Positions 1 through 64,000 of a stretch of DNA of 64,000 bases are shown here, one piece after another. Under the pieces are notes generated by a model. The model ran no database searches. It saw only the letters and a program-made list of their open reading frames with translations, and was not told the DNA's origin. Positions within the stretch are counted from its first letter, which is position 1, and each line of letters begins with the position of its first letter. A program made the translations under genes and the position numbers. Source of the stretch: Brachionus plicatilis (lineage: Eukaryota > Rotifera > Eurotatoria > Ploima > Brachionidae); the NCBI GenBank assembly GCA_010279815.1, contig QEOQ01000493.1, positions 62,001 through 126,000 on the forward strand. Direction: 5' to 3'.

Positions 1-2
1 TT

Positions 3-110
3 AGCATTAAAGATTTAACATCACAACAAGTTTGCTATGCTTTGTGCAAAGCTGAGTTAAAAGAAGACATCATTTTATCAGGATTTATTAAAGCTTTTTA
101 TTCATGGTAA
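3..110 (+). CDS. 3' end of an unrecognised gene (partial)
   Basis: An open frame enters from the left edge and runs 35 codons to TAA at 108-110, ending in the residues GFIKAFYSW. The residue mix (K, E, D, Q, C, A) is protein-like rather than the F/I/N/K mix of random AT-rich frames. An AATAAA begins directly after the stop at 111-116. It converges tail to tail on the SPEF1 gene, whose stop is only 52 bases away. I do not recognise the family, and the rest of the gene lies outside the window. A chance frame cannot be excluded. Confidence 0.45.
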   Translation, partial: SIKDLTSQQVCYALCKAELKEDIILSGFIKAFYSW

Positions 111-116
111 AATAAA
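111..116 (+). terminator. poly(A) signal AATAAA of the left-edge gene
   Basis: AATAAA directly follows the TAA at 108-110. A matching minus-strand signal for the convergent SPEF1 gene (TTTATT on the plus strand) lies at 97-102, so the two transcripts probably overlap at their 3' ends. Confidence 0.45.
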
Positions 117-161
117 TTGTATGAAAAATTAAAAATAAAATCAACAAAAAAAAGCAATAAA

Positions 162-1077
162 TTAATACTTTTTTTTCAAAGGCTCTAATTTTTCGACCCG
201 AAACGTTAATTCTTGAATCCTCGAATTTTTATTAGCTATCAAAGTTTCCATCCGCTTGATTTTTTCTTTTAATAGTTTAACTTCTTCTTCTTTTTCAAAT
301 ATAAATTTCTTTTGGTCATCCAACTCGAGTTTGGCTGCGGTAAGATTTACTTCGCTTATAGATGGACTAAGCCGATACGGATTCCTTGGTAACTTTGGCA
401 AAGAAGGTGGCTTGGCTAAAGTTTGTCCCGACTCATTAGGAGACCTGGTGGGCAAATTTTTTATTTGATCTGATTTAATTACTCTTTCCACTTGTTTTTT
501 TTGCCTTAGAAAGTCATATTCGTTAGGATGCATTAATTTTGGACTTTCTTTCATACTATTGCGCATGTTGTATCTGACCCAGGCAGAATCGTCTTGGATA
601 GATGGACGAGCTACCAATGGCACTTGAACTGAAACTGGCGGAATCATGTTAGTATTAGCGCCAAATAAAGTTAAACTAGCTCGTAAATTGTGCAAAAAAA
701 TCGGTGCTGTGCCTGTTTTGCAAATGCTTAACTGTGTAATTACATGCTTTGGAATATTCATTCCAATCACACTTAGGACTTTTCTGTTCAACAAACTAAA
801 GATCAGAAAATTAAAAACTTAAATTAGGTTTTATTAATTTAAAAAAACTTTACTTCCACTGAGCTTGTCTCTCTTTGACATCGTGCCATTCGTGATAGTC
901 TCTCAGGTCGATTAAATCTGCAAAATAGTATTTAATAATCTCTGCTGTTAAGAGGCCATCTGCAAAGTCTTTTTCAACATTGGTCCTAGCTCTGGACAGT
1001 GGTATGCGATCGAGCCATTCGAAAAGACTTGCCAATTGTATCGGCTCAATGGATAGGTTTGTCCACACATAAGCCAT
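162..1077 (-). CDS. SPEF1: Sperm flagellar protein 1 (CLAMP) homologue
   Basis: Two exons, complement(162..795, 854..1077), with a 58-bp intron (donor gtaaag, acceptor tttag), give 285 residues. Residues about 8-115 form the variant calponin-homology domain of the SPEF1/CLAMP family. Recognisable blocks are the LFEWLDRIPLSR segment, FADGLLTAEIIKYYF, and, across the splice, NLLNRKVL. The C-terminal 55 residues (LDDQKKFIFEKEEEVKLL onwards) are a charged coiled coil, as in the family. Family knowledge: SPEF1 binds and bundles microtubules in the central apparatus of motile cilia and along epithelial microtubules. The middle (about 120-225) is a Pro/Ser-rich linker. The start is the first Met before the domain. 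Length is near that of the vertebrate protein. Assignment is firm, and function in this organism is inferred from the family. Confidence 0.9.
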
Positions 1078-2414
1078 GCATCAGACTGTTAAAAAGTCTA
1101 AAAAAAAGTGCTAAATATATTTAAAGCATGCCACAAATAAAATTTTTTAAAAATAATAGCTTATAAGGATTATTAATTAAGACAAGTTTATATAAATTAA
1201 CACAAACGAATTTGAAGCACAATTTCCAAGCAACAAAATTCACAGAAAATTTACTCGAAAAGCAATGTTTTCCTTTTGAAAAATATACCATTCGGTTTTT
1301 AAAATGATTTAAAATAAACTCTTTTAATCAAATAGTGTAACTTTTTTTAAAATTAAATATCGAAAGTAACATTCGAATAAAAAATCAATAAATTGTTTTC
1401 AATTTAGTGTTAATATATCTGTTTAAGCAGCGCAAAATTTCCTAGTGCGGAATTTTCTTTGTAAAGATAGAAATCTAATCTGAGTTTAGCAATTAAAAAT
1501 GTTATTTAATATTTGGCTTTAGAAAATTAAATTTTAAAATTTAAATGAAAATATTTAAAAATAAATGCCGTACTAAAGGAAAATTTTCGTCATATAGGAC
1601 TTCTTTAATTTCATGGATCAAAATCAGCAATGTTCTCTCAAGTGCACTTATCTTACTCTATAAATAAAATTACCTGTTTTAATTTAAAATAAAAACATAT
1701 TTTTTAAAGTTAAAATTTAACTGTTTCTCTTAAAATTACTTTCTCTTAGAAGCACTAAAAATTATCTCGGATTTTTTTCAATTTTTATTGTTTTTTTATC
1801 CAGAAAAAAGAAATTTACTTTTAATCACTGTAAATCAAGTGGATTCAAAAAATTTGTTTATGTTATTATTTTTGCTTAGAGAATTATTGATTAGCAACCT
1901 GATATGCAACAAAACAATTTTTTTAAATCAAAACATTTAAGGAGAAAACAATTCAAATTGCTCAAATAAATACAAATTTTAAAAACTAACTGGAAGATGT
2001 GAATTATACACAATAGTTTTACCGCATAAAATATTTCTTTTGATTTAAGAATCAATTTAATACATCCTAATAAACTCTATCGTTAAATTTATATGCTTTT
2101 TTAAATCAGAGATTTGCTTTGAATGTTTTTATATTATACAAGCTTATGGACAAAGAATTAATAAATTAATTAATACAACATTGGTTAGTTTATTCTTTTA
2201 CATTATGTTTATTTTCAAAATATTGAATTATTTACATGTTGATTTAAGAATGTTTTTTGGATAAATTGAAGCGAAAATTGTTTAATAACAATTTTAAAAA
2301 GTTATTTAAGTCATCGAAAATATTGATTAAAAAAACTTTTTTCAAATAAATGGGAAAAAAAGTATGAAGAGACCGTTTAAATGAACTCTTTATTTAAAGT
2401 ATTTTTGAAGAAAA

Positions 2415-2475
2415 AAATCGATTAATTAAAATAAATTAAAATAAATAAAATAAATCGATTAATTAAAATAAATTA
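2415..2475. repeat. Two 24-bp direct repeats
   Basis: The 24-base sequence starting AAATCGATTAATTAAAATAA occurs at 2415-2438 and again, identical, at 2452-2475 (period 37). It is probably a slippage duplication in AT-rich DNA. Confidence 0.7.
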
Positions 2476-4325
2476 TATAAATTAAATATTTAATACTTAG
2501 ACAATATTAATAATTAGCATTTTCGGAAGTTTTAATTTAATTATTATTAATTTATTAATTCAAAATCGTTATAATAATTTACTTAAATGACTGAAATAAT
2601 TACCCAAACCTTATTCAGTAATAGTTTATAAATATGAAAATTTTCGATTTTTGATTTCTCTGTTTTTTTTGGTTTCAAAATTAGTATTTTTTTATTTACC
2701 TTATTTAATTTACTTGTATTCCTGATAATCTTTGTACGATTGCGATTTTCGCGAATCACAAAAACAATTAATTGCTCAAGAAGAAATTTTTAAATCTTTA
2801 ATTAGCTGCAATCTTAAAGGAAAATTTTAAAATTAAAAAATTAATTCAAATTTTTTCTCCTAAACATTTGTTAGTCTAGTTAAAATTAATTTTTTACTTT
2901 CTTTTCACAATTTCTAAGCTAATTTATTTTTATTCGTCGGTTTTTGTTAAATTTTTCAATCAAACACTAAAAAAATCTAAACAAACATTTGTTCTTATAT
3001 TTTCTTTTATGTTTTGAAATATTGAAGATACTTAAAGAAAAGTAAAGGATTATTTTTTAGAAATTGTTTTTAAAAAAAGTGGTTAGTTAAAAATGTAAAG
3101 TAATATTAATATGAGTCAATTTACTTGAATTAATATATAATACCGTCAAATTAGGTTTATCTACATTTTTTAAAATAAAATGTCCTTCTTCCGAAAATTT
3201 CCATAATATTTTATATGATAACAAAAAATTGCGTTTCAGAAAATCTTGATCTATATATAGTTTAGTTCAGAATAATCGATACATTATAAAGCTATCTATG
3301 TATTTATCTTTTTCTTTTTTACAATGCAAAATTTCAATTCATTTGATATCAAAAAAAAACATTTTTTTGTTAAATTGTCAAATATAATAATTTAATTTTA
3401 TTATTCTATTCATTTCTGATTCCTAAAAGACAGATGCAGACTAAAAAAATTTTCCTATAAAAAAATTTTAGCAAGTAAAAAAGAAATTGACTTACTCATA
3501 TAAATAGAGTTTATAAAAATTCAAGAATATCTTTAACTTAAATATATCTTAAGTTATATTTTTTTTTGAAATTAATATCCAAATTTTTCTCAAGCACAAT
3601 ATGGATACAAATTCTAAATCAAAAAGTTGTGTTTTTTCTTGTTTAGTTAAATAAGTTGGTTCTGAACATAAAATTATATTAGTTATAAGATTAGTTCAAG
3701 AAATAAGGTACTTAAAGGATTCAAAATGACATATCTTGGTAATTTTTTGAAAATTTTCATCAAAATAATTGTATGAAGAATTCAAAAATAATGTTTTTTT
3801 TTAAACATTTGAATAGCCCCTGCAAAAAAGAAGACTAAATTTTTGAGTATAGCCAGTAAAGTAAAGACCCTGGATTTCCTTTTAATCTATTGACAAATGA
3901 GGTGAACATTTTAAAAACCAAATTCTGGAAAATATCCATTCTATCAGTAAGAATTATTAATTGAGAAATATAAAATAAAATATTTTTTTTATCGTTTTAT
4001 CTTGATTTTTTGTATCTCAAAAAAAGAAAACAAATCTTTAATTCAGTATCAAACTGTTCAAATTTATTTAGTAGAAAGAGAAACGTAGTCAAGGACTAAA
4101 GAAAAAAAAATATTAATTTCTTAACGTGGTTAAATCCTAGAAGTAAATTATTAAAAATAATTATAGTAAGCTTTAATGTTTTTAATTATTTGGATTTATA
4201 TCCAAATTGGCCCATATTCTTTTAAAAAAATCAGCTGTTAATATAAACAAATAAATAAATAATGATATTTTTAATGTTGAAAATAATAAAATTTAATTGA
4301 AAATTCTTTGAGAAATTCGATCTGG

Positions 4326-4417
4326 ATCCGTGTTTTAGTTTTAACTAAAATCCGTAAAGATAATCCGTATTTTAGGTACTCGATAACCGGATCAGCCAAT
4401 CTGAATCCGTCTTTTAG
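4326..4417 (+). repeat. Cluster of ATCCGTnTTTTAG motifs
   Basis: Four ATCCGT cores lie within about 90 bases. Three are followed by a one-base variant of GTTTTAG, ATTTTAG or CTTTTAG (near 4326, 4362 and 4404). The fourth, near 4346, is preceded by ACTAAA instead. CG-containing words are otherwise rare here, so the clustering stands out. It could be a degenerate minisatellite. No function is evident. Confidence 0.5.
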
Positions 4418-4995
4418 TTATTACCATTTATTACAGCTAAGATATTATAAAATTACCTTTTTTATGTTTTACGTAACTTTTTTACTAAAATTTAATGTAT
4501 TTAAACTTATTTTATTATTAAGATGATATTAAGCAATAAAGTCCGTTAAATTGTTCATCAAAATTCTAGATGAATTTTGGTGAAACATAAACTTTGCAAA
4601 AAAAATAATGAAAATTTTTTGTTAGATTCAAAAGTAAAGAAATTTCCAATATAGGTCTAAGTTCTGGACTTTAAAAAAAAAAACTTTTTAATCAAGACTT
4701 TGTTAAAATTATAAAATAAAAAAACAACTGTACAGAATTTATAAGGAAAAAATTAATAAATTTAAATGCAAAGATGTTCCTTGGAAACGTTTAAATAAAT
4801 TTAATTAAAAATAAACATGTCTTTTTAATACAGCATTTCTGGATTTGAAAATTCCCTTACTTATTTATATTATATTTATCTACTAGCAAAAAGTTCAGTT
4901 TATTTGGTTATTTTAAAATAAATAGCTTATCATAATTCTAAAAAAGCATAATGCTTCATTCAGGCACAATCTAAATTTCTTATTCTTTTTTTAAA

Positions 4996-7217
4996 ATGAA
5001 AAAATTTAAAAAATTCAACTCAAATGAAAATTTTGGAGACCGAACAAAAGAAAGTAACCAAACAGAGAACAAAATAGAATATTGTGTTTATATTGGTAAC
5101 TTAAACAGTGGAAATCTAGAGAATAATGACATAAATAAATTATTAAATCAATTTTTGAATTCGAGTCCAAACGCAAAAAACGTCAAAATAAATTCAATTA
5201 AAGTGCTTAAAGAATGTATTTACATCTATTTTGATAGCAAAAATAATGCTCTAAATGCTGTTAAATTTTTCAACAATTACACATTTAAGAATTTTAAATT
5301 CGAAGTATTCTTGATCGATTCGATTGATTCGAAAGAAAAAAGCGTGAATAAAGATGAGGATGAAAACTACGAGTATGATTGTAAAAATATTTTTTGGACT
5401 GATTCAATTGAGTGTGAAATTCTTGTTTCCAATAGATTAATAAAGTATAAAAATTTAATTTTATATTAAATTTAAATTTTCAACAAAAAAAAAGAAAGTA
5501 TGCTGACACTATCAATGAGAGATTACAAAAGTCGTTCTTTAGTTTGAACACTTTTATTAAGTATTCTAACAACGATACCAATCAAGAGCAAACTTTGACA
5601 AAAGAAATAATTAGAGATGCTTTTAATCGCAATTTACTCTACTTGATTACCATCAATCAATCAAATGAAAAATACAATTCCTTAAATTTAATTATTTTTA
5701 ATAAATGGAGACTTTTAAAATCGCCAAAAATAACTCATGTGATCAAAGGTATTATTATGCTTTCAATTTCTTATGGCACCATTAAAAAATAAGAGTCTTT
5801 GATTTTAAATATTCCAGGATTTAAATAAATTTTTTTTGGCTTCAAGATGGCTTCTAATTAATTAATTAATTTAAAGACTTAGGAATTTATTTAGAAAATT
5901 TTCAACATTTATAAGCTCGATTAAAATACAGTTTATAATTGAAAAAAAATATGTCGTAATTTTTGAAGCTTCTAAAATGGGGTCTGGTAATTTTAAAATG
6001 AATTTTTTCAGCGTTAATTAGACTCAAATTCAATAGAATGAAAAAATCATGACAAAAGTTTTATAAAAAAAAATTAATTTCAACTTTATAATTATGAGCA
6101 AATTCTTGTTAATAATTTATTCTTATTTTTTAGTTTTCCTTTAGGAAGAAGGTTATTAAATAAGTCCATAATTTTACTTTTTTGGCTTATTTCTTTTTAA
6201 AATTCCCCTTTGTTTTTCTTAAAGTTTTTTCTAGTTTGGAAGCTAGTTTATTTCTTTATCATAAATCAGGTTTCTTACGGCTAAAGGTTAAAGGCTTATA
6301 GTTAGTGTAAGCCTTTATACATAAAAAATTTCAAATATCGAAGTTTGTCTTATATCAAAAATTCCTATAGCTAGTATAAATTTTTCAAGATGATGATCAT
6401 TATTTAGACAATTGTAAATTATTAAACCAAAATATTTTCTTTTTCGAATATCTCAATTGTTTTTCATTAATGCTCAATTTATGCCTTTACATATTATATC
6501 AAAAAAATGGTGCCATAATTTTTAAAAATTAAATTTTTGAACAATTCTTTCAATATTTAAAAAGAAAACAAAAGCATTCCATCAAATAAAGCATTTGATA
6601 TTATTAGATCAGACTATCACGATTATTTAGATAATATTAAAGATATTTATCTAAAATCAAACCAAGAGTTATTAGTAGAAAAAACAGATCCAATTTGTAA
6701 TGAGTCAGAAACAAAGAATAATCAATGCTTCGATAAAAAACTTTTCGAATCGGTTTTAAAAAAGATGAGAAATGTATCAGAAATTGGGTATGAAGATATT
6801 GACTTTTTGACATCTTTTTTAAATAATCAAAAGACAAAACTGTTAACAAACTCCAAAATAAATTCCCAAGCTGACAAGACAATTAATAAAAATGAATTTT
6901 CGAATTCAAATTCTAACATGACCCAAGCTAATCAATCAACAAACCAAACTATTCCAGCTATGATGCAGCAACAAAAAATTCCATGTCTTCTTTCTCAGCC
7001 GGTTTTTTATCCAAATCCTCATTTACAACAGCAAATTAATCTTGTGCCACCAGTACCAAATCAAGCCAATTCATCAAATCAAATACCGGCTCTAATGTCT
7101 TTACAAAATCAGACAAAAATGATGTATCAAGCTCGAGTACCATCTCTAATGGGCCTGAGACCGAATTTTAGATCGCCGGGTCAGAACAATAATTTTCATT
7201 TTAATAAACGTCATTAA
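4996..7217 (+). CDS. NCOA5-like protein with RRM-like N-terminus
   Basis: Three exons, join(4996..5444, 5495..5748, 6565..7217), give 451 residues. The long second intron (816 bp) is phase-consistent. Residues about 28-110 resemble an RRM (YCVYIGNLNSG as RNP2-like, CIYIYFDSKNNALNAVKFF as RNP1-like). From about 138 a block beginning CEILVSNRLI continues over the splice into KKYADTINERL and LLYLITINQSN. This resembles the anticodon-binding-like domain of nuclear receptor coactivator 5, and the segment IPSNKAFDIIRSDYHDYL in exon 3 fits the region that follows. The C-terminus is rich in Gln, Asn, Pro and Met with repeated IPALM/VPSLM words. NCOA5 family members act as nuclear coregulators. The similarity is recognised by eye and moderate. 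An AATAAA lies at 7370-7375. Confidence 0.6.
6289..6317. repeat. Perfect 10-bp hairpin in intron 2 of the NCOA5-like gene
   Basis: TAAAGGCTTA (6289-6298) and TAAGCCTTTA (6308-6317) are exact inverted copies around a 9-base loop. It lies within an intron. No ncRNA family is recognised. Confidence 0.5.
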
Positions 7218-10200
7218 TCGAAAATCAAAAGAATCAAAATCAATTTTTCAAAATTAATTGGAAGTTAAATTTATTTCTTTTAAATATTAATATAAATTTT
7301 TATAAAATATAAAATTTGAAGAATTTCTTTTATTCTAAATTAAATAGACAACCTGTTTGATTAGTTTAAAATAAATACAAACATTTATAAATTTTTAATT
7401 GCAAAAACAAAAAATAAAAATTTTAATCATTTATTTTGAAAATGAGTTTATTATTGTGACAATTTTTGATAATTATACTCAGGTAAATTATACATCTATT
7501 CATTATTTATAAAAAATTGAGCTAAATGATTAAACATAAATTTTCATTAAATATTTGATATATCTTCTATGGTTTTATTTTCAATTAGGCATGTCCGAGT
7601 TTTAGTAATTATAACAAAATGTTACAGGATTTCTGGTGTATTAACCTTTTAGAAAACTAAATCTTCAAACAATTTATAGTCATCATGAGTCCAAATGTAT
7701 AGCTTAGCTTTATTATTTAATTTGTAAATTTTTTAAAACAAATATTTTATTTTGTATAATTTACAAATATAATCGAACTCATTGTCTTTATTTTAAGAAG
7801 CCATTTTAAGTAATTAAAATTCAGTCATGGCAAGAAATTAATAGAAATTAATTGATCCTTATCGCTAAAGGAAATTATTTAACTTTTAAAGAAAATGTCC
7901 AATTACTTTTCTTTGATTTTTAGAATCTTAATCCTTATAACCAAATAAGTTAATGAGAATCGAAAAAAGAAAATTGTTCAAATATAAACATTATAATTTT
8001 TCTAAAAGCCTTATTTAAAATGACAAAAATAGTTGAGAAAATATTATCTAATTATGATTCAAATTTGATCATGCGTGTTTTAAAATGCCTCGCTAATAAT
8101 TTATGATTCGAAAACATATTAAAAACTAAATTAAAATTAAATAAACTTATTGGATTTATAAATTTCTAAAAAAAATATTTTATAACTCAAATATTTTAAA
8201 TTTTTTTTTATTTTAAAAAGTGCTTTTTGATTAACAACAATTTACTCGAAGGATCAAGGTTAATAATAACTTACAAATTAACAAGTTCAGCATTTTTGAA
8301 ATTAAATTATAGCTAACTTTAAATTTAATTTTTTATCATAGACAAATGAACACATCGGGGATTAAAAATCCAACTTTTGCTTGCTTTTATTTAAGTGGAA
8401 TTAATGATAAATGTATAAAATAGTAAAAATTTTGATCAATTAATTGAAAATAGAAAAATGCTTTTTTTTTGAAAAATTTTAGGTTCCTTACCAGTTTGTA
8501 AAAAATTTAGATAAAAGTTATATGCATTTATTTTTTTAAATAAAAAAAAATGAAATTGATTTTTAGATTCTATTAGGATTCATTTGTAAGCTATAGACAG
8601 ATAATTTTTACAAGTTTTTTTTTTGATTAATATGTAATATTTCAAATTTTATTAAATTATAAATAATTTATATTCATTTTTGAAATTTAAATTCATTGAT
8701 TACAGGTAGAAAAAATAATTAAGATTAATCATCCTAAAAGAATTCAGAATATTTTATTACATCAAAGGCTTTTTGAATAGAGAATCAAAAATCCTAGGTA
8801 AAAATATTTAAATTTTATAAAATATCTAAAATATTGGTTGTTTATATGATGAGCAACAAATCAATATTAAATCCATTTTTTTAGTTGAGTGAGCGATATT
8901 TAAAGGTATTACTGGACATAAATAAATGTACCTCTTGTGGTTAGAACGATGATTAAGGGGTAGTTTCAAATCAAAATTTATCGAATACCCAACCCACTTA
9001 ATTTTATTTTTTTTTGGATCCTTCAATATTCAAACCTTTTATACCTTTCTTGTATTTTAAAATTTTTATAAATTTTATTAAAACTTTTAAAATAAGGAAA
9101 ATATATTTTCTGATTCTTTCAAATTATTTATTATCTATAAACTTCTTGTCCAATTTTAATAGATTTTGATTTTAAAAAACTATTTATTTTGTATAATTAG
9201 ATATTTTTCTAATTAAAATAACAAATAATTTGAGTACAATTACAAAGATTTTAATTTATTCATTTTTATATGGCCACTATTTCGTGCCTCTAATCATTTT
9301 AACTCTAATTAGAAGGACCGAGTTTTTATGTTCTTTTCAATTTAAAGAAATTTTAATTTGTTCAAAGTTTTATAAAAGCCTGGACAAATTATGAGCATCT
9401 CATTTTTTCTAAATTAAAATCTCAACGAAATCAACGATCAAATTTAGATTAGTCAAAATCTAAAGTGAAATCGATCTTCTTTTAAATTTTTTTGTATAGT
9501 TTTCAAATATAGATATTTTTATTTTTTATAGGTTTTTTGAGCTCTAAAGCTTTAAAAATTTTATTAGTAGCTTATGAGAAATATTCGTTTAATTTGGAGC
9601 TTCGAATTTTAATTTTAATTTAAAATAAAGCCTTTTGCTTATTTAAATTAACCTTTATAAAGAGACAAAAATTATGTGATTTAATAGGATTAAAATTGGG
9701 AAAATTCAACAAAGTGTAAGGTTTTGCAAACTATTTCCGAGAAATAAACAAATGTTCTTTGAAATAAAAATGCATCAATTGCTTTTATAATTATTGAGGC
9801 TTTTATTGCTCTCAAATCATTATATAAAATTATTTCGCAATAATGATAAATTATACTTTAAAATTTTTCCTTTGTTTGTTTAAAAATCTTTGTGTCGTCA
9901 ATAAAAATTTGTTCCATTATTAATAAAATAATATTATTTGCGAAAAATTTTTTAAACATTAATACAAAACTTTTCAATTTTCAGAAATTCTGTGTTTTCA
10001 TTAGCACCAAAAATATTTTTAATTACAAAAAATTATAATTTTTTATTTAAAGAAAAAATGTAAAATATTTAAAAAATTGACATTAAAATTAGTTGTTTCT
10101 ATTTTCCAATACAATAGTTATCTAATTTGGTCCAATTTGACCAAGTGTAAAAATAGTTACAGTAAAATTGTTAGAAAACTTAGAAAACTAGTTAGTCTAT

Positions 10201-10368
10201 TAAATTTTGGATAAAAATTATCTCGTCGTAGACAACTTCTAAAATGAGTGCAGCACATGACGCATTTAATTTTCTACTTTTTCTTAATTAAATCTATTAA
10301 TGATAAATACAGGTCGTTTGCTCATGTAAAGCAATCATTGTTTAAAAATTTAGATTTCTTTTCTAAAA
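7218..10368. other. Intergenic AT-rich DNA, 3.2 kb
   Basis: No gene, repeat family or RNA gene can be supported. It contains the 3' UTR of the NCOA5-like gene (AATAAA at 7370-7375) and the promoter of the next gene. Confidence 0.6.
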
Positions 10369-12977
10369 ATGGTTGTTTCATCAAATGAGGCAGTTTTATA
10401 TGAGTACCCGCTGAAGTTAGTCGAAATAGAAGAGTTTTTGTATAATTCAGACGATCTTCTCTGGAGAAATGTTTCCAAAACTAATAAAGGAATTCTTAAA
10501 ATTAAGAAAAAGGTGCAAAACGAGGATCAAAATGTGAATAGCATTCGTTTATCTGATTTCAATGGTGATGACTTTTATACCAATTCGTCAAAGATTCCAA
10601 AAAATTTGACAGATACAACACAGATTACGATTGTTTTCACTGAATCTGAATTATACAAACAACACTTTGAAAAAACTCATTTAAAACTAATAAACAACAT
10701 GATTGTTATGGACAAGTATTTTAATTAATTAAATTCTTAAAAAAAAATTTGATCTTTGTTTTTTTAAGTCAAATTAACTTGTTTACGGAACAAGAGGCGA
10801 GAAATTTCTACGAATTATTGTTGATATCAAAAAGGTGGCTTTTCCACGGCAGTTTGAAACTAAATGGTACAAGCTTTGGCAAAGATAAAAAACGTAAAAG
10901 TGTTTTAAAAAAAATTCCAAATTATTACCGAAATCAAGAATCTAAACAAACACCAGAGAAAAGTATTTTTTTTATTTATTTGTTTTTTTTTTAAACTGTT
11001 TTTTTTAGTGGATATTTTGCTAATATTGAACATAGGTCATAGCTATGTACGGGAACAAATCATTAAAGGATTTAGGAAATTGATCAACAGTTTTAAAAGT
11101 CATAATAAAACAATTTTTGAAGTATTAATAAAATTTATTTATCACTATTTTAATTTCATATTTTTAAGATTGATTTTGCAAAATCACTGAACATTTTTTA
11201 CACACAAAAACTAGCTAAATTAAACTTGCCATTTCAAAATTACGAAGCACTCAATTCCAAAATTGTATTCAAAACATGTCCCACTCATATTTCAGCCTTA
11301 ATGAATCAAAGTCAGCAAAGCTTTTCCAGCCTGTCTTCAATTAATAGACAGAACGGACTTAGTGTTTTCGTGAACAAGATAAAAAACGTCATGGCTCAAA
11401 AAGTAATTTGACTTTTTTAAATGATACTCGATCTAGAATTTAAAAGGAAATTATTTGACCAATACCTATTGTCAAATATTTGGGTCAAAATTCAAAGATT
11501 TAATCAAATTTTAAATGCTTGGATAATTCTTTAAACTCAAATCTGATAAAATAATTTACAAAAAAGGTTAACAATGTTTCCAACCCTGGCTCGACAACTA
11601 AAACTCAGTTTTCACTTGAAATTTTGCCTCATCTACTTTGTTTTCTAGATGAAAACAAAACCCAGTGTAATTATATATCTTATAGTGAGTTTGTGATAAA
11701 TTAAAATTTAGACAGTAAAAATTTACTATTTCTCATTTTCAGATGACGAAAAGTTTTTGTCCCTTGTGAAAAAAACAGATAGTTATGAGCACATACGACG
11801 ATCAAAGTCCGACTTTGAGAAGGACACAAATTTGGTCAATAGCACAAATAGTTCTGGCTCAGATTGGTCTTCATCAGTCAATTCATCTCTTACAGGCTTT
11901 CACAGTTCCAAGTCCTGGGACTGCTTGACAGATAAATATTTTTCATCCTATGAAACTGATAATGAAAATGAATTAGAAAGAGATGAAAAAAGTACAGAAA
12001 ACTTACGACTAAAATCAAAAAGTTTATATTTAAAAAACATTGCTATAAATAGTAAATCAAGAGTATTTAAGTCTATTAATGACTATTCGTCATTTTCTAA
12101 TCCATCCATGCCTTCAGTTTCAAATTATTTAAGCAATAGACGAAAAAAAATAGATTCTGGGGAATCTTTAGACCAAGATGATAAACATCTTCTAGGTGAC
12201 GAAATTGAGCATCCAGCTGAGTCAACTTATCCAAATTTATCTCCCATTCAGTTCGAAAAAAGCGATTTTAAGCAATCGGAAAGTTATCAGATGGAATTTC
12301 CTTTACAATTGAGCCAAAATGAAAATAGCGAACCATTTATAAATAGGCATCCTGCATTGGTACAAAGTTCTTTGAGGTCTAAATCAGCTGATTTAATCAA
12401 TGATCGGCCGAGTATGAAAAAAACTATTCTTAAATCTAAAGTTGATTTGTGTCCCATAAATTTAAATTGTGAGGAAATTGAGGAAACTACCAAAAAAAAT
12501 ACTTTACTTAATAGACAAATTTTTCAAAGTCACATTTCGCGTAAAAATGAGTCTTTTTCATCCAAAAAAGAGCTATCGGGATCAAGATCAAAAATTTACC
12601 GCCAAAATAGTCAATCAATGTATCAATCATCTGAGGATTTGGAAAATAAAGGATGGAAAAGATCAACAACCAAGACTCGCACTTATTCTAAGTGCTGTTC
12701 AAGACAAAAGTCAAAGAAATCTTGTTCCCCTCCACCACCAATTTTTGTTTCTCCGACAGGACTTTTGCCACCTCCACCTATCCAATATACAATAAATGAA
12801 AACAAGGAAATATTCGAGAACAAGCTTCGATTCAATGAGATTAGAAATAAATTTGAAACCGGGAATTCACTTGATAATTCCAAGCCACTTAAAGGTTCAA
12901 TAAAAACCGGAAATTCAAATTTTAAAATCAAAAATAATTATAATCAATCAAGTTTTAAAGCAAACTTTTCCTTGTAA
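10369..12977 (+). CDS. Unrecognised 746-residue protein, Ser-rich C-terminal half
   Basis: Six exons, join(10369..10715, 10769..10962, 11009..11121, 11169..11402, 11567..11684, 11743..12977), all with GT-AG borders and matching phases. The first three introns are only 46-53 bp. Residues 1-330 look folded, with mixed hydrophobic and charged segments such as LFTEQEARNFYELLLISKRW and DILLILNIGHSYVREQIIKG. I cannot name this domain. From about residue 340 it is disordered and Ser/Asn-rich, with recurrent RSKSDF, SKSWDCL, SKSADL and SSEDL words that look like phosphorylation or docking sites. There are two poly-Pro stretches (PPPPIFVSP, LPPPPIQY) near the end that could bind SH3 or EVH1 domains. 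A cytoskeletal or signalling adaptor would fit, but that is a guess. AATAAA lies at 13050-13055. Confidence 0.75.
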
Positions 12978-14061
12978 ATTTAAGTGTTAGCATTTCATTT
13001 TTTTATTTTTGTCCTGATTTTAAATGTAAATTTTTTTATTTTTTAAATTAATAAAAAAGTAGTTTTTAGATAGAAAAATTTAGAAACTTTTTTTAGAAAA
13101 TCAGTGATCAATAAAAATTGATGCTTTTATTTTATTTTAAAATTTTTAATTTATTTAAGCAAAATAAAATAAATCACTATATTTTCTGTTTTTTTTGTTA
13201 CAACGAAATATTAAAAGTATTAAATTAAATTAAATTTTTTATGTTTTGTTTTAAAAAAAATTATCTTAAGATTTCAGTAAATTTTCTCATTTCTTTTTAA
13301 TATTATTTATCTTTTTTCAAATAATGTTTATTTTGTATTCAAAATTGATCAAAATGAAAATATTATTAATGGCGGTTAGCTTAAGGGTGTACCATACCTT
13401 AGCGAACCTTTGGCTCCGTAAAATTTTGGTTTTAATTAATTTTTCCAAATATCATGAAAAGTTAACTCTCGTTCATTAAAATGAAAAAAAGCTCCATATA
13501 ATTTATTATGGAATGATTAAGTAGATATATATATTTATTTTCTTCAACAACATTATTAAAAAAATTAGATTTTACAAAATTAGTCTTTGTAAGGGAATTA
13601 AAATGATGAAGTTTTAATTTTTTCTTTATGCTTAATTTAGCAATTATTTTGTTTTAACGCTTTTTTGTTAGATATCAGATAAAAAATGTTTAAATTTTTC
13701 TTTTAAATTTTATTAATCAGAAACTGTTTGATTATTTTAAATTTGAATTGATGATATTAAACCTCAAGCAAATAATTGATTTTTTTACTGAAATTTATTA
13801 TTCCTTCTTATCTTTGACAATTATTTAATTATAAAATTTATTTATTTTTCCAATTAATTCCACAGGATCCAAGATAAGCTTGAAACTAAACAAATGCATT
13901 CCAATCTTGTTTTTGATTCAAAGCCAATTTTTCTAAAACAAATGCTGGGAATCTGAAAATAGAATGTTGAATACTCATTAATTTTTTTAGAGATAAAAAT
14001 AAACATTATGAATTTTTAGTTTAAATCAAACTATTTTCTGAAAAACGAAAAGCTAGTAAAT

Positions 14062-14080
14062 TAGTAGTAGTAGTAGTAGT
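14062..14080 (+). repeat. (TAG)6 microsatellite
   Basis: Six perfect TAG units in intergenic DNA. Confidence 0.9.
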
Positions 14081-14311
14081 GTGAACTGCTGTACAGCGAA
14101 AATGATCGCTATACCAACGCCAATTAATTATTTTCTTTAATTTTTATTTTATTTTGAGCTAATTTTGTTTAAAAAATACTGAAATAAATTCAAAAATGCA
14201 AAAAACTATCATTAACGACTTTAATAAATTGACTGATTTTCAAAATCCAAAAGATTTGAATTCTTTTCTTTAATTAACATTTAAATTTTGGAACAACGAA
14301 CAAAAATAGAA

Positions 14312-14494
14312 TTTTAAAATCAAAAGTGCTTTTTTAGATAAGGTAAAAAACACGTTCTGCAAAATTTGTCATCTGATACAAAATTAGTCTGCAATGACTG
14401 CAATTTTGATTTTGTTGATAAAAATTTTGTATCAGATGATACGCTTTGCAAAACGTGTTTTTGATCTGAACAAAAAAAGCTCTTTTGATTTTAC
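14312..14494. repeat. Long imperfect inverted repeat, MITE-like hairpin
   Basis: Arms of about 72-74 bases (14312-14385 and 14423-14494) are inverted copies with scattered mismatches around a 37-base spacer. The best-matched inner part runs from AACACGTT through ATCTGATACAAAATT. The outer part pairs AAAATCAAAAG with CTTTTGATTTT. It could be a foldback or miniature transposon remnant, or a local inverted duplication. No transposase and no clear target-site duplication is visible. Confidence 0.6.
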
Positions 14495-14660
14495 AATTTT
14501 TTTACAATGACTCTTTAATTTCTTTAATAAAAATTGAGTTTTAATTTTTTATTCTTCTTGAATTTCGTCCAATTTTTCTTTTAATCATTTAATTTTAATT
14601 TTTTTGTCCACTAAAGTGGCATATTTGAATAAAAATAAAAATTTTCAGATACATTTATTT

Positions 14661-15233
14661 TCAAATACCACATTTATTTGCATATTTAGTAAATGAATAT
14701 AAAACTAAAACACTAAATACAAAAAAAATAAATAAAATTATGGAAATACCAATTAAAATAACGTGTATGGTGGCTAACTTAAAACTTAGGGCAATTTGGT
14801 GACAAAAATTTTCATAGTATATTATACAATCCGGATGATTACCTCCTTGATTCAGGACAGAAAAATTCGGTGTTATCGCATTTTTTCTTTTAAGGATAAC
14901 TGAATTTGTACAAAAAATGATCATACTTGATGAATTGTTCTGATGATCGGATACATTTGTCTCTAAAACACAAGAATCAAATGATATGAATTTGGATCCG
15001 CTTTTTTTTATAGAAAAATCGAAAATTTCTGGATCAATTAAATACAGATTATTGCGTGTAGTCTTGATTGATTTGACATTTTGAGTGCATAAATCAACAG
15101 GATTTTGGAGAATTTTAGAAAGAGATTGATTCAATAATTTTTTAAAGCATTCTTTATTCAACTTGGTACTCGAAACATTTAACATGTAAAATACAAATAC
15201 AATCACAACTAATAAACAAAATTTATCACTCAT
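14661..15233 (-). CDS. Small secreted-route, single-pass membrane protein, unrecognised
   Basis: Single exon, 190 residues. I chose the Met at 15233 because it is followed at once by a signal peptide-like segment (MSDKFCLLVVIVFVFYMLNV). An in-frame Met lies 26 codons upstream (15311) but would bury the signal. The ectodomain (about 25-150) has six cysteines, suggesting up to three disulfides, and four N-glycosylation motifs (NQS, NVS, NSS, NFS). A strong transmembrane helix follows (HVILIGISIILFIFFVFSVL), then a short basic tail ending KCGI. This is a type I topology. No family is recognised. A minus-strand poly(A) signal overlaps the region just after the stop (14654-14659). Confidence 0.65.
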   Translation of the reverse strand: MSDKFCLLVVIVFVFYMLNVSSTKLNKECFKKLLNQSLSKILQNPVDLCTQNVKSIKTTRNNLYLIDPEIFDFSIKKSGSKFISFDSCVLETNVSDHQNNSSSMIIFCTNSVILKRKNAITPNFSVLNQGGNHPDCIIYYENFCHQIALSFKLATIHVILIGISIILFIFFVFSVLVLYSFTKYANKCGI

Positions 15234-18200
15234 CAAAAAATAAATAGAATCTATAAGTGCATAAGAAGCAAATTTAAAATTATTTCCATGGAATTTAGTT
15301 TTTATTATCAATTAATTATTTGGTAAATTCAATTTTAGAATGAAATTAAACTTTTATTATTTTTTATCAAATTGGTGAATTTTATTAGCTAAATTTCTAA
15401 GCAAAATATTTAATTATGAATTAAAGTATAAAATAAATTTAAGTTTGATTGAAATTTGATTTTATGAATCCACTAAATATTTAAATGCAACACTTTTAGG
15501 TTTTTAGACTTTCTTAACTCCAATTACTTGTTTAAGAATTCAAAAAACTTGAATAAAATTAAAGACTTCTAAATTCTTGTATTTATTCGTCTTTAGTCAC
15601 AATTAATTTAGGAGAATATTTAGAAGATCTTTAAAAGTAAAAGCTAGATCTATTCTAAATTTTTAATGATGATTTTTTTACTGTTTTTTTTTCCACGTTA
15701 AATAAAATTTTAAGCACTATTTTTAAAATTAGTCAATAAAGTTTTTAGATAAAAATTTAGGATTTAAGAATTAAATTCATTGGTTTTATTTTAGGAAAAT
15801 TTTTTTCTTAGGATTCAATTTTAAAAATTTCTTAGCCATAAATAAAATGATGTTTTTTAAATCAGTAAAATTATCCTGTAAGTAAGTCTAATCTTCGCAT
15901 TTCATTTTTTTTTAATTTGTATTTTTAATCTAAAATAGCAATTAAAGCTATAAAAAATAAATATAAAAATTAAATTAAGTAATTAAAAAAATTAACAATG
16001 AATTTTAAATACTAAAACATAAATTTATAAAAAATATTTTATTGTCATTTATCAAATCCTAATCTTTGTTTCATATTTTAGTTCATAAGTTTCATTTTGT
16101 ATATAAAATCAAAATTTAAATTTAAATCCAATGTTTTAATAAAGGATCTTAGAAAACTTGTTCTTAGTTTAAGTTTGTAATTAAATATTACTTCACGAAG
16201 ATTTTTTTCTAATTTTACTATTTAATGTTGACTTGTTCACAAATTTCAAACTGCAAACAAACTGTTTTGGGGACTTTTTGGTAAAATTTTTTATTTTATT
16301 TGGGCTTACCTGTATTTATTCGTTGGATAAATTTAGTTAGTAAATACATGGCTTAAAAAATATTCACAAATACCCTCAAAATTTAGATATCGAATACCGA
16401 AATTTATAACAGCGTACATAGATAAGCGGAACCTTTGATAGTTGTTTGTCATGTCCAGAAAAAGTATTGGGATAATTTTGATTTTAAGCCAAAAGATTTA
16501 CTAAGTCCGAATGCAAATAATATTTTATGATTTTGTTCAGTTAGGACAAATGAATTTGCAGTCAAATTGGATAAAGTAATGAACAAATAATGTAAATTCG
16601 TTCTATTTTATATAAATATCATTTTTGATAGTGTTTATTTGTGTTTACTCGGGAGCTTTTTTTTTCACTTGAGCCATTGCAACTAATGATACTACTGTGC
16701 TAGCTAGCATGAATCAAGTGACACCCGTCAAATAATTAAATATCGTATTTCAACATTTAATTTTTTACCGAGGAAAACTCATATTGTATTTCAGTGATTT
16801 GATTTTAATTTTAAAATTATTCATAATTTCTGTTTTAGATTACGTAATTTTTTCATTAACAATATTTATATTAAATTAAAGTCACATTGGCAAACAAAAT
16901 ATTTAAATAAAAAGTTCAATTAAAATTAATTTCTGAAGTCACATTTACCACAATTGAATAAATTTTCATTCTTAAAATAAAGAATAAAATGCACTTTGGA
17001 CTCTTTTGCTTATAAAAAAGAGTAGGGTTTCTACTAAATTTATATTCATTTTTTTTACTTAACCACTTTTCTTTTAAAATTTTATCATCGCCAGGATTGC
17101 CGTAATTTGAAAAAAAAAAAATAAATAATAATATAAATAAAGAGGAGTCAGAGAAAAGTTTTTTTCATATTTAAAAGCGTATGATAATAAAAAAATTCTG
17201 CGAGTTCAAATTCAATTATAATCTTGATTATCTGAGTACATTTTATCTATCTTAGAAGATCATTAGGTCAGCTGCCAAAAGGTTTTACCTTTACCCTAAT
17301 TATAAATATGAAAATTTGAAAAGAAAAAAGCTTTTAATTATCAATTGTGTGTAGAATGATAAAAATTTGAATTTTAAAGAGAAAAATTTCATCAAAAATT
17401 TTTTTTTATTCAATTTTTTAAACTATTTCTATATAATTTTTCGTTTTAATTTTTTATTTAAAATAGATACTTAAGTATGCAAATGATACGAGTAAAATCA
17501 TATTTCATTATTTATTTAAGTCAGATTTTTTATGACATTAAATTGCATCGATTTTTTTTGTTTTGAAAATTTTTATTTTATTTTGGAGAAAAAAATCTTT
17601 TGTAAAAGCTTGCCGAGAATAAATCCACAAAAATATCAAAGATAATTTTTGTTTAATTAGAAAACAAATTTTTTCGATTGAGTCAAAAAAAATTTGGAAT
17701 TTGAAATTTAGAATACTTGAATTTTCCGAATCATGGGCTATTTAAAATAAATAAGTGAAAGGATTCAATATTTGATTAAGAGGCTTTGAACATTTCTAAA
17801 AATACTAACTTGACCTTAATATCAGTTATCAGAAATACGAGTTTTTACAAATATTGTGAATATCTTTTATGATCTAATTTGAAAAAATAATATTTTCCTA
17901 TATTATCTGGCTTCATGGATATTTTTTGAAATTATTACAAAGATAAGATAAAAGTTAGAGTCGGCAAACATGATTTGAAACAAAGGAGATTAAAAAATTT
18001 TCAATTTTTTATATTTAGTAAAATCAAAAAAGCTTATCTTCTATTTTAAAATTAAGCAAACAGTTTTCTAATTCAATGGTTGAGGCAAAAATTGTTTATT
18101 AGAATTTAAATAAGAAAATAAAAATGTTCATCCATGGTGATTTTATTCGACAAAGTGATCGAATCTTTAAAAACATTTTTTGAGAAAATGTTTGTTGGCC

Positions 18201-19298
18201 TTTTCATGAAGATGAACTAAAAAGAGTTTACAGGAAATTAATAAATTTGCTTTTAGAGAAGCCTGAAAGTAAAAAAATTTGGATGTTTAATTAAAAAATA
18301 GCGGAAAGATCTTAAACAAATGACCTAAAAGCTAAAAAACGTGTTAAGTACTTATGAAAAATTCATTTTAATATTTGAAATTAATTTGCAGTTAAATTTC
18401 AACTACGATTAAGTAATTTAAAAATCAAATTCCATTTTGGCAAAAATTTAAAATTGTCATGTTATGATAACAGTTCTAAACCTGAACTAAACAACTAACA
18501 TAAGTAACTTAATGGATTTAGTTAATCCTCTGATGGTAATTATTAATTTTTTAAATTTAATTTGTCTACAAATATCAGGTCAAAATTGAGTATATATGTA
18601 TATTTTTTTTTCTTAATTTTGCGACGAAAATTTCTTATCGAATTTTTTAAACAAATATGTTTATTTTATCACTGTAAATTTTTTTGATTAGATTTTTTAC
18701 AATTTAAATATGTATCGTCGAAGATTTTAGAAAATTATCTTTTTCATTTGAATTTATTGTTTCTTATAAAATATGATCCTAGTTAGGTAAAACTATCAGT
18801 TTTCGAGAATCTATTATTGATTTTAAAGCTATTTGAATTGATTTAAGCATGAATGTCTTGATTTTTCAAATTATTTGACTTTTACTTTTTTTTTAGAGTT
18901 TTTTTGATAATATATCTATTTTATTCAAATTCAAGAATTTCACATGGGATCATTTAGCTAAATTGATTTTTATCTAAATTGCCTATTTAAAATGCGCATT
19001 TTTTTATATCAATAATTCAAAGCAGGATTAGAATGACCTGAATTTAATTTTAGCTTTAGAAAATAAAAAGAAATGAAAAAATACCAATTTATGGCAAAAC
19101 TTACAAGCATCTGAACAAAATTTACAAAAACAAGATTTAAGAAGTGGCTAATTTAAAATTAAAATTAAATCATAGCCCATAAAAAATTTAAATCTGTCTT
19201 TTGATAGACAATTTAAACCTATTTTAATTCAAACATCGATAAGCGATTTTAGAACTTAATTTAAATTATTCGTAGATACAAACAGTATTTGCACAACC

Positions 19299-19345
19299 CG
19301 TCTACCTTTAAATTATCAATGCACAAAAGCTTAGCTTAGGGTCTA
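19299..19345 (+). repeat. Left copy of direct repeat flanking a LINE relic
   Basis: This 47-base unit resembles 19922-19971. Its last 21 bases (19325-19345) are identical to 19951-19971, and the upstream part is diverged but alignable from CGTC(T/A)ACC. The pair brackets the LINE fragment like a long target-site duplication. Confidence 0.6.
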
Positions 19346-19399
19346 ATTTAAAATCGGACATTCATATAAAAAAATCTAATCCACATAGCTACTATAATT

Positions 19400-19915
19400 C
19401 TCAGTTAACTACCAGAACATTAAGTTACTTTCTTCCTGATTTATTTTACCAATCCTAGAATATGGTTCAGTATTGAGAAGTATGTTTCATACAAAAAGCT
19501 AGATATCAACCGATTTGAAAAATGCATTAATTTATACCATTCATTTTTTAACAAAAACTAAGAGGACATTCTAAAGTTTTTGGACTGATAGTATTAAAAG
19601 CTGCCTGTTGACCTAATACAATTTTTCAAACTTGGAAAAACAGATCTGTCATCTGTCCTGATATTGATAAGTTCCATCAAATTTCTCAGCCTCAAAGTTC
19701 TTGCGCCTCAGGCTATGGAGGTTTAGAGAAGGCATTCTATGCACGAGGCAACTTCTTCTAAAATACATCTTTATGGAATTCTTTACCATTAGAAACGAAG
19801 AGTCAATCAACTGTAAAAGAATTTAAGAGCAACTTAAATCTTTATTAAAAATGGATGAAATCTGTGAAAGATGCGTTTTGCGATTAAACCTATCGCCAAA
19901 AAAATAATAATAAAA
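19400..19915 (+). mobile_element. Degenerate 3' fragment of a non-LTR retrotransposon
   Basis: Broken frames on the plus strand reproduce the C-terminal part of LINE reverse transcriptase. ILPILEYGSV (around 19445) matches the conserved RPILEY(A/C)S motif of CR1/Jockey-like elements. Further on come pieces equivalent to the L..DLIQFFK block and LWNSLPLETKSQSTVKEFKSNL, the usual C-terminal end. Several stops and frameshifts show that it is dead. The fragment ends in an AATAATAATAAA-type tail near 19903-19915, typical for such elements. The 5' part of the element is missing. Confidence 0.75.
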
Positions 19916-19921
19916 AAAGTG

Positions 19922-19971
19922 CGTCAACCTACCTTAACTTTTTAATGAATAAAAGCTTAGCTTAGGGTCTA
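19922..19971 (+). repeat. Right copy of direct repeat flanking a LINE relic
   Basis: Partner of 19299-19345. It directly follows the AT-rich tail of the LINE fragment, where a target-site duplication would be expected. Confidence 0.6.
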
Positions 19972-20581
19972 GTCTTAATGAAATTGATTATGAATCATCG
20001 ATGGGAATTAGTTCACATTTAAATTTTATTTTTTTTAGTAGAGCATTAGTAATTAATTTCATTTAGAATATTTAAATTTTATAATAATAAATTGATGATG
20101 AATTTATTAAATTATAAACAATTTAAATTATCACCTAAAAATATTTTTAAAAAATGAGATTATTAACGATAAAGTTTTATTTTTTTTTAAAAATGATCCT
20201 ATGACTTAAAAAAAATGATTAAAATGAATGACTATTTTACTAATATGCAAAAAAAAATTAATCATTAATAATTTAAAGAAGAAATAGTGAATTTCAAATC
20301 GTTCAATAGATTTAAAATTATATTTAGCTCCTAAATGTAAATGAATATTAATCTCATTCAAAATATTATTTCTAAACTGGTCAATTAAGAGTAATAAAAG
20401 GTTTCATTGTATTGAATTATAAGTTTTGTTAGCCAAAGTCAATTTTTAGCAAACAATTTATGAAATTTTGAGACCTCATAGAATACTCAAGGATTATAGA
20501 CGTAAACAATTCGGACCTAAGATTCAAAATTTTTGCTAGCTATTTTAGATTTAACATAGATTATAGGTAGAAAATAAATAT

Positions 20582-23500
20582 ATGTATAAATTTGTGAGAA
20601 GCTTTAAAAAAAAGCCTCTTAATGAGGACAAAAAAGAAAAGTTAAATAAAGAACAAATTAATGTTCACAATACAAGCTCAAATCTGTCAAGCGAAAACGA
20701 CCAGCTAATAGATCAAAATGAAACGAGAAAGCCTTTATCGTCGACTAAACCGAAAAGTCGTCATGAATCGTTTGTAAATAGTAAATCGAGTCAAAGCCAA
20801 AGGAAAAGTCCGCGTGAGTCTTTGGAGATAAATGCTATTTTCTTAATTATAATTTTAATAAAATTTTTTAGGCGTCAAGAGATCACATAGCCATCAAAAG
20901 GTAAGAATAAATTTAATTTAAATCAAGCTTTAATGAACTCATATTTTCCAAAGTCATGCTATTAAATCAATTAAATTTTAAAATAGTGGCCTTAAGGTCG
21001 ATTTCGATTGTCATTCGAAAAAATGCTTTGCACTCATTGATTGTATTCATTTAGTCCATAAATTATACTTTAATTGATTTTATTTCTCTAAATAGAATTT
21101 TTTAAATAAAGGACCGAGGACAAAGGATTCGAAAATTTTCAAAAGTTAATGAAGAGATAAAATTTTACCATAAAAAAGCCTCTCTACTCTAATTTGAAGA
21201 TAAAATTTTTTCACCCCGGTTTAAGCTATCATATAAGAACTGAGTCAGATAAGAGCAAAATCATTGATGTATATGCCAAAACATTAAGCTAGTTTTCAAT
21301 ATTTACTCTTAAATTCTAGATCAAGAGCTTGATTTTTAAGTATAACTTAAAAGTAACTTTTATAATGGTATTTTTTAAAAAATATTTTTTTGTAAAATTT
21401 TATTTTATTTTTTTGAATTTAGAGGATAATTTTTTCTTAAAAATTTGGAATTAAATTTTTTGAATTTTTTCAATTTTCCCAACATTATTATTTGGTATTT
21501 TTTCATTCGAAAAAAATACCGAACTTTTATTAAATTAATGAATAGTCAATTTTTATAGATTGCTAACTTTCAAGAGTTAAATTGAAAATTTAAATTTCTA
21601 AATATAATAAAAGCTCTTAAACTGCTATAAAATATCAAATTCATATTTTAAGAAAAAAAATGACCTTTATTTTTATTTAATTTAAGTCAATTATGAATTT
21701 TAAATTATTTAATTTTAAATCATTGTTAAAAGCTATTTAACTTGAGGCTAAATGTTTGAATTAGTCAAACTATATGACTAATGACTGGCTTTGAGAAAAA
21801 AAGATAATTCATGATTATTTCAAAGCCGAAAGTTTGATAGAGATTTTAATGAAAACATATAAGCGAATCGTCCCGTCATTATTTATGGTTAGTTTTGTCT
21901 AATGATAAAAAGCTAATTGAATATTTGTTTCCCCGTGTGTCTCTTGGCATTTTTGGATTTAATTTTTGTGAAAAAATAATGCTCGCCTATTCAAAAACAT
22001 TCAAGTATAACTAATGATTTGACACATTAATTCACCCTTTAAACATTGATAAGATAATAGATACTTACGTCAAATGAAAAAGTATTCAATTTCGCACTCG
22101 GACAAATCGAGAAAACTCAACGATATTAAATTGAAATGATGCTTTCAAATTTAAATTAAAAATTATGAAAATTTTGGATTTAATAATTCGGAATTAAATC
22201 CAATTTTAGTTCATATCAAGATTTTAGATGAAATGGCTTAATATTCCAAGGTTGTACACTATCAACAAAATGAGTGTATTAAGCTAATTTGTTGTTAAGC
22301 TCAGTTAGAGTCCTTACAATCCATACCTGTCTTGTCATAAAATTAAGTGGATCAAATTTAAATATGCCGAATCAGCAAATTTAAATGAATCCTTTAAATT
22401 TTTTTATTTTAATAAAAGGCTTTTTGTAAAAATATTTAAAAAATCTTTTATTCGATTGAATTAATATGTCACTATTTCCATTAAGAATTTTTAGAATCAA
22501 ATCTTTTAATTGTTGTGTATGATTGTATTTTGAAGCCAATAACCTTTCAATTGGCTTCTTAACTTTTTTTTCTTTATCAAAATTTAAGTGTCATTGTTCA
22601 AAACTAAATGATTGTCTGCAAGATCTCTCGACTAAATCTTCACTAGTGCCCATTTCAAGTAGTCTAAATAATATCTTATATTTACTTAAGATTTACTCCT
22701 TACAAAAATTTAATGAACTTAAATATAAATACTCCAGTTTAAAAAAGTGCTATTTGTAGTTATGCTGATTTAAAAAGTAGCAAAAATTAAGCTTATTTTG
22801 TGGGTCTAATTTCTTTCAATTTTTATCCATATGAAATCATTTTTTCTTAATTGAAAATTTTATTAAATGTATTTAAAATGAATAATTAATTTAATGTAGT
22901 TTGAAAAAAACACATAAAATAAAGCCAAGATTAATGCATTTAGATAAGCTTTGTGACAAGAGATGATCAAAATTTGATTTCGCACTAAAACTGATAAGAT
23001 TCCAATTATAAATTCATAGGGAGGTGGTGAGAAAATGAAATAAAATTTCATTTGAAAGATTGATTTTTTTAATAAAGGCTTTTTCAAAGTTAAACTAAAA
23101 TCTAATCTTGATTGCAAATATTATTATTATTTTATTTCATTTAAAACAGAGAAAACAAATCAATAAACGTAAGTATTACCTAATACCATGTACTCCACTA
23201 AATATTATGTCACATGCTTAAGTAAAAATTACTGGAATTTTTTAAAATTTACAAATTTAATAAATACACCTAATACACGGGATTTTCAATAGTAAAATTT
23301 CCAAGCCTGTTTTAACAACAAATAAAACAAAAACATACAGACACTTTTGTTAGTAGCTTTATTTTTATTCCGACAAAATTTTAAATGTTTACATGAATTA
23401 CCTTTGAATAAAGTGTATAGAAATTTCACCAAGCTTTTCTCTATTATGATTTTTAAATAAGTTTTTTTTTCTCTAATTGCTTTAAAAAATTAAATTTGTT

Positions 23501-26500
23501 CCATTAATTTTATTTATCATTTGGAGCAAACGTTTAGTGTTATCAACAATTTTAATTAACATAAGTCTGGAACATTTTTTAAAAAATTTTTTGATGAATT
23601 TTCATTCTCCAGCAATCCACTTCCTATTATGGAACTAAATTTTACAAATCTTATTACGCAATATCTTAATTTCGGTTTACAAGAATTCCAGGTTATAAAT
23701 AGTAGTAACGTTAGTATTAATGAAAGAAGAAACAAAATATATGGAAAATTAGGTTTTTATGTAATTAAGTCTTTAATGTCTACTTGAATAGATTTTTAAA
23801 TATTTACAAACATTTAAAAAACTTAGGAGATTTTTTTATTTGCTATGAATTGAATTTTAGTATTAACCAAAAATATTGTGACCATAAGCGAACTTTGTTT
23901 CTAGCGTAATCTTATGCAATTTAGTAAATATTAATATTATATAAGTAAGAATGAAAAATAAATTAAAATAATAATAACATATTTAAATGTAGTTATCGAA
24001 AAATTAAAAGGGCTTGATTCAAGGCAAACTACAATAAATAAAAGGCCTACAATAAAATTAAAAATTCAATTAAATTTTTATGTTCATTTTTTATTACTAT
24101 TATTTTAAATCAAATAGATTTTAATAGTCGGATGTTTGCTTAGTGAATAAATATTTTTATTTGCTCATTCCATTGATGACCATTTATTGATTTATTGATT
24201 TGAAACTAGATCAGGTATCTACGGCGATAAGGTTTGTGTGATTGCTAAGATTGTCAAGAGATATGTTTGGCCGAGTATTCCCAATTTGATGGGTTATTTT
24301 AAAAGAAATTTAATTTAGCAAATCTCGAATGAAACTCGGCAACAAAGCAATCGGGGATTTAGCTCTTCATGCTTTTCTTTCCAAGATATGTTGGTCATTT
24401 AAGCGATCAATCTTTGCATTCGTGGGGCTTCAAGTGTCATTTAAGTGATCTCACTCATCAATAGGTTCAATCGTACACAACTAAATAAAAAAAACATTTA
24501 ATAAAAATTTAACAATTAATTTAAATATTTATTTCACTAACCCAATATTTGCATCCTTTTGAACGAATTTTTTACCACACCGACTCGCAATCTAGATCCA
24601 ACACATCATTAAATATGAAATACAAGATTTAAATATTTAGCTTTAATTAAAATGTTTTTACAATTTTTAGATTATGTTCGTATTTCTAAAATTAAATTGA
24701 TATCACGATTTATTTCTACTCGTAAATTCTGTTCCTCAATAGATAGCAGGTCAATGGTTAAGCATCGTCTATCAAGTGATATTTACACAGTTAAATGTTA
24801 AAAATAATTTATAATAATCGTTCACTTTTCTTCTAAATAAATCATTGACTAAATAGTTTTTTTTTTCGAGGCTTTAAAGCAAAGTTTCAGCCCGTTTAAA
24901 GTCTGCTGTTTTATGGGCTTCTACTAATCGATTTTGGCAGCAATTAACTTAATTTTTTAAGAAAAATATTTCTCTAATTGAAATGTATTTCCTTCAAAAT
25001 TGGGTTAAATTTTTGAATATCTTTCTAAATGCAACTAGCTAGGTCAGCCTTCTACCTGAAATATAAATTATATAAATCTTTTTTTTTTATTTTTTTTATT
25101 AAAAGGGTTTATTTTTTGCACAATTAAAAGTTTCTAAAGGTAGCACGAAAATAATTGTACAAAAAAAAAAAAAGAAAAACTTGAAATTTTCAAGATTTGA
25201 AAAACTCTTGCTGACAATGGAAAATAGTTTATTTTGGTTGTTGAATAACAAGGTATTCTTTCTAACGTTTATTGTACGCCTTCAAACTTTTATTTTTCTT
25301 GCCGTATTATTTTACACACATGAAAAAATAGCTAGAAAAATTGTCCAACTAAAAGTTGCAGTCGATTCAAATTTTGTATTAGTTAAGTTATTATGTTTGA
25401 CTTTTTGGAGCTTCTTATGCAACAAATCGAGTTTTATTTCCAAATCTGAGAATAACCATCTCAAAATATGTTACTCAATATTTTAAAGATAAGGTCCAAG
25501 TGTTTCGTTTTTTTGGCGAAAGCAAATTTTTATAAATATTTTCTTTATTCTTTTTTGAATCAACTTGATTATTATTTGGGCTTAAAGAAAGACCAAAATT
25601 TAAATAATAATCTAATTATTTTTCAACGATTTGCTACAATATTCAATTGCAACAATATTTTATGTCATAGCTTAGCTATTAGCTTATTTTTTTATTTACT
25701 CGTAACTTCTTGCAAGCAAAGAAAAAATTCAAATCCTTACAAGTAATACAACTCTAATTTAAAGACTGTCGAAATTCTATATAAAGAAATAGTTGCAGAT
25801 TTTTGAATCCATTTTCCTACAAATTTTAGGAATTTTCAGATACTGGCCTATTGATGATACAGAGTGAAAAAATGCTCGTTTCTTTTTAATTCTTTGGTAT
25901 TTAACCTATTAATTTAACTTGGTACAACAAATGCTAAATTCTTAGAGTGTCAATAAAATAAGACTAAATACAAGAATAAAAAAATACAAAAACCAAAGGA
26001 GCATTTTTATTCAGATTTTTAATAAAAAAATTTTTTTTTTATTTAATAAATTGACCATACTAAATTATTAAAGTTTCCGAGCACAAATATTTATCTAAAA
26101 AAATTAGAAAAAAATTATTAAATTTTTGTATGTTTAAAATACGTAGATCGATAATTCTTATTTTTTTACATAAGAATTTTTTTCATTTCAATCAAGTGTC
26201 ATTCAGCTCAAAAATTAATACATATTTATTTACTTTACTTTATTTGAAAAAAAAAAACTTAGAGAAATTGAGTCAATTTTTGACAGAGGCAAAAAGATTT
26301 TTTGTCAAAGTTAAGCTGATTGCGTGATTAAAGCGATTTGAACTTGGCCCACAAAAAATCTGATTGAAAAGCAAATGATTAATTAATGGGACATAAAAAT
26401 TTACCCTTAAGATGAGACGGATGTTGGTTTAGCAAATATTTACCAACATTCCTTCTAATTAATGACTTCGAATATATATTTTTAATATTTTAACTATTTA

Positions 26501-29500
26501 ATATTTTTATGTGTAGAAAAATACCACGTCTAGCGAACAAAGTGATAATCAATCATCGCCTTATCGCTCTGCATCTACATCTTCATTGACTACGCTTTCA
26601 TCAAGTACGATTACAAAACCAGCTTGGTCCTCCTCATCCTCATCCTCATCCTCATTAACCACATCGCTACAATCTTCTACCGAGACTGTAAACAATACAC
26701 TAGTAATTAACTCTGAACGAGACTCAGACCTATTAGACAAATTGTTCAGCAATTTAGAGTCCAAACGAGCCAAAAATGGTAGCACTGGTCGCTTTGTAAC
26801 AACCAATTTTAAATCACAGAAAGTCAACAATACTCAAAACGAGCACAAATTTGCCAACATAATTCGATATTTGAGCGAAACAAAAAAGAAAAGTGGTCAA
26901 GATCCGCGCCAAAGCATGGTATTGACAGAGAAACGTTGCGCAGAGAACCCGCAGCCTTTGTTCAAGAGCCGCAAGGATCCGCTCGCCAACGATGAGGACC
27001 GAAATGGAAAAAATTCTAAGCCTTTAAAAAATGTTAATTTTAGAATTTTGAAAAATTCTCATCGAAAAGCAGAGTCGACAGCCGAGCGGCCTGTGCGCAC
27101 CAACACTTGCCAAGACCACTACTTACAAATAAGCTCGGCGCCGTGCAAGCGTCTTCGCTCGCCCTCAAACAGCGACTACAACAGCTTGCTCAACTTGGCG
27201 CACTCACAGTCACACAACAATCGGAGTCTGAGAAAAATAACCATCAAACCATTGGCTCGGTCGCTCTCGGTCAACTATTTGTACCACAAAAGACAGGGCG
27301 ACTTGAGGCGCTACCAAAAAAATGCTCTGATCAAGATTCGTCTAAAGCGGGCCGGCTTCACCACCGAGGACATTGACGACATCTACATGCCCAAACAGCT
27401 CGACATGTTCGAGAGAAAACTCAAACAGTCCATGGACATCTCGGACAATTCCGAACTAGAAGAGACCAAAGTGAGACAAGAACGACTGTCCAGAGTCAGA
27501 AACAAACGCTTCAAATGCGACATGGACAAAAATGTGACCCGGTCCAAAATAATTATCAACTACAGGACAGCGGCATGCGAGCCAGCCAGCGAGCAGCATT
27601 TGGATTTGGAGAAAAACAGCTATCTTGACCAGGCCAAACGCAAGCTGGACATGATGAAAAGTTCCAATGGCTCCTACTACTACAATTTGAATAACAAATT
27701 AAAATCTTCTGTCACCAATTTGGTCCGGGCGTCGCAGGATTTGGCGCGCACTGCCGAAATAAAGAGCAAATTTGTGAACAGAAATTGGTCGCTGAAAGAA
27801 GTCTATGACATCAGACGAAGCCAAATAAGATCCAATAACCTGCAGACAATTAACTTGGACAGCTCAACACAAGCGCAGAACAATTTTACGTGTGATGACT
27901 TGGACAGTGATTGCACGCCTTGGATCATTGATAACTATGGACGAAAGTTGACCATGGAAGCATTGAGACGCAAGACAGAAAGTCAAACAAGAACCAAGTC
28001 GCCGTATGTGTCCCAATATTACGCCAAGTCAAACGATTCGGTCGGACACCACGATTTGTGGCTGATCGACCGAGACATAAGGCGCCATTTGAAAAACACT
28101 TCCAATTCGAATTTGAGCGACAGCGATGTGAGCATGACCGACACGGAAACAAGCAGTGATGACACTAGACCCATAGTGCCGCAAAAAATAAACAAACCTG
28201 ACAACAGTCTGAAAAATAAAATACTCAAGGCTATCAACAAGTCGCTGTTGACCAGCGAGGTGTCCGGCATAGATCTTAATTTGCTCAAGCTGAACGATTC
28301 GGTCAAGCGAACGCTGAAGCGTGTGGAAAAAAAGGCGCTGGAACGCGACCTCGAACACGATCTGATACGCTCTTTTTCGTGCAACCATTTGGCCGACTTG
28401 AGAAAAGAAGACATCAAATACATCAACATGAGGGTAAATGGCATCAATTCCTACTCTGCCGAAGACGTCCAAGACTTGTACATTCCAAAAATGTTGGACA
28501 ATTTCAAGCTCAAATTGGCTGTGGAAAAAGAGTGCCAGCCAAGGCGCATTTTGGCCGCAAAAAAACTCGCTTTCGACGATTTGAATCGAGCTTTGGTCAC
28601 AAGTCCACCGCCAGTTCAGCTCAAATCACCGGCGATCATAGCCACGCCAGTCTCGCCCCAATACTCCAACACAGACAATTTGTTCAAGCAAATAATCCAG
28701 GAGAGGATCAGCGAGTTCGACCACAGAATTGCCAGCGAAATAAGCTCCACGATGACCAGAAAAAAAGTGCACGATGACGACGTGTCCACCGACAACGACC
28801 AGGACGACTCCATCGAAATATCGTCCGATTCGGACGATTTCAACATCAGCGAACACGAAATGAAACACTTTGACTCGTCCATATCCAAGTCCAGAATTGA
28901 GTCGGCCATTAACAAAAGCTTGACCTTAAAAAATCCCGGCGAGCTCATATCTGACTTTTACATATCCAACATGAACTTTGCCATGCGCTACAGCGTCGAG
29001 TACATTCAGAAGATTGCCAACGAAATGCGCCAAAGACGCCACCAACAAGACTCCATGTACTTTCACTCGGACAACGAGTCCAAGCTAAACAATCGAGTGC
29101 AGCGATCGTTTAGCGTGGACAGATTGTATGCGGTGCGCAAAGAACACTTGAGATACTCGAATGGTGCACGCAACCACAGGATTAGCTTTACCACTGATGA
29201 CATACAGGACATTTATATGCCGTTTTGTTTGGACAATTACAAGAGGAAAATAGCCGTGGAATTGGAGCGCAGGCGGCGACAAGCCGAGCAGACCAATCTG
29301 GACATGGAGTATGAGATGAGCCAAAATTTAAACCAAGTAAAAGCATCACAACCAATTGTTCTGGATGATTTGGACATATTTATGATCAAAAAATCTACAT
29401 TTAGCATTCAGGAGAATAGGCTGGATGACCAAGTTGTTCGAATAGACCAGCCAGTGGTTTGGCTTGACAAACATGAGGCTGGCAAGCGGCCTGTTGAACT

Positions 29501-32500
29501 ATTGGAAAAAGTGGTTGGCCACCTGCCCGTGATTAATGTTGACAGAACAGATGCAAGATCGATTGATCGAGTGTGCGAGAGTGTGCAAAGAGCTAGACAC
29601 AGTGTGGAGCCAAAGCCAGCATTTCAAAGCATCCAATCGAATTCTGTTCGGTTCAAGAGTGCTGAAGATCAGGCTCGATTCGAAAGAGCCAAAGTTTCTA
29701 TCCAAAAAAGACTTAGTTTTTTTGAAAACTATCCATTGGTAAGTCACATAGAGCCAGTTTTGCATGACCAACCGATTCAGATAGACCAAGCTAAATTGAG
29801 CTTGCAAAATTGTGACCAAATAAATTATCCGCTTGTTAACAATGTTGATCTAAATGAAAAATCGGACTGTTCATCGATGACTTCGTCAGTTAGTGGCGAG
29901 TCCAGCGATTCGCTCAGCAACATTCCAATGGACAACTTTGAGCAAAGCTATGAAAAAAACAAACTGGTCAAGGACAGAGCTAGTGTTTCGTTGGTACCTG
30001 ATGACAAAACATTGAGTCACGGACCATTTAGAGTCACCAAAATAGAACAAGTTCCTATATTGGAAAAATCCAATGTCAACTATGAAGAGAAAATATTTGA
30101 CTTTGCAAAAGTTAATTCAGTCAAACCAATAAACATGCCTATTGAGTCGCTGGACATTGTTTCTCGTCTTTATTCCAATTATTTTCAGCCCGAAAAGGTT
30201 GAGACCCTTGAGCCAAATTTTTCCTATGTTCAAGATCAACTTAAAAGCGAACCATTAGTACACAAACCAAATGATGTAATCTACAATGCACCTACTGTAC
30301 AAAGACAAGAAATGTACTCTGTTCGACAAGAAACTCATCAACCAGTGGGCCTAAAACGACCTGAATACATAATTGAGGAATATGCCAAGAAGCCACTTAA
30401 TTCCGAAATAACTTTTCTATATGAAAATTTAAATTCATTTAGAGTTAATGACTTAAAAGATAAGGCAACTGTTGGTCAGTATGAAACCGAATTGGTTAGT
30501 TCTAATTGGAAATATGAGAAAACATTTCACGTGCCCGAGACAAATAGTGAAGATCAAATGATGGACTTGCCGGAACAAATTGAAACAGTAAATGTGGTAA
30601 ATGTGGACGATATGACGCGAATTGAAGAATTGCCTCAATTTGTGCCCAATGTGGCCAGTGTTCTTGTACCTACTGATGTGAAAAATGCAGAACAAGTTGT
30701 GCAAGAAGAATATGAGCTTGATGAGATTAGTGATGAGGCAGAGAGTGAGAAAAATTTGAGTGTTAGAGAAGAAGTGGATCAGATCGGTGTTGCCAATATT
30801 ACCGAATTTAAACAAGTTGAAGAAGCGAATATTGACGAAGTTAGCCTATCTGATGTGGACTCAGTGCATTTTGAATCTTATGATATGCAAGTGGCTCAAA
30901 AAACTGAAAAAATTCCATGTGAAATTAATCAACCATTGAATCCACTTAAAAATAAAGTCTACAATTTGCCAAATTTAAACTCTGATTTTATAGAAAATGT
31001 CACTGAGGAGTTTTACGCGCCGGTATTTCAAACCGATCAGATTGAACAAGTTAAAGATGTTCAAAGATTAGAATTGTGTCAACAGCCTAGAAAAATATCC
31101 ATGTTAAATTTAGCTAGACAAGAATCAATACAGAGTCTTAAAAGTCAAGCAGAGAATATTCCAGTGGATGATCAGATTCCGCTTAGTGCAGCTTCAAAGC
31201 AAGAAATATACCAATTTAGCTCAAAACCACTTGTCCAAAAACCAATTACATTCAACGCTCCATTATTAGAAAATCAAGTGTATGATTATTTGATGGCCAA
31301 CGAACTAGAGACTAAGCAAGAAACTCGTCACACAATGCTATCTCCGAAAAAAATTGAATCTTTAGATAAAGCTCATGTCGAGGCCAGACCTGTCTATTTG
31401 AATCAAGCAGAATCGAATGTGTCCCATGAAGAAATGGAAAGTTTGCAGTACATGGATGAAGACATAGTTGATAAAGAAATCATTGAGCCCAAAAAAGAGA
31501 TGGTCTATCAAGCACAACATCTTCAGATTAGTCGCCCTGTCAAGGCTCTCAATTTAGGCGACGAAAAAACCGACAACTTTTTGTTCACGGGTACTAATGA
31601 TTACGAGGAATTAATGGAAGAGCCAGAGTTTGCTGTAATAAGAAAAGAGGAAGAATTAGCTGCGAGAATAGAACGACCAGAGGTTGTTGAAGTGATTAAC
31701 AGTCCGGTTGTATCAACACGAATAGATGACTTTTTGGAAAGTGTAAAACCTTTAAATTTTATGGAACTAGATTTTGAGGAACAAGTCAGCATTAGCACCA
31801 GAAAACTAGATCTTAATCGACCTACTGAAGTTAAAGTGTCTATCAAAAAATCTTATGGTCAATCTGATGTGGAAGAAATTTTTTATAATGAAAATTGCTC
31901 AGAATTTGAAAATAGAGACGTGCCCATAGAGCCTCATTATAGTGAAAATAAAATTGGCCAGCAGTCACCTTACGGTCAGCTAAGAGTTGGTCTTGTTGAA
32001 AAAATTGGCCGCGGTAAGATTTTAAATACAATTATATGTTTGGTAATCTTAAATGAAATTTAAGTCATTTGTTTAAAAAGTATTTGTTTCGGAAATTTTT
32101 CTTCAGGTTATAGAGAAAAAATTTAATTTAAAATTATTGTAAATATTATTACAAAAAGAAATTAATTTCCGAGGCGTTTTAAGAATAAAATTCAAATTAA
32201 AAAAAAAACTAATTAAAAAAAAATTAGTAGCTCAGTTGTATTTTTTACTTTGAAATTTTAGTTCAATTATTTTGTTAATAATAATCAGCTTTTGATATTA
32301 ATTTTAAAAAAATGAAATTTTTACTGTTCTTTTATTATTTTGGGATTTAGAGTACAACGCTGCTTGACCAGCAAATATTTTTAATAATTTGAAAAAAATT
32401 TCGAAGCTTCTCATTAGCTAATGATCAAATAATTATTAGTTAAAAATTTTAGTCATTTTTCAAATCTTTATTTTTCATTGACGAATTTATATAACATTTT

Positions 32501-35500
32501 TCTCTTTTTACAACTCAATTTTTCTACTAGTCAAAGCACTTGTTTTTTCGAGCAGATTTTAAAACTGTTTTAAAACTAAATTGAATTTTTTTGTCAATGG
32601 TCACACAGGTGCTCTTAAGCAATCAAGTATTTTCTAGAAAATCTTTTATTTATTTTTGCTTTTATGTTTTAAAAACTAGTTTTAAGTGTAAACATTGCTT
32701 AAAAAAATACAGACCTTTATAATTGAAATTGAAAACTAATTAAAAATTTTAATTGACCGCCTAAATTCAAGCTCGTCCTGTTTAGTTAAAACAAATATCT
32801 TAATAATTAAAGGTTTGCTTTTAGCTAAAGAAGAGACATCTTCAATTAAGAACGAAGAACCAATCGAGTTCAAAACAAGCCAACTACAAAGCGAAGAATT
32901 TGGGCAGACTAATTTTGAGCCAAAAACCAGCATGGAACGATTAGAAAAAATTAAATCTCAGACTGTTTTGAGCAATCCGACAATAGGTTTACTACATACT
33001 AAAACAGTTGAAAAATTTAAAACTGACAGTGTGGTTAACCAAAATCCAGAGATCAAGGTCCAAGATCAAGAGTCCTCGGACAAAAAATATGTCACCAAAA
33101 TCCAATGTTTCAATCTTCCGCGCGAATCATACACCCAAGGAGATGAACAAGCTCCAATCGAGCTTAATAACAATTATAACCACATGGAATCTAGGGTATC
33201 GACTGAAAATGTATCTGACTATCAAAAGGTAGGTATCGATAAAAAAATAAAATTAAACCTAGCAGCTCTTAACACTGAGAGCTCAGAAAACGAAGAGGAT
33301 AAATTAGAACCTATTAGGGAAATAGATAATAATTTAGAAATGGCACAACCAACAACTATTGATCAAAATATGAATCAAGCTACAATTTTAACTCTGAATA
33401 AATACGCCCGGTGTAGAGAAATAATCGAATTATACAACACTTATAAAGCAGATGATTTTGAAAATCAATTAGATCCTGACATTCAATGTGTCCCAATGCT
33501 TCAACAAAATTTAACAGATAATCAAATAAAGATCAATGAAACTAGACATATCAGCTTTGGTCTTCCAGGACAAGACAAATTTTCAGAATGCGAAGAAATT
33601 GGTCTTGATGAAAGCGATGAAATCAAGCCTATCTTGTCCCACGAGCCTAATCTAATTACTGATTATCAAAAATCAAAAACAACAGCTATTTCTATGCCAA
33701 TGGAAAATAATTTTTCAATTTCGTCCAGTAGTTTGGACTCACTGGAAAATGAGATTCCAAATGAATCGAACTCTAATGTTCAATATGTTAAACAACTGGA
33801 CAAAATTGACAAAATTGAATCTATAAAACCTTTTAATTTAAATAGATTTGAAAAAGTTGAATCTCCAATAGATCAAGGAGAAGAATTTAAGGAAATTTTA
33901 AATCTTGAAAATACATTTGTAAAATCAGAAATTGATGAGCTAAATCAAAAAATTGATAATCAAAATATAACTCTGATTAATGTACCTATGGAAATGATTA
34001 AAAGCGAATCTGAAGATGAACTAGAATCGATAAGTGATGGTAGTTTGATAGAGCAGCAAAATTTAAATATAAGAAAAGAGACAAAACCATTTATTACCGC
34101 GGAAAAAAAGTCCGAAAATATTTTTAATGCACCAAAAATTCAAAATGTCTCATTATATGACTCTCAGGAGGTTGATGAACTCAGTTTTGACAAAGAATCT
34201 GAGCATGATGCTAAATATAGTTTTGATGAAACTCGAATGGAAACATATGAAATTCAGAACCGATTTCATTCTTATAATTTGGCTAAAACTGAACAAAATA
34301 GCATGCAATTTGAAGAAACAGACAGCTTTTCTTTGGAATCAATGGATGAAAATTACTTGATTCCAATATCTAAAGTGAACATTGTTTCTTCTCAGCCAGT
34401 TATAAAAAAAAACATAGAATGCTTAAATGCCGCAGAAATAAACAAATATGATCCAGGATTTGAGCAGACTGAACATTTTCAAGAAAATCTTTTGGACACA
34501 AATAATTTGGAATCAACTTTGGAGCAAATTCCATTACAGTCCCATATTAACAAAAATACAATTGAGTATTTAAATGCCGCAGAAATAAACAAATATGATC
34601 CAGGATTTGAGCAGACTGAACATTTTCAAGAAAATCTTTTGGACACAAATAATTTGGAATCAACTTTGGAGCAAATTCCACTGCATACTCCACTACAGCG
34701 TTTAAAAACAATCCAGGCATTCAATGCTCCCACAGATGTACAATCAGAAGATATTGCCGAGCATACTCATAGTTTTGTTGAAGAAATGAATTTAGAAAAT
34801 ATTTCATTTGATTTCGTTCAAAATGAAGTTACTCAAAGACACTCAAAATTTTCAGTTCATTATTTGAATGCGGCAAAAATTATATCGGAAAGTTATTCAA
34901 GCTTACACGAAGCACATAGTTTTAGTATTGAATCGAAATCAGAATCAAATTTGGAGCTCAAAGAACAGAGCGAATATTTGAATAGGGAACAAAAAAAAAC
35001 TAGAATTGAATTATTGAATGCACCCAATATTGTGAAGAAAAGTTTTGGGAATTTAGAAGAAGCTCAAGTCTTAGAATCGGACAGAGATTTAGTTAACAAA
35101 ATCGAGCCCAAAATTGAACAAACAAATTTAAGCCAAGAACAATTAGAGTCTAAAATAAAATTTTTAAATGCACCAAATACAGAAGAAGATAGGCTGAGTG
35201 ATTTTGAAGAAGCTGAAAGTTTCCGCTTGGATCCTGATAGTGAGGTTATTTTAAATCCAAGTGTACAGGCAAACAATCTTAGCTTTAGCCAGACAAAAAA
35301 TCAGGTAGAAACTTTAAATGCGCCTCAAACCGAACACGAAGAGTTAAGCTCAGAAAAACTAGACTATTTTGGTCCAGATGAAAAAAATGAGGCACAACTT
35401 GAACCTAAAATTGAGATAGAACTAATAAATTTAAAACCTTATTCGCAAGTAAATCAAGCTCTTAATGCTCCAAAACTAAATGAAGTTAGTCTCAGTCACA

Positions 35501-38500
35501 TCGATGACGCGGACAGTCTTGACGGAAGCGAACCTTTAGTCGAAGAGCCATTTATTTCCCAATATAACATAAGCTTAACAAAAGCATCCTCGAACGAAAG
35601 AATTATTTTTCTAAATGCTCCAAAACATCAAGTTTTTAATTTTGATACTGATGAAAAGGCGGAAAATTTTCACATTCAAACAAATACTGGACAAAGCTCT
35701 ATAATCAGAATACAAAGTGAGGCCAATTTGAATGCATCCCGAGACATTATACGGCCTTTAGCTGCTCCCAAAATTGGCCAAGTTGATCAAAATTTGGAAA
35801 ATGTAGAAAACTTCGATATTGAAATCTTAAATGAGTCCCGATTGGAAATAAATGATTGGGAGCCTGGATTTGACAATGCTTCTAAGAAATCTGTCATTAT
35901 TCTAGGCGCTGGTGTGTGCCGAAATCTCAGCCACACTTCTATTGAAAAAGCAGACAGCTTTGAGTCCAGGAAAGAAATGGAAAACACAGTAATCAGGAAT
36001 GAGACTAATTATCAGAATTATGCGAATGTTCAAGAACCAGTTAGGGTTTTGATGTGTGAAATGGAAAGTTCCATTCCATACGCTTTTAATGAGGATGCGA
36101 ATGAATTGCAAAATGAAAAATTTGTTGAATCAGTAGAGTTTAAACATGAATCAAATACATTGAACAACAAACCGGATAAGAAATTTTTATTATGGTTAAA
36201 TTATCCAAAGCTGGTACAGAATGAGGAAGAAGAAGCAAAGCGCATTGATGAAACCTTTGATTATTTGTATGAAAGAGTTGTAGCTGACATAAAATCAAAC
36301 GAATCTTGCTCGTTGGAAAAAGATTCTAACATGGTCCATATCGAAAAAGTTCTAAGCTTGTTCATTTCGAACCAAGAGCATGTGGAATACAATGAGGAAA
36401 TATTAAGGTTTTTTCCAAATCACAGACCTGAAGTTCAACACTTAATGCTGAACCAAACAAAGCCAGTTGAATTTGAAAAGGCTAAAAGAGAGACTTTAGA
36501 ACAACAGGTAGAGCCAAAAGACTTGTCTCTGGAAGAGGATTCAATTGAAGAAATGATAAAGCAAAAGAATGGCTCAGATTCAAGCTCGGAAGAAACTAGG
36601 CCTAGTTCGCGTGTGATCTTTAGCAAGTCTGATTTGTCTCATTTTTTCAACCAAGACGAAAACTTGAACCAATTTTCCAACTTTATTCAACCAAGTCAAA
36701 TAAATAAAATAACTAATCAAATTATCTTGAATGCAGCCAAGAACACCAGTTTGGAGCAAAAACTCGAGGAGACTTGGCAGCTGAATTTGGAAAGAAAATA
36801 TGAGCAAACAAGTGAAAGTGACTTGGCAACAATTCCAATTATTAAGTCTTCTAATTGGAATGATTTGATGACCAGTTCTCAAAATGATGAAAATACACTA
36901 AGTATTCATACAGATGAGGGTTCCTTTTTTGAAAATTATGAAACTGTCGAAACAATTGAGAACAAAGTTCACTCGACGCTGATAGATGAAAATTTTGATC
37001 TTTCGGATGATGTGTCGATTCACATTAGGCAAAAGTCGGACAGCGAAAATGACACAGACTCGACTTCTTTGTCGGAAAGCAGTGGCCGAATGCACCTGAT
37101 TGAATGTGTTGAAGTATTGACTGGGCCAGGTGTTCAAGACTCGCTGCAAATTAAAAAAGTTGATTTTAACAGACTAAGAGTTAAAGAAAAGTCAAAATTT
37201 CAGACCGATGATCCCAAGTCACGCTTCAAAATCAATTTAAAGAAAGAGGAAATTGTTGATTTGAGCCATCAAGACAATTTAAATGTTACTACCAAGCAGG
37301 AATTTGCCAAAAAATTTGTCGAACAAATAATCAATTTAAATGCTTCTAGATTGAGTCCGCATTTGGCTTTGACCGATCATACCGAGCGTCTTAATCGGGA
37401 CATTAACTGCATTGCCTCTAAAAATACTAATGAAATTCTAAACACCTTGTCTAGCATTAAATGCGATTTGAGCAAGCATTTTGCAGACTCGCTCATTTCT
37501 GAATACGGACCAGAGAGTAACCTAATGGGTGAACAGTGCCTCAATATGAATTTAATGGAAGATTTTTCAGACAAAGAGGATTTATTCGAAAATTTTTCTA
37601 ATCGTTTGCATTCGTCGTCCAATTTCGGCGACGCTCTCCGAAACGATTATACAAAAGAGAGTAAAGTAAGATAATGGATCTAACAACTAACTAAATTTTG
37701 GCTTTTGTTAAGATAGGGCTACTCTTTAAAAAAAATATTTTTAAACTAATTTTAAAATAATTATTAATTATTTTATTTTGTCTTTAAGGTACTTTTTTTT
37801 TAACCATCAAAAGGACACGTAAAACTTAAACATTCTAAATTATTTATTATTTGGTGAATGTTAATGGTCCCATTTTTTTTTATGTTCACACAATCAAAGC
37901 TATTTATATAATTTATTTAAGATCATTTATTTTTAAATTTAAATTGCTTTTCTCTAGCTTTACAGCTAAGAGTTAAATAGTTCTACACGAATCCCGAATT
38001 TTTTCATCTATCCCCTTTCTAAATTAGAAAATACTTTTTTTTTCTTAAACTTAAAGGATTAATGTATTAGATCATATTTTCTTAATTTTTTGCACAATTA
38101 ACATTAACTAAAGATTTGTATGGACTTGTCTAGGTAAATTTGTTTCATTTTTTCATCAAGGGTTTAAGATTAATTCGGGGTCGTGTTGGAAAAATTGATA
38201 ATTGGTTATTAAAGAACATTTTAGTAATTGTGAATTTTAAAAACAACACAGAAATGAAAAAATCTTAATAGTTTTGTTTCATAATCTAAAATCTAAAAAA
38301 TTCAATGTATCACCTACATCCAAATTCTTTGCTAGCTGCAGAATAAAATCTAGGGGCTAGTCAATTTTGAAACCCACTGGTCTTATTATTTTTGAAGGTA
38401 AATTTTTTGACCATAAAATTTATCTTCAAATTTTTTTTGTTAATAAAAATAATTCTTTTTTTATATGGTACCAGTTTGGACGATGTAGTGGACCAGACTC

Positions 38501-41500
38501 TTGATTAAATTTTCATATATTATTGAATATGGTTTAAATCAACGATTAATTTAATTTATTAGTTTCAAATGATGAAAATAAAATTAATTAAAATGAATAT
38601 TATAAAATTAATTTTTTAAAAAATAAAAAATTCTATAAAAATTTGTCAAAAATTTTATGAATTTTTTCTCAATGAAGAGTCAATTTTCGGATCAAATTTA
38701 AATTTAATTAAAAAAATTTTGCATGCTCTTATAAGTAACAAATAAGTTTACAGAGACAAAAAAATATGACCAATTTGTCAAAAAATTGATTAGCCCAAGA
38801 CATTTTTTATAATTCGCATCAAAATCTAAAATTTTATGAAAATTGTAGAGTATTGACAGAAGTTGGATTTAGCTGAAACATTGAATGTGTCAACTGATAA
38901 AATTTACAGAATAAATTTTGTCCTCTTATCAAAAAAATTATTAACTTTTTTCATTGTTGTTCTGTTTATTATTTTTTTTATAAAATTCATGATGCCTTAG
39001 TTTAGGCTGGCTAGAAAAAAAAGCTTGATAAAAAAATCAATCTTTTATCATCATTGTTTGATTCGAAGCACTTGCTTCAAAATTTTATGTTCTCAAAGCT
39101 TAAAAGCTACTTTTGTTACAATTAAAATGTGACTTGAAATTTTGATACGATTTACAATGCCTTAGGTCTTCTTGAATCATAAATATGATAAATTTCAAAC
39201 TATATAAATATAAATATAAAATATAATAAAAATAATGTGCCTTGATTTAAAATTGTCCAGCATGACGCTCACCTTTAAGCCACTATTTGAATAACTTTCA
39301 AAAAAAAGCTAAATTTTTGGTGAATGAAGCATGTATGTGACACTCTACTTATGGTCGCAACTGATAAGCACATAGGTTGGGTATTGTTTCATGGGATATT
39401 TGATGCATTATAAAAAAAATCCTTAGATTTAAATAAATAACTAATTGAAGAAGTATTTTGTTAATTAGTTATTTGCGCAAAGTTTTTCGCTTAGTGTAGT
39501 AGCCAGCCCGGTTCGAACCCAAATGATTTTATCTACTAAAAATTGGGTCAAGTAAATTGATGGTCCTCAGCGGATTCGGCAAAGTTACCTTTAAAAAAAA
39601 AACTAATTTGATAAAAAATGATTCTAAAAAATGAAATTAAATTTTTTTCTTAATCCAAGTTAAACTTAAAGACATTTTAAAAAATAAATACCTAAATATT
39701 CTTTTATTTCCTAAAGTTTGTTTATTTGGTTTTTAAGTCGATTTAACCAATTTTTTTTTGTTTAATTGATTTATTCGGAAGTGATAGAAATCCTAATAGT
39801 CCTAAGTGTGTATGTCAAGTTTAACAAGATAAAAAATAACTTTTTTTGTTGTTTATTAAATATCTAACAAATTAGAATAATAAGGTTAAGGAGTAATTAA
39901 AACAATGTCGATTTGTATATCTATGGCAAGTGATACGACCATGCTAAGATCAAAAATTTAATTTAAAGATAGTAATTAAAAAATGCTTAAATTAAAGTTT
40001 TGTTTAGTGGTGCAGTATTAATGTTTGACTGAGCCCTATTGATGGCAAATACTAGGTTAATTCAACACAGACTTGTCTCATTTGATTGGGACTTTAGTCA
40101 AGAGTGGTTCGGCCAATTTAGAAAGCTAAATAAGCATTTAGAGTCAAAGAAATAGTGCCTGAAAAATAAATAATATTTACATTCTCTTAAAAAAACATTC
40201 TCATCAATTTGTATTCATAATGTTTGCAGATTCAGCACTCTTAGAAAATAAAGGTTAAAATAATTTATCGTCCAATTTAAAATTAAAACTCAGCTATTTA
40301 GTTAAATAGAGCCAATTAATAGTGGGCTTGAATGCCTAATATTGATAATTACTTTTAATATAACTAGTGTACACTTTGATCAAAAATTTCTTATTTAGAC
40401 TTTAAATGTTTGCCTAGAGTTTTAACAATGAATCGGTGCAAAAAATTTAAGCATAGGCTCATAATCAAACAGGTAGGTCCAACAAGCTTTACCAAATAGT
40501 TTGAAATTTATCATTATGACCAAATCCATTTTATATCTTTTTTTTTTATATTTATTATTTTTTTTGTTGCTTATTTCCTAAATAAAAAAATGTTCAAAAA
40601 GGACAACCAAATGGTGGAAATCCTTGCCCAAATAGTCAAGCATCGCACTTTGTCCAGCTACACGTCCGATTCAGATGACAGCTTGGAAAATTTGAAAAAA
40701 AACATAACCATGGACTCGATGCAAAGCTTTTTGGACAATGTGGCCAACACGGCCAAGCAAACAATTAACTCCAAAGGCGACGAATCAACTGATGATGAGA
40801 CCAGTATCCAAGAAATGCTCGTGTTCAATCAAAATTTTTTAAGTGAATAAAATTTTTCAACATTTAAAAAAAAATAAACACTTTTACTTTAAACATTTAT
40901 TTAGATCAAGATGAAAAAAAATTAATTAAGCCGGAAAAGTACAAGATTGGCACAATAAGCGCCGGTCTGTTCGAACCGGTCAGTTTTGAGGGCGAGAAAA
41001 TTGAAATGGTCAGTGGTGCGTCAATAGCGCGGCTTGTGGAGCCCAGCAGTGAAATCAAGGACTTTGAAGAGGCTGTAGAAATAGTGGACTCGGTGATGAT
41101 TGACCACACAAGCGAAGACGACAAGTCGACCACCAGCGAAGAGGTCACGTTTGAGCGCTGGACCGAAGAGACCAAACTGATCAAGACACAAATTTTCAAA
41201 GACGGAAATTTGGTCGAGGAAATAGTTAAACAATCGACTCCTGAACTGGTCGGCAACATACTCAAAGAAAAGATCATAGAGCGGCACGAGCACGTCAAGC
41301 ACATATCGCAGGACGTGCTCAAACGAGTGCGCATCAAGTCTCCCGGACAGTCGAGGCGCCAAAGCCTCGACGTCCAACAAATCCTCAACGAAGACTTGAA
41401 CGGCTCCAACATATTCATTGTGGAGCCCACAATCACATGTGTGCGTCCGGCCTCCTCCAAAGACAACACCTACTACATCCAGCATCAACAAGTGATCACA

Positions 41501-44500
41501 CCAACCCAATCATCAGGTACTTGTAAATGCTTTAAAAACGCTCTATACGCACCACTACGCACTTCTACGCTTGACTTTGCCTTTGACAAATCTGACTACA
41601 CTTTTTTTAGCACCAAATTACCTTGCTCTAGTCACGCTTTAACTAACTCTCTTGGCCCTAAAATTAACATTGAACATTTAAAAGACGAGTCTAGTTTAAA
41701 TAAAGCCGAACAGTCACGTAATCCTGACGGTGCCGATGCCACAAGCAACATAAAAACCTATTACGGTCATCTAAAGGCCGCCAATATTGACGGCACAAGC
41801 GACCAGATTTTAATTGTACAAAACGACTCACCGCTCAAGCCGGGCACCCCGAACCCGATGAAAAGCGAGCAAAAAAAGGACCAAATGATCAAGAATCAAT
41901 ACGAAAAAATAACCACTGTGGACAAGGAAGACTTGAATGCCGACTTGAGCATCCGTAACAAAAGCGACAGCATTGTGTCCATGACTACAGACAGCTACGG
42001 AAGTATGCAGCGCTTCGAGCGTCCTTCCAAGTCCGAGCTGCTCAAGATTCAGCAAGAGAGACAAAGTGGCGTATTTTTCTACGAAGACCAGACATCCACT
42101 TTGGACTCGGACAAAAACATATGCGACAAAACAATCGACGAGTCCACTTTCAAGGAAGTTAACTTGGCCAAAAAAGAGGACATGACCGACTTGAGCGACG
42201 ACGACAACAACATCTTTAGCCGAGAGCCAGCCGAGTCCGATTGCCAAAAAAATCGCAAAAATTTGCCACTGCGGCGCCAATCGTTCGAGTTGGCGCAGCA
42301 AGAGCCGGCCAAGCGGCACAGCGTGGCCCGGTCGACCGCCTCTTCGTCGTCCTCCTCCTCGCTCAGCGCCAACCAAATAATCATAAGGCCCGGCGATCCA
42401 CCGGCGCCCAACGCCAACAACAAGCGACTATTGTCCGAAATTCCGCCCGAGGCCACCACCGACGACCTAAACGAAAAGTCCGATGACGCCAAAGCGACCG
42501 AAGAGTCCGACTCGGAAATTCTCAAGCGAAACTATGAAATTTTGCGCAAAAAAACCAGCGAACGCGGCCTCAAGACCGACTCGGAGCGTTTGGACCAGGC
42601 GTCCTTTGTGTCGTCGCATTCAATCAAGTCGGAGCCGGTGCGACCTAGTGTCAAGCCGACCAAAATAAAAATAGTCAAGAGACAAAAGATTGGCGCGCCA
42701 AAGGACGCCAAATTTCGATCGGTGTCGCCCGGGCTGATGCGCGGACCCGACCTTGTCGAAACTGTCCAAACGACCACTTCCATGTCGTTCATTATGAACA
42801 AAAGCATCAATTTGGTGACAGAGGAAAAAGTTGAGAACGCCGATGCTTGCCAATATCAGCACTCGGTATCAATACCAATACAGGTGCAGACTAGGTCGAG
42901 GTCGGAGCCCAAAATGAAGCTCTCAAATGAAGCGCCCAAGCAGATTAAAGTTATGTACCGAGGCGAAAAAACGCCTCGGGTCACTTTTCACAAGTATGAC
43001 AGCAACGAGATAATCGCTGTGGTGAATGTGCCAGAGGCCATGGAGACCAAGACAGTGCAGTCGGTGCTCGACGCCAGTGAGTCCAAGTCTGGCTCGAACA
43101 GTGCGCCCAATTTGCGCTCCAAATTGGACGCGTGGAAAAAGTGGCCCGAGTTCACTGTGGACCAAGAGACAGACACAAGTGCTCGGTGCAACGAGCACAA
43201 CCACTGCTGGATCAGACAAGCACCGGACTCGCGGGTCCAATTCAGAAACACTCACCACAAAGACAAGGACCCCGAGTTCGAGATTGATATTGAAAAAGTG
43301 TTGCCAGTGCACGACCGTACCACTCAGCCAAACGCTGGTCGATACAGCACCTACAGCATTTTGAACACAAATATAAGCCATACTGAGGAAACAGTGGCCA
43401 CCCGCATGTCATCCGGATACTTTAGTGGCGACGAGTTCAGATCGCAAATGGCCAGCTATTCGACAAGCAATTGTGCGGAATCGCCGCGCGTCTCTGCCAC
43501 CCAGTTCAATGTGAACAAATTTCTGAACAACTCTTCCAGATCAAGATCTAAGACAACCACTGCGCTCGACGAGTTCAGCAAATTTTACCACAGCATTGGT
43601 CTTGGTGACGCCCTGTCGGACACTCGTCAACCAAGCATCAAAAAGCTAATCGACTCGGAAAATTATTCCGATTATTATTACAGAGAGTCCACATGTGCCG
43701 GGCCGGCAAATTGTGCGGACTATGTGACAAATGGCAAGTATTACTCGAATCGAGATGACGCCTCGGTGCTCAACATGCAGCGAAAGAGGTCCAGTTCAAT
43801 GTCAAATTTGAGCAGTGAGATGGCTAATTTGTTAATTTTGCCAAGTCCGACCAGTGCTGACTATTTGAGGAACAAGACCAGAGAGTCGGCTTTGGTGCAT
43901 GTGGCTATGAAGCCGGCAAAGACCATCAACGATATTGAGACAAGTCAGATTTTGTACGATGACATGGCCTATCGTCAATTGAGAAAAGACACCGATGCGT
44001 TCAAATTGTCACAGCTAAAATCAAATGGACAAAATTTAGCCAAAAATTTGACCAATATTACCTCGTTGCCTATTTCTTATGCGCCCGGTCGAAATTCCAC
44101 CGGAGATTACTATCAGAGTTCGAATGCAGCGAGGACAATTAGGATGATCAAGCAGAAGGACGCGTCAAATAAAACCCTAAGGCAGAATAGTAAAAGTGCG
44201 GTCGATATGGCACATAGGTAAGAGGGAGACAGTTTTTTGAATTAGGTGGCACATGTTTGCGTGTGAACATATTAATCATAATGCTCGTCAAACCCCCGGT
44301 TCTATATTTGTCCATGATTTCATGGAATTTATAGAGTTTTGATTGCGGTTTGCACTACCTAAACCACACTTATTAAAAATAAATTTTAATTTTAATTTTT
44401 TTTTTTTTTTTTTTTAATATTAGATACTTTAGTAACGAAAGTAATCCGGCGATAAATGATTACTACGATAGCTTAAATCATGTGAAAGTAATGAATCGAA

Positions 44501-44517
44501 ATTTTGGAAACTACTAA
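20582..44517 (+). CDS. Giant repeat-bearing, largely disordered protein (about 4,748 aa)
   Basis: Seven exons read in a consistent frame: join(20582..20813, 20872..20900, 26517..32013, 32825..37665, 40602..40842, 40905..44217, 44424..44517). Donors are near consensus (gtgagt, gtaaga, gtaaga, gtaaga, gtgaat, gtaaga), and every phase matches. The N-terminus is basic and Ser-rich. Exon 3 starts with a Ser run and carries three copies of a 60-residue module. Late exon 3 and exon 4 carry many degenerate LNAP repeats in acidic sequence. Exons 5-7 are Ser/charged-rich with motifs such as RRQSFELA, SGYFSGDEF and KFYHSIGLGDAL. No signal peptide, membrane segment or known enzyme domain is seen, which suggests a cytoskeletal or scaffold protein. 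I do not recognise it. Alternative: two genes, the first ending in a stop at 37674 and the second starting at the ATG at 40590. The strong donor just before that stop favours one gene. AATAAA lies at 44757-44762. Confidence 0.6.
20901..26516 (+). other. 5.6-kb intron 2 of the giant gene
   Basis: Starts gtaagaat after the 29-bp exon 2 and ends tgtgtag before exon 3. It is AT-rich, and I see no supportable gene inside. Near 24391 and 24435 the words GTCATTTAAGCGATC and GTCATTTAAGTGATC form an imperfect direct repeat in a patch of somewhat higher GC, possibly a regulatory site pair. Confidence 0.5.
27255..27440 (+). repeat. SxSxxxL-DIYMP protein module, copy 1
   Basis: In the giant protein, about 60 residues run from RSLSVNYLYHKRQ to EDIDDIYMPKQLDMFERKLK. 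The same order of landmarks (RS-F/L-S, a basic R/K segment, an acidic D-I/V-x-D-I/L-Y-x-P, then LD-N/M-F/Y-K/E-x-K) recurs in copies 2 and 3. Confidence 0.75.
28359..28541 (+). repeat. SxSxxxL-DIYMP protein module, copy 2
   Basis: Second copy in exon 3 of the giant gene: RSFSCNHLADLRKEDIKY, then AEDVQDLYIPKMLDNFKLKL. Only part of the sequence is conserved with copy 1, which points to an old duplication retained by selection. Confidence 0.75.
29096..29284 (+). repeat. SxSxxxL-DIYMP protein module, copy 3
   Basis: Third copy: RSFSVDRLYAVRKEHLRY, then TDDIQDIYMPFCLDNYKRKI followed by an Arg-rich helix (ELERRRRQAE). A fourth, more diverged relative may lie at about 27780-27985 (WSLKEVYDIRR, then WIIDNYGRKLTMEALRRK). 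Confidence 0.75.
32014..32824 (+). other. Intron 3 of the giant gene
   Basis: 811 bp, gtaagatt to gcttttag, phase 1. AT-rich with nothing else visible. Confidence 0.7.
34090..36000 (+). repeat. LNAP-type protein repeat array
   Basis: In exon 4 of the giant gene a loose unit of about 40-60 residues recurs at least ten times: (F/Y/L)LNA(P/A), then 10-15 residues, then an acidic E-E/D-A-x-S/N-F block. Examples are YLNAAKIISESYSSLHEAHSF, FLNAPNTEEDRLSDFEEAESF, ALNAPKLNEVSLSHIDDADSL and PLAAPKIGQVDQNLENVENF. Weaker relatives (VYNLPNLNSDFIENVTEEFY, TFNAPLLENQVYDYLM) occur in late exon 3. The spacing and acidity suggest an extended chain with evenly spaced binding motifs. The partner is unknown. 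Confidence 0.7.
34423..34680 (+). repeat. Identical 111-bp duplication within the LNAP array
   Basis: 34423-34533 and 34570-34680 appear identical base for base, with a period of 147 bp (49 codons). Other LNAP units are highly diverged, so this is a recent in-frame tandem duplication or gene conversion. Confidence 0.85.
37666..40601 (+). other. 2.9-kb intron 4 of the giant gene, or intergenic DNA
   Basis: Begins gtaagataatgg. In-frame read-through reaches TAA within three codons. The proposed end is ttcaaaaag before GAC at 40602, a weak acceptor. If unspliced, the stretch would separate two genes. No RNA gene or mobile element is recognised. A B-box-like GGTTCGAACCC at 39511-39521 was considered and rejected. 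Confidence 0.5.
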
Positions 44518-45237
44518 CTCAATTTGAATGCTAATGTAATTGAAGATAAAATCAGTGAAACATAGAATAGAGATATTTTTTTAAGGCCCGAGTTTTTTTT
44601 TTTATTTTTTTTTTTATTTTTTTTTTAACTTTGTAAAATTTGTTTCGTTACGTTTATTTTTTTTGCATATTTTTAGTTGATGCTTTAAAGAGAAATTAAT
44701 TATATTTAATTAAGAAAAAAATTTTATTTGTTTTTTGTTTTTTTGTCAATTATTATAATAAAATTATTTTTAAAGATTTTTTTATTTTATCTAGGTTTTT
44801 TTCATTATGATTAAGCTGACATAATTTTCCAGATTTAATTAACTCAATTTTAGCCAGAAAACAACTGAAGAATATTCAAGAAAATTATTCAAAAACATCT
44901 AAAAATTTAAAAATTATTAAAACCGTGAATTCTTTTATTTGATCACTAATAAGTTGTGAGGCTTTTTTTTTCGAAAAAAATATTAAATAATAAAAGAGAA
45001 TATTGTCTTTAATTAAAAAAAAAAACTTTATTTAAAATAAAAGAACAGTTCAAAAGTTAAAGTAAAAATAAAAAAAGATGTTTCATTAACGTTTCAACCC
45101 TTACATTGGGGTATATCCGTGAATTACATAAATTCAAGTAATTAAAATACAAAAAAAGTATAAGAAAATGTATGTGTCCTATTTTAAAACAAAATTAATC
45201 TATTTAGAAAACTTTTTTGAACAAAAAAATTCCATAG
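44518..45237. other. 3' UTR of the giant gene and intergenic DNA
   Basis: T- and A-rich sequence with AATAAA at 44757-44762. No gene is seen until the broken minus-strand exon begins. Confidence 0.6.
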
Positions 45238-46077
45238 TCAAATCAAAGCCTCTTGGAAGTCATTTCGCACAAGAAATCCATATGTTTTGATTTGTTTAGA
45301 CTTTTCCAAATACTGTTTTACATTTAAAACAAGTTTTTTGGTCGTTCAGTGGAGATATTTCAATTTCAGGCTCTTCTTCGTCTTCTTCATCACTGATTAT
45401 AATAATAATAATAATAATATAAGTTACAACAAGCTAGCAAGCTAGACTTGCGAAGATGGGAAACATTAGGATCCCATCTATGGTAAAAATAAGTCTATGG
45501 TAACTGTGGTATTTACACTGTGTTTAGAGCACAGTCACTTCCAGCTCTGCCTCCATCACACTGAAGATTGCTATTCGTTAGGTCACCATTCCTTCGTAAC
45601 GATTCTACCGAGCCTCATGACTTCATCCATGGTAGGTTTCTCCTTACGTCTGTACTTATCCAGTCTGTTCTTGAATTGTTTGACGGATATGGATTGAACG
45701 ATCTCATGGGGTAGGGCGTTCCATCGCATAGTCACTCTATAAGTGAAAAAGTGCTCTGTCAGTTGGCTGTTGGCTAGAAGTGTTCGGACAAAGCTGTGCT
45801 GGTTGGAGCTTCTTCTTGTTCTACCGTTGACTTTGACAGACAGGGCTATGTGCCAGTTTACAATGTTGGTGCCTGTGTAACATTTAAAGAATTGAATAAG
45901 ATCACCTCTAGTCCTCCTGTCCTCCAAGGAGGTCAGATTTAGTTTCATCAGTCTCGCACTGTAGTCAAGGTTTTTAAACTGTTTGACCAATTTGGTAGCT
46001 CTCCTTTGGACATCCTCTATGATTATTGTCACTTTTCTCCTCTTTTTTGCCTCTTCATCTTCTAATTGTTTCAAAAC
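45238..46077 (-). pseudogene. Broken host-gene exon interrupted by a LINE
   Basis: On the minus strand, an acidic/basic coding-like stretch (KQLEDEEAKKRRKVT, 46077-46027) stops at the LINE. It resumes on the far side in the same frame (SDEEDEEEPEIEISPLND, then TCFKCK, 45393-45318). Beyond the CxxC pair the frame hits a stop at 45296-45298. Removing one base of an A run at 45316-45319 would open a frame of about 25 more codons to TGA at 45238-45240, so a frameshift is likely. No upstream exon can be found before 46889. This suggests a dead fragment, perhaps of a small zinc-binding or nuclear acidic protein. The family is not recognised. Confidence 0.5.
45401..46019 (-). mobile_element. 5'-truncated non-LTR retrotransposon (LINE), 3' end of RT
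   Basis: The minus strand encodes, without a break, the C-terminal end of a CR1/Jockey-type reverse transcriptase ORF. It starts EDVQRRATKLVKQFKNLDYS, continues through RRTRGDLIQFFKCYTG and the FFTYRVTMRWNALPHEIV block, and ends at TAG near 45583. A 3' UTR follows and ends in an (ATT)n tail at 45401-45420. The 7-base word TGATTAT flanks the insert on both sides (45394-45400 and 46020-46026), which fits a target-site duplication. The uninterrupted frame suggests a young insertion. The host codons before the insertion happen to be in frame with the LINE, giving a 163-codon chimeric frame. Confidence 0.85.
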
Positions 46078-46888
46078 TCGGTATTTTTAAAAAGCTTTTT
46101 TTTAAACAGCTAGCCCTATTTATTGGAATAAATGAAATTAACGGTAAAACCGAGTGCCATTTTTTTCTTAAACTAATTTTATTTTGAAATAACAAAAAAT
46201 CGGTTAGGTTTTAAAATTTCTCAATAAGAAATTCGTAATCAGCATTAAAAAATAAATTTTCTTTCATTCTAGATATATTTCTTTCTATATATTTTAAATA
46301 ACCAAACAGAAATACTAGTAGTAGTATTTAATGAGGTAATCAGTTTGGATTTGGCTAGCAAAATTCTAGTTTTAAAAGAGGATAAGAAATCTTTGAAATT
46401 AGATTGTTGTTGATGTGTTTTTGATTGGAAGTACTATCTTTTAAGCAAAATAAAGATTTGCTAATCAATCTTCAATTAAAATTTTTCATAAAAATAAGTT
46501 TAAACAGAATATCTATATCAATTATCATCATTAATTTTGAAATTTGGGTTTAAAGAGTAATTTTAAACTCAGAAGAATATAGTTTATGTAATGTAACTAT
46601 ACATGTATGTCAAAAAAAACAAACATCATATTTAAAATTTTTAAAAAACGATAAAACTATTAAGTATATTCAAATTCGTATTCTTCTAACTGAAAGTTTA
46701 AAAACAGTCGTTGTAAAAGAATGAATGATTTTTTTTTAAATTATCTAAAAAATTTTTGCGTTAAAATGAACTTAATTTTGCTTATATTCATCATTGATTT
46801 AAATTTAAAAAAAAAATTAATTTGATATATATTTTTATGATTGAATTGAAAAGCAGAATATAATATTTGATTAAAATTAGAGTAAAAA

Positions 46889-48499
46889 ATGGATGAAAAT
46901 AATAATGAGAAATTTAATTGCACAGCTTCTCAATATGCAAGCATTGAATTTCTAAAGTTTGAAAATAAACAAAATTATTTAAAGGATTCTAAACACAATC
47001 TCGAATTATTGAAAAATAAAATCGAAAGACAGAGGTATCTTTTTATAATTTAAACAATCTTAAAATAATTTTACTAATTTTTTTATGAAATTTAGCATTG
47101 ATTTTTTTTACCAGAAAAAAATTGATTTCCTCGAGAATCAATTGGGCCATTATAAGACGGAAAAAAACTTTATTGCTTTTCGAAATAAAATAAACTACTC
47201 TAGTCTGAAACAAAAAATTGCCGATTTGGAAGATAAATTGAGGTTGGCAATTAGATTTTATTTTTGAAAAATAGAACAATTAAATTTTATTTCTAGACTT
47301 AAAAACGATGAATTTGAGAGAGAAAAAAATGCGCGGCTTTATTTTGTCGAGAGGGTATTTTTTGAAAAAGTCTAAAATTCTGCTTTATAAATGCTTTATT
47401 TAAGATAACTGAGCAAGAGAAATATATATCCAAACTGGAATTAGAAAAATCGGTTCTGGAAAATCATTTGGCCGAAATGGAAAATAATGTAAATAAAAGA
47501 TTTTTTTTTAATTTAAATAAAATTTTAGTTAAGATCAATCATTTGAACACAAATAATCTTCAATTAATGGCAAAGATAGATGATTTGAATCTGAACTATT
47601 CAAAATATTTTAACATAGAAAATGAGGTTTTAATAAGAATTTTAATTTAATTTATTTGAACTTAGCTGAATTTTTAAGAACAAATTAATTTTTGAAGCCC
47701 TCCATGATATTGACAAAGTAAATTCGGATTCTTTGTTTTTTGATGAATTAAATGATATAGATCATAAATCTCTCATTAGTAGATACAAATCCTTAATAGA
47801 CGTAATTTTTTCTTTAATTTCTAAAGTGAATTAAAATTTTTTAATAATTTAGATTTTTTATTCACAAAAAAAAATTTTAAGTAAAGTAGAAGCAGAATTT
47901 ACTGAAAAGAAGAAAGAAAATGCTAGTCAAATAGAAAAACTTGCGTTGCAAAATGATGAATATATGACTCAATTTCATGAAATTCAGCGAAAAAATTGGA
48001 CACTTCAAAATGATTTAAAAACAGTATTAATTTTTTTGTTTTATTTTTATTTGCTTTTTAATTTTTTAATAAAAGGCAATCGAGTATAGGGATATGGCTC
48101 TTAAACATAGTGAAAAGATGGCAGAAAAATTAGAGTCATTTGAATTTGCTTTGACTGATGAATACAAAAGATCTATGAAGGAATTTTATAGAGAGCTTAA
48201 TATGTGCATAGACACTATGATAAAATTAGTTAATTATAGCCATGACGTATTTAACAAAAAAAGCAAGTCAATAATGGACGTATCAGCTCTCAACACGCCG
48301 ACATTATGTAATAACATTTTAAAAGTATTTAATTATTTTTTTATTTTGATCATTTATATAAGTTGATGAAAAAAAATGGGATCCAAATTTGTTGTTTAAG
48401 AAAGAATTTTGGGCGAACGAAACTAAAAAGCTTCGAGATTTAAATCGTAATTATATAGATCTAAAAATAAAGTATCATTTGATTGCTTTAACAGGTTAG
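46889..48499 (+). CDS. Coiled-coil protein of about 396 aa, unrecognised
   Basis: Nine exons fit, join(46889..47034, 47096..47242, 47297..47354, 47405..47488, 47534..47626, 47679..47801, 47853..48023, 48076..48307, 48363..48499), with very small introns (45-61 bp). Nearly the whole chain is heptad-like, rich in K, E, N, L and I, with segments such as KKIDFLENQLGHYKTEKNF and SSLKQKIADLEDKL. Near the C-terminus lies a conserved-looking KWDPNLLFKKEFWANETKKL. Ciliary or centrosomal coiled-coil proteins look like this, but I cannot name a family. Skipping the 45-bp intron at 47489 keeps the frame open, so that intron is uncertain. The last codons could also splice to a tiny further exon through a gttagt donor at 48495. 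AATAAA occurs at 48753-48762. Confidence 0.7.
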
Positions 48500-50381
48500 T
48501 GTCTATCATTTTGAGGTATGATTTGTTAAAGTTTTAAATTTAAATTCTCTTTAAGATATAGACTGAACAAGAAGCTCTTTTGATGAATATAATTAAATTT
48601 TTAAACTAAATTTGCCAAGTCAAGATTTTTTTGAAGTGTATTTATTATTCACTTGATTTTTATGATATATTAAGGAAAATGGCTCTTTTACAACGAAATA
48701 TTGCATAATAATTTAATTTTAATTTTATATAATTTTATACAAAACAATGTAAAATAAATAAAACGAACTCGAAATATTGTATATTTTTTTCAAAAAATTT
48801 TCACTTTTTTTAGAAATTAATTTTTTTTTGTTTTTTTGCAAAAATTTCAACTCATAAAATTTGAGTGTTGAGCTATGCTAACTGAATAACAAGTGCGCAG
48901 TTATCTTTGTTCTCTATGGTTAATTCATTAATTTAAATTATGAGCTTTCATCGTGTTAGAAAACAACAATTAAAATTTTATCTTTAGCTTTTAAACGATT
49001 GGGACCAAATTTTAAAAAAATTCAAGTTAACTATAACTGATTTCAATGATTCTACGAATTCGGAAAGAATAAGCATTTTATAAATATCCGCAAGTGGTTT
49101 TATCTTTTTTTATCTAAAGCTCAAATTTTCATTTATGATAAAGCAATCTTTTTTTTTTCTGATCAAATAACTCTGGGTTAAACCTTTCAATGAAAAAAGA
49201 TTCCTCAGGCCCGAAACTCACCAAAATTCTTGATTCGAAAATAATTATTTTACTTTGTTTAAAATTCAATTCTCTAGACACTTTATTTTTTTTTTAAATA
49301 TAAAATTTAAATTTTTAATCAAATTTTTTTTGTTAACTGAATTTTTATGAAAATATTTTTCAAGTCTTTAAGCAATTAAAGAAATAATTAGTCTCATGAC
49401 CGATTTTATAAGGTTTTAATTTTGTATTGACTGAAAATTGCGTACATTAGTCGAGTACTTGGCTTAAAAAGCTCAAGAGATCTTAAGCGATTAGTTTGCT
49501 GCTTAAATAGGAACATATTCAGCTCGGACTGGGTCTTATTCGAGCACAAATCTTGATCAAATGCTACCAAGCATTAAAATTTTCCCCAGGCCATTTAAAT
49601 GAGCTAAACTATTTTTCAACAGAAGCTTTTTTGTTGAAATGTTTGCAGCTTCGCTTGGTTGATATTTTAAAATTAAAATATGTTTAAAAAATATGCATAA
49701 AACAAGAGAAAAATTACCTAAATTGGTAAAAAAATTGGCACAATCGGCAACCAATTTGTTAAATATCAACTAGAAAATTCACGCAAAGCAAAGCAAAGCA
49801 AAATCTAAGCGTCAATTAGTTAGATAACAGATTCAGGATTAACTTAAATCTCACAAATTTTAGTTAAGAATTCATTAGATCTTACAATTGGCTTTAAATT
49901 TCGAACCCACTTTCTTCGTCTATAAGTAATATAAAGATTATGTTTGTTCGAATGTAATTTTAGAAAAAATTAATTTAAGATAAAAGCTGTAAGAAAAATT
50001 CAATTAGTGTTTGGCGCATGACATTTGCTCAAGTCTAGGTCATTATTTATTTATTTTTTTAAAAGTAAAATTAAATTTTTTTTATTATTTTTAAATAGAG
50101 TTTTTTTTTCTATAATAAGTGAAAGGAAAATTTATAGCACCATTCTGTAAAAACAAAATATTTATTTTAGTTTGTATATTTTTGTTTTTATTAAATAATT
50201 TGAAGCAAACAAACAAGCGAGTATAGATCAAACGCTCTAATCATATCCACGTAAAGTACAAGCACAAGCAGCTAGGCTTCGAACAAATTATTTTCAATAA
50301 TATCACATTATCTTTAAGAACAAATCGTTAGCATTAAATATTGGAAATATCGATAGTTGTGTTTGCTATTTAATAATATCG
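48500..50381. other. Intergenic DNA, 1.9 kb
   Basis: No gene seen. It contains a short AAAGC tandem run at about 49783-49803. Confidence 0.6.
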
Positions 50382-51755
50382 ATGAATAACTCAGCACCCA
50401 ATATGAATGGTAGATTTAAAATAAATGGAAATTTTGCCAACACCAAGCGAAAATTCTTCACTGAGAATATAAATAATATCGAAATTGAAATTATCAAACG
50501 TAACTATTTCAACAATTTGCACAATAGTTGCTCAACATATCACCATTTCGACTTTAAGCCACAAGGTATTAAGCTGATTTTTATTTATCTCGGACTTTTT
50601 TCATCTAATGAACAACCATGTTTATTTGCCAAACATTGGAAATTTGAGAACATTCTCAACTTATCACTTTACTTAACAAATATTAATATATCTAAAACCA
50701 GCTTTTATGTAATTTGAACACTATCTCTATAAGAATGCGTGGTTAAAACATTGCTAATTTTATTTTGTTTTTGTAGATTTTAATCAAAGTAAAAATTCAA
50801 ATTTTGATTATTCCCGCTTATCCAGACCCGATCCACAGCCACTTCCACTTTTTAGTCAAAATGTAAATTACAACGTTCCAAAAAAGAAGTTTTTCATCAA
50901 CAATGAACAAAATCCGGTTAAATATTCAAAACGACGAAATCAATATAATCGACCAAAAAGTATGAAAAAAAATTTTTTTCAAATAAAATTTTATTAAGAT
51001 TTTGTTTTTTTTTAAATTTAATTAAAAAAAATCAGATGACGTGAAAAAAAATGAGACATTCAATGATATTTTTAAAGACTACAGGTTAAGTAGACCAGTC
51101 AATGAAAATCAGGCACAAATCGAGCTTGAGCACATAAATCCGAATAAAACTGCTAGTGCGCAGCCAGTTGGTATTGATGAAAATTTAATCAAACATGATT
51201 TACACAAAACTCAGACAAACAAAAGACCTGGTAGTTTGTACGAAAATTTTATCAAAAGCGCCACGAAGAAAGAGACCAAAGTGGAAAAATTGGATACATT
51301 AGAGATAAATTTGTCTAGTTTAAGCTTGAGTAGTAATGAAACAACATCGGTAAATTCAAAAGAAAATTTCAAAAGTGTTTGCTCAAATTTATTCGAAAAT
51401 AATTCTGGTTTAAAAAAGTCTGATTCATTTGGAAATAGTGAGTTAGAGTGATCTGAAAAATAGATTAAACTAATTTATTATTTTAGAGTCGTCCAAAGAT
51501 GGATCATTGGATGGAAAAATTTCATGCAATCAAAATTTGAGATTAAATGAGAGAGAGACAGGTGAAAAAAAGAAGTCAAAAAGACGCAATAAATGGCGAA
51601 AAGATACCAAAAAATCTGAGTCCAATGATGAATTCGACTTTAGCACCACTAATGAATTTTGGGAAGATGAAGACCATTTAGTTATTGGGCACGATTATTT
51701 GAATTTTGATTCAGATGTTGATTTTAACATTGATTTCGACTTGGATAACGAATGA
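50382..51755 (+). CDS. Disordered 345-residue protein, unrecognised
   Basis: Four exons, join(50382..50565, 50777..50959, 51036..51437, 51487..51755), with every junction in phase 1 and good signals (gtgagt at 51438). The protein is Asn/Lys/Ser-rich and lacks hydrophobic core segments. Two similar words, YSRLSRPDPQPLPLF and YRLSRPVNEN, recur. There is a strongly basic patch (KKKSKRRNKWRKDTKK), then an acidic tail with regularly spaced aromatic and Asp residues (WEDEDHLVIGHDYLNFDSDVD) that ends in NE. This basic-then-acidic layout suggests a nuclear or RNA-associated protein, which is inference only. The start is the first Met in the open frame. AATAAA follows at 51806-51811. Confidence 0.7.
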
Positions 51756-52876
51756 ATTAATCATTCAATTATTTCTTTTAATTTCTTTTATAACAAATTT
51801 ATAATAATAAACTTTTCGATATCTTATTATGTATGATATTAATTGAAATGAAAAAAACGATATTATTAAAGCTTAATTAATTGTTAGTAAAGAGTTATAA
51901 AAATTTATTTTGTACTCTTTTAAAAGTTTTTATATTAAGATATATTTAAGATTTTTTGAATTTTATTAAAACTCAAAAGTTAATTTATTTTGGTAAAATA
52001 AATTTTTACAAATTTTAAAATGCACATTTTCTTTTTGTTCTCTGAAAAATTTTTCAAACAGCTGCTCGATTATAATATCCCGCATCCAGTTTAGGAAAGT
52101 TATAACCAAATTAGTCAAAATAAAATTTTTTGAGATTTCAATTAGATACAAATATTTTAATTGAAATGAATGCAACTTAAATAAACAACTGTCCACTTTT
52201 TTTAAAGGATAGAAATAAAATCAAAAATTATCTTTTAATTAGAAACAAATTTTTTTATAGTAAAATCATTGCTAAATAAATAAGAATAAAATGAATGAAA
52301 ATTTAGAAATTAATGAATAAACAAAAATTTACTAATTAAAAGATATTTTTTGAATAGTCTGATTCTAATGATTAAATTAAAATTTGATTTTCTTAAATTT
52401 ATATCATCGTTATTATTTCTTAACAAACCAAGTTTTTGAGACAAATGACAAAACAAATGAAGTTCTATGCAGGCAAATTTACTGCTGTAGCTTCTATGAG
52501 CTTTACTTAAAAAAGTGAAAGAATATTTTCATATTATCATAATTCCTTAAATACTTGTTGATATAAAAAAAAACTTTAAAACAAATTGTTTAAAAGTTTT
52601 AAACAAAATGTAAAATTTAAAAGAAAACACAGTTGCTAATATTGTTTAATCATTTAAAAGATTCAAAAGTAGGGCCAATATTACTGTCATATAGTAAAAT
52701 TTTTAAAATCTCTTAAAATCAATAAATATTTAAAATTAAGTTTTTCATAAAATTAAACGAAAAATTAATTAGATGGCATTTTATTCTTGAAAATTAATTA
52801 AAAAATTTTCTTAAAAAAATAAAGAGAAATATTTACTGTAAAAAATCAACTTAATATAATATTGTAATTCATGAAT
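51756..52876. other. Intergenic DNA between convergent genes
   Basis: 3' UTRs of both neighbours. A minus-strand AATAAA (52780-52785) suits the CLCC1-like gene. A 76-codon open frame on the minus strand at 51966-52196 has no support beyond its length. Confidence 0.55.
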
Positions 52877-55221
52877 TTAATTTTCATCCAAAATTACAAA
52901 AATATCTTCATCTTCACTCTCTTCTACGTTATTTGTTTCGATCAAATTCTCTTTAACTAAATTAGATTCGTGTTTTGATTCACTTTTTTTGATTTTTGAT
53001 TTTGCTAACTTGCTCATACCAATCGATACTTGTTTACTAACAGCTTTGTCCTGGTGATCGGCAGGCATATTTTCCGAATCCATATACTCAATAGTCAGAC
53101 ACCTTGCCTCTTCGATTTCTGACTTTTCCATTTCACCATCTTGCTGATAGTCTTTGATACACAAATTTTTTTTTTCATTTTTTAAATTATTTATTTCTTC
53201 TCTTGCTGCCAATTGTTTCTCATTTATTCGTTCAAAAATAACTCTCAAGCTTCTTGTCAAATTTTCGCTTAAATTTTCACTTTCAACAGATGGCAAACAC
53301 TCATTGGCGCCCAATGTGTTTATTTGCAATTTATTTGTTTCATTTTTGATCATGTTAAGTAAAGGTAATAGATTCTCATTTGTAATACTATTCGGAAGAA
53401 CTTTGTGTTGAGTTTTTTTGAAGGAAAATAAATGAAAAAAATTGAATTCATAGCCAAATAGAACAAGGCAAATGAAGCAAATGAAGATGACAGCAATTGG
53501 TACGAATAAAATAGTAACCATTGCTATTAGAGGAACGTATTGGTAAAATACTAAATCTTGAGTTAGTGCCGAAAAAAATTCATTGATTGATTTTCCGAAA
53601 AACACTGCAATTGGTCTTATACCTTCGGAGATTGTATATATTACAGTCTTTTTTTCAAAATATTAAATAAAAATTTTATGAATAAGCAAAAAGTTTAACT
53701 TCGACATAATTATTGTGTCCGGATGCAATGAATAATGCTTCATGGTATTCCAAACATATTCTCGAAGTGGCACTGTATCCTACTTGGGATCTGATAAACG
53801 AGACCAAATTCGAGTAGACACTTTTTTCCTTTTGAGCATCTTGGCCTGAAATAATTAGCTTAAATCTATTTATATTTGTAACCTACTCGAAATTAGACAC
53901 TCTTCGGGGACCGTTTCTTTTAATTTTTGCTGATTAAGTATGTGCTTTTTCTAAATAAAATAAAAAAATTAATCAAGTCCACAAAGTTAAATCATTTTAA
54001 ATTTACTTGAGATAAATATTTATGATTGTTTACGACACTTGAAATGAACAAGCCAAACATAACTACTGCCATCACTTTTCTAAGTGTTACATTTACTTGG
54101 TACCGTTTGAAGTAAATGTACAAAATAGCACTGGAGAGAATCTTTTTTATAAGAAAAAAATGAATACCTTTTATTTTTGATGGAGCCAAATTTATTACCA
54201 CAGATGACAAGATTAGAAAAAAATACAAAATATTTGAATCTATGATCTCATTTTGGACAAAAATCAAAATTTTATCAACAAAACCGGGCTTTTTGTTCAT
54301 TTCGACTTGGACAAACATTTCTTTTAGAATGTCAGTGATGTCAAGAATGGTGTTGGCAGTGTCCGATTCATTGACAGAATTTGAGAATTTTTCCAATTTT
54401 GTTATTTGAAATTTATTCAATTCAACTCCTATTTTATATTCGAAAATATCTTCTACATGATCCTTAAGGTAGAAAATGAATTTATTTACAGCAACAGTAG
54501 CAAAAAAAGTGCAGACAAACTTGAAGTTTGATAAAAGTCAAAAAAGTGTGGACAAAGCTTTTGTAGTGGGCAAGAGCTCCGGTTAAATTTAGATTTAAAT
54601 CGGAGTGTGTTGCCTTATTTTGGACTAGACTTGGCAAGTTGGCATCGGTCATTGCTTTATTTGTTTTTTCTTCTTTGGCAGCCACACTCAAACAGTAATC
54701 TTTACAAATATGCTGCTTGTTTACATCAGTTAAACGCTCGCTACATTCTTTACTCTAGTGTATGAAAATAATTTAAAATTTTTTCAATTTTTATAAAAAT
54801 TTAATCTACAATATTCTAATTAAGGTAGAACAATTATGATAATTTTGATAAATTGCGCAATGGAAAGAAAGTTAAATAATACCCTGAGTAAACTAACTCG
54901 GATTTGGTTCACATGAATTCAAGCGTTGGCTAATTCAAAAATATTTATTTAGCTAATAGGCGTAAATTATTTATGTCGCAAAAATATTTTGAATCATGTG
55001 AACTATAAAATAAAATTTAAAGATTCGGTTACGTTTGAGAATAGGTACAGTCTGTCGTCAATGTTGCCCTAAGAAAAAATTTAATTCAATATTTTTTTTT
55101 CAAAAAATTAGGAAAAAATTACGTTTTGCTCTATGAATTCTTCGGTTGAAAAAAGTGACAAGTCGGCTCCGGCACATGTAACAAGGACCGTCCATGCTAT
55201 TAAATGCAGTTTGAATTTCAT
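52877..55221 (-). CDS. CLCC1-like ER membrane (chloride channel) protein
   Basis: Seven exons, complement(52877..53647, 53700..53845, 53887..53950, 54007..54462, 54521..54754, 55033..55068, 55123..55221), give 601 residues. It starts with a signal peptide (MKFKLHLIAWTVLVTCAGA). A luminal Cys-containing region follows, then three membrane segments around residues 190-270 (ILYFFLILSSVVINL, FFLIKKILSSAILYIYF, MAVVMFGLFISSVV), a luminal loop with CLEYHEAL, and a last long helix (VPLIAMVTILFVPIAVIFIC). The tail of about 200 residues is charged and acidic at the end. Signal peptide, topology, the CxxYxEL-like word and the following F.xxxxxFxxAL pattern match CLCC1/MCLC, an ER chloride channel family. 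Sequence similarity is low, so the call rests on architecture plus short matches. The tail coiled-coil (about 430-480) is extra detail. Confidence 0.6.
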
Positions 55222-58077
55222 CTTAATTATGTGACTTGACTGAAATAAAAAAAAATATTAAAAAATACTTGAAGTGTTTATTTGAAATACAAATTTCGAA
55301 TTTAACTTAAACTTTTTTTCTGGTGCTTAAGTAAGCTATTATTATTATAATTGAATACATCTTTAATATGCAAAATATAATGTCATTTATATATTGAAAT
55401 AAATTTAAGCCTCTATTTAGATTGTGTGAGTATGTGTTTATGTTTTTGTTGATAGATATTCTTTAACAATGGGCAAAAAACTTCAAATTTCAAAATAGAT
55501 TTTTTTATTATTACAAAAACCTGGGCAAAAATAAAATGATGAATAAATACAATTATGTTCAAATTTAATTTACGACTCTAAATAAGCAGGCGCATTGTAT
55601 TTTTTGATTTCGTAAAATACAAACTGAATATGATGCATTTGCCACCGCTTACTTAAAACATCATTTGAAAATTGTAAATAAAATTCTTCTTTTTTTTGCG
55701 TATTTTAAATTAAACTCGAAAGTTTGAATTCTAATTAATGTGTCACTATTTTTCTTATTTTGATTCTTAAATGTTTGGTTCATGCTTGAGACATTTTAAC
55801 TAAAATAAACAAATTGTTTTCATTAAAAAAAAAAACATTTAAAGAAATATATTTAAAATTCTACAATACATTTTAGTTGAAAATGTACAATTAAATTGAA
55901 TTCGAGCATTTTTTTAGACACGGTTTGTGATTTTTAATCGAAGACAAGATTTTAAAATTGATGTACTTTCATCCATAATTTAGATAAATAAGCAAATGAT
56001 GTGATGCTCTTATTATTAAAAATTTGTGTTCGAAATGTAAATCTTTTTTGTTTAAAAATTTAATTAGGTACGAATTAACAAAGCTTGTAACGGAACATAG
56101 TCCTTTGGGCCCATTGTTTAAATTAATTTTTTAAAAAATGATAAGTTAGTTTATAATCAAAAAATTTTAAAAATTAAGAAAACCTTTTACTTAAAAAATA
56201 ATTTTGAAATTTAAAATTTTACAGATTAAATGCTCTGGCCTTTTATTAGTTCAAAAAAATTTGAAATTCCTTAAAAGATATTTATATCATCAGTTACGAT
56301 TGTCACATATCTATAGCAAGTCCTAGGAATCCTTCAGTTTTTGGTCACATTTTTTGACTATAGGTAAAAATATATAAAAAAAGTTAAAAGTTGAATCATC
56401 AATTCAATCTATATTTGATTCTATTTCGATAAATTTTTGGTGGCATTCTAAATCATCCAAATTTATTATAGTATTAGACTTTTTCAAATAATTTGAATAA
56501 GTCTATTAAGAATTTCTTAAAAGACTTCTAGAAATTCCTCTCTAAAATAGAAGTCGTTTTGATAAAATTTTTACATAAAATAATTTTTTAACTTGCTTAT
56601 ATGTAAAAATATAGCTTTGTTGTAAATCTTATCACATTTACTTCACAACATCACGTTTATTCTATTATCTTCAAAATTTATTTTCTCAATATTTATTAAC
56701 TATTTTTATATTTTTAAATTAATTACTGTATTATTTAATCTAAATATTGTTTTTGAATTTTTTTGAATATATAAAAAAATAATGCTCATTTATATTTATT
56801 TGGGACTATTGTTTTAATATAAATTTTAATTTTTTTGCTTATTTGAATTTTTATTTTAAGAAAATAGCAGACATTCCATTCGATACCAGTATGTGTCTTT
56901 TAATTTAATTTAATAAAATTTAATATTATAATTTTGCACTCGTCTGTAGTCATTAACGCAAATTAAACGCAAAAAAGTCTTTATTTGTATAATTAGTAAT
57001 TTGAATAACTTTAGAATTTAAAATCTCAATTTAAATATTTATTTTATTTGCTTTTTAACCAAAGGACTGTTTTTTACGATAACTTGAAAGTGATTGTTTA
57101 AAGCTGTTACAATTTTTCTCATTCATTTGAAGTATTTGAATAAAGTTTAATTAAGATTTTGATTTTTTAGATTTTTGTTGGATTTTTTTTTAAATTCACA
57201 ATGCCACATGTCAAATTCAAGTTTTTAAACAAATTTTATGAAAGGTAAAATCTTAAAAAAAAATTTTTTATTCAGAGATAAGTATGAAATGAATCGAAGC
57301 TTGGCTGTTACTTTTAAAAATAAATTTTTGAATTGAGATAATTAAATTTTAATCATTAAGTGGTGTCATGAAAATATTTTTGAATCGAAGATCTTACATA
57401 ACATAAAAAAAACAATAATACAAACTGTTTTCCAAAATCGTTTTGAGAGTTATTTTTTAATCGAAAAATAAAATTTGCAACAGCTACAAAATTTTGAACT
57501 GGAATATCTATTTATGTAAAATTTATTTCTATTAATTTAAACCTAAATTAATTACTAAAGCATAATATCACACCATATATACAAAAAATTATTCAAAATA
57601 AATATTTCTTCCTTTTTATAATTAAAAAATTTTTTTTAGATCCTTCTGAAAATAAAAAAAACTAATTTTTTCTAATCGATATGCATCCTTTGTTCAAAAA
57701 CCAGAGATTGCTGTCCAAGAAATGATTTTTAGGTTTGATTATCCTCTGATTAAGAGTTACGAATTATTCAAAGGAAATGAAAATTAATAAAATTTTTAAA
57801 TCTTGCATTTTGCATTTTTAATTTTTATTAAAATTTGACTCAATTGAAACCAATTATGCAAACATTTTTTATTTAGATTATTTGGTATCGTTAGATAAAT
57901 TCTTAATGAGCAAGTATTACTAGTGAAAGATCTATTCGATACATTGAAATTGAAAGAAATTACTAAATAAAGCTAAATTAATTTTACTTTACCATATTTA
58001 AATTATGAATAAATTTTATGAAACTATAAATTTGAAATTTATTAATAAAATATTCTTTAAAAAAAATTAAAACAATA
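55222..58077. other. Intergenic DNA between divergent genes, 2.9 kb
   Basis: It should contain the promoters of the CLCC1-like gene (-) and METAP1 (+). Apart from AT-rich sequence with homopolymer runs I see nothing assignable. Confidence 0.6.
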
Positions 58078-59605
58078 ATGTCGACTATCGAACAAAATCC
58101 AATCTTATGCTGTACTCCTGGCTGCAATCAAACAGCCAAGTTGAGGTGTCCAACTTGTATTAAACTTGAAATAACAACTGGGTCGAATTTCTGTTCACAA
58201 GTAAAATATGAATCTAAGAAAAATTAATTAGTTACCATGATATTAAGGAATGCTTCAAAAAATATTGGATGGTTCACAAAATGTTTCATAAAAATAAAGA
58301 TGAATACAATCCATGGCCGGGTTTTAAATTCACTGGAACATTAAGACCTTATCCAGTGGTATGAATTTAAACAATAATTTTAGATAAATTTGATTTTAAA
58401 ATTTGAATTAGACTGAAAAAAAAATAGTCCCAGCACATATACCTCGTCCAGATTATGCTGATCATCCCCAAGGACATCCGCTAAGTGAAATAGCAGAAAG
58501 AGGGTCAACCGTGGTAAAAGTTTTGGATGACGAGGAAATTGAAGGCCTTAGAGTTGCTTGCAAAGTAAAAAAAGAAAATTGAAAAAATAAGAAAATATTT
58601 AATTTTTTATAAAGCTAGCTAGAGAGTGTTTGGATGAGGCAGCTCAAGCGGCAACTATCGGTGTAACCACTGATGAGTTGGATCGAATAGTGCACGAATC
58701 AGCTGTTGAGAGAGAGTGTTATCCATCTCCTTTAAATTACTATAAATTTCCTAAGTCTGTTTGCACGTAACTATCTCTAAAATCAAAATTATTTAAAAGG
58801 TTTTAGAAAAAAAATATTTATTTAGCTCGGTTAATGAAGTTATATGTCATGGAATACCAGACAAAAGACCTCTTCAAAACGGTGATATCTGCAATGGTAG
58901 TTGATCTTTTCAAATTAAAAAAAATTTAAATTTAAATTAAATTAAGTTGATGTTACTGTTTATCATAGAGGCTTTCATGGTGATCTAAATGAGACCCTGT
59001 TTATCGGTGAGGTCGATGAAAAGTCAAAACTTTTAACTAAAGTAACACATGAAGCTATAATGAAAGCAATTAATATTGGTATAGACAATGTTCAATTTTA
59101 TTATTTATTTAATAATTGGAAATTTTAAGTGAAACCTGGAATGAGATTTAGAGAAATTGGAAATGTTATTCAAAATCATGTTTCTCCATTTGGGTTTAGT
59201 GTTGTCCGTTCTTATTGTGGTCATGGAATTCATAGGCTATTTCACTGTGCGCCAAACATACCACACTATGCGAGTAATATATTTTTGTATATTTAATTTA
59301 TTAAATTTTTTATTTTTTTTAAGACAACAAGGCTGTCGGTGTTGCCAAAGTAGGAAACTCTTTTACCATCGAGCCTATGATTTCTGAGGGAACATGGCGA
59401 GATGAACATTGGGTAAAGTTAATCAAAAATGTATGTTTTATTATTTTTTATTTTTATATAGCCAGATGATTGGACCGCAGTTACAGCTGATGGAAAACGT
59501 TCTGCACAATTCGAACATACTCTTTTAGTCACTGAGACAGGATGCGAAATATTGACAAAAAGACCTGCCAAGAACGGACAACCATGGTTTATGGACTCAA
59601 TGTAG
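58078..59605 (+). CDS. METAP1: Methionine aminopeptidase 1
   Basis: Nine exons, join(58078..58200, 58248..58358, 58412..58564, 58615..58766, 58826..58896, 58947..59078, 59130..59273, 59324..59412, 59462..59605), give 372 residues. Introns are only 46-59 bp. The N-terminus carries the C6H2 zinc finger of type 1 enzymes ([17 protein letters not shown], then [18 protein letters not shown]), which docks on ribosomes. The M24 peptidase domain keeps all metal ligands: D205, D216 (GDLNET), H279 ([11 protein letters not shown]), E312 (FTIEPM) and E343 (SAQFEHT). The enzyme removes the initiator Met from nascent chains in the cytosol. Length is close to the human protein (386). Everything expected is present, and no oddity is seen. 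Confidence 0.95.
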
Positions 59606-60534
59606 AAATTTATATATTAATTTTAAACTTTTGTGCCGAATAAAATTTTAAGCCATATCTAAACTTGAGCCAATATTTATTTTTTGTTAATCTTAATTTG
59701 CCATATATTTCTTATCTCTTATCAAATTTTACTGAATATTTCAGAAGGTTTTAACGATCTAAATAAAATATCCAAGTTAATATTATAAAACCATTTAGAT
59801 ATTTCTAACAATTATTTTAAATTATTCAAAAATTTAAAAGTTCATACTAGATTTTTAAAAAAGCATCTTGTTTATTTTGATATGGGAATCTTCTTGCTCA
59901 TTCATTTTTTTTTTTAGCGAAAGTGTTTTAAAAGTGTTACTAGTTGTGTTTTAAAATGATTTATTCAGCTAAATTACAGGGCAATTAGAAATTTCAAAAT
60001 TTTAAAAGAGAAAAAAACCTTGTCATATCTTGAGTTTTAAAATTTTATTATGACCAGTTAAGATAAAAAAATTAATCAGTTTCATGTTATATAATTTTAA
60101 TTTCGATTGTTTGAATCTTCTTTAAATTGTTTTATTTTAAATTCGTTTTTCTCCGATTTATCAGATGGTTTAAAATCAATTTAAATTTCACCTTATTTTT
60201 ACTTTTGAGAATACCACTTATTATATACCTTTCCTTTTAAATTTTTATTTGTGATCGACTGATGCTGTCAAATTCTTAAAAAACTATGCATATTTTTTAA
60301 TCTGATTTGTCATAATCAAATGATAAGAAAATTTAAATATTAAGTTAATCCTATTCAAACGAATAATTTATTGCTATAAAATTATTAAAACATTTGCCTA
60401 ACAAATTTAAATTTTTCAATTCAAAATATTTAAATGATTAAATAATAAAAACTATGTTAAAATGATATTTTGATTTTTGATTTAATGTGATTCTAAATTG
60501 TAAATTAAGCTTTTTTTAGATAAAGTAGGAAAAA
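59606..60534. other. Intergenic DNA, 0.9 kb
   Basis: Contains the METAP1 poly(A) signal and the upstream region of the fusion gene. No other feature is seen. Confidence 0.6.
59639..59644 (+). terminator. METAP1 poly(A) signal AATAAA
   Basis: AATAAA 34 bases after the METAP1 stop codon. Confidence 0.6.
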
Positions 60535-63500
60535 ATGTCGGATATCTCTAAATTAGAGACTGTTTTTAAAAATTCAAATGTGCAACCAGAAGATTTAGTC
60601 TATAAAATATATCTTAATTCAAATGATTTGAAGCTGGTCAAAATTTTGAGCGAACAATGGGCTTTTCCACTTAAAGGTTTCATGAACGAAAATGAATATT
60701 TTCAATCTTTATTTTTTAAATATCTGAAAATTAACGGTAAATAATTAAAAAAAAAAAAAATTATTATATTTTGTTTTAAAGGAAAAATTTACAATCAGCC
60801 AATTCCTATTGTACTAAGTTTCAGCGAACAAAATGAAAACAATCTTATAAATAGAATAAAAAAGATCAGCTTGATGTTTGATCAAAAAAATATTGGTTTT
60901 ATGGACAAAGTATCTTTTTTTCAGACCCATGACGAGTTTAATCAATTGGAGAGTGAGTGGTTAATTGGCGGTGATTTATTAGTTTCTGAAAAAATTAAAT
61001 TCAACGATGGCTTAGATGAGTATAGATACAGTCTAGTAGAATTGAAAAATCAATTTAAAATTCTAAATGTAAATAAATTTTAGTGATAATTCTTCGACTA
61101 AAGTTTAAATAAATTTAAGGCTGATGTTGTTTTTGCTTTCTGCTGTAGTAATCCAATTGATAGCTCATGCGGATTATTTATTAGACAATTCAAAATAGAT
61201 TTAATTCAAAAAGGATACAAAAATCCCATTTTTCTCTTATTTAATCTTGATAATGACAGAAGAGGCAAAAGTTTTCCAGCTTCTATTATTTTGGAACAGC
61301 AAAGTGCTATTTTCGAATCAATCGATCTGAAATTCATTGCCACTTTGATTCCATCACCTGTCGAAGTTGACAAAAAAATAACCGAGTTACAATGGGTTTT
61401 AAAAGTATTAATAAACATTGGGGTCTCTTATTTTATTTTATCTGATGAAAAAAATTCAAATGATGCACTAAAACTAGTCAAAATGGCACCGGGTCTTGAA
61501 GACATTCAAATAACCTCATATTTTGTCAACAAATCGATACAGATAGATTCATTAGAAAACTTTTTAAATGAGAATAGAAAAAACTCTAGTGAAATAATGA
61601 ATCAAAAAGCATGGGAAATTTTAGAAAACTATTCAAAAAATTTATTTATTGATTCTGATATGAGCAAAACTTCAAATATTAATGAAAAAAAATTTGTTTT
61701 AGTGGCTAATGCACGTTCGGGATCAACCTATTTGGCTTCATTACTTCGATGTCATTATCAAGTTGGAATGAAGAGTGAATTGTTAAATGAAAGCATTAAA
61801 ATAGAACCAGAAAATATTTTCTCATATCTAAACAAAAGTTTGGTTTCATGCAACAAACCAATTGTTGGTTTTAAAGTTCTAAATGACCAAATACCTTTAA
61901 GGAATATTAAAAGTGATGATCTATTGCGTTCAATTAATGCAAAATTTGCAATAATTTTATGGCGACAGCATGTACTTGGTATGTTTTTTACAAAATATTT
62001 AAAAATTTTTTTTGATTATATTCTAGATACCTTTGTTTCATTGAAAATTGCTGAAATTTCAAACAATTGGTACAAAAGTAAATACGCCAAACATGTTCAT
62101 CATGAAATCGAGCTTGAGGAGTCTCAAATTTGGAGCTATTATGGTGCTCAAATGGAAGCCTGGCGTTTAGTGGCAAAGTATTGGCCGATTGAAGTCGAAC
62201 CTTACTTTCTTACTTATGAAGATTTTGTTAAAAATCCAATTCTAGAAGTAATAAAATAAAGAGTTAAATTCTAATTTTTATTTTAAAATAAATTAAGACA
62301 AAAAAAGCTCTGGCTTATATGATGCTAGATCCAGAGGATCAAGACTATGAGTCAGACTCGGACAAAATGAATCCAAAAACATTGCCAGAAAAAGTTATTA
62401 ATTGGAACCAGTTGTCTGATAAAGTGAAATCGCTTAGAATGAACGTTCGTGAAATATTTGAGCAAGAATTATTCAAAACTTTAAAATTAAACAACAATAA
62501 AATTAATTTTTTACCAGAACGAGAACCTAGATCCCCTAAAGGAATTATTTACAGGGTCTCGGAGCCATTTATATCAGAAAAATCTGTAAAATATATCAAT
62601 CAAAGTTTGAGCGAAAAATCGATTTCTTCCGCAAGTCCATGGCCTAGAATTTTAGCAAGCAAACTGAAAGACTTGTACCAAGTTGCGACTGCATTTCCAT
62701 GCTCAAATGGTTTTACAGCTTTAGTTTTGGCACTACAATTGGCTGGTATTAAGCCAAACGATCAAGTTGTTTGTCCAAGCTTTACCATGATAGCTGTGGC
62801 TAATTCAATTCATTATTTGAATGCAACTCCAATTTTTGTGGACAATGCCGACTTAAGCTACAATCCAGATTGGAATACAATTGAAAAAAAAATCAACCCA
62901 AATACCAAAGCAGTTATTATTTGCCATACTTTAGGCGTTCCAATTGAATACAATAAATTAAAAACAATTACAAGTGAGTGCAAAAAAAGAAACATTTTTC
63001 TCATTGAAGACATCAGTGAATGTGTTGGAGTCAAGATAAAAATCGACGATGAAAAAGCCATGTTCCTAGGTTCATTTGGCGATTTGGCTTGTGCTTCTTT
63101 ATATGCAAATAAGATCATAAATTGTGGAGATGGTGGCTTTGTTTTGTCCAAGTGCTACTCGGATCAAACTAAATTGGAAAGCTTTGTCAACCACGGTTTT
63201 ACTAATTCCTACCATTTTGTTCACTTTAAGCCGTCTATAAATGGCAAAATAAATGGAATGGCAGCTGCATTTGCCTTAGGCTCATTTGAATCGCTGGATT
63301 TTATAATTGAAAAACGAAAACATTTGACAAATTTATATAGAACAGAATTGTCAAGAATAAAATGCATAAAAACAATTCCTAAATGTGGAGATTTTGATAC
63401 CGCGTGGGTATTCGGAATAGAGTGTCCGGACAAACATACACGGAATGCTTTAAGAAAACATTTAATGAACTTTGGCATAGAGACTAGGGATTATTTTTTT

Positions 63501-64000
63501 CCATTACACTTGCAGCCTGCATTTTCGGCATTTTATGACCAAAATTCGGCTTTTCCCAACTGTGAACGATTGGGCTCAGTAGGGTTTTATTTGCCAACTT
63601 ACACGGACCTAAAAGACTCCGAAGCCAAATATATTATATCTAAAGTTTATGATTTTTTTCGAATACCTTACTCGGTTTCATTTGATTCAATCTCTAAAAC
63701 AAATGATTCGTTCCTAGCAGTGGAATTCAACGCCAAAAGCCTTGATCTAAATGTTAAAAAAATGGACCCATGGGGTAATCTAAATGCACTGCCAAAATTT
63801 AATATATTTAACAAGGCCATCTCAATCAAGCAAAAAATGGATGATTTTTTTAATAAAAATAATTTAGTCGAGCCTTGGTCTCTTTTGGACGAGCTCAATG
63901 TACTTCTTAAGAACGCTAAAAACTATCCGCAAATAAATGAATACTTTGAGCCATGTGTCAAGTATTTAAAAGACGAAATTTGTCTTGAATGTTCAAGCGA
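60535..64000 (+). CDS. ATP-sulfurylase-like / sulfotransferase / sugar aminotransferase fusion (3' partial)
   Basis: Five exons, join(60535..60736, 60782..61068, 61120..61978, 62027..62247, 62298..>64000), give at least 1,090 residues, still open at the edge. Residues 1-345 follow animal PAPS synthase's ATP-sulfurylase half (LSEQWAFPLKGFMNENEY, WLIGGDL, FNDGLDEYR, MAPGL at 285). The catalytic QxRNPxHNGH site reads CCSNPIDSSCG, and the GRDPAG loop is lost. Residues 355 to about 590 are a sulfotransferase: PAPS loop ARSGSTYL (361-368), LWRQHVLDTFVSLKIAE (443-459), YEDFVKNP. From about 600 comes a DegT/DnrJ/EryC1 aminotransferase: SNGFTAL (659-665), IEDISE with Asp761, and LYANK with the PLP lysine Lys795, then GDGG. 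About 100 unassigned residues follow. Exon 5 starts with the helix expected after YEDFVKNP, so the join lies within the sulfotransferase, and the last two domains share one exon. Expected role: a cytosolic or Golgi enzyme for a sulfated or amino-sugar conjugate. Substrate unknown. Confidence 0.85.

Follow-up and report, generated by a model that had tools for sequence, protein, structure and literature searches.

A rotifer gene predicted to encode six glycan-related enzymes behind a degenerate ATP-sulfurylase-like domain

What could an animal make with a gene in which an ATP-sulfurylase-like region, a sulfotransferase (ST) and a DegT-family sugar aminotransferase share one reading frame? Such a gene begins near the end of the window, the 64,000-nucleotide stretch of Brachionus plicatilis DNA analysed here. 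The initial annotation regarded it as a dedicated multifunctional enzyme for a sulfated amino sugar or a related metabolite. We asked whether the gene is genuine, how far it extends, whether its first domain can still supply activated sulfate, and from where its parts probably came.

Gene structure and domain organization

The introns between the five window exons all begin with GT and end with AG, and splicing them out leaves one open frame, exactly as had been read. In the DNA past the window (L004, G000:C51:121001-131000; the genome totals 102.9 Mb), the frame of exon 5 reaches a stop codon at window coordinate 67436, 3.4 kb downstream of the window end. The first conceptual protein overlooked one more intron, at 67244-67303; its 60 bases have GT-AG ends and keep the frame, and they correspond to a 20-residue insert near its C-terminal end in the alignment with the relatives (A1). 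With this intron spliced out, the protein reads VFIFSFRDP, which matches the B. plicatilis protein P0002, and the six joined exons give a predicted protein of 2215 residues. Residues 1 to about 1091, which is about half of the protein, are encoded in the window (Table 1). Introns 1, 2 and 4 contain in-frame stops; intron 3 (48 bases) is open in frame, yet its residues are missing from the relatives.

The chain comprises, in this order, a degenerate ATP sulfurylase, ST, DegT, an O-methyltransferase (MT), a GT4-like domain, a GT2/GT64-like domain and GH5. The order given by the initial annotation for the first three regions, within a single animal gene, is therefore correct, but the three-domain architecture was incomplete, as MT, two glycosyltransferases and GH5 come after.

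Table 1. Features of the fused gene in window coordinates
Feature	Position	Strand	Evidence or remark
Exon 1: PUA_2-like N-terminal part, degenerate ATP-sulfurylase region	60535..60736	+	PUA_2 22-118, E 2e-12; donor GTAAATAA
Exon 2: further ATP-sulfurylase-like sequence	60782..61068	+	PDB ATP sulfurylase / PAPS synthase, E 1e-39 to 7e-37
Exon 3: ATP-sulfurylase-like region to about residue 345 (61665), then start of sulfotransferase	61120..61978	+	
Former HxGH site, now DSSC (residues 177-180)	61159..61170	+	HNGH in the genome's other ATP-sulfurylase gene
RSGST, sulfotransferase 5'-phosphosulfate-binding loop (residues 362-366)	61714..61728	+	Residue conservation
Exon 4: more sulfotransferase, including the 3'-phosphate-binding Ser (454)	62027..62247	+	Ser in 27/27 rows with the column
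Exon 5, part in the window	62298..64000	+	Reaches the intron at 67244; the last exon then ends at stop 67436
DegT/DnrJ/EryC1 aminotransferase domain, residues about 604-985	62538..63683	+	Pfam E about 2e-62; perosamine synthetases are the best PDB relatives
PLP lysine codon, K795 within YANK	63111..63113	+	Lys in 39/40 rows with the column, Gln in one
Spacer between DegT and methyltransferase	63684..63983	+	Alignment A1
Start of O-methyltransferase-like domain (residue 1086)	63984..64000	+	Models and folds; remainder downstream of the window
GT4-like domain 1301-1612; GT2/GT64-like 1613-1880; GH5 1881-2215	Downstream of the window	+	Models, folds, residues

A single gene of the animal genome

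As the ATP-sulfurylase-like and ST regions both lie in exon 3, they belong to one gene. A merge of neighbouring genes, or an assembly artefact, is barely conceivable: at least two domains are spanned by exon 3 and likewise by exon 5, a separately deposited B. plicatilis model concurs, and the same fusion is found in other phyla, with ST and DegT also joined in other species. The earlier judgement that a merge was unlikely is thus upheld. The deposited model, P0002, shares the N-terminus and exhibits 38 differences over 1995 aligned residues; since it lacks some pieces, it is apparently a prediction too.

The gene sits between a gene matching zf-C6H2 and Peptidase_M24 (a methionine aminopeptidase by eye) and a gene for ribosomal protein S10, which makes contamination unlikely. 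In a six-frame search of the rotifer genome, in which three candidates were scored, the gene itself was the sole match and no second copy or paralogue was observed. Two other hits of the DegT profile in the genome were rejected, as by eye these open reading frames resemble NFS1 and sphingosine-phosphate lyase. Viral contigs were scanned with a pattern as well, and none of the 27 matches was a relative.

The ATP-sulfurylase-like domain

Residues 24-297 are clearly homologous to ATP sulfurylase / PAPS synthase in a PDB search (E 1e-39). The Pfam matches anticipated by the initial annotation were obtained in part: PUA_2 (2e-12) and DegT (2e-62) pass their cut-offs, whereas the ATP-sulfurylase (19.3 vs 24.3) and sulfotransferase models fall below theirs. 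The other ATP-sulfurylase gene of the genome aligns with the fused copy at 32% identity (3e-62). Where the former has HNGH and QLR, the fused copy exhibits DSSC and CCS, and it lacks the GRD loop and the C-terminal FISGTKMR stretch, both present in the former. Given the loss of the HxGH motif and of the GRD loop, a supply of APS or PAPS is unsupported; the domain looks dead, and the earlier reading of a sulfate-activating region is not supported. The genome's own ATP-sulfurylase gene retains both elements.

It is highly improbable that the protein makes its own PAPS, with the ATP-sulfurylase domain feeding the adjacent ST. The clear homology of residues 24-297 and the adjacency of the two domains would fit such channelling. 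However, HNGH, QLR, the GRD loop and FISGTKMR have all been lost while the genome's other gene retains them, the Pfam scan of the protein gave no match for an APS kinase domain, and the region is found by BLAST in only 2 of the 47 aligned rows, namely the window protein and P0002. A first domain count had placed the region in four rows, two of which proved by BLAST to hold unrelated sequence.

The window protein and P0002 differ at 3 of 345 residues in the sulfurylase part, 1 of 382 in DegT, 12 of 304 in GT4 and 12 of 253 in GH5. The sulfurylase part thus carries fewer differences per residue than GT4 or GH5, albeit more than DegT, and in this shallow comparison of two sequences it does not resemble a freely decaying domain. 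It may have a binding or scaffold role. We infer that this part, a domain of the PAPS-synthase type, was gained in Brachionus.

The six predicted enzyme domains

Key residues were examined in 47 rows, each count being given over the rows that hold the column. The ST exhibits the features of PAPS-dependent sulfotransferases, the RxGS loop that binds the 5'-phosphosulfate and the Arg/Ser that bind the 3'-phosphate. In the loop, Arg (26/26), Gly (26/26) and Ser (27/27) are invariant and Thr is variable (14/27). Against the Pfam cut-off of 27, the rotifer (21.7) and bdelloid (23.3) domains score below and the tardigrade domain (34.0) above.

DegT belongs to the DegT/DnrJ/EryC1 family by its profile, its PLP lysine (39/40 rows) and an aspartate (38/38). 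It lies under every NCBIfam equivalog cut-off listed, the best being LegC (TIGR04181; 173.7 vs 420). A single row exhibits Gln for the DegT lysine, and a single row Asp for the GH5 nucleophile.

The predicted structure of MT adopts a class I methyltransferase fold, with the macrolide sugar O-methyltransferases MycF and SpnH among the nearest folds. Its acidic residues are kept in 41/45, 42/45 and 43/46 rows. The Methyltransf_24 profile (cut-off 26.3) scores 18.4 for the rotifer and 22.9 for the bdelloid, both below, and 30.7 for the tardigrade, above. The GT4-type domain is modelled as a GT-B fold with a conserved Glu, and the GT2/GT64 domain as a GT-A fold with an acidic metal motif, DDD in 43/43 rows. 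All of the rotifer ST, MT and GT domains remain below their Pfam cut-offs (14.7 vs 21.3 for the GT64 model), and the bdelloid passes for GT2. In NCBIfam, the GT2 part weakly matches the exopolysaccharide enzymes HpsE and EpsD. GH5 passes the Cellulase profile (47.8 vs 23.5) and exhibits the acid/base Glu in 42/42 rows and the nucleophile Glu in 35/36. When the MT-GT-GT-GH5 profile was searched against the PDB, every match fell in the GH5 part; in the lists of fold matches, the absence of a family says nothing. The largely conserved key residues argue that the ST, DegT, MT, GT and GH5 enzymes work.

Relatives in other animals

Among 5.8 billion proteins searched, 40 were hits, one of which (P0041) was weak and was dropped from the alignments. 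The six-enzyme order recurs in a tardigrade (Paramacrobiotus) and in springtails (Orchesella cincta and O. dallaii), and a second search found it in the bdelloids Rotaria socialis and Rotaria sp. Silwood2. Among fungus gnats, Bradysia lacks the start of ST and Pseudolycoriella is fragmentary. The partial model of the mite Dinothrombium lacks GT2 and GH5, and the models of the nematodes Panagrolaimus and Plectus lack ST, with DegT partial or missing. A EukProt entry and many metagenome proteins were also among the hits. All six domains are present in 22 of the 47 aligned rows, and no ST could be resolved in 21, many rows that miss a domain being short or partial models. The database name of the O. 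cincta protein, GDP-perosamine synthase, reflects one domain only.

The initial annotation knew of no animal protein with such an architecture. The architecture is in fact shared by other animals, and it is the ATP-sulfurylase part that, among the aligned rows, was seen only in Brachionus. In the search of rotifers and bacteria that it proposed, the bdelloids exhibit the six-enzyme order, and none of the bacterial loci found carries all six parts. No description of the six-enzyme protein was found in the literature searched, which included the main texts of PMC13342648, PMC5490193, PMC11258130, PMC3499245 and PMC5531438, by word search and with subscription papers and supplements outside its scope. 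The individual domains all belong to known types; what is new is the chain of domains and its spread.

A tree was built from DegT and GT4-GT2 for 35 fused rows and seven bacterial loci, 12 of the 47 rows being left out as they miss a segment. The fused rows form one clade (SH-aLRT 100) apart from the bacterial loci. Within this clade the bdelloids branch first, and Brachionus is not grouped with them. The method was a quick one, and it warned of long branches and odd letter make-up, the window row included. Transfer between animals or old loss accounts for this topology better than simple descent does, although neither is proven by it.

These data also bear on whether the megaprotein could be an ancient eukaryotic one, inherited vertically and lost in most lineages, with the bacteria as cousins or as recipients of parts. 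The fused clade occupies one side of the tree, outside the sampled bacteria, and the EukProt entry carries the fusion. Nevertheless, we consider such an origin unlikely, as the fusion is patchily spread among the hits, Brachionus stands apart from the bdelloid rotifers, and the parts occur as separate clustered genes in several bacterial phyla.

Bacterial counterparts of the parts

Eight bacterial loci emerged when GTDB genomes were scanned. In seven, a GT4-GT2 gene is accompanied by a DegT gene no more than 3.4 kb away; the remaining locus exhibits a GT2-type match only, interrupted by a stop. ST genes were observed in three loci and an MT gene in one. In the five loci scanned for it, a 4,6-dehydratase-like gene (GDP_Man_Dehyd) adjoins DegT, with LegB as the best NCBIfam match, below its cut-off. 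The rotifer GH5 domain matched no open reading frame in the eight loci, and none of the loci examined is a cluster with all six parts. In M. ostraviense, a GH5 match lies ~41 kb from the GT4-GT2 gene, provided that the contig numbering agrees.

Searching with a profile, we found 367 relatives of GT4-GT2. Among the 120 listed, all are bacterial where named, 70 carry a homologous GH5 on the same protein and 10 an MT. An unrooted GT4-GT2 tree of 73 bacterial rows (including 23 of the 70 GH5-bearing ones) and 15 fused rows places the fused rows on one side of a branch, beside the sampled bacterial rows. As the fused clade is not nested in these rows, a direction of transfer can be suggested rather than read from the tree.

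The GT-carrying bacterial genes are rare in the sampled genomes. At E 1e-40, the sole genome hit by profile A5 among 395 from the phylum of Fulvivirga marina was F. marina itself. At E 1e-30, three of the 390 genomes from its order were hit (F. marina, one more and one partial match), and among 394 from the Planobispora class, Planobispora was the only one. With profile A6, five genomes out of 385 and five out of 369 were hit in the respective classes of the two proteobacterial MAGs; for seven of the ten, the match was confined to GH5, and none of the other query genes was near the four A6 loci with a BLAST-found GH5. A tblastn search of P0132 against plasmids (E 1e-60) gave no match.

Proposed function

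On balance, we find it probable that a horizontally acquired bacterial glycan-biosynthesis cluster was fused into one frame, which now encodes a cytosolic six-enzyme glycan assembler. The architecture, its conservation, the catalytic residues, the bacterial clusters and the single fused clade were observed directly; the horizontal acquisition, the direction of transfer, the order of reactions, the substrates and the product are what we infer from the sequences. DegT, MT, two glycosyltransferases and ST in one apparently soluble chain make an assembler of a sulfated and methylated glycan the simplest reading. Several findings count against a fused cluster: none of the clusters found carries all six parts, ST and MT are found in few loci, the fused clade lies beside the sampled bacterial rows, and the GT-carrying genes are rare in the sampled genomes. 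In addition, the rotifer ST, MT and GT domains score under their Pfam cut-offs, and the bdelloid fails for ST and MT. A cytosolic sulfated polymer would also be unusual for an animal, which counts against a glycan assembler.

The Pfam scan gave no match for a dehydratase domain in the animal protein. The rotifer genome encodes a GDP-mannose 4,6-dehydratase (604.7 bits vs NCBIfam cut-off 415) and a dTDP-glucose dehydratase-like gene (332 vs cut-off 365), so that the rotifer probably has a 4-keto-6-deoxy donor sugar available. One of these host enzymes would form a nucleotide-4-keto-6-deoxy sugar, which DegT would aminate, yielding a 4-amino-4,6-dideoxy sugar. This amino sugar would enter a glycan built by the two glycosyltransferases, MT and ST could then decorate the glycan by O-methylation and sulfation, and GH5 might trim, release or transfer the product. 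In Brachionus, the N-terminal sulfurylase-like domain, without its active site, would be a possible scaffold or ligand-binding part. As the simplest reading, our best guess for the product is a glycan or glycoside that contains a 4-amino-4,6-dideoxy sugar and is both sulfated and O-methylated; the sulfated amino-sugar product proposed earlier is plausible.

A narrower form of the glycan-assembler explanation, compatible with it, is that the product is a soluble low-molecular glycoside, such as a secondary metabolite or a protectant, rather than a polymer or a cell-surface glycan. We hold this form as a tentative possibility. No membrane-spanning segment stood out in a simple scan of the rotifer protein (no 19-residue window above 1.53 Kyte-Doolittle), MycF and SpnH are among the nearest folds of MT, and the combination of DegT, MT and ST is typical of tailored natural products. 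In contrast, polysaccharide enzymes (heparosan synthase and exostosins) are what the GT pair resembles, and HpsE and EpsD, to which the GT2 part gives weak matches, are exopolysaccharide enzymes. A more far-reaching version appears doubtful to us: a whole bacterial glycan pathway would reside in one protein of several micro-animal phyla, the exostosin-like GT pair would build a sulfated amino-sugar polymer as a second, foreign route to sulfated glycans, and the dead sulfurylase of Brachionus would have a regulatory or scaffold role.

If the fused-cluster explanation is true, a multi-gene bacterial pathway became one animal gene across rotifers, a tardigrade and springtails, with partial models in gnats, nematodes and a mite, which would be a striking horizontal acquisition of a multi-step pathway. 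It would predict an undescribed animal amino-sugar glycan or glycoside that can be searched for directly, and it would mean that a foreign megaprotein took up a dead metabolic enzyme as one of its domains.

Comparison with known systems

With PAPS synthase (PAPSS), the rotifer protein shares the ATP-sulfurylase-like N-terminus, which is 32% identical to the genome's ATP-sulfurylase gene; it differs in that its active-site motifs are gone and no APS kinase domain was found. With regard to GDP-perosamine synthase and LegC-type enzymes, perosamine synthetases are the best solved relatives of DegT, LegC is its best NCBIfam match, and the PLP lysine and the aspartate are kept. The animal DegT nevertheless lies below the equivalog cut-offs and is part of a 2215-residue chain.

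EXT1, EXT2 and EXTL3, which act in the synthesis of the heparan sulfate backbone, and the heparosan synthase of Pasteurella exhibit two tandem glycosyltransferase domains, as does the rotifer protein. Exostosins and heparosan synthase are the top Foldseek matches of the rotifer GT model, with 8-14% identity in the fold alignments, and for the GT-A domain taken singly, heparosan synthase and EXTL2 give good alignments. With respect to the GT47 and GT64 sequence families of the exostosins, the resemblance is one of the tandem fold, the GT64 model scoring below its cut-off. The low TM scores over the whole model indicate that the placement of the domains differs, and the GT-B part fits GT4-type enzymes best. 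Exostosins carry an N-terminal membrane anchor. No such anchor was seen in the rotifer protein, whose glycosyltransferases are instead fused to an aminotransferase, a methyltransferase, a sulfotransferase and GH5.

The clusters of Fulvivirga, Chryseosolibacter, Planobispora and Mycobacterium gastri / ostraviense contain DegT, and sometimes ST or MT, as neighbour genes. They differ from the animal protein in being separate genes, in their identity of 28-32% and in a dehydratase gene that the animal protein lacks. A further correspondence is with bacterial GT4-GT2-GH5 proteins (e.g. P0132, Sorangium sp. So ce1128), which exhibit homologous domains in the order of the animal protein. As such proteins are among the listed relatives, the C-terminal half of the animal protein corresponds to a single bacterial protein, e.g. 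that of Sorangium.

Genomic context and related architectures

In the Brachionus genome, the megaprotein gene directly follows a gene on the same strand whose exons match zf-C6H2 and Peptidase_M24 and which looks like methionine aminopeptidase 1; a ribosomal protein S10 gene lies downstream. The same genome has two GDP_Man_Dehyd matches of equal score, which point in opposite directions and are separated by about 33 kb; the identity as GDP-mannose 4,6-dehydratase was confirmed for one of them.

In the model of P0046, the bdelloid relative from Rotaria sp. Silwood2, more than 500 unrelated residues lie N-terminal to the sulfotransferase, possibly reflecting a merged gene model or a further lineage-specific N-terminal addition.

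Coordinates of the features
Feature	Position
Upstream neighbour	window 58036-59605
Ribosomal protein S10 gene	L004:9095-9472 (~68095 in window coordinates)
GDP_Man_Dehyd matches	G000:C26:670817-671812; G000:C26:703966-704961
Bacteroidota GT4-GT2-GT2 proteins	L019:7944-10514; L020:9107-11695

Among the bacterial relatives of the C-terminal half, two Bacteroidota proteins exhibit a third glycosyltransferase domain at the position that GH5 or a methyltransferase domain occupies in others. Stand-alone GH5 genes (L066-L069), relatives of the GH5 domain found in bacterial GT4-GT2-GH5 proteins, are present in small proteobacterial genomes of 0.9-2 Mb. On a single alphaproteobacterial MAG contig (L064 and L065), a stretch of about 12 kb contains a DegT gene together with two genes each of the GT4-GT2, dehydratase-like and sulfotransferase-like kinds; one of the two sulfotransferase-like genes is a weak match.
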